The notes under the pieces were generated by a model. It was not told where the DNA came from, made no database searches, and was given only the letters and a program-made list of their open reading frames with translations. From NCBI RefSeq assembly GCF_014377975.1, contig NZ_JACMOO010000038.1, positions 1-47,768 on the forward strand: a stretch of DNA of 47,768 nt, given 5' to 3'. Of the stretch, positions 1-47,768 are shown one piece after another. The stretch comes from Ferruginibacter sp. (GTDB lineage Bacteria > Bacteroidota > Bacteroidia > Chitinophagales > Chitinophagaceae). The position numbers were made by a program, and so were the translations under genes. How positions within the stretch are numbered: position 1 is the first letter of the stretch; the number at the start of each line of letters is the position of its first letter.

Positions 1-560
1 GCTAACCATTTATTGATGGGTGAAGATGCCTGTGTTTCCTTTTCACTATTGTATTCATCTACCGCATACTTATCATTGTGCTTCAGCAGCAGCCAGGCAT
101 TTTCCTGTTTGCCTTTTAATTTTACCAAAGCAAATTCGCCCCTTAATTTTTTACCGTGCAAAGTAATTTTAAGGCTACCTGCTTTAATACCAGCCAGCAA
201 TTTTTTTTCGGCCAATGGGCCTGATTCATTTTCAATAGTGGTATAGGTTCCTTTATCCCATATTTCTACAATGCCTGCTCCATAGCCTTCGGGAATCACG
301 CCTTTAAAATCTTTATAGGCGTACGGATGATCTTCTACCATCATGGCCAGCCGTTTATCTGCCGGGTTCATTGATGGACCTTTAGGCACGGCCCAGCTTT
401 TTAAAACACCGTCTACCTCTAACCTGAAATCGTAATGCAGGTGCGACGCTTTATGCCGTTGTACCACAAAAGATAATTGCCTGCTGCTTTTATTAAGCTT
501 CGCTGCAGGTTCGGGAGATTTGTTGAAATTTCTTTTCTCTGTATATTTTGTTAGACTCAT
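1..560 (-). CDS. ligD: DNA ligase D (LigD), N-terminal part, cut by window edge
   Basis: This gene runs off the left edge, so only about 186 N-terminal residues are visible. They form the 3'-phosphoesterase domain of LigD, which cleans 3' ends before ligation in bacterial non-homologous end joining. The metal and phosphate-binding residues are all present: the HKASHLHYDFRLE motif supplies His36, His42, Asp44 and Arg46, and a further His78 lies in VEDHP; the spacing matches the known phosphoesterase active site. A phosphoesterase domain at the very N-terminus is one of the known LigD domain orders; the ligase and polymerase domains should lie beyond the edge. The ATG at 560 sits one base after the Ku stop codon (TGA-T-ATG), so the two are probably translationally coupled. 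Confidence 0.93.
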   Translation of the reverse strand, partial: MSLTKYTEKRNFNKSPEPAAKLNKSSRQLSFVVQRHKASHLHYDFRLEVDGVLKSWAVPKGPSMNPADKRLAMMVEDHPYAYKDFKGVIPEGYGAGIVEIWDKGTYTTIENESGPLAEKKLLAGIKAGSLKITLHGKKLRGEFALVKLKGKQENAWLLLKHNDKYAVDEYNSEKETQASSPINKWL

Positions 561-561
561 A

Positions 562-1335
562 TCAGGATGCTTTTTTTGTTTTTACAGACAGGCTTGCTTT
601 TAATTGTTCCATAAGGTCTTTGGCCTTACTATGCACCACTTTTAAATGTGTAGCTGCAGGTTTGTTTCCTTTTGCTTTCGCCTTTATCAGTTTTAATAAT
701 TGCTGGGTATAATTGTCTTTGTAAGATGCAATATTAAAATTTCCGGATAACTGGTTAATGAGCGAAATGGCCATTTTAAGCTCGCCGGGTTTTACTGCTG
801 CGGTAGGTAATTCAAGGTCTTTTGTATCCCGTATCTCTTCTGAAAAACGCAGTTGGTTCAGTACCATTATATTTTCTGTTGCCCTTACAATGGCGAGGTG
901 TTCCTTATTGCGCATCACAAAAGTTGATACACCCACTTTGCCCGTTTTCAGCAACGCTTCCTTCAACAAAGCATACGCTCTTACACCCGATTTTTCGGGT
1001 ACAAGATAATAAGGTGTTTCATAATAGATGCTGTTAATTTCTGCCTCCTTTACAAAATCACTTATTTCAATTACTTTGGTTTTTACCGCATTGGCCGAAG
1101 CAAAATCCTTGTCATCCAGCACCACGTATTTATTGTTAAGCATATAGCCTTTTACAATATTTGCCCATGCAACTTCCTTTCCTGTTTTTTCATTCACCCG
1201 CATAAAACGAATATTAGACAGATCCTTTTTATCCAGCATGTCCAAATCCAGTTCGCTGCCTTGCGTTGCACTAAATAGTTTTACCGGAATATTTACCAGG
1301 CCAAATCCTATAGCCCCTGTCCATATAGGTCGCAT
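562..1335 (-). CDS. ku: Ku protein, non-homologous end joining
   Basis: A 257-residue bacterial Ku. The start MRPIWTGAIGFGLVNIPVKL is the classic Ku N-terminus, and the beta-barrel core (YYLVPEKSGVRAYALLKEAL, then AIVRATENIMVLNQLRF) follows. Ku forms a homodimer that threads onto broken DNA ends and recruits LigD. The C-terminal 50 residues are lysine-rich (KLIKAKAKGNKPA, SVKTKKAS), as in the extended tails of bacterial Ku that aid DNA and LigD binding. It lies directly upstream of ligD with a one-base gap and 53 bases downstream of topoisomerase IB, all on one strand. The length is normal for the family and the ATG start is unambiguous. Confidence 0.96.
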   Translation of the reverse strand: MRPIWTGAIGFGLVNIPVKLFSATQGSELDLDMLDKKDLSNIRFMRVNEKTGKEVAWANIVKGYMLNNKYVVLDDKDFASANAVKTKVIEISDFVKEAEINSIYYETPYYLVPEKSGVRAYALLKEALLKTGKVGVSTFVMRNKEHLAIVRATENIMVLNQLRFSEEIRDTKDLELPTAAVKPGELKMAISLINQLSGNFNIASYKDNYTQQLLKLIKAKAKGNKPAATHLKVVHSKAKDLMEQLKASLSVKTKKAS

Positions 1336-1388
1336 AATTTAAAATTTAAACGGTACACAATTCTTTGTTAATCACACCAGCCGCCAAT

Positions 1389-2483
1389 TTAGTTTGATTC
1401 TAAAATCTTCATTATAATTTGTTCTTCGGCAGTAAGGTGCGTTTTATTGTTATTCACTTCTGTGTTATCCAGTTGCTTCAAGTATTTTTCCAGCGATTTA
1501 TTTTCATATAGAGATAAAATAGCCGGGTGCACATAATATTTTTTACAAACAGTTCTTGTATTTCCCAATTGAATGGAAACCATGTCCAGCGCTACTACAA
1601 TTTTCTTTTTAGCTTCAGTGGCGGTATCAAAAAATCCAAGTTCCTTAAACGCCAAAAAAGCATGCAGGGTTCCTGACCAGGTTCTAAAATCTTTCGCAGT
1701 AAAATCGCCGCCACTTAATTTTTTTATGTAGTCATTCACCATGCCCGAATCTACAGATCTGCGGTCGCCTTCCGTAGTATAATATTGAAATAATTCCTTA
1801 CCAGGAATATCCTTGCATCTTTTTACAAGAGCGGATAATTTTTTATTACGTAAACTTATATCATGATGAATACCCTTTTTACCCCTAAAAGAAAACTTTA
1901 GTTCATTACCGCTGATATTTACATGTTTGTTTTTTAAAGTAGTTAATCCAAACGAACCGTATAACCTTTCATAGTTGGTATTACCCACTCTTATGTTGGT
2001 TGTTTCTATTAACCTAACAACCAATGCCAGCACTTTTTCAACGGGTAGTCCGGGTAATGACAGATCTCTTTCTACCTGCAACCGGATTGCAGGCAATACT
2101 TTACCAAACTGGTACAAACGAAAATATTTTGTATGGTTTCGCAACGCATTCCATAGCACGTGATATTTGTATTGCTTCCTTTTTTTTACGTCTATTCCTG
2201 TTGCCTGCAGATGTCCATTTTCGAGTTCACATATCCAAACATTTTCCCAGGCGGGTGGTATCACCAGGCTCCTGATTCTTTGTAAATTCAATTCGTCTAT
2301 AATCTCCTTAGCTTCAGCGGTAACATAGTCAAAATTATTTCCTTTTTTTATACGCTTTATGCCGGGCTGTGTGTCGTGCACATAAATAAGATGAATGGCT
2401 TCTGCTGTTTTTTCCGGATCGCCAATTATACTCCTGATCTTTCTTTTGGATATTTTTAAAACTTCTTCCGCAATAACTTCCAT
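1389..2483 (-). CDS. DNA topoisomerase IB, poxvirus type
   Basis: A 364-residue type IB topoisomerase, the small eukaryote/poxvirus-like enzyme that relaxes supercoils through a 3'-phosphotyrosine. The catalytic set is visible: Arg165 in RVGNTNY, a lysine in FRGKKG (about 202), Arg267 in KDFRTWSGT and the nucleophile Tyr317 in VCKKYYVHP. The N-terminal part (about 30-110, with IPPAWENVWIC and GHLQATGID) is the usual DNA-binding domain. The gene is upstream of ku and ligD on the same strand, so it may share their transcript, although a 53-base gap allows a separate promoter for ku. A perfect 9-bp inverted repeat lies just before its ATG. Confidence 0.95.
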   Translation of the reverse strand: MEVIAEEVLKISKRKIRSIIGDPEKTAEAIHLIYVHDTQPGIKRIKKGNNFDYVTAEAKEIIDELNLQRIRSLVIPPAWENVWICELENGHLQATGIDVKKRKQYKYHVLWNALRNHTKYFRLYQFGKVLPAIRLQVERDLSLPGLPVEKVLALVVRLIETTNIRVGNTNYERLYGSFGLTTLKNKHVNISGNELKFSFRGKKGIHHDISLRNKKLSALVKRCKDIPGKELFQYYTTEGDRRSVDSGMVNDYIKKLSGGDFTAKDFRTWSGTLHAFLAFKELGFFDTATEAKKKIVVALDMVSIQLGNTRTVCKKYYVHPAILSLYENKSLEKYLKQLDNTEVNNNKTHLTAEEQIIMKILESN

Positions 2484-3059
2484 ATTTTTTACAACTTTCT
2501 ATTTTACTAGAAAGTTTTATGCCTCCTTTTTTTATTGTTTACCTGAATAACAATTGATAAAAAAAACTCTCTGCCTAAATCATTCCGAGGAAATTTTTCT
2601 ACAAACACATCCCTTACTCTTTCAGAAGCGGTTGAATTGTTGTGGTACCTCTTTTAAATAATTAATTACTATAGCAGAATAAGACATCGTTTCTTTTTTT
2701 AGAAAATAAAATTTCAAGAAATAATACTTACCTGTGTAAGGAAGAAATGAATATAGAGCTAATCAAATATCAGCTGGCAGTAAAAAGTTATACAGCATCA
2801 GTATTATTTTAATAGAATTTAAAACACCGCATATTGTATAGTTTAAGAATAAATCATCTTCTGTTAATTATGTGAAAGCACTTTTTTTAAATTTAATTAG
2901 CGGAAGCTTTTTAAAAGACTGCGATAAACTTTTGGTTTTTATTAAAAGTTGGCTGAGGTTATTTTATATACACATACATACCTCCAAATCTGATGTTGAC
3001 AGGGCAGTATTTTTTAAACTTTTTTTATATTTCCTAAGTGCTTTTTTTAAAAAAGCGTT
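2484..3059. other. Intergenic, no gene recognised
   Basis: This AT-rich stretch lies between topoisomerase IB and the lipoprotein gene. Apart from the inverted repeat at 2493-2516 it holds only a weak A/T hairpin at 3040-3056 (GCTTTTTT/AAAAAAGC) near the end of the lipoprotein gene. A short GTG-started frame on the plus strand (2872-3063) has low-complexity composition and no family resemblance. Confidence 0.5.
2493..2516. promoter_or_regulatory. Inverted repeat in the topoisomerase IB leader
   Basis: Two perfect 9-base arms (AACTTTCTA at 2493-2501 and TAGAAAGTT at 2508-2516) are separated by six bases. The element ends 10 bases upstream of the topoisomerase start codon. It could be a protein-binding operator or a small RNA hairpin near the ribosome-binding region. 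There is no T-tract, so it is not a terminator. Confidence 0.4.
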
Positions 3060-3374
3060 TTAATATTTTTTAGGTTTTGAATTGCTGAGTTTATTTCTAC
3101 CGGTGTCTTTCATATTAATACTATCTTTTGTAACAGAGCGGTTGGTGCCAATTGCGGAGGTATCATTACCTGTGGCATTGCTGGTACCTGACGCTGTATT
3201 GCCGTCATTTCGAACACCTGGATTACCGGTTCCGATAGACGTTTTTCCTTTTTGTACAGTATCGGTTTCCATACCGCTGCTATTAACAGCATTAGAATGA
3301 TTATCTGAAGTCTGGTTGCCGCATGCAGCTAAAACTATACTGGTACACATGGCGATGAAGATTGTATTTTTCAT
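3060..3374 (-). CDS. Small Ser/Thr/Asn-rich lipoprotein, unknown function
   Basis: A 104-residue protein with a short signal peptide and a lipobox (VLAAC, Cys18), so it should be acylated at Cys18 and anchored in the membrane facing the periplasm or outside. The mature part is low complexity, rich in Asn, Ser, Thr, Gly and Asp, with no predicted fold, and ends in a basic tail (NSKPKKY). Small lipoproteins of this composition are common in Bacteroidota and carry no assigned function. It stands alone between intergenic regions. The ATG start and lipobox support it as real; nothing supports a specific role. Confidence 0.72.
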   Translation of the reverse strand: MKNTIFIAMCTSIVLAACGNQTSDNHSNAVNSSGMETDTVQKGKTSIGTGNPGVRNDGNTASGTSNATGNDTSAIGTNRSVTKDSINMKDTGRNKLSNSKPKKY

Positions 3375-3779
3375 AATTATTTTTTTATCTACGTACCATC
3401 CATCAAATCATCTACCAAAAAGCTTTTTAAGAATTATTTATTTTTGAGCCTTCTGATCAAAAAATTATAAAGTATCCGGGATGATGCCTGTTGTGATTGT
3501 TTTATCTGTTCTACAGACATTTGAAAATTTGCACCAAAAGATGCATCTTTTAAACAGACGCAAGTGCGTCAAAAACCCGGGGTTTGCAGGACCCTAACAA
3601 CTGTGAATAAAATAACAATCGTGGTGTAATTTTATAAAGAAATAATTTTATGCGCTTAAGCAGAAATACCATGCGGTTATTCTGCTATTAAAGTTATGCA
3701 GGAAGATGATTGGTATTTCATTTGCAACGCTCCAATTCAATTTACAATGCAAATGTGATACCTTCTGAATACTTAAAAA
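3375..3779. other. Intergenic with two small GC hairpins
   Basis: This is the divergent region between the lipoprotein (minus) and the phosphatase (plus), so it must contain promoters for both. Two short palindromes stand out against the AT-rich background: GACGCAAGTGCGTC at 3557-3570 and AAACCCGGGGTTT just after it. No clear TAnnTTTG promoter box was found. Confidence 0.4.
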
Positions 3780-4514
3780 ATGAAACGAACTTTAGTAATA
3801 GGAGATATACATGGAGGATTGAAGGCTTTGCGCCAGTTATTGGAAAAAGCCAATGTTGTGGTTGCCGATAAACTCATCTTTCTCGGCGATTATGTAGATG
3901 GATGGAGTGAATCTGCTGCGGTAGTGGACTTCCTGCTTGCCCTTAAAAAAAGTCATGAATGTATATTTATAAAAGGCAATCATGATATATGGTGTGAGGA
4001 ATGGTTGAGTGGCGGTACAATAGACACTACCTGGCTTATGCATGGAGGTGAAGAAACATTGAACAGTTATGCGGATACCAATGCTGCCACCAGGAATAAT
4101 CATCTTATTTTTTTTGAACAAATGCCCTACTATTTAATTGATGAACAAAACAGGTTATTCGTTCATGCCGGCTTTACTGCTAACTATGGTCCGCAAAAAG
4201 AATTGAATCCCGCTAATGTAACTTTAGACAGAACACTGTGGGAAACGGCTATCTCTTTAAACAAACATATAAAACCTGGTTCTATTTTCTTTCCAAAAAG
4301 ACTCAAGCTCTTTCATGAAATTTATATTGGTCATACACCCACCTTGTATTATGATACAGACACACCCATGCAGGCCTGCGATGTATGGAACTTAGATACC
4401 GGTGCTGCCTTTACGGGTAAACTAAGCATGATGGATATTGATACCAAACAATATTGGCAAAGTGATCCGGTATATCAATTGTATCCAGATGAGATGGGGA
4501 GGAATAAAATTTAA
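3780..4514 (+). CDS. PPP-family metallophosphatase (Ser/Thr phosphatase or ApaH-like)
   Basis: A 244-residue calcineurin-like phosphoesterase of the PPP type. The dimetal signature motifs occur in order: GDIHG (8-12), GDYVDG (36-41) and GNHD (66-69), followed by the histidine motifs FVHAGF and YIGHTPT. These bind two metal ions that activate water for phosphate ester hydrolysis. Bacterial relatives dephosphorylate proteins or diadenosine polyphosphates, and the sequence does not decide which. There is no signal peptide, so it acts in the cytoplasm. It is a single-gene unit, convergent with fucP. The ATG at 3780 places GDIHG at the usual distance from the N-terminus. Confidence 0.9.
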   Translation: MKRTLVIGDIHGGLKALRQLLEKANVVVADKLIFLGDYVDGWSESAAVVDFLLALKKSHECIFIKGNHDIWCEEWLSGGTIDTTWLMHGGEETLNSYADTNAATRNNHLIFFEQMPYYLIDEQNRLFVHAGFTANYGPQKELNPANVTLDRTLWETAISLNKHIKPGSIFFPKRLKLFHEIYIGHTPTLYYDTDTPMQACDVWNLDTGAAFTGKLSMMDIDTKQYWQSDPVYQLYPDEMGRNKI

Positions 4515-4860
4515 AGAATTATAGAATACTTATGGGAGAAATTTGGCTCAATATTTTATAATTTTTTGTATTCTTTCAATTCAAATTAACCAATTTAATC
4601 GCATGACTTATACAATAAATAGAGCACTGGATACTTTTTAATTTATGCCAACAAACTGGATGGTTGAAATAATCCCATTGCCTGGCCTTGTGGCAAGCAA
4701 TTTTAAAGGTTGGTTACAGCAGGCAGGCATTAAGCGAGTGCATACAATTCAGCACATCAAACGTAAATTTATAAATACCAGTTATGAGGTAGCGTTTTTT
4801 TACATAATTTCCTTTATAGATTTAAATTCAGGAGATAGTATTTGATGTTGAGTGCAAATT
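4515..4860. other. Intergenic between convergent genes
   Basis: This gap separates the 3' ends of the phosphatase and fucP genes. A 66-codon frame on the plus strand (4645-4845) begins with ATG but has no recognisable domain, signal or RBS. I see no strong terminator hairpin. Confidence 0.4.
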
Positions 4861-6117
4861 TTACAATTGGCTTTTTTCAATCACCCGATACCCTTTCCAT
4901 CCAAAGAAAAAAATCACAATAAAGCATACCAGTGGCACGATGTAGCCATACTGAATATTACCTGTACCATCGCTGATATAACCGAATATTCGTGGCAATA
5001 TAGCACCTCCGACAATACTCATGATGATGAGGCTGCTGCCAAATTCGGTATCGCCTTTTAAATCTTTTATACCCAGGGCAAAAATTGTAGGGAACATGAT
5101 GGACATGAAAAAACAGATGCCAATAACGGCATAAACAGTTACGAAGCCGTGTCCTGCAATAGCTACTATACACAACAGAACATTGATAACAGCATACAAA
5201 GCAAGCAGCTTTTGAGGCTGGATGTATTTCATTAAAAAAGTTCCCAGGAACCGGCCAATCAAAAACGCTATTCCACACACAGATAAATAATCACCTGCCT
5301 CCACCTGAGTAATTCCTGCAGATTTTGGAGCATATAAAATAAACAGACTGAAAACACAAACCTGTGCGCCCACATAAGCAAACTGCGATGCCACAGCCCA
5401 GGAAAGGTGCCGATACTTAAAGGCATGTAAAATATTTTTTCCTGCAACATGGCCTTCTGCCTTTTGAATAACAGGCAACTTGGTAAAAGCAAAAATAACA
5501 GCTACTAAAACCAATATTGATCCCAAAATAAAGTAAGGCAGTTTAACGCTGGATGCTTCTGATGCCAATGCTATTTTCCTTGCAGATTCGGTCATGGCAT
5601 TTAACTGCTCGTCCGAAAAGCCCTTAGTCAATATTATTCTTACCCCAATTGCAGGTGCTAATGCTGTTGCAAGCCCATTGAATGATTGAGAAAAATTAAG
5701 TCGTAGCGTAGAGGTTTCTGGCGGTCCTAATGAAGACGCATAAGGATTCGCAGCCGTTTCTAAAATAGTTAATCCACAAGCAATGATGAACAGGGCCACT
5801 AAAAAGAAACTGTACAATTGGGTATTTGCTGCGGGTATGAATAAGAAACAGCCAATTGCAAAAAGCAATAAACCTGTAATGATGCCTATCTTATAACCAT
5901 ACTTTTTCATGATAAACCCGGCCGGTAGTGCCATAATAAAATAGGCTATAAAAACTGCTGAATCAACTAATGTAGACTGAGTGGTAGTAAGTGTAAACGA
6001 TCTTTTTAGATGTGGTATCAGCACAGGATCCAGGTTATGCGCAAAGCCCCATAAAAAAAATAAAGAGGTAATAAGAATGAAAGCAAAACGGTACGACTTG
6101 CTGGTGATTGAAGGCAT
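4861..6117 (-). CDS. fucP: L-fucose:proton symporter, FucP-type MFS transporter
   Basis: A 418-residue, twelve-helix major facilitator superfamily protein of the FucP sugar:proton symporter group. The start SLFFLWGFAHNLDPVLIPHLK is the family hallmark (helix 1 with FFLWGF and N-L-[DN]), and ETAANPYASSLGPPETSTLRLN with NFSQSFNGLA in helices 4-5 is equally typical. It would import L-fucose, or a closely related hexose, across the inner membrane. It is the last gene of the fucosidase/SusCD cluster on the minus strand, which supports L-fucose as the cargo. No fucose isomerase, kinase or aldolase follows in this window, so catabolism must be encoded elsewhere. The ATG start is well placed before helix 1. 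Confidence 0.9.
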   Translation of the reverse strand: MPSITSKSYRFAFILITSLFFLWGFAHNLDPVLIPHLKRSFTLTTTQSTLVDSAVFIAYFIMALPAGFIMKKYGYKIGIITGLLLFAIGCFLFIPAANTQLYSFFLVALFIIACGLTILETAANPYASSLGPPETSTLRLNFSQSFNGLATALAPAIGVRIILTKGFSDEQLNAMTESARKIALASEASSVKLPYFILGSILVLVAVIFAFTKLPVIQKAEGHVAGKNILHAFKYRHLSWAVASQFAYVGAQVCVFSLFILYAPKSAGITQVEAGDYLSVCGIAFLIGRFLGTFLMKYIQPQKLLALYAVINVLLCIVAIAGHGFVTVYAVIGICFFMSIMFPTIFALGIKDLKGDTEFGSSLIIMSIVGGAILPRIFGYISDGTGNIQYGYIVPLVCFIVIFFFGWKGYRVIEKSQL

Positions 6118-6424
6118 ATAATTGATTTTTATCAGGAAAATAATTTTCTGCTGGTGATGTAGTAAGCTGTATAACAGGTATAGTGTTTACCTGCTTTTTT
6201 ATTTGATGAAAGGTGGCTTCCAGCTTATCGGTTGTATTCATTCTATGGCCATTATTAATAGCGTAGCCGGTAATAAATTGGGGATCACATTTACCATCCT
6301 GTCCATGGTGGTCAGGTATTGTAAACATTTACGTACCCCATTAACTTTATAGTTAGCCATCATTAAAAATTTAAAAGATACGGGAAGATAAATTTAATAA
6401 AATATCTGTAACAATTATTATAGC
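6118..6424 (-). other. Gap in the fucose cluster with two short overlapping frames
   Basis: Between the fucosidase and fucP lie two short ATG-started minus-strand frames in different phases: one from 6360 (about 40 residues, beginning MANYKVNGVRK) and one from 6328 (beginning MFTIPDHHGQDGKCDP) that runs into the start of fucP. The second has a protein-like composition for its first 60 residues (CDPQFITGYAINNGHRMNTT). This may be a frameshifted relic of a small gene. I do not recognise the family. It could also be plain leader sequence. Confidence 0.3.
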
Positions 6425-7876
6425 CTACAAGGTGTTTTTAATTTTCACCACAAATAATTCTGCAGGTATATCGCCTGGTGCTAACCTGGAAATATCGATG
6501 ACACAATCATTGCCGGATTGTTTCAACACCAACGGTTTGTTGCAACCCAATATGCTTGCCACGGCACCGGCTGAAGCCTTGAAATTTCTCAGCCTTATTT
6601 GAGGAGTATAAGCCGGCACCACACAATACAAATCCTTGCCCCTGGTGGTAAAAAATAATTCGATGTGCGCTTTGTCTTTAGCAGGCTTTATTAAATCGCT
6701 GATGCTATAGCCCGACATGAAAGCCTCGCCCTGCTTCTCCGGCTTTTTGCCCGGGCTCCACTGGTAAGATTGTTTATAGGCCCTGGTACCATAGATTGCT
6801 TCGCCATTGGTTTGTAGCCATGTACCCATATCAGTAAGGCGCTGTTGCATGATAACAGGTATGCGTCCATCTGCAGTGGGCCCAATGTCTAACAATAAAT
6901 TACCACCTCTCGAAACGATATCTGCTAACACTAAAATAATGTCGTGACTGCTTTTATAATCTTCCAGTTTTTCGTTTCTGTTATAACCATACGAATGGCC
7001 GATGCCCTGGCTTTCTTCCCAGGTTACGCTTGCATCCATGCCGCTGCCATATTCTGAAGTGGTGTAAGTTGCACCGGTATTCTTGCCACGGGTATTGCTT
7101 CCCCACCGATCGTCGACTACTACTTCTTTTGCCACCGGCGATTCATTGTACAACCAGGCCAATAGCTCTTCGCTTTTCCAGGCTGTGTCAGAAAGTTCCC
7201 ATTCTCCATCAGAGAAAATAATGGACGGCTTATATTTTGTAACCAGGTCTTTAAACTGCGGTATCATGTGCTGGGATACATACTTTTTTTTGTCACTCAG
7301 CCATAACGGATTAAACCATTCATACAGCGAATAATAGTAGCCCATCTTTAAGCCTGCAGCCCTTACCGCGGTACTTAAATCGCCCAATAGATCCCGCTTT
7401 GGCGAACCTGTTACAGCGTTCCACGGGTGGCCCCAATCCCGGTCGGCTTCGGCACTGTTCCATAAGCAATACCCCTCATGATGCTTGGATGTAAGCACCA
7501 CATACTTAGCGCCTGATTTTTTGAACACATCGGCCCATTGCTCCGGATTAAACATCTCTGCCTTAAACTGTTTCTCAAATTGTGGGTATTGAAAATCTTC
7601 CCCATAATTCTTGTTATGAAAAGCCACAAAATCTTTTTGTTTTGCATTCAGCTGGTACCAATACCACTCTGCATAACTAAGCCCGCTATTAGGTATTACA
7701 GGTGCAAAAGATGGAACTGAATACACGCCCCAATGGATAAAAATCCCAAACTTATCCTGCTGGAACCATTCCGGCATTTTACGTTTATTAAGCGATGCCC
7801 AATTTGGCTCAAACTGTTGTGCAGTAGCTATACAAACGGAGCAAAGCACTAAAAAAAGTAAGCCTGTTTTTTTCAT
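6425..7876 (-). CDS. Alpha-L-fucosidase, GH29, secreted
   Basis: A 483-residue GH29 enzyme with an N-terminal signal peptide (MKKTGLLFLVLCSVCIATAQ), so it is periplasmic or exported. The (beta/alpha)8 barrel begins at WFQQDKFGIFIHWGVYSVP (about 37-55). The substrate motif TSKHHEGYCLWNS is at 129-141, and the likely nucleophile is Asp223 in SIIFSDGEWE. GH29 enzymes retain configuration and release L-fucose from glycans. A beta-sandwich C-terminal domain fills the last 100 residues. The acid/base residue is not conserved across GH29 and I cannot assign it. It lies 25 bases after the FG-GAP lipoprotein and before fucP, so it is probably in one operon with them. It differs strongly from the other GH29 at 11515-12891. 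Confidence 0.93.
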   Translation of the reverse strand: MKKTGLLFLVLCSVCIATAQQFEPNWASLNKRKMPEWFQQDKFGIFIHWGVYSVPSFAPVIPNSGLSYAEWYWYQLNAKQKDFVAFHNKNYGEDFQYPQFEKQFKAEMFNPEQWADVFKKSGAKYVVLTSKHHEGYCLWNSAEADRDWGHPWNAVTGSPKRDLLGDLSTAVRAAGLKMGYYYSLYEWFNPLWLSDKKKYVSQHMIPQFKDLVTKYKPSIIFSDGEWELSDTAWKSEELLAWLYNESPVAKEVVVDDRWGSNTRGKNTGATYTTSEYGSGMDASVTWEESQGIGHSYGYNRNEKLEDYKSSHDIILVLADIVSRGGNLLLDIGPTADGRIPVIMQQRLTDMGTWLQTNGEAIYGTRAYKQSYQWSPGKKPEKQGEAFMSGYSISDLIKPAKDKAHIELFFTTRGKDLYCVVPAYTPQIRLRNFKASAGAVASILGCNKPLVLKQSGNDCVIDISRLAPGDIPAELFVVKIKNTL

Positions 7877-7901
7877 TTTTTTGTATTTTAAGCGTGATAA
7901 G

Positions 7902-10900
7902 TTAAAATTGAATATTTCGGTTATTGCCTTTTGAATTGGTTACTGCTATTGACTTTATAAGACCATTTATTTGAATGGCTCTTGCTGATTGCGACAGGTA
8001 ACCATCTCCGTAATAAAACTCCTGCCGGGCTACGTGCCCATCTTTAAAAGTGATGGTTGCGTAAGCATCCAGCGGAGCTGCATAAAATATTTTTGCTGTT
8101 GCGTTTTTTGCCGGACATATTACTTTAAGGCTATCGCCATTTACTGCCACAATAATTATTTGGTTGCCCTTATTATCATACAAACGTGCAATACCCTTTG
8201 TATCGCCACTTAAAAACAAACCGCTTTGCTGTGGCGGCACCGCAGCAAAATTACCCTTGCCATCCCCTTTTAACAGTACTCCTAAAGAAGCGTCCATCCA
8301 GCCATATACCACTTCGCTGGAGTGCGTATTGCCCGCCACTATTAAATCTATATTGCCATCACCATCATAGTCGCTTGCCATAATGCCATTAATGCAGGAT
8401 AGCTGTGCTTCTACAGGCAATGGCCTGATAGCGAACTTTCCACCACCTTTATTTTCAAGGATGCAGTTATCAAAAAGATCTGCCTGAAAATGGGCCGCTT
8501 TTGCTAAAGCTTCCGGCTTAAAAATATCATCCAGTGTTGCGCTGCCAAATAAGCCGTAGTTCCAGAATTGCTTTTTTAATGCAGGCATCACCCTAAAAAG
8601 GTCATCCCGAAAACTGAATGGGTAACGCTTTTTTTCTCCGGCTTCATCCATGACGTAAGAAGACATGACCGCCTGCTTTTTTCCGTTACCAGCAAAATCA
8701 TCATAAAACAATTCCAACGGTTCATGCTTAGATGGCTTGTAATCGATATTGGTGCCCATATTGCCAATAATATAATCTATGTCCCCATCATTATCAATAT
8801 CTACCGGGTAGATGCTCGACCACCAGCCGTTTGTATTTTTAAGCCCGGTATACTTACTGATGTTTACAAGTTTACCCTTTTCATTTTTAAAAAAAGTGGG
8901 TGCCATCCACTCGCCCACTACAATCAAATCTACCCATCCATCATTATCAAAATCGCTCCATACTGCCGAGGTCACCATGCCTATTTCCATCAGTTCCGGA
9001 GCAATTTCCTGGGTAACGTCAACAAATTTTCCATGATCGTTTCTTAACAAATAACTACGCGGCGCCTGTGGATATGCTCCTGGTACAATACCACCCGCCC
9101 TGAATAAATCAATGTCGCCATCTTTGTCAAAATCAGCACCAACAATACAACTACCGCTGGATAATATTGGTGGCAATGCCTGTTCATTTTTAGTAAAGTT
9201 GCCCTTTCCATCATTGAGGTACAATCTATCCTGGTATGCGCCAGGCGCTTGTTTAAACTCATTGCCCCCGCTTACTACATACAAATCGTCATCTCCATCA
9301 TTGTCAGCATCAAAAAATAAAGATCCCATGTCTTCATGTTTTATATCTGCGGTATCTAATTTTTTTTGTGTAAAGATGCCAGTGTTTGCCAGCGTAAATA
9401 AAGTGCCTGCATTACCAACAGCACTTCCAATAAAAAATCCTGGCCCATTCCTGTCACCCACCCTTCCAACGGCAATACCTGGTCCTTTCTTTGAATAAAC
9501 GCCAGGCAACAAAGACCCTTCATTAAAGTTATTGTACCCGTTTCCGATATGCTTATAATGGATATTATACCGGCTGCCGGCTGCAACAAAGAAAGGTTGT
9601 TCAGTAAGATTCGGTGTCTGCTTTTCCTGAGCCATGCTGTACTCAATTTTTAATAACTGATTCACCTTTACATTCTTTAGCAGCTCTACCTTTCCATCTT
9701 GCCAGGTAATGATGGCTGAATCAACGATAGTATGTTTGCCAACTCCAAAATTAAGCGGCGCATTCATGCTGGACAGGTAGCCTTTAACAGGTGAATTGTA
9801 CGCATAGAATCTTTCGCTGCCACAATAAAGATTGATGGTGGCACCAATGCCATTTAGATTTTTATTGTTTCCCTTCAGTGCAATCTGCAGGTAATTATTT
9901 TTATCTTCTTTTTCGTTTGCTTTGTTTTCATATACCGATGCGGCTTCGTTGATATTGTTGGTTATTAAATCAAGGTCACCATCATTGTCAAGATCCGCAT
10001 AGACGGCCCCGTTGGAATAAGAAGCATTTTGTAAGCCCCATTTTTCTGTTACGTCGTCAAAACCTAAATGCTGATTGTTCCGGAAAATATAGTTGGATAT
10101 ATGTATTCCTTTCAATTTATCCAGCATATCTCTGGTACTTTTTATTTTGTTTTCCACGGTACCAAAAGTGTTATTATCCGCATTGTAACTTAAAAAATCA
10201 AGGTCGGTTATATTCTTTGCAAACCCATTGGTAACGTAGCTATCACGCCAGCCATCATTGTCAAAATCTGCCAGTAAAACACTCCAGCTCCAGTCTGTTG
10301 CGTTAACGCCGGCAAGCTGCGCAATGTCTGAAAAATAAGTAGTGCCTGTTGCATCGTTTCCCTGGTTCAACTGCAATGTGTTGCGCATATATTCATCTAC
10401 ATAACCAGCTTTTTGCCGCAACAAAAAATTCTCGTTATCCGTCCGCGCAATCATTGTTTTCCTGCGCTCGTTGTTTTGTGGCAACATATCCAATACCATA
10501 ATATCAGGCTTTGCATCGTTGTTAATATCAGCCACATCTACACCCATGCCATTGTAAGTCTGGTGCCGCATACTTTGTGCTGCGCATTCCTTAAAAGTTT
10601 TATTTTTTTGGTTGATGAGCAACTGGTCGTTTGGCATAAAATCATTAGAGGCGTATACATCGGGCCAGCCATCTCCATTGAAGTCTGCAATGGCCAACCC
10701 AAGACCATAACCTTCTTCGGTTACGCCTGCCTGTTTAGACACATTCCTATAGATAGGATGGCCGTCTGAGTCACCAATATTCTCATACAAGCGGTCGGCC
10801 GTGCGGCCTCTGGTAATGGGATAAGCAGACGGATTCACAAAAGTTTTTTCAACCCCATCCACATCATTTGTAAGCAGGTACATATCAAGGTCGCCATCCC

Positions 10901-11450
10901 TGTCGTAATCAAAAAATGCAGACTGCACGCAAAAAGAACTATCGTTTAAACCATAGGCAGTGGCTTCCTCTTTAAAAGAAATAGCCCCATTTTTTAACCC
11001 CTGGTTAATAAACAAAAGGTTATGGTGCTTGTGCATATTGTTGGGCCCGGCAACGTTCAGGTATATATCCAGCCAGCCATCGTTATTGATGTCTACTACA
11101 GATACGCCCATTATCCAGTCGCTGGTAGATACCCCGGCAGCCTGCGTTACATCTTCAAACTGCAGTTTGCCTTTATTGAGGTATAATTTTGAGGAAACCA
11201 TATTACCGGTAAAAAATACATCCTGCAGACCATCATTATTAAAATCGCCGATACCTGCGCCGCCGCCATTGTAACAATAATAATAGCTAAGGATATTGAC
11301 CGAATCATTTTCGGTGATGGTATTGGAAAAATGAATGCCTGTGCTGCCAGGTGATCGTTTTTTAAAAAGCGCATCCTCTCCGTTTTTACAAGTACATAAA
11401 AAAAGCACCATGACAGCTAGCAAATAAAAATGCAAAAATTTACTTTTCAT
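7902..11450 (-). CDS. Large FG-GAP/VCBS-repeat lipoprotein with ASPIC/UnbV domain
   Basis: A 1182-residue surface or periplasmic lipoprotein with a signal ending in FLCTC (Cys21). It carries two batteries of FG-GAP/VCBS beta-propeller repeats with calcium-loop signatures: first DFNNDGLQD, DINNDGWLD, DYDRDGDLD, DFNGDGWPD, DFDNDGWRD and DLDNDGDLD, then DADNDGDDD, DFDKDGDID, DFDNDGWVD, DIDNDGDID and DYDGDGNID. Between them (about 540-620) is an ASPIC/UnbV domain (NGIGATINLYCGSERFY, then AIITWQDGKVELL). Proteins of this CRTAC1-like architecture often sit near SusCD pairs in Bacteroidota. Their function is not settled; glycan or ligand binding is a reasonable guess. It lies between two fucosidases with gaps of 64 and 25 bases, so it is very likely part of the fucose operon. 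Confidence 0.9.
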   Translation of the reverse strand: MKSKFLHFYLLAVMVLFLCTCKNGEDALFKKRSPGSTGIHFSNTITENDSVNILSYYYCYNGGGAGIGDFNNDGLQDVFFTGNMVSSKLYLNKGKLQFEDVTQAAGVSTSDWIMGVSVVDINNDGWLDIYLNVAGPNNMHKHHNLLFINQGLKNGAISFKEEATAYGLNDSSFCVQSAFFDYDRDGDLDMYLLTNDVDGVEKTFVNPSAYPITRGRTADRLYENIGDSDGHPIYRNVSKQAGVTEEGYGLGLAIADFNGDGWPDVYASNDFMPNDQLLINQKNKTFKECAAQSMRHQTYNGMGVDVADINNDAKPDIMVLDMLPQNNERRKTMIARTDNENFLLRQKAGYVDEYMRNTLQLNQGNDATGTTYFSDIAQLAGVNATDWSWSVLLADFDNDGWRDSYVTNGFAKNITDLDFLSYNADNNTFGTVENKIKSTRDMLDKLKGIHISNYIFRNNQHLGFDDVTEKWGLQNASYSNGAVYADLDNDGDLDLITNNINEAASVYENKANEKEDKNNYLQIALKGNNKNLNGIGATINLYCGSERFYAYNSPVKGYLSSMNAPLNFGVGKHTIVDSAIITWQDGKVELLKNVKVNQLLKIEYSMAQEKQTPNLTEQPFFVAAGSRYNIHYKHIGNGYNNFNEGSLLPGVYSKKGPGIAVGRVGDRNGPGFFIGSAVGNAGTLFTLANTGIFTQKKLDTADIKHEDMGSLFFDADNDGDDDLYVVSGGNEFKQAPGAYQDRLYLNDGKGNFTKNEQALPPILSSGSCIVGADFDKDGDIDLFRAGGIVPGAYPQAPRSYLLRNDHGKFVDVTQEIAPELMEIGMVTSAVWSDFDNDGWVDLIVVGEWMAPTFFKNEKGKLVNISKYTGLKNTNGWWSSIYPVDIDNDGDIDYIIGNMGTNIDYKPSKHEPLELFYDDFAGNGKKQAVMSSYVMDEAGEKKRYPFSFRDDLFRVMPALKKQFWNYGLFGSATLDDIFKPEALAKAAHFQADLFDNCILENKGGGKFAIRPLPVEAQLSCINGIMASDYDGDGNIDLIVAGNTHSSEVVYGWMDASLGVLLKGDGKGNFAAVPPQQSGLFLSGDTKGIARLYDNKGNQIIIVAVNGDSLKVICPAKNATAKIFYAAPLDAYATITFKDGHVARQEFYYGDGYLSQSARAIQINGLIKSIAVTNSKGNNRNIQF

Positions 11451-11514
11451 GATGTTACATTAAAGCATTGCTGAATGTACTTAAAAAGATAGATAGATAG
11501 TAATTCCAGCATAC

Positions 11515-12891
11515 TTAATTCAACACCAGTTCCACCACAGGTATCTCAAAGCGTGGCTTCTTTATTGGAATGGTTAGTATCAGGTCGTTACCGTCTTCTT
11601 TGTATTGCAACTCAGAATCATCGTGAAGAAACTGCGCATATTTTATCTTGCCTTTATACCCTTTCAAGGTAAGCGTACCGGAAGCAGGATATTCGAAGAG
11701 GTGCACGTACAGTCGCTTTGTGGCTGCGTTATACGTAAGTTTATCGTTATCCGGAACTAAAAATGTTTCTGGTGCATAGGTACAATTGTAAATAGCTTTA
11801 CTGTTGGCATGCATCCATTGCGCCATACTATCCAATGCATTGTTGGCACGGTAATCAAATTCGCCCCGGGCAGTAGGGCCAACATTTAAAATAAGGTTGC
11901 CGCCATTGCTGGTAGAAGTAATTAATAAATCAAGAAGCTGCCGATGTGTTTTCCAGGTATCTTCATCCCGATAATAACCCCAGGAACCGGAAAACGTTTG
12001 ACAAGTTTCCCACACTTTGCCTTTATACTTTTCAAGCTCTTTCGTGCTTACTTGTTCCGGCGTTACAAAGTCTGCACCATCTGTATAATCTTCCAGGTTA
12101 AGCCTGTTGTCTACAATAATTCCAGGCTGTAGTTTCCTTATCTGTTTTAACAGGTTTACCGCATCCCAGTCATCTTTGCCCTTTCCTAATTTACCAGGAT
12201 AAGAAAAATCAAGCCAGAGGATATCTATCTTGCCATAATTGCTCAACAGTTCTGTTACCTGATTGTAAAGATATTTACGATAGATGGCCATGTTTCTTCC
12301 TTTGTTCAATGCAGGGTAAGCGGCAGTATCGTCGTCGTTGGCAGGTCTTAGCGGATGGTACTTGTCGATGGTAAAATCCGGATGGTGCCAATCTATCAGT
12401 GAATAATAAAAACCAATCTTTATCCCTTCGGCCCTAAAGGCATCTACATACTCTTTTACAAGGTCGCGTTTAGCGCTTGTGTTGGTTGCTTTATAATCTG
12501 TGTACTTGCTATCGAACAAACAAAATCCTTCATGGTGCTTGGTGGTAAGCACTGCATATTTCATACCTGCCGCTCTGGCTTCTTTGGCCCATTTTTTTGG
12601 TTCAAATAAATCAGGATTGAACTCGTCAAAATATTTCTGGTACGTTTCATTGTTAATTCGTTCACGGTTCTTTACCCATTCGTGGCGTGCAGGCAACGCA
12701 TACAGTCCCCAGTGTATGAACATGCCGAAACGCCCTTCTGTCCACCATTGCATGCGTTTTTCCTTTTGCCGGGCAGTCTCCCTGCCGATAGAAAGTTTGG
12801 CTTGCGCATTCACCGATATTCCGGTAAATAACAACGCCATCAACAAAAACAGTAAAGAAAAAAGTCTTTGTATTTTTTTCATAAGAGTCAT
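11515..12891 (-). CDS. Alpha-L-fucosidase, GH29, second type, secreted
   Basis: A 458-residue GH29 fucosidase with a signal peptide ending near VNAQ. The barrel begins at WWTEGRFGMFIHWGLYALPA (49-68). TTKHHEGFCLFDSKYTDY (117-133) is the fucose-binding region and Asp228 in DILWLDFSYP is the likely nucleophile. A predicted C-terminal beta domain ends the protein. The WLDFSYP context and the shorter N-terminus separate it from the other GH29 in this cluster (FSDGEW), so the two may cleave different linkages. An in-frame ATG at 12882 (MKKIQRLFSLL) is an equally good start. It is separated from susD by 357 bases containing a GC-rich hairpin, so it may have its own promoter or depend on read-through. 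Confidence 0.93.
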   Translation of the reverse strand: MTLMKKIQRLFSLLFLLMALLFTGISVNAQAKLSIGRETARQKEKRMQWWTEGRFGMFIHWGLYALPARHEWVKNRERINNETYQKYFDEFNPDLFEPKKWAKEARAAGMKYAVLTTKHHEGFCLFDSKYTDYKATNTSAKRDLVKEYVDAFRAEGIKIGFYYSLIDWHHPDFTIDKYHPLRPANDDDTAAYPALNKGRNMAIYRKYLYNQVTELLSNYGKIDILWLDFSYPGKLGKGKDDWDAVNLLKQIRKLQPGIIVDNRLNLEDYTDGADFVTPEQVSTKELEKYKGKVWETCQTFSGSWGYYRDEDTWKTHRQLLDLLITSTSNGGNLILNVGPTARGEFDYRANNALDSMAQWMHANSKAIYNCTYAPETFLVPDNDKLTYNAATKRLYVHLFEYPASGTLTLKGYKGKIKYAQFLHDDSELQYKEDGNDLILTIPIKKPRFEIPVVELVLN

Positions 12892-13049
12892 TTAAGTATA
12901 TTAATTACTGCGCTTTACATCTGTAGTTTTATCAACCCTTATTTGAAATCCAGGCCAGTAAAAAATACGACGGGTAACCATTAAAATAAGAAACTTTCCA
13001 ACCAGTTAAATCTACAGCAAATAAAGAGAAGTTTTATCCGGGCACCCGG

Positions 13050-13150
13050 GCGGGCTATCCACAAGTACTCCGCAGCGCCCATTGAACAGTTTACTTTTTT
13101 ATCAAAAAATATACGGCGCTTTACGGGGTACTTGCTTCTATCCCTGGTGC
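13050..13150. repeat. GC-rich inverted repeat element in the susD-fucosidase gap
   Basis: Within the 357-base gap (12892-13248) is a GC-rich block unlike its surroundings. CAAGTACTCCGCAGCGCC at 13062-13079 pairs imperfectly with GGCGCTTTACGGGGTACTTG at 13115-13134. The arms are flanked by similar words, GGGCTATCC on the left and CTATCCC on the right. A small CCGGG/CCCGG hairpin precedes it (about 13039-13050). I recall similar GC-rich blocks with paired TATCC words between genes in related Bacteroidota, which suggests a dispersed repeat family, but this is from memory. The rest of the gap is AT-rich; a 7-bp unit, ACCATCA, is repeated three times at 13231-13251 and overlaps the susD stop codon. 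Confidence 0.6.
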
Positions 13151-13248
13151 TTCAATGCGAAATATATTCATCTTAGGTAACAGTTTACCGCAGTTGTCCC
13201 TTGCAGTATACCCAATTGTTGAACCTACATACCATCAACCATCAACCA

Positions 13249-14814
13249 TCAATTATACCCGTTATTTTGTTTAATTTTTGGATTAGCACTGATGTCGTTT
13301 TGAGGTATCGGCAGGTACTCGTGTTTGCCTTTTATAAATATGCCACCACTGTTGGAACGGTATTCAGGATGTGCCGCAAACACATCCGCCATAGTACCCC
13401 ATCTCAACAAATCAAACACCCGGTCGCCTTCCAGTGAAAGCTCAAGTGCACGCTCTCTTCTTACCGCTGTACGAAACGCATCTTGCCCCAGCGCCGGCGT
13501 AATATCTGGCATGTTGGCCCTTGCCCTCACCCTGTTAATTGCACCGTAAGCATCTGTATCGGCGCTACCAGCCTCATTTACAGCTTCTGCATACATTAGC
13601 AGCACATCGGCTAAACGTATCATTCTGCGGTTATTGTTGGCATAGCCCCAACTGCCCGGCGTAAGCGAACTTGTTCTTTCGTAGTTAAGATATTTGCGTA
13701 TCCATATTTTGTTTCTATTGGCACCATTCAATGCTTTTTGAAAATCATCCTGATAAACTTTTGCTCCCGGGTAATCCCAGTTGATAGTAGCGTAAGCCCT
13801 TGGATCAATTTTATTATCCTTTGTTTTTTGTTCCATGAACAGGTCGAAAACCCATTGATTAACGGTGGTGGTTCCCTGGCTGGTATACCCTACCGGAGCA
13901 ACATCGGCCTCCCATGCCTGGCCCCGTAACGGATTGGCCGTACCGCTTGTTCCCCAGTTGCCGGTAGGCGTACTTTGATACTGCAACTCCCAAATTGATT
14001 CTGCATTGTTGTTGGTGGTTTCCAAAAAATTATCCTGGTAATTCGGTACCAGTTGATACAACGCCTGCTTATCAATTATCTTCTTGAACTCCGCTGCAGC
14101 ATCTGTCCATTTTTTTGTAAACAGGTAAGCCTTGCCAAGCATGGCAGTAGCCGCACCCCAGGTTGCCCTGCCGATATCTTTTGCGGCTACTGTTTCAGGC
14201 AAACGGCTTTGTGCATCTTTAAAATCCGCTGTAATAGAAGCCCAAACATCGGCCTGTGGCGCCTGAGTAATAAAAAGGTCGTTCACGGCCTGGATAGGTT
14301 TTAAAATGAGCGGAATATTGCCCCACATGTTGAGCAAATAAAAATGTGCAAGACCTCTCATAAAATAAGCTTCGCCTAATATCCTTGTCTTCACGGCATC
14401 CTCCATCGCAATGTTTGGCACATTGAAAATAACGGCATTGGCACGTGCAACAATAGCGTTTAACTCGCCCCATCCTTCGCCTACACGGCCATCTACGGGC
14501 GTGGATAAAAAAGTACCTACATCCTGTACACCTGTACTGGGAAAGGGATTCACGTCATCGCCCCTTTGTATGGTGAGGATAGCGCCTAACATGCGGCCCC
14601 ATCCCTGTATGCTTGTAAGCGGACCATAACAGGCCACTAATCCTTTTTCGGCATCACTTTCTGTTTTCCAAAAAGCGGTTATTGGCAAGGCATTCGGATT
14701 GGTTACATCCAGATTTTTTTTGCTACAGTTCTGCAATAATGCAGGCATAGCAACCAGGCATATAAAAATTATAAAGAGCCTGAAAACTTTGTTACTTAAA
14801 AATATTTTTTTCAT
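13249..14814 (-). CDS. SusD/RagB-family glycan-binding lipoprotein (PUL 1)
   Basis: A 521-residue SusD-like protein. It has a signal peptide with lipobox-like LLQNC (Cys30), the N-terminal TPR fold (SESDAEKGLVACYG, ILGEAYFMRGLAHFYLLNMWG, KAYLFTKKWTDAAAEFKKII) and the SusD/RagB C-terminal signature (RMIRLADVLLMYAEAVNEAG, then RRERALELSLEGDRVFDLLRWG and YLPIPQNDISANPKIKQNNGY). SusD lids the SusC barrel at the cell surface and captures oligosaccharides. It follows susC by 11 bases. The fucosidases downstream suggest a fucose-containing glycan as ligand. Confidence 0.96.
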   Translation of the reverse strand: MKKIFLSNKVFRLFIIFICLVAMPALLQNCSKKNLDVTNPNALPITAFWKTESDAEKGLVACYGPLTSIQGWGRMLGAILTIQRGDDVNPFPSTGVQDVGTFLSTPVDGRVGEGWGELNAIVARANAVIFNVPNIAMEDAVKTRILGEAYFMRGLAHFYLLNMWGNIPLILKPIQAVNDLFITQAPQADVWASITADFKDAQSRLPETVAAKDIGRATWGAATAMLGKAYLFTKKWTDAAAEFKKIIDKQALYQLVPNYQDNFLETTNNNAESIWELQYQSTPTGNWGTSGTANPLRGQAWEADVAPVGYTSQGTTTVNQWVFDLFMEQKTKDNKIDPRAYATINWDYPGAKVYQDDFQKALNGANRNKIWIRKYLNYERTSSLTPGSWGYANNNRRMIRLADVLLMYAEAVNEAGSADTDAYGAINRVRARANMPDITPALGQDAFRTAVRRERALELSLEGDRVFDLLRWGTMADVFAAHPEYRSNSGGIFIKGKHEYLPIPQNDISANPKIKQNNGYN

Positions 14815-14825
14815 AAAACACTTAT

Positions 14826-17800
14826 TTAGAATGATAGATCAATACCTGCACTAATTAATTTTGCCTGCGGATAAGCGGACACATCCACGCCAACACTGAA
14901 CAGCCCTGTCAGGTCGCTGCGGCCAACTTCAGGATCGTATCCTCTGTACTTCGTGAGGGTAATCAGGTTCTGTGCGCTGATATAAAAACGTGCGCTGGTG
15001 ATCTTTAATTTATTTACTGCAGTGGCCGGAAGATTGTAACCGATGCTAAAGGTCTTCAACCTTAAATAAGAGCCATCTTCTACATAAAAAGAAGAAGATC
15101 TTTTATTGTTTGCAGGATCAATGAAAGATGCCCTGGGCATATTTGTATTGGTATTTTGCGGAGTCCATGCGCTCATCACGTCTGTCAACTTTCCGCTGCC
15201 GTAATCAAAGGTATATTGCCAGGCCCTTTTAGCGTTCCATACTTTGTTGCCTTGTACGCCCTGCCAAAACATATTCATATCAAAATTTTTGTAAGATGCA
15301 TTGAAAGTTATGCCATAGTCAAACTTAGGGAAAGGGCTGCCCAGCCAGGTCTGGTCTTTACTAAACCTAAAGTCACCGGGCCTTGCATCCGTGCGCCCGT
15401 CCTTGGCAACTTCGTCTGCTGTTTGATAAATACCCAACACCTGGTATCCCCAAAAGCTTCCAATGGGGTGGCCAACATCCGTACGGGTAGCAGTAAGACT
15501 TTCTTGAGTAAAGCCACCACCTGTAATAGGGCTAACGCCATCGCCCAGTGCTATCACATTGTTTTTAATGGCAGTAAAGATGCCGGTGATGGAATATTTA
15601 AAATCGCCTTTGTTGCCGTTCTGATGATTGTAGGTGGCAGATAATTCGAAACCTTTGTTGCTTACTGAAGCCGCATTTTTTGTAAGACTGCTGCCTGCGC
15701 CACCATAGATTGGTATCGGTATACTCGCAAGAATATCGTAAGAACGCCTGTTAAAATAATCTGCCGTGATTAGTATCTTCCCTTTCAGCAAACTGATGTC
15801 TGTACCAAAATCTGTCGTTCTTGAAGACTCCCATTTGATATCCGGGTTAGAAAAATTAGTAAGACCCACACCATTCTGTACGCCACCTGCAAAATAATAG
15901 CCAGAGTTGATGTTGAGTGTTGAACTAGTGATGTAGTTATCAATATTCTGAGATCCCAAAGTGCCATAACTACCTCTCAATTTGAGGTCACTAATGATGC
16001 TGTTCTCCGGAAAAAACTTCTCTTCGGTAGGTCGCCAGCCAACAGAGAACGAAGGATAGTTGCCGTAGGTATTTGCAGGATAACGGAACTTAGAAGAACC
16101 ATCACGCCGTAACGTTGCCGTTAACAAATACTTTGATTTATAATTGTAGGTAAACCTGCCTAAAATGGATTGAAGTCCCGCTTCCTGCAAGTTGCCATTG
16201 GCAAGCCTGTTGGATGCCGCATCAACTACTTGCAACAGATTTGAAGGATAAGTATCGGCATTGGCGCCAACAGTACGTGCATTGCCTGTTTGCGAAGTAT
16301 AGCCTGCCAATAATTCCAGGTGATGGTAGCCAAAAGAATTGGAGTAGTTCAACGTATGCTCTACTAAAGTAGTAAGACTGCGGGTAAAGCCTTCATTCAA
16401 CGTAGACTGATCCTGACTGGCTTCCTGTGAAGTACTCATGAAAAAAGCGGGCGAATAATCGAATGCATGATACATGGAATAATCTATGCCGAGGTTCATC
16501 TTATATTTCAATCCTTTGATGATTTCATATTCGAGCCCTACGTTGCCCAATGCCTGGTCGGTGGTGTAAAGGTTATTATCCAGCAAGGCCCTGCCATACC
16601 AGTTGATGATTCTGTTAACGCCTGCTGCTGCGGGTTCCAGCCCGGCAAAGCCACCTAATTTGGTGCTATCGTACACTGGCATAATGGGCAACTCCCCTCT
16701 TTCTCTGCCAAAATAAGTATTGGGGTTATTAACAGACCTTGATATAGACAATGCTTCGGTGAGCTTAAACTTTCCTTTGGTAAAAGAAGAGTTGGCTCTT
16801 ACTGCGTACCGTTTAAAACGTGAATCTACTACGATACCTTTCTGATCAAAATATTCTCCAGATAAAAAAAATCTGGAAAACTGGCCACCACCCGAAACAC
16901 TTAAGTTATAATCGCTCAATGGCGCTTTGCCTAAGGAAAGGCTTTGCCAGTCTGTATTTATTTTAGGGTTAAAAAGATTATCGTTCAGCGGGCCACGTGG
17001 CGTACCATCATTGTCATGCGCCTGGTTGTTCCAATCGGCATACTGGCGGGCATTTAAAAAATTCAATTTATTGGTAGGACTTTGCGAACCATATTTTGCA
17101 CTGAAGTTTATTTTAATTTCACCGGTAGTGCCACTTTTTGTAGTAACCAACACAACCCCGTTTGCAGCCCGGCTGCCATAGATAGCAGCTGCCGATGCAT
17201 CTTTCAACACTTCGATAGAAGCAATATCATTGGGGTTGATAAAAGACATGGAAGAAGCAATCATACCATCAATGATGTACAATGGCTGATCATTGCCAAA
17301 AGTACCAGAACCCCTGATAACTATAGCTGGTGCCTGGCCGGGAGCACCACCACTATTCTGTACTACCACGCCTGCAGCTTTACCTTGCAATAAACCAGAT
17401 GCATCTGCCGCGGTACCAGTTCTAAGATCGTCTCCTTTAATGCTTGCTACCGCACCAGTAAGGTCACGCTTTTTTGCCGAGCCATACCCAATTACCACTA
17501 CTTCGTTCATTTGCTGGTTCAAAGCTTGTAGCTCTATATTGAGGGGTGCCTTTGTCACCTTCACTTCTTCTGAACCGAAACCTACAAACGTTACTACCAA
17601 AGTAGCATTGGCAGGCGCACTGATGGTGAATACCCCGTTGTCGTCTGTTTGCGTAGTTATTAAAGAGCCTTTTACCAATATGGTAGCGCCCATAGCTGCC
17701 CTATCGCCAGCAATGACTTTACCTGTAACGGATTGTTGCGCCTGGAGGCTGGAAAAGAAGAAAAAAGGGAAGATCAGCAAGAGCATCTGGAGACGGAAGC

Positions 17801-17861
17801 GACGATTCATCGCTGCCTTTTTTAGAACTGTCCGTAAGCCGGGCATCAAAAAAATTTTCAT
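14826..17861 (-). CDS. SusC/RagA-family TonB-dependent receptor (PUL 1)
   Basis: A 1011-residue outer-membrane transporter. After the signal peptide comes a carboxypeptidase-like regulatory domain (QSVTGKVIAGDRAAMGATIL to about residue 120), the SusC hallmark NEVVVIGYGSAKKRDLTGAV, a plug domain (LLQGKAAGVVVQNSGGAPG, PLYIIDGM, DASAAAIYGSRAANGVVLVT) and the 22-strand barrel ending in KLISAGIDLSF with the terminal aromatic residue. It imports oligosaccharides using TonB energy together with the adjacent SusD. An internal ATG at 17810 (MNRRFRLQMLLLIF) gives a more typical signal peptide and may be the true start. Divergent from the AraC regulator across about 0.8 kb. Confidence 0.96.
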   Translation of the reverse strand: MKIFLMPGLRTVLKKAAMNRRFRLQMLLLIFPFFFFSSLQAQQSVTGKVIAGDRAAMGATILVKGSLITTQTDDNGVFTISAPANATLVVTFVGFGSEEVKVTKAPLNIELQALNQQMNEVVVIGYGSAKKRDLTGAVASIKGDDLRTGTAADASGLLQGKAAGVVVQNSGGAPGQAPAIVIRGSGTFGNDQPLYIIDGMIASSMSFINPNDIASIEVLKDASAAAIYGSRAANGVVLVTTKSGTTGEIKINFSAKYGSQSPTNKLNFLNARQYADWNNQAHDNDGTPRGPLNDNLFNPKINTDWQSLSLGKAPLSDYNLSVSGGGQFSRFFLSGEYFDQKGIVVDSRFKRYAVRANSSFTKGKFKLTEALSISRSVNNPNTYFGRERGELPIMPVYDSTKLGGFAGLEPAAAGVNRIINWYGRALLDNNLYTTDQALGNVGLEYEIIKGLKYKMNLGIDYSMYHAFDYSPAFFMSTSQEASQDQSTLNEGFTRSLTTLVEHTLNYSNSFGYHHLELLAGYTSQTGNARTVGANADTYPSNLLQVVDAASNRLANGNLQEAGLQSILGRFTYNYKSKYLLTATLRRDGSSKFRYPANTYGNYPSFSVGWRPTEEKFFPENSIISDLKLRGSYGTLGSQNIDNYITSSTLNINSGYYFAGGVQNGVGLTNFSNPDIKWESSRTTDFGTDISLLKGKILITADYFNRRSYDILASIPIPIYGGAGSSLTKNAASVSNKGFELSATYNHQNGNKGDFKYSITGIFTAIKNNVIALGDGVSPITGGGFTQESLTATRTDVGHPIGSFWGYQVLGIYQTADEVAKDGRTDARPGDFRFSKDQTWLGSPFPKFDYGITFNASYKNFDMNMFWQGVQGNKVWNAKRAWQYTFDYGSGKLTDVMSAWTPQNTNTNMPRASFIDPANNKRSSSFYVEDGSYLRLKTFSIGYNLPATAVNKLKITSARFYISAQNLITLTKYRGYDPEVGRSDLTGLFSVGVDVSAYPQAKLISAGIDLSF

Positions 17862-18673
17862 AGCAATTTATTTTTGGTGGAAAAATGAAAATGATCATTA
17901 CAGCTTTTAAACTTACAATCATCGCAACAAAACTTTAAATATCAATCGTTCAATAAAAATAAAGTATTCAAAATCCATTTCCAAGCAGTTGATTATTTAG
18001 CTTAATGAATTGCCAATTTTTTGCAAGAACGCGTACTTTTCGGTTTTTTTTAGAATTATTTAAAGGTGTGCTGGTCTGGAACTATTGTTCCGTATTTAAA
18101 CAGATAAAGCTGTAACGCTTTGTGGAAAGCGGTTTCAGGATATTACACCATGGGTTCTTTTATTATAATTGAATTAGCATGGCTTTAAAAATTTAGCAGT
18201 AGTCGCAAATTTGTAAGCTATATCAGCAAGGTGTTTAAGAAAAGGTAATAAAAGAAAGAAGATATTTTACTAAAAAGACAAGTGCAAAAAGACAAATACA
18301 CACACTGTCAATTCTTGTTTTTTAAATGATTAATAACGAATGGTGCAGGTAGTTTTTATGCAGCAGCGCAGTTTAGATGTGTAATTATAATGTATTGGAA
18401 TCAACGCGATCGCTACAAACCTTGCTGATAGGCCATCCATGAAATTAAATATCATCGAAACCAGTGTTGAGATGACAATGGTTTTGTGTTTAAAAGTAAA
18501 TATTACCCCACAAAACAATTGACCATCAGCACATTTCAAAATACGGAAATCATTCGTTTGATACCAAATGGCTGATTATCCATTTTTTACTCAATAAAAA
18601 ATTAAGCAGATTGTATTAAAAAAAGGTAAATTGGAATAGATATAATTGTTCATCTTTTCCCAAAAATTATTGA
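17862..18673. promoter_or_regulatory. Long divergent intergenic region between susC (PUL 1) and the AraC regulator
   Basis: About 810 AT-rich bases with no convincing gene. The region must hold promoters for both divergent transcripts and probably the AraC binding sites. I could not find a clean TAnnTTTG box or an obvious direct repeat. A 69-codon frame on the minus strand (18330-18539) has no family resemblance. Confidence 0.45.
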
Positions 18674-19543
18674 ATGCTGCCACAATTACTAAAGGTTTTT
18701 AAAGAGCCTAACTATTCATTCAGTGTACGGCGCGACCTTGTGCCGCATGTAAACAACCGTTGGCATTACCACACAGAAGTGGAACTTATTCACTTTGATA
18801 AAGGAAAAGGAATGCAATTTGTAGGAGACAGCATTGAGCGTTTCAACGATGGCGACCTGGTACTGGTAGGATCTAACCTGCCGCATTACTGGCGCTTCGA
18901 TGATGAGTATTTTGGCGACCAGCCAACACGCTATGCAGATACCAGGGTAGTGCATTTTTGTGAAGACTTCTGGGGTGATAATTTTTTACAACTGCCGGAA
19001 AATGCCTCTATCAAAATAATGGTGGAGAAGGGGAAACATGGCTTACATATTTATGGCGAAACGGCAAAAAAAGTAGCCATGCTGATGCAACAATTGTTAG
19101 AAGCCGAAGGCCCTCAACGCCTTGTATTGCTGCTAACTGCACTTGACTTGATTGCCAGGTGCAAGGATGTTACCACGCTATCTTCCATCGGTTTCAGCTA
19201 TGATCTTGTTGATAGTGAAAAGAACAGGATCAACGATATCTATGAATATTCTGTGAAAAATTTTAGGGATAAGATTGCGCTGAGTGAAATTGCAGGCGTA
19301 GCAAACATAAGCCCTCACTCATTTTGCCGCTTCTTCAAATCGCGTACGCGTAAAACTTATTCGCAATTCCTGATTGAGCTGCGTGTAGGGCATGCCTGCA
19401 AATTACTGATAGAAGATAACTTCAGCATCAAGCAAGTGTGCTTCGAAAGCGGCTTTCACAATTTTACCAGCTTTCACCAATACTTTAAAAAAATTACCGG
19501 TAAAAGTCCACTTACTTATAAAAAAGAGTTTGTGACCAGCTAA
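18674..19543 (+). CDS. AraC-family transcriptional regulator
   Basis: A 289-residue regulator with an N-terminal cupin-like sensor domain (about 20-110; WHYHTEVELIHFDKGKGMQF and GDLVLVGSNLPHYW are typical) and a C-terminal pair of helix-turn-helix motifs (about 190-285; KIALSEIAGVANISPHSFCRFFKS, then SIKQVCFESGFHNFTSFHQY and FKKITGKSPLTYKKEF). In the AraC family the cupin binds a sugar or other small ligand and the helices bind DNA. It is divergent from susC of PUL 1, so it most likely activates the fucose locus; this is inferred from position. The ATG start precedes the cupin with little spare sequence. Confidence 0.9.
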   Translation: MLPQLLKVFKEPNYSFSVRRDLVPHVNNRWHYHTEVELIHFDKGKGMQFVGDSIERFNDGDLVLVGSNLPHYWRFDDEYFGDQPTRYADTRVVHFCEDFWGDNFLQLPENASIKIMVEKGKHGLHIYGETAKKVAMLMQQLLEAEGPQRLVLLLTALDLIARCKDVTTLSSIGFSYDLVDSEKNRINDIYEYSVKNFRDKIALSEIAGVANISPHSFCRFFKSRTRKTYSQFLIELRVGHACKLLIEDNFSIKQVCFESGFHNFTSFHQYFKKITGKSPLTYKKEFVTS

Positions 19544-19559
19544 CGCAATTACCTGATTA

Positions 19560-19840
19560 TAACGCCGAGAAATACACGAGTGAATGCTGCTATCTGGGCT
19601 AAAAGTGATTTCGATACTTTCTGTAAAACCACCAGAGCAGGCGTTGGTTGAAGACAAATTGAATATCATTCAGGCAACTTCCCAATATGGCAAGGGAACT
19701 GTATTTGCCATAGACGACCCATGTATCTGCAACGGGTATATTGTAAACGAACTGCTAAACAGATAATACAAAAACGCATTAACACAAAAAAGCTAACCGA
19801 ATGGTTGATCCAGCGAATGACTACACATCGAAATAATTAA
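19560..19840 (+). pseudogene. Relic of a glycoside hydrolase C-terminus (GH88/GH105-like)
   Basis: A short frame (19584-19766) encodes ATSQYGKGTVFAIDDPCICN, which resembles the C-terminal motif of unsaturated-uronyl hydrolase-like proteins (typically a GKGTVFAVGDPWLYNEY form). After a stop and a phase change the DNA still reads KKLTEWLIQRM up to a TAA at 19838, which resembles the end of the same proteins. Nothing upstream resembles the catalytic barrel, so only a decayed tail remains. The assignment rests on motif memory and should be treated as tentative. Confidence 0.45.
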
Positions 19841-19940
19841 AAAAACTCAAAGTCTTTTAAGTTTACAATAGCAAAGTATGTCATTTAAAAGATATCTGAT
19901 GAAAGCATTGCTCGCTTTTAGCTAAACCTTTCTTACTGGT

Positions 19941-22283
19941 TTATTTTTTACGCAATGGATTTTCAGTATCAGTTGAAAAAGAATAAGGAACTGAAACAGC
20001 CTTCGTACCCCTTGTTTTTTCAGGTGCAGCTCCCATGGTAAAGTTTAATTGTGCACCATTTTGCAACCCGCTGTGACTGAGCCAGTTTTTGTTATAGGGT
20101 AGGTTGTTTACCTGCAGCTTTTGAACATACAAATTAACTGCACTGTTTGCTAATGCATTGATCACTATTTTTTTTCCATTTTCCAATGTGATCGTTGCTT
20201 TTTTAAATAACGGCGCACCCAACACGTATTGATCACTGGCCGGGCAAACAGGATAAAAGCCAAGAGCCGAAAACAGATACCAGGCAGAAGTTTGTCCATT
20301 GTCTTCATCACCACAATAGCCATCCGGCGTGGGTTTATACAATTTGTTCATTACTTCTCTTGCCCAATATTGTGTTTTCCAGGGCTCACCCGCATAGTTG
20401 TACAGGTAAATCATGTGCTGAATGGGTTGATTGCCATGTGCATACTGCCCCATACCGGCCACCTGCATTTCACGTATTTCATGAATCACTCTGCCGTATG
20501 CACTTTCATCAAATACCGGCGGCATCACAAACACAGAATCAAGCATATCTGTAAATATTTTCTTTCCTCCCATCAGGTCAATTAAACCTTGTACATCATG
20601 AAAAACCGACCAGGAATAATGCCAACTGTTTCCTTCCGTAAAAGCACCACCCCATTTAAAAGGATTGAAAGGAGACTGAAAGCTGCCATCTTTGTTTTTA
20701 CCACGCATCAGTTTGCTTTGCGGATCAAAAAGATTGCGGTAGTTCTGGCTGCGCCTTGCATATAATTCAATCTCTTCCTTTGGCCTGTTCAATGCTTTGG
20801 CCAGTTTATAAATGGCATAATCATCATAAGCGTATTCCAATGTACAGGCGGCTGATTCTTTCACTGTTCCATCAAAAGGCAAATAGCCCAGTTCATTATA
20901 AATTTTAAAACCGGCACGGCCTACTGCCCGTATGGGGCCTTCGTTGTTGGCGTCTTTTAATAATGCTTCATATAAAGTATTGATATCGTAACCGCGAAGT
21001 CCTTTAATGTAAGCTTCCGATACTACCGAAGCAGAGTTGTTGCCAATCATCGTGTTGGCATAACCGGGACTTGACCATTCCGGCAACCATCCGCCTTCTT
21101 TATAATCGTTGATCAAACCTTCCTGCATCTCTTTATTTACAGAAGGATATACCAGGTTTAAGAATGGATACAATGCACGGAAAGTATCCCAGAAACCGGT
21201 ACCACCATACATATACCCCGGTAAAATTTTACCATTGTACTGACTGTAATGAATGATTTGATTATTGGCATCTATCTCGTACAATTTATTGGGAAAAAAC
21301 AAAGCCCGGTACATGCAGGAATAGAAAGTACGTACCTGGTCAACCGTACCGCCTTCTACCGCAATATGGCCCAGCGTTTTGTTCCAGATATTTTTTGCTT
21401 TTAGTTTGGTTGCTTCAAAATCATCATTGGCCAACTCTCTTTTTAAACTGATATCGGCCTGCTCAATGCTAATAAAGGAAGAAGCTACTTTTAAATGCAC
21501 CTTCTCGCCCCTATGCGTGCTAAAACCGATCACAGCTCCTGAATGGCTGGATGTAATTTCAAGCGAATCTTTCGCCAGTGTATTATCATGCCAGGTATAA
21601 CTAACCTTGAATGGCTTATCAATATAGATTACAAAATAGTTTTTGGTACCATTAATAGCGCTTCGGGTTGCCTTAGTAGAATAGCCGATTATCTTTTGTT
21701 CTTTGGGAAGCACCTTAATATAAGATCCGTTTGCATACCCATCTATTACTATGAATGAACTGTCAGCTTTTGGGTAGGTAAATCTAAATTGTGCAGCTCT
21801 TTCCGTAGGTGTAATTTCTGTGATGATATCGGCATCAGCAAGGTAAACACTATAGTAGTAAGGTTTGGCTATTTCTGCTTTGTGCGAAAACCAACTGGCC
21901 CGTTCTTCTTCTGTAAACTTCAATTTTCCACTCGCCGGCATTATGGAGAACTGCCCGTAATCATTCATCCACGGAGAAGGCTGGTGCGTTTGTTTAAACC
22001 CCCTGATTTTGTTTTGAACTCCCTCACGATCGTATGGTGACACTTCAGGCGAATAGGTATATTGCCAGCCATTACCCATGCTGCCTGTTTGTGGTGTCCA
22101 AAAATTCATGCCCCAGGGTAAGGCAATGGCCGGATAAGTATTACCGTTAGAAAAATCTCTTTTCGAATCTGTACCCATCAATGGATTTACCCATTCAACA
22201 GGATCAGTTACTTTGGTAACCATTTGGGAAAATGAACATGCCATGCAATTCGTTGCTATTATTATCAGTGTTATTTTTTTCAT
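19941..22283 (-). CDS. GH92 alpha-mannosidase, secreted
   Basis: About 780 residues from the ATG at 22283 (MKKITLIIIATNCMACSFSQ is a signal peptide; the frame stays open to an ATG at 22322, but that adds a charged extension). GH92 enzymes are calcium-dependent exo-alpha-mannosidases acting by inversion. The N-terminal beta-sandwich begins at VNPLMGTDSKRDFSNGNTYP. The (alpha/alpha)6 domain shows the family motifs GTGFWDTFRALYPFLNLVYP, GGWLPEWSSPGYANTMIGNN, EGNSWHYSWSVFHDVQGL and GYCGDEDNGQTSAWYLFSAL, with the acidic pair in GDEDNGQ. It would act in the periplasm on mannose-bearing glycans. The genes around it are broken, so it may be a survivor of a larger eroded locus. Confidence 0.93.
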   Translation of the reverse strand: MKKITLIIIATNCMACSFSQMVTKVTDPVEWVNPLMGTDSKRDFSNGNTYPAIALPWGMNFWTPQTGSMGNGWQYTYSPEVSPYDREGVQNKIRGFKQTHQPSPWMNDYGQFSIMPASGKLKFTEEERASWFSHKAEIAKPYYYSVYLADADIITEITPTERAAQFRFTYPKADSSFIVIDGYANGSYIKVLPKEQKIIGYSTKATRSAINGTKNYFVIYIDKPFKVSYTWHDNTLAKDSLEITSSHSGAVIGFSTHRGEKVHLKVASSFISIEQADISLKRELANDDFEATKLKAKNIWNKTLGHIAVEGGTVDQVRTFYSCMYRALFFPNKLYEIDANNQIIHYSQYNGKILPGYMYGGTGFWDTFRALYPFLNLVYPSVNKEMQEGLINDYKEGGWLPEWSSPGYANTMIGNNSASVVSEAYIKGLRGYDINTLYEALLKDANNEGPIRAVGRAGFKIYNELGYLPFDGTVKESAACTLEYAYDDYAIYKLAKALNRPKEEIELYARRSQNYRNLFDPQSKLMRGKNKDGSFQSPFNPFKWGGAFTEGNSWHYSWSVFHDVQGLIDLMGGKKIFTDMLDSVFVMPPVFDESAYGRVIHEIREMQVAGMGQYAHGNQPIQHMIYLYNYAGEPWKTQYWAREVMNKLYKPTPDGYCGDEDNGQTSAWYLFSALGFYPVCPASDQYVLGAPLFKKATITLENGKKIVINALANSAVNLYVQKLQVNNLPYNKNWLSHSGLQNGAQLNFTMGAAPEKTRGTKAVSVPYSFSTDTENPLRKK

Positions 22284-22391
22284 ACTTTTTTGTTTTAATT
22301 TTTTTAGCTTCCAGGGAAGCATACACTGTTATTTAAAGTCCAAAATAACTGCTGCAATGCGTCGATCATCTAACCATCCACTGCACAGATT

Positions 22392-23832
22392 TTATTTATT
22401 GGCAGTCGCTGCTTTTTCCGCTAACATTGAAATTACCACTTTATCACTCCACTCCTGTGTATGCCCTGCCATTGGTGTAAAAGATATTTTTGCATCAGAA
22501 ACTGGATTTTTCGTTGAATCCATAAAGGCCTTAAAAAACCTGGTTGCAACATTCGAATACAGGCCATCCATATCTCCTGTCCATATCCATATTTTTCCCT
22601 AAAGCTATGGCCCCAATACACTCCAGTTTTTTTGTAACACTTTTTTAAGGTCATATTTCTCCCACTGGCGGGCAATATCATGATCAATTTTTCCGGTAAC
22701 CGGATCAAACATCAGGGAAGGAAGTCCATCGGCACCTTTAGATCCGAATACAGCATTATAGGCACCAATCTCACCACCGGAAACCCTGTAAACATTTGTA
22801 CGGCTATTTACATTCTCGCCGGCAATCCAGTCTTTCATTGAAAAGGCAGGTTCTCCTAAAGTTGTTCTTCTTCCGGGTTGTAAGTATCCATAACGGTTGT
22901 AGAAAATGGTGGAATCCTGGTAAATATTGATTAACCCGTAATGCTCAAATTCAACCGATCCAGGCTATAAGACCAGGTACCATCAAAAAAATCAGGATAA
23001 AAGATCTGTAATGCAAGTGCCACCCAACCACCGGTTGAATAACCTGTGAGGTAGCGCATTTTTGTTGCGGGGTTATACTGAACCAGTTTTTCGATAGCAG
23101 GAATTAATTCTTCGGTTAACGCTTTGCCACAGGGACCATTGTTTTCGGAGTCAACCTGGTAAGTATCTCCATAAGGTCCTTGTGAATCAAGAAACACGTA
23201 AATCACCTGTGGTGCATCTTTGGAAAACCACCAATCGGTAAATTCCTTTTTATTCATCATTCCGTTTAAAGCAATGGCCCTTACATTTAAGCCTGGCGCA
23301 CGATAACAAATCGGGAAAATTTTCCCAGCATGATCAAAATACCCGGAGGGCAGTAAAATAGCTGCTTTAATGAAACGGGGATTTCCAAAAAAATCTGCCA
23401 AATAATTGCTTTTAATCTCCACTGATTTTACGAAGGGGTGACTGATGATTACTGAAGGCGGGATCATTTTTTGTAATGCCAGGTGAAGGGTAGTTCTACG
23501 GGTTAACAGAATGGAATCTACTTCGCTGTATAAATTGCCAGTTACATTTTCGTTTCCATCGGTTATGTTTTGCTTATACACAACCTGGAAATAATATTTC
23601 TCCCCAACATGCGCCGACATTTTATCCATACCGGTGTTTAGGACATTTTTCCTTTTAGTGTCAATAACAAAAGATGTAGCTGGATCCCAATCTTCGGGAG
23701 TCACACCAACAGTAACTTCAGACTTACTTCTGGGTTCTTTTTCATTTTGATTGGTTAAATGTAGCAACAACCTTCCTCCCTTATTATATGCCCGTTTTAT
23801 TTCAGGTGAAACAGAAATAATTACTTTATACT
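22392..23832 (-). pseudogene. Disrupted alpha/beta-hydrolase (putative esterase) gene
   Basis: The coding signal runs from about 23832 down to a TAA at 22392-22394 but is broken. The first part (open at 23770-22931) ends with the nucleophile motif GYSTGGW and TWSYSLD, then loses phase near 22957: the DNA reads GATCGGTTGAA where GATCCGGTTGAA would continue as D-P-V-E-F. The second part (EFEHYGLINIYQDSTIFYN, FSMKDWIAGENVNS, DLKKVLQKNWSVLGP) then meets two TAG codons at 22605-22607 and 22599-22601. Beyond them the same frame continues as GKIWIWTGDMDGLYSN and FTPMAGHTQEW, the family's C-terminal region. The N-terminus is missing: the frame is still open upstream (GVKYKVIISVSPEIKRAY) where it meets IS630-derived sequence. 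Confidence 0.85.
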
Positions 23833-24141
23833 TTACGCCTCATAAGAATGTGTAGTGTCATTATCAAAAAACTGAAAATTGAGGGTTAATAATTTTTGCA
23901 GATCAGGTAAATAATCTTTGTTGATGTTTTGAAAGAAGGTATTAATTGTTTGATGAAATAATGTTGGCGAATCATAATACCGGGCATTGAGAATTTCCTT
24001 TTTTGTAAATTTCCAAAGCTGTTCAATAATATTAAGATTAGGTGAATAGGTTGGTAGAAAGCGTAAATGAATACCGGGGGATTTTGCCCAGGTGGTTACA
24101 AAAAAACAGTAGAGGGCATCATACATTCTCCATAAATTCAT
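23833..24141 (-). mobile_element. IS630-family transposase remnant (C-terminal part)
   Basis: A 102-codon fragment matching the C-terminal catalytic half of IS630-type DDE transposases: HLRFLPTYSPNLNIIEQLW, then KFTKKEILNARYYDSPTLFH and FFQNINK. The final catalytic Glu of the DDE triad is in NIIEQLW. The N-terminal helix-turn-helix and the first two Asp residues are absent, so it cannot transpose. Its stop codon abuts the truncated esterase gene, so insertion or a later deletion removed the esterase 5' end. Terminal inverted repeats could not be identified. Confidence 0.8.
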
Positions 24142-24457
24142 CGGGGTTGAAATTGTTCCGCTGCATCATTGTTTCTGCCTGTTTTTGTGTGCATGCCTTC
24201 GCCTACATAACATAAAAATTGATGGGTGAAAGGCGATGAGATATCTCGTTAATAAGTATGCATATTAATGTACGTTTTATTTTTAAATTGAAATTTTATT
24301 ACAGTAATCAAGGGTTAAAATGGTGATTGTTTTTTATGAGCCCGTCAATAGTTTTTTAATTAAGCTTCATTGGCGTCGCACTCTTGTACATCGTATCAAT
24401 AGGGAGCAAAAAATAAAAACTCACCAATTTATAACCTGAGTAGTTTAATTACTTATG
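24142..24457. other. Intergenic, no gene recognised
   Basis: AT-rich DNA between the IS630 remnant and the 547-residue protein gene. A short minus-strand frame reading QRNNFNPDEFMENV lies next to the transposase fragment and may be a scrap of another gene or of the element. No terminator or promoter stands out. Confidence 0.35.
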
Positions 24458-26101
24458 TCATTTATTTATTACTCCGTCTATCAAAGGCCATTTATCAAAG
24501 TCCCTGTCAACCGATTTGCCATCAACTGCTTTAATTACCCATTTGTTATCGGATGCTAACAAATCATATTCAATACTATAACTTTCGGGCAAATTAAATT
24601 TTGTTCCCAATAATTTTGCATCAGCATTTGACTCTACTATTTTTTTTAAAAGTTGCTTTGGATCGTTTCCGGTTAAGAGGCAAATTATTCCACAGTGACC
24701 GGAAGAATAAACAGCAATAAAAATATTAGACTGGTAACTAAATATTTTCCAGTTTTCATTTTCAACTATCGGCTTATATTCTGCCGGAACAGATACCGGG
24801 CCAGCCGCACAGGCAAAATTCTGATATACACCCGTGTTGTTCCATTTCATAAAATCAGATCCGGGACCTGAGAGATGGAATGATTGGGACAAACTTTCTG
24901 TATGATCATCCAGAAAAAGCACAATGGGCCGGGCAACAATATCGGAAGCCTTTCCCCGGCTAGCTCCGCCTGCTGATAGTACATATTTTTTACCGGCAGA
25001 ATAAATTTCGGGACATGTTTTATCACCATGGCCAATTTTAATAAAATAGCCATCTCCTTTATCAGATAACAACTCCACCACTTTATCTGCCGGCCTGTAA
25101 GGCATACAGGAGCCTATGATGGCATGTACATCAGAACCATTTACATTGTGGCCTGGCGCAAGATTTGGCAGATAGGCCATCCATGATTTCATAAATACGG
25201 AATGATAGTCATTGGTTAGTTCACTAAAAGAAGCTTTATCATATCTTCTGCGCATGGGAGGATAGTGTTTAAACTGGTAACTGCCGATGGCATAGGTGTA
25301 GTTCATATAGTCCAAAACATCCCTTGCATCTTTCCGGATTTTTTCTGAAGCAAATGCTTCGAGGTTTAATAATCCTGTAATGGTATATCCTGTATAAGGC
25401 ATGGAATTAAATTCATATAAGTCAGCATTACGCATTTCATGGAGCAGTTCGGATAACTTCTTTTCCATTCCGTTGGCGATATTATCATACATCGGATTAT
25501 TGTTTCCCTTTGTCCGTTTCCATTGATTTTTTAAATAGCGGGAACCCTCTGTCATCAATAAATGATTTTCTGTTTCATCCACTATGCCGGCAGTGTTGGG
25601 TGTTTTGTAACGAAATTTTCCGCCTTCTTCAATCAGTAAAACATCTACCAGGTGCTGTGTGGTTTCAGGATATAAAATATGAGGCTGGTTGCCAAATAAA
25701 TATAAGATGGTGCAAAGTATTGCCATGGTAAAATCATAGTCACCCTTTTTATTCAGTGCCCATACCGAGCCCGTTACACCCCAGGGAAGGGTTTTAAGGA
25801 TGAGCGCATTTACTTCTGCAATATCCTTTTTCAACAAAAGTTTGCCTAGCATAATTCGGGGGGCGTTTACTTTACAGTCATCAGGGTTTAACGCACGGTT
25901 TGCCCAGGTTTGATAGATTGTATCTGCAAATACAGAATGCTGGTTCCATTTAATTTTTCTTTCAGTGGGTATATCAATATTGCCTTTCAGCAAATCGGCC
26001 CGGTGGCTTACATTCTGGCTGAAAAGAGAAATAGTAAACAAGCCGGCAGCGATGAATACTGCCAGTAAAATAAATTTGCGATTTTTTTTTCGTAGCATCA
26101 T
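24458..26101 (-). CDS. Secreted protein of unrecognised family (547 aa)
   Basis: I do not recognise this family. The N-terminus has one hydrophobic segment (FILLAVFIAAGLFTISLFSQ) that acts as a signal peptide or anchor. Residues 60-330 look helical with aromatic-rich loops (KTLPWGVTGSVWALNKKGDY, then MPYTGYTITGLLNLEAFAS and IGSYQFKHYPPMRRRYDKA), the general look of (alpha/alpha)-toroid enzymes such as polysaccharide lyases or family hydrolases. The last 200 residues look beta-rich (YVLSAGGASRGKASDIVARP, HLSGPGSDFMKWNNTGVYQN). The ATG overlaps nothing but directly abuts the stop of the upstream gene (TAA-ATG-ATG), so the two are surely one operon. A carbohydrate-active role is a guess from context. 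Confidence 0.85.
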   Translation of the reverse strand: MMLRKKNRKFILLAVFIAAGLFTISLFSQNVSHRADLLKGNIDIPTERKIKWNQHSVFADTIYQTWANRALNPDDCKVNAPRIMLGKLLLKKDIAEVNALILKTLPWGVTGSVWALNKKGDYDFTMAILCTILYLFGNQPHILYPETTQHLVDVLLIEEGGKFRYKTPNTAGIVDETENHLLMTEGSRYLKNQWKRTKGNNNPMYDNIANGMEKKLSELLHEMRNADLYEFNSMPYTGYTITGLLNLEAFASEKIRKDARDVLDYMNYTYAIGSYQFKHYPPMRRRYDKASFSELTNDYHSVFMKSWMAYLPNLAPGHNVNGSDVHAIIGSCMPYRPADKVVELLSDKGDGYFIKIGHGDKTCPEIYSAGKKYVLSAGGASRGKASDIVARPIVLFLDDHTESLSQSFHLSGPGSDFMKWNNTGVYQNFACAAGPVSVPAEYKPIVENENWKIFSYQSNIFIAVYSSGHCGIICLLTGNDPKQLLKKIVESNADAKLLGTKFNLPESYSIEYDLLASDNKWVIKAVDGKSVDRDFDKWPLIDGVINK

Positions 26102-27661
26102 TTAATATTGGGGTGTTAGAATAATCAGGGGTTGTTTTACATCCCAGTTGGGCGGAATTTGATAGGTAATTTTAAACATGTACGGATAGTATACAGTTGT
26201 TTCAACATTGTCTTGCACAGACTCCTTATCCATAACTTCTGCATTTATTCTATGCATAGTTGTTGTAACATTTATCTGCATAGTATCCAGATCCCACCTA
26301 TCCTCTTTAAAATTTTTCGGAAGTTTCGCATTCGCATACACCATTATTTCAAACGTTTTCGCCGATGTATCTGCCAGATAAATTTTCATTTGCTTTTCAT
26401 CCACCACCACATTGGTTTTACCTTCGCCAGGAACCATCAGCCAGCCAATATCATTGCCGGAAGAGCGCCAGTGCATGGTAGCGGTTCTTAAAATATGCGA
26501 TACTTTCCGGTTGCCCCATAAGCCACCCATCATCCATTTTGACTGAATATAAGCGGTTACTTTTTTTAGCCGGTCACCTTCATAATAATTGGAAGTAGTT
26601 CTCGACAAGAAACGGGGCGCTGTAAAATGTTTAAACTGTTCCAATGCTTTTTTAGGCATGGAAATACCGAGATCGAAAACGCAAACGATAAAGTTAGATT
26701 CATTGTGCGGACCTTCTTTTGCCGGTACTGTCGCAATGCGTGGATCATCTACTGCGGCTGCGATCCATACGCCAGCAATTGCTGTGTATTTCTTCATGTC
26801 CATACCATAACTTCTCAGGTAGGGACCACAAATATTTTGCAGATGGGCATTGTAAAACTGCGATAGGTCTAACCACAATTCTTTCTCCAGCACCTTACCC
26901 ATTTCTTTGAATTGAGGGGAAACAGACAATTCACGCCACATAGCTAAACCCGTAAAATCAACACCGTAGTAGGTGGGCGAATTGTATTCGCAAAGTGTAT
27001 TGTACTTCTGAAAATTGGCATAAATCTTCCTGGCTTTTTGTAAACCGGCGACCTGCATATCAGGCATATTGAACTTAGCTCCAACATAATCCTGCATAAA
27101 CGAACTCATGATGGCAATATTATTATAATCAGGATTTACATTCCGCTTTATATCTCCTTTTGCTGTAAGGATAAGACAGGTTTCTATCTCCTTTTTAAAA
27201 ACAGCGGAAAATTTATTTTTAAATTTTTCATAAATGGTAATGAGATCCGTGCCGATAAACTCCCGCATATTATCATCATAAGTCTTATCATTCACTGCTC
27301 CTTTAAACCCACCATATCGTTCATTGGCAAGGTCAGTATTCTGCATTGAAAAAACCCATCGCATAATAACCATCGCATTTTCAAAATCGCCCTTTTGGTT
27401 ACGAAAGCATAGCGCTTCTGCCAAACGCATTTTATTTCTGGTACCGGATTTCTCATTCAGCGTTGTTGCTACGGGTATTCCCTGGGGTAGCTCTTCCAAA
27501 ACAAAATCATCGAAAATCTTTCTTTGAAAATCACTCAGTGTGTTATATTCAAATTGTTTGGTGAAGAATTCATCCGCAACATCTGCCTGGCTGTAAATAC
27601 GGGAAGGCAACGCCAGTTGAAGTGCCAGGATAAGTACGGTAAAGAATGTCGCTTTTTTCAT
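26102..27661 (-). CDS. Secreted protein of unrecognised family (519 aa), possible (alpha/alpha)-toroid
   Basis: I do not recognise this family by name. It has a clear signal peptide (MKKATFFTVLILALQLALPS to about residue 25). Residues 70-300 look helical, with NPDYNNIAIMSSFMQDYVGA, LCEYNSPTYYGVDFTGLAMW and LRSYGMDMKKYTAIAGVWIA; the Glu-Tyr-Asn-Ser-Pro-Thr-Tyr-Tyr segment is a plausible active-site loop. Residues 340-519 look beta-rich (TTSNYYEGDRLKKVTAYIQS, TMHWRSSGNDIGWLMVPGEG). The helical-then-beta plan matches the general shape of several polysaccharide lyase families, and its downstream partner has the same plan. The GH3 relic lies just upstream on the same strand. An enzyme acting on glycans is inferred only from layout and neighbours. 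Confidence 0.87.
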   Translation of the reverse strand: MKKATFFTVLILALQLALPSRIYSQADVADEFFTKQFEYNTLSDFQRKIFDDFVLEELPQGIPVATTLNEKSGTRNKMRLAEALCFRNQKGDFENAMVIMRWVFSMQNTDLANERYGGFKGAVNDKTYDDNMREFIGTDLITIYEKFKNKFSAVFKKEIETCLILTAKGDIKRNVNPDYNNIAIMSSFMQDYVGAKFNMPDMQVAGLQKARKIYANFQKYNTLCEYNSPTYYGVDFTGLAMWRELSVSPQFKEMGKVLEKELWLDLSQFYNAHLQNICGPYLRSYGMDMKKYTAIAGVWIAAAVDDPRIATVPAKEGPHNESNFIVCVFDLGISMPKKALEQFKHFTAPRFLSRTTSNYYEGDRLKKVTAYIQSKWMMGGLWGNRKVSHILRTATMHWRSSGNDIGWLMVPGEGKTNVVVDEKQMKIYLADTSAKTFEIMVYANAKLPKNFKEDRWDLDTMQINVTTTMHRINAEVMDKESVQDNVETTVYYPYMFKITYQIPPNWDVKQPLIILTPQY

Positions 27662-27759
27662 TTTATTATTTTAATGATGTTAACCAACGATACAGGACTT
27701 GCGCAGTAATATATTTTACAAGACAAAGGTTTCCGTTAAACAAATATCTTGCAAACATG

Positions 27760-28185
27760 CACCCATCATAATAATATAAGAGCCTTTAAAACCCAACAGC
27801 TGCTTTTTACCCTGTTCCAATTCATTCCAGCGGGCTTGTGCTTCATACAATTAGGCCGTAGCACATTGTGAGGTTCCGGATTACAGGTAATGGCCAAGGC
27901 AATCGCCTGCAGAAAAATCGTACATTTCCCCGGCCACACAATACCATGTAAGGCCTCGCTACCATGATAATATTTATCAATGTTAAGCCTTGGTATATCG
28001 GGTAAACTGGCAATCAGTAAACTCACTTTTCCGTCTAAATAAAATCTGCTCAGTAAATCTTTCACCCGTAATAGTGATGCATTGCAAAACGTGAGTATCA
28101 TGCTTTGTAACGGCTCTTTTGCAGCCAGTAATGAAAGTGAAATAAATAGTGAAACTAAAAATCGCATTTGCATTATAATTAGCAA
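27760..28185 (-). pseudogene. N-terminal relic of a GH3 beta-glucosidase/xylosidase
   Basis: The frame from 28185 begins with a signal-like segment (MRFLVSLFISLSLLAAKEP) and continues RVKDLLSRFYLDGKVSLL, IPRLNIDKYYHGSEALHGIV and CTIFLQAIALAITCNPE. This parallels the GH3 N-terminus (VKDLLSRMTLEEKVSLL, IPRLGIPAYNWWNEALHG, TVFPQAIALAATWNPE). Near 27850 the phase changes, and the DNA goes on as EAQARWNELEQGKKQLLGF, again GH3-like, before the similarity stops. Only about 130 of the usual 700 or more residues remain, with several unusual substitutions, so it is a dead fragment. It lies directly upstream of the 519-residue gene. Confidence 0.8.
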
Positions 28186-28977
28186 TTCGTTTATTTAAAT
28201 CTATTCTTCCATTCCCTATTTTTAATTAGGTATTGAGCCGGCATTAATCCGGGAGGAGCTGATTTAATTATTTTTATTTTTTCTAAAAGTAATAAAGTAA
28301 AGCAAGCTTTTATTTAAATTGGTTTCATTAATTGTTTTGATATTTGATATTTTGTGAACACACTTTACAGTTTGCCAGAGATGATAACACTGTTAAAAAT
28401 AAGTAGTAGAAAAAATAATTGAATATACAAGGTATCATTTATTATTAGGCATATTTTCTTCATAATCAACAGTATTGAGAAATTTATCGTTTTAAAATAC
28501 GCCTAACACCCGAAGCAATTGGCTTCTGCAAACCTGTTTTAGCCGAAAAACAATCTTACCAGATGCTTTTTGTTGTCGATGGCCGCCAGGGTTTGACAGC
28601 AAAGTGGCTAAATGCTGCTGCCGTGCAAGGATGTTTTTTTTAGATCATGAGCTCCGCAAATTGTTTATTAGATATTTCTGGATTTAAACAAATAAATAAA
28701 ATAAAAAGCACTCCACCGCAGACTTTATAATGAACTTAACCAACGTAAAGAAACTACCGTTGATAATCAAAAAAAATATCATGTCAGAAATAAATGCTAC
28801 CACTAAAAATATACTAAAGATCTTGAAAATCTTTATCAGATAAATGCTGCCGGATTAGAGGCTAAGATTACACCACAGAAAATTTAGCATAGCCTGTCTT
28901 ATGATCGATTTTTATCAATGCAAAAAGAGGCTACCCAATTACGGATAACCTCTTTGTTAAATATTATTTATAAATTT
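28186..28977. other. Long intergenic region with possible decayed coding scraps
   Basis: Nearly 0.8 kb without an intact gene. On the plus strand a frame near 28490-28643 reads protein-like (KIRLTPEAIGFCKPVLAEKQ, QMLFVVDGRQGLTAKWLNAA) and ends in TAG; I do not recognise it. Further on, a frame around 28725-28887 (LYNELNQRKETT, then after a stop DLENLYQINAAGLEAKI) also looks like degraded coding sequence. A terminator hairpin at 28924-28955 closes the region. This fits the eroded character of the DNA to its left. Confidence 0.35.
28924..28955 (-). terminator. Rho-independent terminator of the PUL 2 sus operon
   Basis: AAAGAGG at 28924-28930 pairs with CCTCTTT at 28949-28955. The stem extends inward with one mismatch and TA/TA, CC/GG pairs around a short loop. 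Read on the minus strand, the hairpin is followed by TTTTT. It sits 23 bases after the stop codon of the last sus gene, as expected for the operon end. Confidence 0.75.
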
Positions 28978-30375
28978 TTATTGAATCATGTAGGTGTAAT
29001 AACCAGGGTTGTTTAAATATAAGGTGACGATATGTGTACCCGGCATTATGGCTCCTGAATGTGCAGGATCGCCAATATTATTACCGTTTACAACTAAGCT
29101 TCCCTTACCGGGATCGCCGTAATTTAAACCCCAGTCATTATTGGCTCTAAATTTAAATTGATCGCCGGCTGCGGTTGTTATTGTTGCAGTCCAGATATGA
29201 TTATTTGCATCGTACATCATTGGAATATCTTTACCCCAACTACTAGCTGCAAAACTGCCAATTAAACTCCAGGTTGTAGCAGTGGCCGACCAGGTATTTG
29301 CAACTGTATTACCTAAAATATGATAATATCCGCCAGCGGAAACAGCTAAGTTACCACCGCCCCCAGGTATCAGTGTACCGTTTCCACCATCGCCCAATGA
29401 ATTGCTCCAATCGGGTTTTGTGGTGAACTTAAAGGCATAACTACCGCCCGCAGGAATATTTACGTATCCATCAAAATTACCGTCATTTGCCGGAGCACCT
29501 AAAGCAGGTGCAGTTGCCGGTGTCCAACCCTGGTAATCGCCGGGCACATACAGCAATCCAAATAAACTTGCCTTGGTTACCGTAAAAATTCCATTCTGAA
29601 AATCTACTTTGATGGTATACATACCCGTAGCCGCAGGTGCAGGAATATTGGTATTACCCATATTTGCACCGAAAACACCCCCTTCGGAAATTTTAGGTAC
29701 AGAAGCGTCTGCAATATTATATTTATCATCCCATTTACCATTTACCGGTAACAATACATAACTATTACTACCATTTAAAAAGAAGGTTCCCTGGTAAGTA
29801 ACAGAATCAATCAATATAAATTGTTGCGCTACTACAGGCACCGGATTGCCCCATCCACCAGCAGTTGCATTACCAACTATAAATAACATTTTACCTGCCG
29901 GAGGCATTACTTTTGGTGGCGTAACATACGGCGTTACTTTTATTTTTACGATGTTGGATTGAAACTGGTCGTTGTTATTGCCATAAGAGGAAACCAGGCG
30001 TACATCTACATCGTAGGCTACATTAAACTTAAAACCCATCGCCAAAACAATGGCGTTTAATTCTTTTGCCGTGTAATTTGAGGTGCGTGATCCAATGATG
30101 GTTTTTGAGACTGCCTTAGAAAAATTTCTACCGGAAGAATCTATTTGAACCATGTATTTTATGGTGGAGGAATCGGTTGCATACTGCGGATTTGACCACA
30201 AAAAAGTAATTACATTTTTATTGGAATCTGCCGTAACCGGCGCAACTACATTTGTTGAAGCGCTTAAAACTGTGGCTGAACCATGGGTATAAAATGGCAA
30301 GGTATCTTTTTTACAAGCTGTAAAAAAAGCTCCTGTCACCGCCATGAAAAATAATATTTTTGAAAAATACTTCAT
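28978..30375 (-). CDS. SusE/SusF-type outer-membrane glycan-binding lipoprotein
   Basis: About 465 residues from the ATG at 30375 (an upstream TTG in frame is less likely). The signal peptide ends in a lipobox (AFFTAC). An N-terminal SusE domain (TFLWSNPQYATDSSTIKYMV, VMPPAGKMLFIVGNATAGGW) is followed by repeated beta domains of the SusE/SusF starch-binding type (YVPGDYQGWTPATAPALGAP with NDGNFDGYVNI; then LIGSFAASSWGKDIPMMYD and FKFRANNDWGLNYGD). Each repeat has the conserved Trp-rich glycan-contact pattern. It would display alpha-glucan-binding sites on the cell surface. It is the last gene of the sus operon, 45 bases after the shorter SusE-like gene, and ends at a terminator. Confidence 0.9.
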   Translation of the reverse strand: MKYFSKILFFMAVTGAFFTACKKDTLPFYTHGSATVLSASTNVVAPVTADSNKNVITFLWSNPQYATDSSTIKYMVQIDSSGRNFSKAVSKTIIGSRTSNYTAKELNAIVLAMGFKFNVAYDVDVRLVSSYGNNNDQFQSNIVKIKVTPYVTPPKVMPPAGKMLFIVGNATAGGWGNPVPVVAQQFILIDSVTYQGTFFLNGSNSYVLLPVNGKWDDKYNIADASVPKISEGGVFGANMGNTNIPAPAATGMYTIKVDFQNGIFTVTKASLFGLLYVPGDYQGWTPATAPALGAPANDGNFDGYVNIPAGGSYAFKFTTKPDWSNSLGDGGNGTLIPGGGGNLAVSAGGYYHILGNTVANTWSATATTWSLIGSFAASSWGKDIPMMYDANNHIWTATITTAAGDQFKFRANNDWGLNYGDPGKGSLVVNGNNIGDPAHSGAIMPGTHIVTLYLNNPGYYTYMIQ

Positions 30376-30444
30376 ATAGTTTTTTTTATTTGTGTACAAA
30401 CGAATAAAAGCTAGCAGCCATTATTTTAATAAGCAACTGCTGAA

Positions 30445-31275
30445 TTATAATTTGGTGAGTTTAAATTTTCCACGTTGAAAATCTACTTCAATTTTATAAT
30501 TACCGGATACCGGCGGAGCCAGAATATCATTACCCTGCCATTGAAAATCGCCTCCGTAAACTGTAGCAGGATCATTTTTTACAGCGATACTATATTTATA
30601 ATCCCAGGAGTTAAAATTTGAAAGAAAGGTGTAAGAATTACCACCAGAAATTGCAATACTGTTTAATACAAAATATGTTGGTGAAACCCTGGTAAATTGT
30701 TGCGAGGCCGGAGGATTATTTACCCAGCTACTTTGTACAGCACTTCCGGTTATATACAAGGTACCCGACGCAGGTGGTGTAACTTTTGGAGGTAATGAAT
30801 AAGGATTGGCTGTAAATTTCAACACATTAGAATATTGAATACCTGTGCTGTTTATCAAAAAAGATTTAACCCTGATTTCTATATTATGGGCTATGGAAGG
30901 CGCTAACTGCAATTGATTTAAAAGCAAGTCGTTAAAAGCAATTTGCGTAATGGATAGCGTGAGATCTTTACTTAAAGCAATCACTTTTTTATTTGGATTG
31001 GTAAAATTTGCTCCTGTAGTATCAATCTCTACCTGGTAAGAAACATCGTATGAACTTAAACCGGTATTGAATTGATAATTGGGGTTTGTCCAGCTTAAAT
31101 TTATTGCCTCATTAGCAGCACCTGCAAAACTAAGTGGGATTGCCGTAGCAGTTGCAGAAGATAAAACCGGTGCAGTTCCATTTTCGAAAACTACCCGTTG
31201 TTCGTCTTTTTTACAAGACCATAAGAGTGTTACCAGCATAAAAGCGGATATTAAAAGAAATGATATTTTTTTCAT
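30445..31275 (-). CDS. SusE-like outer-membrane lipoprotein
   Basis: A 276-residue lipoprotein (signal with lipobox LLWSC, Cys21). It has the SusE N-terminal immunoglobulin-like domain (INLSWTNPNYQFNTGLSSYD, VSYQVEIDTTGANFTNP) and a single C-terminal binding-type domain (GTLYITGSAVQSSWVNNPP, FKLTKL at the end). It is much shorter than the neighbouring 465-residue paralogue, which carries extra domains, so the pair is organised like SusE and SusF. It lies 20 bases after susD. The ATG start is clear. Confidence 0.9.
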   Translation of the reverse strand: MKKISFLLISAFMLVTLLWSCKKDEQRVVFENGTAPVLSSATATAIPLSFAGAANEAINLSWTNPNYQFNTGLSSYDVSYQVEIDTTGANFTNPNKKVIALSKDLTLSITQIAFNDLLLNQLQLAPSIAHNIEIRVKSFLINSTGIQYSNVLKFTANPYSLPPKVTPPASGTLYITGSAVQSSWVNNPPASQQFTRVSPTYFVLNSIAISGGNSYTFLSNFNSWDYKYSIAVKNDPATVYGGDFQWQGNDILAPPVSGNYKIEVDFQRGKFKLTKL

Positions 31276-31295
31276 AATTAATTATTTTATAAAGA

Positions 31296-32882
31296 TTAAT
31301 AACCAGGGTTTTGTTGCAGACTTGGGTTTGCTGTAATATCCGCAGATGGCAAAGGATAAATGTTTCTGAAATCATCTACCCCGGTGCCACCTGAAATACC
31401 CCCTTTAAAAGGCCACAAATAAGTAGCATTTGTAAACAAACCATACCTTATTAAATCGGTACGACGAAACCCTTCCCAATAAAATTCCCTTGCTCTTTCG
31501 TCTAACAAATTATTAAGGGTAAGGTCGGCTGCGGCCCAGTTTCCGCTTGCATTTCCGTAAGCCCTGGTGCGAACAATATTTACGTAATTTAATGCTGTGA
31601 CATTATCGCCACCTGCGCCACCTCTTAATACTGCCTCTGCATAAATTAAATACATTTCAGGTAATCTAAACACAGGAAAATCAATATCAACAAATGTTTG
31701 ATTAGATCCATTTGCGCCGGCCCTTGTTTTGTTTATGTATTTTACAATCATGTAGCCATCGGTAAAAACTGTTTGAGAACCTATCTCTAAATTTTGGCCG
31801 TTGGTATAAAATTGGGCCCGTAAATCAGGTGCGCCCACACCCGGAAATTTGTTTACCAATGCCTTTGTAGTACGCAAACCAGACCATGCATTGTCTACAC
31901 CATAATCGCTTGCTTTTGCTGTTCCGCCAATAGGTGCATGTGTTAAAAAAGTAGTACCACCATAATTCTGCGTATAGTTGCCATCGTAATTAATAGTAAA
32001 AATAAATTCGCTGGCATTTAAATTATTATCTGCTAGCATTAATTGACTGTACTGGTTTATTAAAGAATAACCGGCACCAATTACTTTTGAACTGTAGGTT
32101 ATTGCATCTGTACTTCTGTCTATACCCGTATACACTTTTGCATTCAGATAAATTCTTGCTAAAAGCGACCATACAGCAGCCTTATCAGCACGACCATATT
32201 CATTGGTTCTTGCAGCAGCTAAATTTGGTTCGATGGCTTTTAATTCGCCTTCAATCCAGGTAAATAATTCAGCACGGCTTTTTTGTTTTGGATAAGTTCC
32301 CTGCGCCACAGGTGTTTCATCAACAAAGGGAGGTTTAGCAAAAATATCCATCATTATAGCATACTGATAAGCCCTTAAAAAACGTGCCTCGTTTCTAAAT
32401 AATTTAACGCTGTCAGCACTTTGGCCGGTAATATTTTTCGAAGCAAGATTGGCATCGCTGGATTGCCTGATAAAGTCATTGGCAAGGGTAATCTGATAAA
32501 GACTACGATAATATAATCCAGTGATGAATGGGTTATTGGGTGTCCAAGCCATATTGTGAAAATCCTGGATACCGATATCACCCCATTGAATAACGGCTTC
32601 GTCAGTGGGTAATTCTTCTGCCTTCCAATACAACCTTAAAAAATCGGAGGTGCCTGCATCAATTCCTTGTATATCGCCGCTACCTGCACCATTACTACCC
32701 GTTGTAGCAAAACTGCCGTATACCTTTGCCAGTACTTGCTTATAGGCTGAGGTGCTTGTAAATAAATTGGTGCTGTTGGTACCATGAGTAGGTACAAGAT
32801 CCAGTTTTTTTGTACAGGAAGATAAACCCATCGCTACAACTCCAAAAAGCAGGAGCCTATTTATCATGTTCTCTTTTATCAT
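31296..32882 (-). CDS. SusD/RagB-family glycan-binding lipoprotein (PUL 2)
   Basis: A 528-residue SusD homologue with lipobox GLSSC (Cys23); a second ATG at 32867 (MINRLLLF) gives the neater signal peptide. TPR-type segments are visible (YYRSLYQITLANDFIRQS, NEARFLRAYQYAIMMDIFA, KAAVWSLLARIYLNAKVYTG), followed by the C-terminal family signature FPVFRLPEMYLIYAEAVLRG, LLDERAREFYWEGFRRTDLI and IYPLPSADITANPSLQQNPG. It partners the SusC encoded 31 bases upstream, and the amylase nearby points to starch-type glucan as ligand. Confidence 0.96.
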   Translation of the reverse strand: MIKENMINRLLLFGVVAMGLSSCTKKLDLVPTHGTNSTNLFTSTSAYKQVLAKVYGSFATTGSNGAGSGDIQGIDAGTSDFLRLYWKAEELPTDEAVIQWGDIGIQDFHNMAWTPNNPFITGLYYRSLYQITLANDFIRQSSDANLASKNITGQSADSVKLFRNEARFLRAYQYAIMMDIFAKPPFVDETPVAQGTYPKQKSRAELFTWIEGELKAIEPNLAAARTNEYGRADKAAVWSLLARIYLNAKVYTGIDRSTDAITYSSKVIGAGYSLINQYSQLMLADNNLNASEFIFTINYDGNYTQNYGGTTFLTHAPIGGTAKASDYGVDNAWSGLRTTKALVNKFPGVGAPDLRAQFYTNGQNLEIGSQTVFTDGYMIVKYINKTRAGANGSNQTFVDIDFPVFRLPEMYLIYAEAVLRGGAGGDNVTALNYVNIVRTRAYGNASGNWAAADLTLNNLLDERAREFYWEGFRRTDLIRYGLFTNATYLWPFKGGISGGTGVDDFRNIYPLPSADITANPSLQQNPGY

Positions 32883-32913
32883 AAAAATATTTTTTTTAAA
32901 GATTTATTATTTA

Positions 32914-35900
32914 TTAAAATCCAAGGTTAAAGCCTAAGGATAAAATCCGTGGCCTTGCATAAAAATTATTGTCTACCCCGTTGCCAATTTCCGGGTCGAC
33001 ACCTGTATATTTTGTGATGGTGAATACATTTTGCAGATTGACATTTACCCGCAGGTTTGCTTTACCATTGAACACTTTGCCAAAAGCATAACCGATATTA
33101 ATGATATCCATTTTTAAGAAAGATGCATTTTGCACATAATAATCAGATAAAAAATATTTATCACTGGCGCCTTTAAAATTGGTATATAAAACATCGGTAG
33201 AACCGTTTCTTAATACGGTATTATTGCTGGTAAATATGGAGCTGGTTCTGCCGTTATTGGCTGCACCATTATTGTAGATGTAGTTACCAATACTTGCACG
33301 CATTACAAAACCTGCGTTCCATTTTTTGTAACTGAAATTACTGTTGAAACCCATAAACACTACCGGATCGGCACTTTTATATTGGTACAAATCTTTATCA
33401 TTGATCACACCATCCCTGTTTCTGTCAACAAACATATCTTCAATTGGTTTACCTGCTGCATCATAAACCTGCTGGTAAACATAAAATGCTCCGCGAAGCT
33501 GATTAACAGAATTGATAAATAAAGTTGCACCGGTACCTGGTAAACTTGTTCCATCAGGATTGTATTTGTTACCGGGGTTTGCAGGGTCTGAAACAAAGGT
33601 TAATCTGGTAATTTTATTTTTATTATAAGCAATATTAAAACCCATATCTAAGGTAATATCTGTTGTACGAATAACCTGGGCATTAATATTAAGTTCTATA
33701 CCCTTATTCTCCATACTGCCAACATTAGATACATATTTATTAGCAGGATTGGTACCACCGGGTATGTCTACCTGGTTTAAAAGATCCGTTGTCTTTTTAA
33801 GATAAACATCTGCACTACCGGTTATGCGATTATTTAAAAATCCAAAGTCAATACCAGCGTTTGAGGTTGCTGTCTGCTCCCATTTAATATTGGTATTGTA
33901 GCCAGCCAGGGTATACCCTCTGTAAAAACTATTTCCAAATTGATATTGGGAATTAATATCTGTAGCAAAATAATTTATAACAGATGAGTAATTCGACAAC
34001 CCATCCTGCTGACCTGTTATACCATAGGCCATACGTAACTTAAGATCGGATAGAACGGAAGAGTTTTTAAGGAAAGATTCTTCTTTAATTTTCCAGGCAA
34101 TAGCACCGGAAGGAAATACACCATACCGGTTATTAGCAGGAAACCTGGAAGATCCATCCGTACGGATTGTACCGGTTAATAAATAACGCCCTTTGTAGGC
34201 ATAATTTAAACGACCATAATAAGACAATAAAGTATACTCTGGTTTATCGTATGGATATAACGGTTGTGCGCCTGTTCCGTTGGGCGTGCCATCTAAATAA
34301 TAACCCCTGTAATTATAAACTGTTTTTAAGAAATTTTGATAGGCATAACCACCAACCAAATCGATACGGCTGTTGATTGCTTTTAGATCTTTGCCATAAG
34401 TAAGGTAAAACTCCAATAATTTATTCGCACTTGTTTCGTGCCCCTTACTTTGATTTCCTCCATGAAATTTCCCATCAATAGGGCTAACACTACCAGAAAA
34501 TTTATAACTGTTAACTGCACTATCAGAAGAATAATAATTTTCTGTTCCCTGCGAAATATCATAACCAACATTCAGGATTGCATGCAGATCGGGTAAAAAA
34601 TGAAATTTATAATCTATCAATGCATTGCCAATACTGCGTTGAGAAACCGCTGTATGACTATTTTGATTTAATAAGCCAACAGGGTTGTTGGGTGCGCCGT
34701 TTCTTAAACCTGTGAAAGTATTAGAAAGTAAATCCTGATAATAACCACCATAGCGGCTATTGCCGGAATATATTGGTTGTGTAGGATTAAAACTCAAGGC
34801 ATTACTTACCAAACCATCAGGCGCATAATCGCTGTTAGAGCTGGATCCTTTAAGATTGATATCAACCTTTAAATGATCATTAAAAAAGTGTGGACTAAGA
34901 TTAAGGGAAGCCGCAACTCTTTTAAGACTATTATCTTTTTGAATACCATCCTGGGCATAGTAACCAACGGACGCACGATAAGGCATATTGCCCAATGCCC
35001 CACTAACACTAAAGTTATTATCTGTACCTAAAGCATTTCTATAAATCTGATCTTGCCAATCTGTATTTGCCATCCCTAAGGAAGGTATAAATGCCTTTCC
35101 ATCAGGATTTGTATTGGTAAGTGTTCTTAGTTGACCGGCTGTTAAAACATTCGCTTTTTTAATCAACATAGAAGCAGAGGCGAGTGTACTAAAATTAAAA
35201 ACGGGTTTACCTTTTCTGCCTTTTTTAGTGGTAATTAATATTACGCCGTTGGATGCCCTTGAACCATAAATGGCGGTAGAGGATGCATCTTTTAAAATAG
35301 TAAATGATTCAATGTCATTGGGGTTAATGGTAGATAAAAAACTTGGCGCACCTTTTACGCCACCATCTACATCAACGGGTACACCATCTATTACAATTAA
35401 TGGATTGTTACTTGCATTTAAAGAGGCTCCGCCCCTTATGCGGATAGAGCTTCCTGTACCAGGACCACCTCCATTAGAAATAACAGAAACACCTGCAGCC
35501 TTACCAGCAATCAATTGCTCCGGCGATGCAAACGAACCTTTATTAAAATCTTTGGCCGAAACGGTAGAAACAGATCCGGTAAGATCCTTTTTCTTTACAG
35601 AACCATACCCTACAATAATTACATCATTTAATTGCTGACTACTATTAACAAAACTAACATCTACAGTAGGTCCGTTGATGGCTTTTTCCTGACCAACAAA
35701 TCCTACCGATGTAAATACCAATGCAGTGGCACCGGCCGGAGCAGTTATTTTGAAACTACCATCAGGCATTGTTTGGGTTGATACCTTTGTACCCTTTACG
35801 GTTACCGTTACTCCTGATACAGGGGTATCATCTTTGGAGTTGCTCACCTTTCCGGTTAGCTGGTTTTGAGCAATGGCTGACATTGTTATCAGCATCACTG

Positions 35901-35958
35901 CAATTGTACCTGCAAAATAACGGGCAATTGTTGTAATTCTTTTTTTCATATTATGCAT
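32914..35958 (-). CDS. SusC/RagA-family TonB-dependent receptor (PUL 2)
   Basis: A 1014-residue outer-membrane receptor. An N-terminal signal (from the ATG at 35958, or 35949, MKKRITTIARYFAGTI) leads to a carboxypeptidase-like domain (QLTGKVSNSKDDTPVSGVTV), the SusC signature NDVIIVGYGSVKKKDLTGSV, the plug (LIAGKAAGVSVISNGGGPG, PLIVIDGVPVDVDGG, DASSTAIYGSRASNGVILIT) and a beta-barrel ending ILSLGFNLGF. It should take up maltooligosaccharides or similar glucans with its SusD. Two copies of a 19-bp palindromic element lie 150-192 bases upstream of its start, which suggests direct control by the regulator encoded just upstream. Confidence 0.96.
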   Translation of the reverse strand: MHNMKKRITTIARYFAGTIAVMLITMSAIAQNQLTGKVSNSKDDTPVSGVTVTVKGTKVSTQTMPDGSFKITAPAGATALVFTSVGFVGQEKAINGPTVDVSFVNSSQQLNDVIIVGYGSVKKKDLTGSVSTVSAKDFNKGSFASPEQLIAGKAAGVSVISNGGGPGTGSSIRIRGGASLNASNNPLIVIDGVPVDVDGGVKGAPSFLSTINPNDIESFTILKDASSTAIYGSRASNGVILITTKKGRKGKPVFNFSTLASASMLIKKANVLTAGQLRTLTNTNPDGKAFIPSLGMANTDWQDQIYRNALGTDNNFSVSGALGNMPYRASVGYYAQDGIQKDNSLKRVAASLNLSPHFFNDHLKVDINLKGSSSNSDYAPDGLVSNALSFNPTQPIYSGNSRYGGYYQDLLSNTFTGLRNGAPNNPVGLLNQNSHTAVSQRSIGNALIDYKFHFLPDLHAILNVGYDISQGTENYYSSDSAVNSYKFSGSVSPIDGKFHGGNQSKGHETSANKLLEFYLTYGKDLKAINSRIDLVGGYAYQNFLKTVYNYRGYYLDGTPNGTGAQPLYPYDKPEYTLLSYYGRLNYAYKGRYLLTGTIRTDGSSRFPANNRYGVFPSGAIAWKIKEESFLKNSSVLSDLKLRMAYGITGQQDGLSNYSSVINYFATDINSQYQFGNSFYRGYTLAGYNTNIKWEQTATSNAGIDFGFLNNRITGSADVYLKKTTDLLNQVDIPGGTNPANKYVSNVGSMENKGIELNINAQVIRTTDITLDMGFNIAYNKNKITRLTFVSDPANPGNKYNPDGTSLPGTGATLFINSVNQLRGAFYVYQQVYDAAGKPIEDMFVDRNRDGVINDKDLYQYKSADPVVFMGFNSNFSYKKWNAGFVMRASIGNYIYNNGAANNGRTSSIFTSNNTVLRNGSTDVLYTNFKGASDKYFLSDYYVQNASFLKMDIINIGYAFGKVFNGKANLRVNVNLQNVFTITKYTGVDPEIGNGVDNNFYARPRILSLGFNLGF

Positions 35959-36107
35959 TTGGTTTCATTTTTTAAAATGATTACGAAATAATTTAAAAAA
36001 TGCTTGGTGGAAAGATTCCATATCCCGGGCGGCATTGGAGTAATCTAATATGTAGCATTTCGTTAGTATTCCGGCAAGTAGTCACCGTTTTTTAATACAG
36101 CTTTTTT

Positions 36108-36126
36108 TAATGTGTATTTTTTACAC
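36108..36126 (-). promoter_or_regulatory. Putative operator 1 upstream of susC (PUL 2)
   Basis: On the minus strand this reads GTGTAAAAAATACACATTA. It shares the pattern GTGT-N2-AA-N2-TACA-N2-TTA with the site at 36132 and with the one before the amylase gene, matching the amylase site at 15 of 19 positions. Confidence 0.6.
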
Positions 36127-36131
36127 TGTAT

Positions 36132-36150
36132 TAACATGTAAATTGTACAC
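36132..36150 (-). promoter_or_regulatory. Putative operator 2 upstream of susC (PUL 2)
   Basis: On the minus strand this reads GTGTACAATTTACATGTTA, 15 of 19 identical to the site before the amylase gene. Its start is 24 bases from operator 1, so two regulator dimers could bind nearly one face of the helix. Confidence 0.6.
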
Positions 36151-36412
36151 AATGTGTGTCGTTATTTTAAACTTTTATTATGTGCAGACAATTTAATTAT
36201 TTTATTAGCTGCATTTTATAAAAACATTTGTAGAAAAATATACTAATTATTTAATTTAGGTAAGAAAGATTTTGGTTTGAAGTAATATCATGTTAAATAA
36301 AACGAGTATGCATATTTTAATTCCGGCTTCGATAATTTATTTTTATATTATTCCCCTGTTACACATTACCAGAATAATTTGTTTTAAATGATATTTTATT
36401 ATTGAAAAAAAT

Positions 36413-37153
36413 TTAAAAATCTATACCGGTCCATTTTTTTTCTCTTTTAGAATATTTTTCATAATTAAATTTATATAATTTTCCCGGCCGGTGAGGCACA
36501 TCTTGTTCCATTTCATTGAGGTCGGTTAACAGATCCATGGAGAAGAATTTTTTTCTAAAATTTCTTCTATCCATTTTTAAATTTAAGATGGCTTCATATA
36601 AATTTTGCAGTTCGCGAAGCGAAAATTTTTTGGGTAATAAATTAAATCCAAGTGGATGCTCTTGTACTCTTTTTTGTAATTGCGTTAAACAGATATCAAA
36701 AATCTGCTGGTGATCAAAAGCAAGGTCTGTCACATTTTTTACATCATGCCAATGCAATTCATTGTCGAGTATATTTATTTTATGGTGCTGCACATTTATA
36801 AGCGAACAATAAGTTACGGTAACCACCCTGCCGGCAGGATGCCGGTTTACAGCACCAAATGTATGTACCTGTTCCAAATACACATCGCTTAAACCGGTAC
36901 GCTGTTTTAATATTCGGTAAGCAGCTGCATCCAGGTCTTCCTTCGGAAAAACCAAATCGCCCAGCAATGACCATTTACCGGCATACTTTTTTAAATCACT
37001 TCTTATCAACAATACCTTTAACTTATTTTCATCAAAACCAAAAATTACACAGTCTACAGAAAGTGCAATCCTATTAATATTCTCTACTTCAGATTGTATG
37101 GCATGTAATGATTTTGCATTTTTTGATGGCAACAATTTTTCATCTGTTATCAT
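36413..37153 (-). CDS. NUDIX-like sugar-responsive transcriptional regulator (NrtR/AraR type)
   Basis: A 246-residue protein with an N-terminal NUDIX fold (about 25-155; ALSVDCVIFGFDENKLKVLL, WSLLGDLVFPKEDLDAAAYR) and a C-terminal winged-helix DNA-binding domain (about 165-235; LLPKKFSLRELQNLYEAIL, KMDRRNFRKKFFSMDLLTDL). This plan matches the NrtR group, whose Bacteroidota members such as AraR control sugar genes. The catalytic NUDIX box is degraded: RILKQRTGL replaces the usual REL-EE-TGL, so metal-binding glutamates are lost and the domain should sense rather than hydrolyse. It lies between the amylase and susC, and palindromic sites stand before both of those genes, so it probably regulates them. 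Confidence 0.88.
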   Translation of the reverse strand: MITDEKLLPSKNAKSLHAIQSEVENINRIALSVDCVIFGFDENKLKVLLIRSDLKKYAGKWSLLGDLVFPKEDLDAAAYRILKQRTGLSDVYLEQVHTFGAVNRHPAGRVVTVTYCSLINVQHHKINILDNELHWHDVKNVTDLAFDHQQIFDICLTQLQKRVQEHPLGFNLLPKKFSLRELQNLYEAILNLKMDRRNFRKKFFSMDLLTDLNEMEQDVPHRPGKLYKFNYEKYSKREKKWTGIDF

Positions 37154-37359
37154 GTGTTGTTTTTTAGAATTAGATCACCAAACCATTCAGCCTAGCGTAA
37201 ATTAAACTGTCCTGCTTTATGCCAGACCACTTAAGTTTTCTTCACCTTAACCGAAATGCAGTAAGTTTCTATTTCCAGTTGATTAAACTATTTCTTACGG
37301 TATTGAGTTGAGATAAAAAATAGTTTGAGTGAAAATAGACTTCATTTATGCGCTTTCTG

Positions 37360-40300
37360 TTATTGCTTATTTTTTATAAAATGAAACACGTTTCCTTTGC
37401 CATTTTGCTCCAACCAAATAAAATAATTTCCGGTGGTTAACTCATTCAATTGATTTGGTAAAACCAACTGGTATTGACCCGGTGTTGCCATTCCACTGAA
37501 AAGAATTTTAAGCCGCTGTCCCAAAGGGTTTACAAGGGTTAGATTTACCATACCAGTTCCGCCAATAAAATAATCAATTACTACCTGCCCAATAACAGGA
37601 TTGGGCGTTAATTTAATGCCATATCCATCCTTTAAATTTCTGATAGCAGGAATATTGAAACCGGTAGTAAAATTAGACAGCACATAATTCGTAGCAGGCG
37701 TTGCAGTACAATTCGTGCTAACCCTCCAATCGTAATTTGTACCGGGCTTTAAATTAGATAACGTTATACTTCCAGTAGTAGTATTTTTAACTTCATTCAT
37801 CCATACTGTTGAGCCGGTTGGTTTAAAATCTACTGTATAAAATAAGCCATTTTGACTATTCCAGTTTAACGTGGTACTATTGTTAGTAATGTTGGAAACT
37901 AATAACCCCGATGGAGCCGGAACTGCATTGCAACCGGTTAAGCTTATGTAAACATGGTATTCGCCGGGTTGCAAAGTAATACTTTGAGTTGTACTGGCAA
38001 TATTAAAACTATCGGTTACTCCATTTATACCAGTGCCTGTTCCGTTTGCTACATAATTATACCAGCCATCTGCTTTTTGAAATGTTACGGTTCTTGTTTG
38101 AGCAACAACATCCATATTTGCCACTACAGTAACATTTATGCCTCCGGCGATGGAATCTGCAATTTGAAAACGCCTTACCAATCCACCGTTATCATTGAAA
38201 TCATAATTAAAAGTTGAATTATTAAATACAGATGGATTTGAAAGTCTGAGCTTAATAAGTTTTGCATAAACATTGTATAAATTGAGGCGATTTACATCAG
38301 CCATATATTCCCAATGCGGCGGTTTTGCTCCTGTTCTTGAGCCATCATTAATGCTGATATCATAACCTCTTTCGCCAAACTGCCAAAGTAATTTTGGACC
38401 CGGCACAGTAAAGAAAACTGCTGCAGCAGCAGCTTCCTTTTGTAAGGCCGTTGGTAAAGTTTTTACACTATATGTACCGGCGCCATTACCGTATTGCAAG
38501 TTTTTGTACATCAACCTTTCCTCATCATGACTTTCCATATAGCCCATTTCAGCGGGAGTTGTAAATGCCTCCTGCGGATCGTTATAAACAATTTTAGAAA
38601 AATCAGAATTACCTGCATACCCCATCGTAGCCTGGTTGTAGGCCCCGTTATTATTACCCCAAAGTAAGTATCCTTTGGCAGCATAAGCCTGTTCTTCCGT
38701 ACGTTGGACGCCTAAAAATTCCAGGATCATATACGTATCAGGATATGTAGCAATTACATGATCGTAATAGCGGTTTAGGTTTGCAACACGGCTGGCATCA
38801 TAATTTTCTACCGTTGTTCCATCGCTTTTCGTTTGAGTAAAACCCTTTGCAAGATCTAATCTAAAGCCATCTATTTTAAATTCCGACAACCAGTAATCCA
38901 TCGATCTTTCTACCAGGTATTGCGTTGCTGCTGAAGTATGGTTTAAATCATTAAAAACACTATAAGGATGCGGAGCATTCTGGTTAAACCAGGGACTATT
39001 TGCAGCAGGACCATTTGTGGCAGCATCCCAATATAATTTACCTTCGGAATTACTGTAGGCGTCCATTTGATTGTACACTACATCCATTATTACAGCGATA
39101 CCATTTTGGTGGCAGAGATCAATAAATTCTTTGTATTTATTTTTGGTTCCGTAAGCTTTATCCAGTGCGCAATAAAAAGTTGGATTATAGCCCCAGCTAT
39201 CATTTCCGCTAAATTCGCTTACCGGCATTAATTCGATGGCATTAATTCCGAGGCGTTTGAAATAACCAATTGTATCAATCAGCATCTGGTAATTACGGGC
39301 ATTTCCAAAGTCGCGTACCAGCAATTCGTAGGTTATCAGGTTACGTTTTTCCGGTCGTACATAATTGGTTTGCTTCCAAATATAAGCAGGTGCGCAAGGT
39401 TGCAGCACACTAACTATTCCATTTTTATTTGAAGTAACATTTGAATTGGTAGGATAAGGCATCAAATCAGGATAAGTAGCGGCGGGAATAGACGGATCGT
39501 TAAAAGGATCCAATATTTTTTCTGCATATGGATCTGCTATATAAATGGAGTTATCTACCAAATACTGATACGCATATTCGGTACCTGAAGTAAGCCCGGA
39601 AATGGTTAACCAATAGTAATTTCCATCGGGTGTTTTATTCATTTGAAATTGAGACTGCGCAAGCCAATTGCTGCCAGTAAAATCGCCGAGTACCACAGCG
39701 GAACTTTTATTGGGTGCAAAAAGTACTAAGGTTGCCGAACTGCAATCTGTACCATAATTAATACCTTCTGCAACACCTGCAGGCAATGGGGCAACGACCG
39801 CTGTTGGCGCAACATAAAATTTAGCCGAATCGTAATAACTAACACCGGCAATAACCAGTTCTGATACCAATACCTGGTTGCCGCTGGTAGTAATTATGGG
39901 GTTAGCGGTAATGGTATCTTTTGTAGTAATCGGACCGGCAACTTTTGTTCCGTTTAAATACATATTTAATGTACCTAAATTGGTGGAAGCCACAGCAGTT
40001 GAAGGTATAGCCTGATTAAGGGTGGCAACAACAGGCTCATGCGCAACAGTATAAAAAGGCAAAATATTAGGATGAATAATTTGAATATGATTGGATGCTA
40101 TGTTGTAGATGGGTACATACATATCTGAGCCATCGGCATTGCGTTGCACCTTGCTACCATCGGCAGTACGAAATAACAGGGCAATGCTTAAAATAGTTTC
40201 CCCAAAAGGCACACCGCCATTTGCGGAATTAAAATAGGTACGGGTATTTGGTATGGTAAAAGACCATTTATTATTACCCAATGAAGTTGCAACCGGAGCA

Positions 40301-40548
40301 GTAGTTGTTGCCCAGGTAGTGGGCGTATATTTCCAATCTTTTGAATCTTTGCTGGCACTTGTAATTATCCCGAAATGCAGGTAAATGGGAGTTGTAACGC
40401 CCATTAAACCCTGGTTACCTTGTGTAGCATCTACCGTAATTGTTATACTTGAAACATCTGAAGCAAATTGTGGAGACCAGGATAATAGTTGGGCACTTAC
40501 GGCAAAGCTTATAAATATAGTACTGATTGAAAGAATGATCTTTCTCAT
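37360..40548 (-). CDS. Secreted multidomain GH13 alpha-amylase with T9SS sorting domain
   Basis: About 1060 residues from the ATG at 40548 (MRKIILSISTIFISFAVSAQ is the signal; residue numbers here count from the open-frame start at 40596). Order: an N-terminal beta region that may bind starch, a CBM48-like domain (about 275-370; VLFAPNKSSAVVLGDFTGSN), a GH13 barrel (about 415-860) with nucleophile Asp581 in GFRLDLAKGF, acid/base Glu626 in MILEFLG and His690-Asp691 in MESHDEERL, then an FN3 domain (SGLLVSNITNNSTTLNWNS) and a C-terminal type IX secretion sorting domain (GIKLTPNPVIGQVVIDYF to the end). Region I reads DVVYNQ where DVVYNH is usual. It should cut alpha-glucans outside the cell. A palindromic operator-like site lies just upstream. 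Confidence 0.93.
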   Translation of the reverse strand: MRKIILSISTIFISFAVSAQLLSWSPQFASDVSSITITVDATQGNQGLMGVTTPIYLHFGIITSASKDSKDWKYTPTTWATTTAPVATSLGNNKWSFTIPNTRTYFNSANGGVPFGETILSIALLFRTADGSKVQRNADGSDMYVPIYNIASNHIQIIHPNILPFYTVAHEPVVATLNQAIPSTAVASTNLGTLNMYLNGTKVAGPITTKDTITANPIITTSGNQVLVSELVIAGVSYYDSAKFYVAPTAVVAPLPAGVAEGINYGTDCSSATLVLFAPNKSSAVVLGDFTGSNWLAQSQFQMNKTPDGNYYWLTISGLTSGTEYAYQYLVDNSIYIADPYAEKILDPFNDPSIPAATYPDLMPYPTNSNVTSNKNGIVSVLQPCAPAYIWKQTNYVRPEKRNLITYELLVRDFGNARNYQMLIDTIGYFKRLGINAIELMPVSEFSGNDSWGYNPTFYCALDKAYGTKNKYKEFIDLCHQNGIAVIMDVVYNQMDAYSNSEGKLYWDAATNGPAANSPWFNQNAPHPYSVFNDLNHTSAATQYLVERSMDYWLSEFKIDGFRLDLAKGFTQTKSDGTTVENYDASRVANLNRYYDHVIATYPDTYMILEFLGVQRTEEQAYAAKGYLLWGNNNGAYNQATMGYAGNSDFSKIVYNDPQEAFTTPAEMGYMESHDEERLMYKNLQYGNGAGTYSVKTLPTALQKEAAAAAVFFTVPGPKLLWQFGERGYDISINDGSRTGAKPPHWEYMADVNRLNLYNVYAKLIKLRLSNPSVFNNSTFNYDFNDNGGLVRRFQIADSIAGGINVTVVANMDVVAQTRTVTFQKADGWYNYVANGTGTGINGVTDSFNIASTTQSITLQPGEYHVYISLTGCNAVPAPSGLLVSNITNNSTTLNWNSQNGLFYTVDFKPTGSTVWMNEVKNTTTGSITLSNLKPGTNYDWRVSTNCTATPATNYVLSNFTTGFNIPAIRNLKDGYGIKLTPNPVIGQVVIDYFIGGTGMVNLTLVNPLGQRLKILFSGMATPGQYQLVLPNQLNELTTGNYFIWLEQNGKGNVFHFIKNKQ

Positions 40549-40560
40549 ATCGCAATGGTT

Positions 40561-40583
40561 TAATGTGTAAATTAAACACATTA
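40561..40583. promoter_or_regulatory. Putative operator upstream of the GH13 amylase gene
   Basis: A perfect palindrome with 8-base arms (TAATGTGT at 40561-40568, ACACATTA at 40576-40583) around seven A/T bases, ending 12 bases before the amylase ATG. Its 19-base minus-strand core GTGTTTAATTTACACATTA matches both sites before susC of PUL 2 at 15 of 19 positions. Its place in the leader fits a repressor operator. Confidence 0.62.
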
Positions 40584-40773
40584 TTGAAAATAGCAAAAAA
40601 ATATTTTAAAAGGAAACTCCTGTTTGTAAATTCAACTTAAATTATTGTTTGAATGGCCGTAATTTTTATGCACAATGACTTACCGGAAAATACTTTCTTT
40701 AATTTAAGCGCCCGTGTATGCTACACGGTTGCACCGGGTCAAGTGTTCAATAGTTTTAATTAAATACTATAAT

Positions 40774-40808
40774 TAAAAAAAGCCTGTAAACATTAAAGTG
40801 TACAAGCT
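40774..40808 (-). terminator. Rho-independent terminator of the thiol peroxidase gene
   Basis: AGCCTGTAAAC at 40781-40791 pairs with GTGTACAAGCT at 40798-40808 (9 of 11 bases). Read on the minus strand, the hairpin is followed by TTTTTTT. It lies about 77 bases beyond the peroxidase stop codon. Confidence 0.65.
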
Positions 40809-40884
40809 AACATATTTTCGAAAAATCATCTTTTTCGCAATAAAGAGTTGTGGGGAAATGAAAATGTCTGACCGAAAAAATAAC

Positions 40885-41502
40885 TTATTTCACAGCAGCA
40901 ATTGCAGCTGCATAATCAGGTTCCTGGCCTATTTCAGGCACTTGTTGCTCATATACAATTTTGCCATTTTGGTCAACAACAATTACTGCACGACTCAGTA
41001 AACCACGCATAACACCATCTGCAATCTGAACACCATAGGTGTTGCCAAAATCAGACCTGAAATCTGAAAGCATTACTACATTTTTAATTCCTTCAGCGCC
41101 GCAAAATTGTTTTTGAGCAAAGGGTAAATCTTTAGAAATACAAAGTACGGTCGCATTCTTTAAGCTGGCAGCCTCTTCATTAAATTTTCTAACTGCTTTG
41201 GAACATACACCCGTATTTACACTTGGGAAAATATTCATTATAACATATTTATCCTTAAAATCGGATAAGGTCTTTTCTTTAAGATCAAGTCCGGTTAAAT
41301 TAAAATCTTTAACCTGCGTTCCAACAGCTGGTAACTTCCCCACAGTAAGCGTAGGTGTACCTCCTAATGTGATAAGAGTACCACCTGTAGCATTGTCGGC
41401 AGCTTTTGTTTGAGCATAACAATTTGCAGTTAATAAGGCGGCACCGAGAAAAACTGAAAACAGGATTTTTGTAGTAAAGGCTAACTTATTTTTAAAATTC
41501 AT
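40885..41502 (-). CDS. tpx: Thiol peroxidase (Tpx), exported form
   Basis: A 205-residue atypical 2-Cys peroxiredoxin of the Tpx family. The ATG at 41502 was chosen over an upstream TTG at 41511. The active-site motif FPSVNTGVCSKAVRKF contains the peroxidatic Cys (100), and the resolving Cys (134) in LPFAQKQFCG lies 34 residues on, the spacing known in E. coli Tpx. The Tpx start signature LITLGGTPTLTVGKLPAVGT is present. Unusually, a hydrophobic signal sequence (FTTKILFSVFLGAALLTANC) precedes the domain, possibly with a lipobox-like LTANC. Most Tpx proteins are cytoplasmic, so this one probably reduces peroxides in the periplasm and needs a periplasmic thiol partner. It is a single-gene unit with its own terminator. 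Confidence 0.93.
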   Translation of the reverse strand: MNFKNKLAFTTKILFSVFLGAALLTANCYAQTKAADNATGGTLITLGGTPTLTVGKLPAVGTQVKDFNLTGLDLKEKTLSDFKDKYVIMNIFPSVNTGVCSKAVRKFNEEAASLKNATVLCISKDLPFAQKQFCGAEGIKNVVMLSDFRSDFGNTYGVQIADGVMRGLLSRAVIVVDQNGKIVYEQQVPEIGQEPDYAAAIAAVK

Positions 41503-41511
41503 CACAATCAA

Positions 41512-42449
41512 TTTTTATTTAATAAAAATGAAGGTAGCTAAAATAGTTTGATCATATGATGGTTGTTTAATGAGGAAACTAATTTTTTATTTTTAATTTA
41601 CTTCCATACGTACTAAGTTAATCAGCTTCCTATCAGCTTCACTGAGCAATAAATACCCTGTTACCGTTCTCCTGTTCAATGCTAAAACATTAGTTATTGA
41701 CCGATGACGTAATCTCTACCTGTGTAATCGTTGAACTTCGCAATTCGTGATCTATTCTTCAACTATTTTTGTATCCATTTTTATTGACCTTTAGTGGCCT
41801 CCAAAGCTGTAACTTTTAATAACGGATCATGCATTCATATTTGCCGAAGTTGTGCACGCTTATTTACTGAATCTGTGCATTTTTATCTGCCGTTCTGTAG
41901 TGTTTATCAATTGCCTTTAAAATAGTTAATATACTAAAGTAGAAAGAATGTTTTATAATTTACTAACCTGATCTGTTAGCTTAACTACATCCAGATTTTT
42001 ATAATTTTTATTTACACAATAGGTAAACAGTTTCCTTATTTTATATTCTGCCATTTCATTACGGTAAGGCAAAGAATCGGCCTTTGCTTTGTTTGCTGAA
42101 TGAATCCTTATAACACCAGATATGGAAATACCAGCTATCCCGACCCCATTCCCCATTCATTTATCCGTTTAAATTGGCGTGATGGAAAGGGGGGCAACAA
42201 TCGTGGATTTTCCACAGTAGCAGTAAAATTTATTTTGGTATTTGAACTATAGGTTTGTCATTTTTATTAAGCAATTTAAATCCTGTAACATTAGAATCAT
42301 TATTAAGCATTTCAAATTCTTGTGAAATAGATTCTCTTACTGTAAAACATGTTTGAAATATTTAGCGCTTTGTATGGTATAATTCCTACATTTAACAAGC
42401 TATTCCGTTTACCCTGTCATTATTATTTTTATAGGTAAACTTTAATAAA
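41512..42449. other. Long intergenic region, decayed DNA with a degenerate repeat
   Basis: Over 0.9 kb with no intact gene. On the minus strand around 41600-41720 a stretch reads RSITNVLALNRRTVTGYLLL and SEADRKLINLVRMEVN before a stop, possibly a scrap of a lost gene. A 67-codon minus-strand frame (41953-42156) overlaps the repeat at 42124-42214 and is not recognised. The tpx leader begins with an A/T-only palindrome at 41511-41529. The last 230 bases should contain the promoter for the FAD oxidase pair. Confidence 0.4.
42124..42214. repeat. Degenerate about 90-bp repeat, copy 1
   Basis: This stretch matches 47537-47627 in the same orientation along its whole length, with a few substitutions and short indels. 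Shared blocks include GGAAATACCAGC, ATTCCCCATTCA, CGTTTAAAT and TCGTGGATTTTCCA. In one plus frame this copy reads HSFIRLNWRDGKGGNNRGFS, without stops over the repeat. Its origin is not recognised. Confidence 0.65.
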
Positions 42450-44054
42450 ATGGATCCTCAAAAAGTAAATGGGTTAGACTATTTCTTGCCAACAAAAATC
42501 GACGATGTACTATGGCTGGTAAATGATGCCGTAGCCAAAAGCGAAATCATCTGTGTTCGTGGAGCAGCGCACTCTTTCCCGCTTATCAATACATTGGAAA
42601 AAGGTTCAACAGGCCGCAGGCCCTACAAATATGTAATGCTCAGCAACCTGTATGGTATAAAGTTTTTAGAAAATGATTTGGTAAAAGTTGATGCAGGTTG
42701 TCATCTTGGCCCCGATCCTTGGGATCCTTTGGGCGTTTCCAATAAAGAGAATTCTTTATTGTTTCAGCTCAATAACAAGGGGCTCGCCCTTCCCGATCTT
42801 GGGGGCATTACACATCAAACTATTGGCGGTTTTTTAAGCACTGCATCATCCGGCGGCTCAACCAAATTTTCTTTTGAAGATGCTTTAATGAGTGTTGATA
42901 TTGTTACCTGCGAAGGTGGGGTGGCTACTTTAAAAACATTCAGCAGACCGGCGGATGGCAATGAGGATGATCCATTTTACGGCGCAGCCATTGCTACCAT
43001 GGGTTTGTTCGGTGTTATTGTTTCCGCTACTTTTAAATGTGTACCAAAATTTTACATCACCGGCGATGAAGCCACCACGTATGAAGCAGATTGCGAAATA
43101 AATCTTTTTGGCAACGACATTACGGGTAAGGATGCAAAACCCAGCCTGGAAACATTTTTTAAAACAACAGATTATACCCGTTTAATGTGGTGGCCTCAGG
43201 AAGGTGTACATAAAATGGTGGTATGGAAAGCGAGCCAGGCAACTGAACTGCAGGCAAACGCCTGGGCCAAAAATGCCTATGAAAAAAGAGGCGAGGAGCC
43301 AAAACTTTTAAAACCTTATGAGGAAGTACCTTATGTTTTTAATAGTCCTGCACTGGCTACAATGGGCGCTGATTTTTTATTTACAGCCATCGGCAGGTGG
43401 CCCGATTAGCTGCAGGAACTATTGGGCGACACCCTAGAATATAATGTAATTAAGACAGCTGTTGACCTGATGTTTTACCCATTATTGCTACCTAAAATAC
43501 TGGATATATTTGTTACGGTAGATAAACCGGATAATAAAAATAAAGGCCCGCAGCTTTTTGCAAATGAATGGTGGACAGGCTTGCCGATGGATAACCAGAT
43601 GAGTGATAAACTGATGCCTGTTTGGTTTACCGAAATGTGGATAGATATATCGCAATCGCAACAGGTGATGAAGGATCTGCTTGATTTTTATAATAAAAGC
43701 ACAGACAATACCGGGGCCTTTAGCTTCGAAATTTATCCTGCCAAAAGCAATAACTTCTGGCTGAGTCCATCTTACAAACTGGATGTGATACGCATAGATG
43801 TTTTTTGGTTTGGCAACAATACCGGCGACCCCGTAAAATTTTATCAAAAATTCTGGACTCTTTTACAAAAATATAATTTTCGTCCGCACTGGGGTAAATA
43901 CCTGCCCGACAGTAAAGGCGACCAGGGCGTAAAATACCTGCAGGCCAATTATCCAAAATGGAAAAACTGGAGAGACCTGAGAACGCAACTGGACCCTCAA
44001 CAGGTTTTTGTAAATGATTACTGGCGGGATCACCTTGACATTGATACTCCTTAA
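42450..44054 (+). pseudogene. FAD-linked sugar/lactone oxidase with in-frame TAG
   Basis: A gene of 535 codons interrupted by one TAG at codon 320 (43407-43409); the same frame continues to 44054. It belongs to the vanillyl-alcohol/aldonolactone oxidase family. The N-terminal FAD-binding domain (VRGAAHSFPL with His41, the usual site of covalent FAD linkage; GGITHQTIGGFLSTASSGGS) is followed by a lactone-oxidase-type C-terminus (RPHWGKYLPD, QLDPQQVFVNDYW). The downstream paralogue has Trp at the TAG position (WPDWIYTL against WPD-stop-LQELL), so a TGG-to-TAG change is the simplest cause. It may be a recent pseudogene, a read-through gene, or a sequencing error. Both halves otherwise look intact. 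No signal peptide is seen. Confidence 0.85.
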
Positions 44055-44106
44055 ACTATTGTGGGAATGTTAAAAGTTTTTTTACAATTGAATAAAATGA
44101 TGAATT

Positions 44107-45672
44107 ATGATACAGCCTGCAGCCAATGGCTTATACCATCCAGCAAATGAAAACGATATTGTTGAACTGGTTGAATATACTATACAAAATAAATTACAGG
44201 TAAGGGTTAGGGGAGCAGCACAATCTGTTGTTGAGGGCGTGTATGCCGATGGCTATAATGCTGCTACCGGCGCCTTTGGTAATAATATAAATATTGAATT
44301 GGACCAGATGAGGACCGTAACATTTGGTGAGGGTAACAGCCAGGTTACGGTGGGCGGTGGTTGTAATCTTGGTACAGATCCGTTTGATCCTTCCGGTGTT
44401 TCGGAACTATCGCAGGATAAAAATTTATTTTTTCAGTTAAATCAAAAAGGGCTGGCAATACCTAATGTAAGCGGGGCCATTCACCAAACGGTTGCCGGTT
44501 TTATTTCAACAGGTTCTTCTGCCGGAACCATGCAGCATTCTTTTGATGAATGTATTTTGTCAATCCGCATCATTGATGGCACAGGCAAAATAAATGTTTT
44601 CAATAAAACTGATAATACTGATGATACTTTTTATGCTATCCCGGTTTCAATGGGCTTGCTGGGTATTATTACACAGGTTACACTGCAATGTGTACCGGCA
44701 TTTGATATTATCGGCGAACAGGCTACTACCCCAGTTGCAGATTGTGCCTATGATTTTTTTGGGCCGGGCACAACTGATAAACCTTCTTTAGAAACGTATA
44801 TCAGGAAAACAGAATTTTCACGCATTTTATGGTGGCCCGTTAAATCGCTAAAACGTGCCATTAGCTGGAAGGCCAAAACCATGCAGCCTGGTGATTATAC
44901 TGCAGGCACCGGAAGCGTGGACAGTTTTAAACCCAAACCATATCAACCCATGTTTCCGGCACTGTTAGGCAGTACACTTCCGTCCGAAGCGGTTGCTGTT
45001 ACGGGGTTTCAGCTAATAGCCACCTGGCCCGACTGGATATACACCCTGCATGGTAACAGCAGAGCCGAAAGTAGCTTTAAAGAAAAGATGCTTGAACTGG
45101 GCCTGGAAATAGTGTTTCCCTATTTTTATCCATTGTTGACGGATTTTTATTTTCCTGTAAATACAATCGCCAATCCGCCGCAGATATTTTGGGATAACTG
45201 GCTTAACAGTTTACCGATGGATAAAGTTGAATACAGCGGCAGTTTATTTAACCTTGCTTACAGCGAAATGTGGGTGTCTGCAGATAAGGCGATGCAACTG
45301 GTAAATGTGTTGGAAAATGATTATAACACAAAGGGATATAGTGCCACTAGTTTTTATACCGTAGAAATTTTAGGTGCAAAAAAAAGTAATTGCTGGCTAA
45401 GCCCTGCTTATGGCAATGACGCTGTAAGGATAAATATTTTATACTTTCAAAAATCTAAAGTTATACCGGCTGATTATTTTCAGCAATTCTGGGATCTATT
45501 AAATAAAAACAATATCCCTTTCAGGCCACATTGGGGTAAGGCGCTTCCTGCAGTAGTTAATTTAACTGACTGCTATCCAAAATGGTCCGTCTGGAAAACG
45601 CTGAGAGATCAAATGGATCCGCATAAGATTTTTTTAACGGATTACTGGCGGGGGCGCCTTGGATTAACTTAA
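44107..45672 (+). CDS. FAD-linked oxidase paralogue (aldonolactone/alditol oxidase-like)
   Basis: A 521-residue intact paralogue of the preceding gene, 52 bases downstream on the same strand. FAD-binding motifs are conserved (VTVGGGCNLGTDPFDPSGVS, SGAIHQTVAGFISTGSSAGT), as is the C-terminal motif FRPHWGKALPA, then QMDPHKIFLTDYWRG. The residue matching the flavin-linking histidine is Gln39 (VRGAAQSVVEG), so FAD is probably bound non-covalently or the protein has changed role. Members of this family oxidise sugar lactones or polyols with oxygen or another acceptor. No signal peptide is seen. The substrate cannot be told from sequence. Confidence 0.88.
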   Translation: MIQPAANGLYHPANENDIVELVEYTIQNKLQVRVRGAAQSVVEGVYADGYNAATGAFGNNINIELDQMRTVTFGEGNSQVTVGGGCNLGTDPFDPSGVSELSQDKNLFFQLNQKGLAIPNVSGAIHQTVAGFISTGSSAGTMQHSFDECILSIRIIDGTGKINVFNKTDNTDDTFYAIPVSMGLLGIITQVTLQCVPAFDIIGEQATTPVADCAYDFFGPGTTDKPSLETYIRKTEFSRILWWPVKSLKRAISWKAKTMQPGDYTAGTGSVDSFKPKPYQPMFPALLGSTLPSEAVAVTGFQLIATWPDWIYTLHGNSRAESSFKEKMLELGLEIVFPYFYPLLTDFYFPVNTIANPPQIFWDNWLNSLPMDKVEYSGSLFNLAYSEMWVSADKAMQLVNVLENDYNTKGYSATSFYTVEILGAKKSNCWLSPAYGNDAVRINILYFQKSKVIPADYFQQFWDLLNKNNIPFRPHWGKALPAVVNLTDCYPKWSVWKTLRDQMDPHKIFLTDYWRGRLGLT

Positions 45673-45709
45673 GTAATGTTGCAGCTGATTTATACCTTGC
45701 TTATAGGAT

Positions 45710-45717
45710 TATCTTTG
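45710..45717 (+). promoter_or_regulatory. Possible Bacteroidota -7 promoter element
   Basis: TATCTTTG matches the Bacteroidota -7 consensus TAnnTTTG and lies about 127 bases before the adenylate cyclase start. No convincing -33 TTTG was found at the right distance, so this is weak. Confidence 0.25.
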
Positions 45718-45789
45718 CATGCGAATGAAAGATAAGAATAAGATGAAGCATCGATTGGTGGAGAAAGGATGATCATTAGTGAAATATTC

Positions 45790-45817
45790 ACCATTGACCA
45801 TTTACCATTGACCATTC
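45790..45817. repeat. Short tandem repeat before the cyclase gene
   Basis: Two copies of a 14-base unit, ACCATTGACCATT followed by T or C, in tandem 26 bases before the cyclase start. Such short CCATT-type tracts are a common intergenic microsatellite in Bacteroidota. Confidence 0.6.
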
Positions 45818-45843
45818 ACACTATATTATTTTAAACAAAAAAA

Positions 45844-47160
45844 ATGGATGGCGATCTCAACAAGGCAACAAATAAAATATTTGCCAACACCCTGGTAAAA
45901 AAAGCAGAGCATTTCTGGAACAGGCTTATAAATATCGGTATAGACAATAATACAAGCGACTTTGATAAAAAACGAACCCGGCTTATTAATGGCATTTGCA
46001 GCTGGGCCTTTGCAATATTTTTTATTTATGTTATAACATATGCCACTGATAAAAAAGTAAGGTTTGTATTTTATGAAAGTGTTGCCGGGGTTATTGGATA
46101 TGCCATGCCCATCATTATAAACTATTACAAAAAGCATAGCCTGGCATGTCACTTCTTTACAATTTTTAACCTTCTTTTTTACCTGGAGCAAAGTGTGAGC
46201 GGCGGCAAAGTAACTGGTGTGGAATATATTTTTGTTACCAGTAGCGTTACGGCCATGTTGTTTTTTAAAAAGCCACGGGTGGTGTTTCTTTATTTTTTGC
46301 TGAACATGCTTTTTTTTAGCCTTGCAAAATATTCTTTTACGCATTTAAAGCCCATATTTTTTTACAGCGACGAGGCCAATTCTATTTATGTAGCCAATCA
46401 TATTACCATGTTTGTTATTCTTTTTATGATTATGTATTATTATAAATCAGAAAATGCAAGACAGGAAAAATTGCTGGCATTAAAAAACGAAAGCCTTACC
46501 CTGGAAAAACAAAAATCAGATAACCTGCTGCTGAATATTCTTCCTTTTGAAACAGCCGAAGAATTGAAACAAACAGGCACCGCAAAATCGAGACGGTTTA
46601 ACATGGTAACAGTGATGTTTACAGATTTTAAAGGATTTACCAAATTATCTGAAAGGCTTGATCCGGAAAAACTGGTAAGAGAAATAGACCGCTATTTTAG
46701 TTTTTTTGACCAGGTAATTAGCAAATATTATCTTGAAAAAATAAAAACAATTGGCGACGCATATTTATGTGCCGGCGGCCTGCCCGAAGAAAATAATACC
46801 CATGCAGGTGATGTAGCACTGGCTGCGCTGGAAATACAGGAATTTATGCAGCAGCAAAAAAGCAACGGCGATGGGCTTTTTCTTGAATTGCGCATTGGAA
46901 TACATACGGGCCCAGTTGTGGCGGGTATTGTAGGTACCAAAAAATTTGCCTACGATATCTGGGGCGATACGGTAAATATTGCCTCCCGGATGGAGAGCAG
47001 TGGTGAGGCTGGTAAAGTAAATATTTCAGGAACTACTTATGAATTGATAAAGGACAATTTTGCCTGTCTGTACCGGGGAAAAATTGCAGCCAAGGACAAA
47101 GGCGACGTGGATATGTACTTTATAGAAAGCGCCAAAAATACAGCAGTAATTACTGAATAA
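45844..47160 (+). CDS. Membrane adenylate cyclase, class III
   Basis: A 438-residue protein with about six predicted transmembrane helices in residues 45-200, a short coiled linker (KSENARQEKLLALKNESLTL, then EKQKSDNLLLNILPFETAEE, the usual signalling helix) and a C-terminal class III cyclase domain (about 250-435). The metal-binding aspartates are Asp261 (VMFTDFKGFTKLS) and Asp305 (KTIGDAYLCAGG). Substrate choice is read from Lys299 (EKIKTIG) and Asp371 (AYDIWGDTVN), which select ATP over GTP, and Asn378 with Arg382 (NIASRMESSG) stabilise the transition state. All needed residues are present, so it should make cAMP. The signal sensed by the membrane part is unknown. It is a single-gene unit. 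Confidence 0.93.
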   Translation: MDGDLNKATNKIFANTLVKKAEHFWNRLINIGIDNNTSDFDKKRTRLINGICSWAFAIFFIYVITYATDKKVRFVFYESVAGVIGYAMPIIINYYKKHSLACHFFTIFNLLFYLEQSVSGGKVTGVEYIFVTSSVTAMLFFKKPRVVFLYFLLNMLFFSLAKYSFTHLKPIFFYSDEANSIYVANHITMFVILFMIMYYYKSENARQEKLLALKNESLTLEKQKSDNLLLNILPFETAEELKQTGTAKSRRFNMVTVMFTDFKGFTKLSERLDPEKLVREIDRYFSFFDQVISKYYLEKIKTIGDAYLCAGGLPEENNTHAGDVALAALEIQEFMQQQKSNGDGLFLELRIGIHTGPVVAGIVGTKKFAYDIWGDTVNIASRMESSGEAGKVNISGTTYELIKDNFACLYRGKIAAKDKGDVDMYFIESAKNTAVITE

Positions 47161-47590
47161 AAAGGTGTTTTTTTATGCCTATCAATTTAATTACCCGGAA
47201 CTGTAACTTTTATTTATAAATTGGCTGTTGCTGATGCAGCAAGTATCAATTTAAATTTCGCGTCAAGGTCTTTGTATATACAAATTATATTTTTGTTCAT
47301 TCCCAACATACCACCTCCGTAATATTGAAGTGCACAAAGCAATTCTCCATTCTCCATTTACTCATACCCCAATGCAGGCATTGAACGTTTATCATCGCCA
47401 TTTTTATTTGAGCTTGTTGAGAAAATAAAAATCTTTCTTTCTCAGTCAGTAAGGCTTCGTATATTTCTTTTGTATTACTGCCCCTGACCGAATTCATCAA
47501 TAACGCCCACATTTTACTGGTATCTGCATTAATGGTGGAAATACCAGCAATCCCGACCCTCATTCCCCATTCAATTTTACGTTTAAATAG
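47161..47590. other. Intergenic/decayed region at the right edge
   Basis: No intact gene is recognised. A minus-strand frame (47297-47650, 117 codons) contains a helical-looking stretch (MWALLMNSVRGSNTKEIYEA, LLTEKERFLFSQQAQIKMAM), but it starts and ends in low-quality sequence and overlaps the repeat copy at 47537-47627. It may be a remnant of a gene that was attached to the repeat. Confidence 0.35.
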
Positions 47591-47627
47591 ATGTGGTGGA
47601 AGGGGGGCAATACTCGTGGATTTTCCA
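47537..47627. repeat. Degenerate about 90-bp repeat, copy 2
   Basis: This is the second copy of the element at 42124-42214, in the same orientation. Both copies code for VGIAGIS on the minus strand and for a GGN-RGFS motif on the plus strand, so the repeat may derive from a gene end rather than a non-coding element. Here a TAG interrupts the plus frame before the ATG at 47591. Confidence 0.65.
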
Positions 47628-47768
47628 ATAAGCTGCAGGACCAAAAACAAGAGCAGGTAATGAAAGATAGAGCGGAGATTTTATTGTTCAATCAATGTTA
47701 TGGAAACCAGAAAGAATTGATACAGCAATTCAATGAAGTAAGGCAGCAAAATTCCAAGCTTGCAAAAC
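47591..47768 (+). CDS. Partial coiled-coil frame running off the right edge
   Basis: An open frame of 59 codons continues past the window. It begins MWWKGGNTRGFSNKLQDQ inside the repeat, and a second in-frame ATG at 47660 (MKDRAEILLFNQCYGNQ) may be the true start. The visible part is rich in Gln, Lys, Glu and Asn with a coiled-coil look (KELIQQFNEVRQQNSKLAK), such as the N-terminal leader of some transposases. Too little is visible to name it. Confidence 0.35.
   Translation, partial: MWWKGGNTRGFSNKLQDQKQEQVMKDRAEILLFNQCYGNQKELIQQFNEVRQQNSKLAK

Follow-up and report, generated by a model that had tools for sequence, protein, structure and literature searches.

Putative operators of a Nudix–winged-helix regulator, related to AraR but distinct from it, in a starch cluster of Ferruginibacter sp.

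Introduction

In textbooks, starch use in Bacteroidota is controlled by SusR, a membrane activator. According to PMC3878776, SusR of B. thetaiotaomicron has a periplasmic sensor and governs a susCD-type starch system. Another regulator of this organism, BtAraR (BT0354; PDB 5bs6, 5dd4, 5ddg, 5deq), belongs to the NrtR family and combines a Nudix domain with a winged helix. In PMC4666351 it is described as a repressor of arabinose genes that is relieved by its sugar and that also controls sugar-uptake genes, including susC/susD-like operons; NrtR is likewise described there as a repressor. The NrtR family is reported to regulate NAD genes, with ADP-ribose as the signal. XylR (BT0791; PMC3878776, PMC4666351) shares family, phylum and a role in sugar regulation with the regulator analyzed here, and is reported to cluster with xylose genes. 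The similarly named XylRA of PMC12125979, a Vibrio protein of AraC/LacI type, is unrelated. A literature search, with RegPrecise and most subscription journals outside its reach, found no paper on a Nudix/NrtR regulator of starch use.

Here we describe three palindromic sites in a starch cluster of a Ferruginibacter sp. metagenome-assembled genome. The analyzed stretch of 47,768 nucleotides (contig NZ_JACMOO010000038.1) is referred to as the window.

Results

Starch cluster and predicted operators

The genes of the cluster and the predicted operators are listed in Table 1. The regulator gene is located 206 bp downstream of the amylase gene in the same strand. One palindrome lies directly before the GH13 amylase, only 12 nt from its inferred start codon (ATG at 40548), and two lie before susC with their centres 24 bp apart.

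Table 1. Genes and predicted operators of the starch cluster
Feature	Position	Strand	Evidence
SusE-domain protein with CBM48 match	28978..30399	-	Pfam SusE + CBM_48
SusE-domain protein	30445..31275	-	Pfam SusE
susD-like lipoprotein	31296..32882	-	Pfam SusD_RagB; NF033071 SusD 403 bits (below model cut-off 725)
susC-like TonB-dependent receptor	32914..35958	-	TIGR04056, 707 bits
Predicted operator 3, gene-proximal member of susC tandem pair	36108..36130	-	21.6 bits
Predicted operator 2, upstream member of susC tandem pair	36132..36154	-	18.7 bits
Nudix + winged-helix regulator, 246 aa, NrtR family, AraR-like, separate clade	36413..37153	-	Pfam NUDIX, NrtR_WHD, AraR_C; PDB 5bs6 BtAraR; tree
GH13 amylase, 1062 aa from inferred start	37360..40548	-	Pfam Alpha-amylase, fn3, CBM_48
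Predicted operator 1, TAATGTGT-N7-ACACATTA	40561..40583	-	sequence; 27.1 bits, matrix trained without the window

The original prediction had aligned three 19-bp sequences, and all three were found where it placed them, in the minus strand (36108-36126, 36132-36150 and 40561-40579). Thirteen of the 19 columns agree, namely the ten core positions counted earlier plus TTA. The 19-bp frame turned out not to be centred on the symmetry; the whole palindrome spans 23 bp and has the core TGTGTA-N5-TACACA. The amylase copy had been called a perfect palindrome with 8-base arms, which is true of the arms and not of the asymmetric 7-bp centre. The arms of the two susC copies are symmetric at 6 and 4 of the 8 positions, and operator 2 deviates from the strict core by two mismatches.

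A weight matrix derived from relatives only, with the window excluded, recognized exactly three places in the window, those of Table 1, and no further site of at least 6 bits, its training sites having been chosen by a core derived from the window motif. In order-2 random sequence a threshold of 6 bits yielded 0.85 hits per window, and one of 14 bits yielded none. Loose matching stayed at or near background: eight matches with up to 2 mismatches were found in the window against 6.8 expected, and a second loose pattern gave 16 against 18.8. Throughout the window's own genome the 23-mer with up to 3 mismatches was found 35 times, compared with 47 for the reversed control, and loose matching at 2 mismatches gave 214 against 164. 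The analysis was therefore confined to the strict core and the matrix. The evidence for more than chance comes from relatives.

The motif in the window's own genome and in relatives

Within its own genome the regulon is visible at two paralogous clusters only. Apart from the four places in these clusters, the core occurs with a single mismatch at eight others; six of them score 9.2-13.3 bits and two less than 6, all of them short of the lowest training site at 13.7 bits. Relatives of GH97 (32% identity to the probe), GH77, MFS and GH13 were also examined in this genome, and within the 3.4-5 kb scanned at each no site reached 5 bits. Contig C347 may be a duplication or a contaminating relative; contamination of the assembly is given as 7.09.

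The comparative set consisted of 195 genomes of the family (probably Chitinophagaceae), and the counts that follow are not independent because these genomes are related. Strong orthologues of the regulator are present in 123 of them, and these genomes contain 245 exact cores (reversed control 17), although 35 of the 123 have none. In the 44 genomes with no regulator match there are 12 exact cores (control 6), and 13 more occur in genomes holding weaker relatives only. At 80 orthologue loci there are 42 exact cores, 41 of them intergenic (reversed control 2), while 17 loci have no intergenic site even at up to 2 mismatches. In a further 65 loci, 19 out of 21 amylases are preceded by a site of at least 18 bits. 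Forty remote sites were examined: 24 lie next to GH13, GH77, GH97, GH31, susC or MFS genes and 12, two of these within genes, have no clear alpha-glucan link. The search of related genomes proposed earlier thus bore out the association of strict cores with regulator orthologues and alpha-glucan-type genes. The regulon had been termed local; in relatives it extends beyond the local cluster.

Tandem sites before susC recur in C347 and at the Ferruginibacter loci L206, L208, L209 and L210; across the family a step of 31 bp is the most frequent (5 of 18), and 24 bp occurs in 2 of 18. Genome G190 has two cores before an amylase, yet only a weak regulator relative was found in it. Locus L299, which lies outside the order and has other pocket residues, also scores 18-19 bits, with a mixed flank; both observations weigh against the assignment of the sites to this regulator.

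Motif discovery was also performed without the pattern, using all 4-mer palindromes with spacers of 3-12 upstream of genes picked by homology alone. GTGT-N7-ACAC ranked first: it is present upstream of 37 of 58 amylase genes and 40 of 80 susC genes, as against 31 of 789 other upstream regions.

The regulator and its relation to AraR

The protein encoded between the two targets, its position being as originally described, had been called NUDIX-like and can now be identified as an AraR/NrtR-family winged-helix protein. Only NUDIX, NrtR_WHD and AraR_C exceed the Pfam cut-offs, which corresponds to the NrtR-family architecture of an N-terminal Nudix-like domain and a C-terminal NrtR/AraR winged helix; with these matches and a length of 246 aa, a SusR-type identity was rejected. 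By eye, the Nudix signature GX5EX7REUXEEXGU is impaired, residues 60-95 (KWSLLGDLVFPKEDLDAAAYRILKQRTGLSDVYLEQ) lacking the REUXEE box. The NrtR of Shewanella oneidensis (PDB 3gz5) has the same two domains and different recognition-helix residues. The match to BtAraR (PDB 5bs6) has an E value of 6.8e-51; the two proteins are 39% identical and have most DNA-contact residues in common. Arg180, Asn181, Arg183, Lys184 and Arg205 are kept in all 79 orthologues, and Lys179 is replaced by Arg in 78.

The sugar pocket is only partly preserved. Of the arabinose-pocket residues, Arg86, Phe129 and His131 are retained in 79/79 orthologues and Phe49 in 27/79, but at position 34 Arg has given way to Ser in 76 orthologues and to Cys in three, so that the arabinose-binding trio Arg34, Arg86 and His131 of AraR is incomplete. 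Gly48 is Asp in 78 of 79. Paralogues keep Arg34 in 15 of 16 cases and Gly48 in all 16. Relative to BtAraR, the window protein itself carries Ser for Arg34, Asp for Gly48, Arg for Ser163 and His for Lys204. In the tree, where long branches were flagged, BtAraR groups with 14 of the 16 paralogues (support 100/99) and not with the window regulator, which falls with its orthologues (100/97).

The motif had been thought undescribed. However, its core is not new, since the BtAraR operators published in PMC4666351 already show GTGT-N7-ACAC (half-site and spacer) and, at BT0356, the 24-bp tandem step; novelty is therefore limited to flanks and targets. The new finding is a distinct clade associated with alpha-glucan genes rather than the arabinose genes reported for BtAraR, with changed residues at pocket positions 34 and 48 and an operator flank of TGTGT instead of AGTGT.

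Promoter signals

Bacteroidota promoters carry the element TANNTTTG, which includes the -7 consensus. Its matches were too few for placing promoters. In relatives, 9 of 18 upstream tandem sites have the shorter TTTG 11 bp beyond their centre, a weak signal; a TTTG peak at -10 was set aside because it overlaps the T-rich flank of the motif itself. The TTTG peaks may mean that the sites overlap or follow the promoter.

Discussion

We consider it probable, at roughly 0.8, that the three palindromes are operators of the Nudix–winged-helix regulator, whose gene lies between them and which belongs to the NrtR family, near AraR but distinct from it; binding, repression and its relief by a gluco-sugar are what we infer. 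The original prediction of an alpha-glucan regulon operator read by the neighbouring Nudix regulator thus gains comparative support at sequence level from the cores, remote targets, matrix, contact residues and pattern-free discovery. The ligand-free dimer would most likely bind each GTGT-N7-ACAC site, with two dimers side by side before susC, and block transcription of the amylase-regulator and susCD-susE genes. Breakdown of starch or maltodextrin would supply the cytoplasm with a sugar of the glucose or maltose type; its entry into the Nudix pocket would turn the winged helices and release the DNA, a loss of affinity upon ligand binding that would be expected of an NrtR-family member.

The same operators and regulator could instead serve activation by the sugar-bound form. 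The variable distance of single sites to ORF starts and the weak promoter signal are compatible with this, but BtAraR and NrtR are repressors according to PMC4666351, operator 1 lies only 12 nt from the inferred amylase start and the TTTG peaks hint at sites over or after the promoter, which makes activation unlikely. A pentose signal, the regulator being AraR or XylR proper, appears improbable: although much of the arabinose pocket persists, the two substitutions at positions 34 and 48 distinguish the orthologues from paralogues, the clade is separate from BtAraR, the targets are alpha-glucan genes and araA adjoins paralogues L162 and L165.

It is more improbable still that another factor, for example of LacI, AraC or Crp type, reads the sites and the Nudix regulator is a mere neighbour. 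The cores in genomes without a match or with weaker relatives only would fit such a factor, but site geometry is that of the BtAraR operators, the recognition helix is conserved, cores track the regulator clade, and the Bacteroides Crp motif TATGTTnTAnAACATA, as quoted in PMC3878776, differs from the window motif. Chance similarity in AT-rich intergenic DNA is hardly credible. Random occurrence across the genome, named at the outset as evidence against the motif, is what loose matches resemble, whereas strict cores and their placement in relatives stand well above controls, and pattern-free discovery contradicts chance as well.

We lean slightly towards a shift of both specificities in an AraR-type lineage. 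The pocket would have changed from L-arabinose to an alpha-gluco-saccharide through the two substitutions, and the operator by one symmetric base pair in the flank. In the BtAraR crystal this base is touched by Ser163, Ala207 and Arg205, which in the window clade correspond to Arg, Gly and Arg. Within one family, two related repressors would then share GTGT-N7-ACAC, separated by that base pair, one of them running a starch regulon without SusR. If this holds, the alpha-glucan genes of an environmental family are under a Nudix repressor that is soluble and whose predicted targets occur in many genomes, and the paired changes of residues and operator base pair offer a compact, testable example of related repressors gaining new specificities for sugar and for DNA.

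Predicted operators and gene order in the window

All three sequences of the original prediction were found at exactly the positions it had named, and the copy before the amylase gene is, as claimed, a perfect palindrome with 8-base arms. The symmetric unit of all three sites is a 23-bp palindrome. The placement of a Nudix regulator between both targets agrees with the gene order on the minus strand: operator 1, GH13 amylase, Nudix regulator, operators 2 and 3, susC, susD and two SusE-domain genes. The ATG at 40548 is the probable start codon of the amylase, as it is followed by a signal-peptide-like stretch. Two neighbouring ORFs downstream of the Sus-like genes (547 and 519 aa; window 24458-27661) gave no Pfam match at E 1e-3.

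Predicted operators in the window
Feature	Position	Strand	Structure
Operator 1	40561-40583	minus	TAATGTGT-N7-ACACATTA, 8-bp arms perfect
Operator 2	36132-36154	minus	4/8 arm positions matching
Operator 3	36108-36130	minus	6/8 arm positions matching

Conservation of the predicted operators in relatives

Loose matching gave no excess over chance either in the window (8 matches with up to 2 mismatches vs 6.8 expected) or genome-wide (35 matches to the 23-mer with up to 3 mismatches vs 47 for the reversed control), and the case for the motif rests on relatives. A weight matrix was built from 132 sites in relatives, with the window and C347, another contig of its assembly, left aside. It matched exactly the three operators in the window (27.1, 21.6 and 18.7 bits), with no other match there at 6 bits or more; this is partly circular, because the training sites were selected with a core, TGTGTA-N5-TACACA, derived from the same motif. 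When all 4-mer palindromes with spacers of 3-12 were searched in upstream regions, which is free of this circularity, GTGT-N7-ACAC ranked top upstream of amylases (37/58) and susC (40/80) vs 31/789 other genes.

Eighty loci with orthologues of the regulator were taken from the better matches of the orthologue search in the family. They contained 42 exact cores, 41 of them intergenic, vs 2 for the reversed pattern; intergenic DNA makes up about 15% of their bases. Allowing one mismatch, an intergenic site was present in 55 of the 80 loci, and sites preceded susC in 32/53 loci having it, with 23/39 for the amylase and 8/78 for the regulator; ORF starts are approximate because genes were called as longest non-overlapping ORFs. 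Seventeen of the 80 loci had no intergenic site even at two mismatches. A further set of 80 was reduced to 65 by removing 15 loci identical to earlier ones; it gave 61 matches at 18 bits vs 3 in reversed sequence, and sites preceded 19/21 amylases, 13/25 susC genes and 3/65 regulators.

C347 (6173 bp) carries a second amylase-regulator-susC cluster with the amylase end, a regulator 90% identical to that of the window, tandem sites 23 bp apart and susC; it may be a duplication or derive from a contaminating relative. The best named matches came from Ferruginibacter MAGs and from F. paludis CECT 8366, which has three sites at 24-bp steps before susC and one before the amylase. Judged by these names, the family to which the window belongs is probably Chitinophagaceae. 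The triplet, with exact 24-bp steps, lies at 8830-8900 of the F. paludis locus L209, and a like triplet is present in a further Ferruginibacter locus, L208.

The exact core was counted in 195 genomes of the family, classed by orthologue strength, against a reversed control; these counts are not independent because the genomes are related. The 123 genomes with a strong orthologue held 245 cores (in 88 genomes; control 17), the 28 with weaker relatives only held 13 (in 7; control 3) and the 44 without a match at 1e-20 held 12 (in 11; control 6). In related genomes, where the check proposed with the prediction was made, the core goes with the orthologue and often precedes amylase and susC genes. 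The reading of the element as an alpha-glucan operator with its regulon is well supported as a prediction.

Predicted targets away from the regulator

Forty remote sites (L117-L156) were examined among the matches listed, all in genomes with a strong orthologue, some of the same genus; 38 are intergenic. By our own sorting of neighbouring genes, 24 adjoin amylase/GH13 (7), GH77 with CBM20 (6), GH97 (2), GH31 (2), susC (2) or MFS transporter genes (5, of which 3 also match the MFS_2 sugar-transport model). Four are near phosphofructokinase, DeoC/LacD-type aldolase, ROK protein or nucleotidyl transferase genes, and 12 have no clear alpha-glucan link, two of these lying inside genes. Single sites fetched from three genomes without a regulator match all fell within ORFs; G190, a genome with a weak relative only, has two sites before an amylase.

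At L123, L143 and L141 the exact core precedes very large ORFs with no clear alpha-glucan link, two with PATR repeats and the third with beta-propeller and PKD matches. In upstream regions of target genes in L037-L156, GATTGC fell within 60 nt upstream of the start codon in 20/110 operator-bearing genes vs 14/493 others.

Position of the sites relative to promoters

The median distance from site centre to ORF start was 37 nt for amylases and 54 nt for susC. TTTG started 11 bp past the centre of 9/18 upstream tandem sites (mean per offset 0.21), and 36 and 37 bp before 9 and 6 of 94 single sites (mean 0.93). If TTTG marks the -7 element, in line with the consensus for that element, the sites would lie on or downstream of the promoter. 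Such a position would fit a repressor, but is suggestive only.

Relationship of the regulator and its predicted operator to AraR

The regulator matches the Pfam models NUDIX, NrtR_WHD and AraR_C, and its best PDB sequence match is AraR of Bacteroides thetaiotaomicron (BtAraR; E 6.8e-51). PMC4666351 gives the BtAraR operators as GAGTGTATTTGATACACC and AAAGTGTTACTTTTACACCC at BT0356, where the distance between GTGT starts is 24 bp, and, at BT0365, AAAGTGTAAAAAAGACACTT. The window has the same half-site, spacer and tandem step. Across the family this step is not constant (31 bp commonest, 5/18; 24 bp, 2/18). The original prediction knew of no description of this exact motif; its core and the regulator family are already known, but no description of the alpha-glucan clade or its specificity changes was found in the literature searched for regulator and motif.

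At the operator, the proposed change concerns the base before GTGT. In orthologue loci it is T on both strands at 62 of 82 intergenic GTGT-N7-ACAC sites and A on both at one; in 14 AraR-like paralogue loci it is A on both strands at 3/3 intergenic sites, a small sample from two loci. The published BtAraR sites have one half AGTGT and the other AGTGT or GGTGT, with TGTGT in none, and in the crystal the flank base is touched by Arg205, Ser163 and Ala207 (PMC4666351). Ser163 is replaced by Arg in 79/79 orthologues, as is Lys204 by His, and Ala207 by Gly in 76/79. DNA-contact residues Arg180, Asn181, Arg183, Lys184 and Arg205 are kept in all 79, and Arg replaces Lys179 in 78.

All 79 orthologues retain the sugar-pocket residues Arg86, Phe129 and His131. 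In the same pocket, Arg34 is replaced by Ser (76) or Cys (3), Gly48 by Asp in 78 and Phe49 by Leu in 35, with Phe retained in 27. Since BtAraR mutants R34N and F49Q are described as still binding DNA with arabinose present (PMC4666351), an arabinose response of the window regulator is unlikely.

In a tree of 59 rows, covering about half of the orthologues and with long branches flagged, the orthologues included fall into a single group (100/97), and BtAraR sits with 14/16 paralogues (100/99). The family also has AraR-like and NAD-type relatives, as L-arabinose isomerase adjoins the regulator in two examined paralogue loci (L162, L165) and nicotinate phosphoribosyltransferase in a third, L167. 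The NrtR-like gene of L167 (genome G067; 7974-8651) is perhaps a true NAD-type NrtR; several near-core sites of the TGCGTA/TACACA type lie upstream of neighbouring genes. Matches from outside the order, in a 395-genome sample of the phylum, were at most 48% identical; one of them, L299, has mixed operator flanks. None of the 13 loci examined outside the order (L299-L311) has the Ser/Asp pocket pair; a Cys/Asp pair was present in 2/4 same-order loci.
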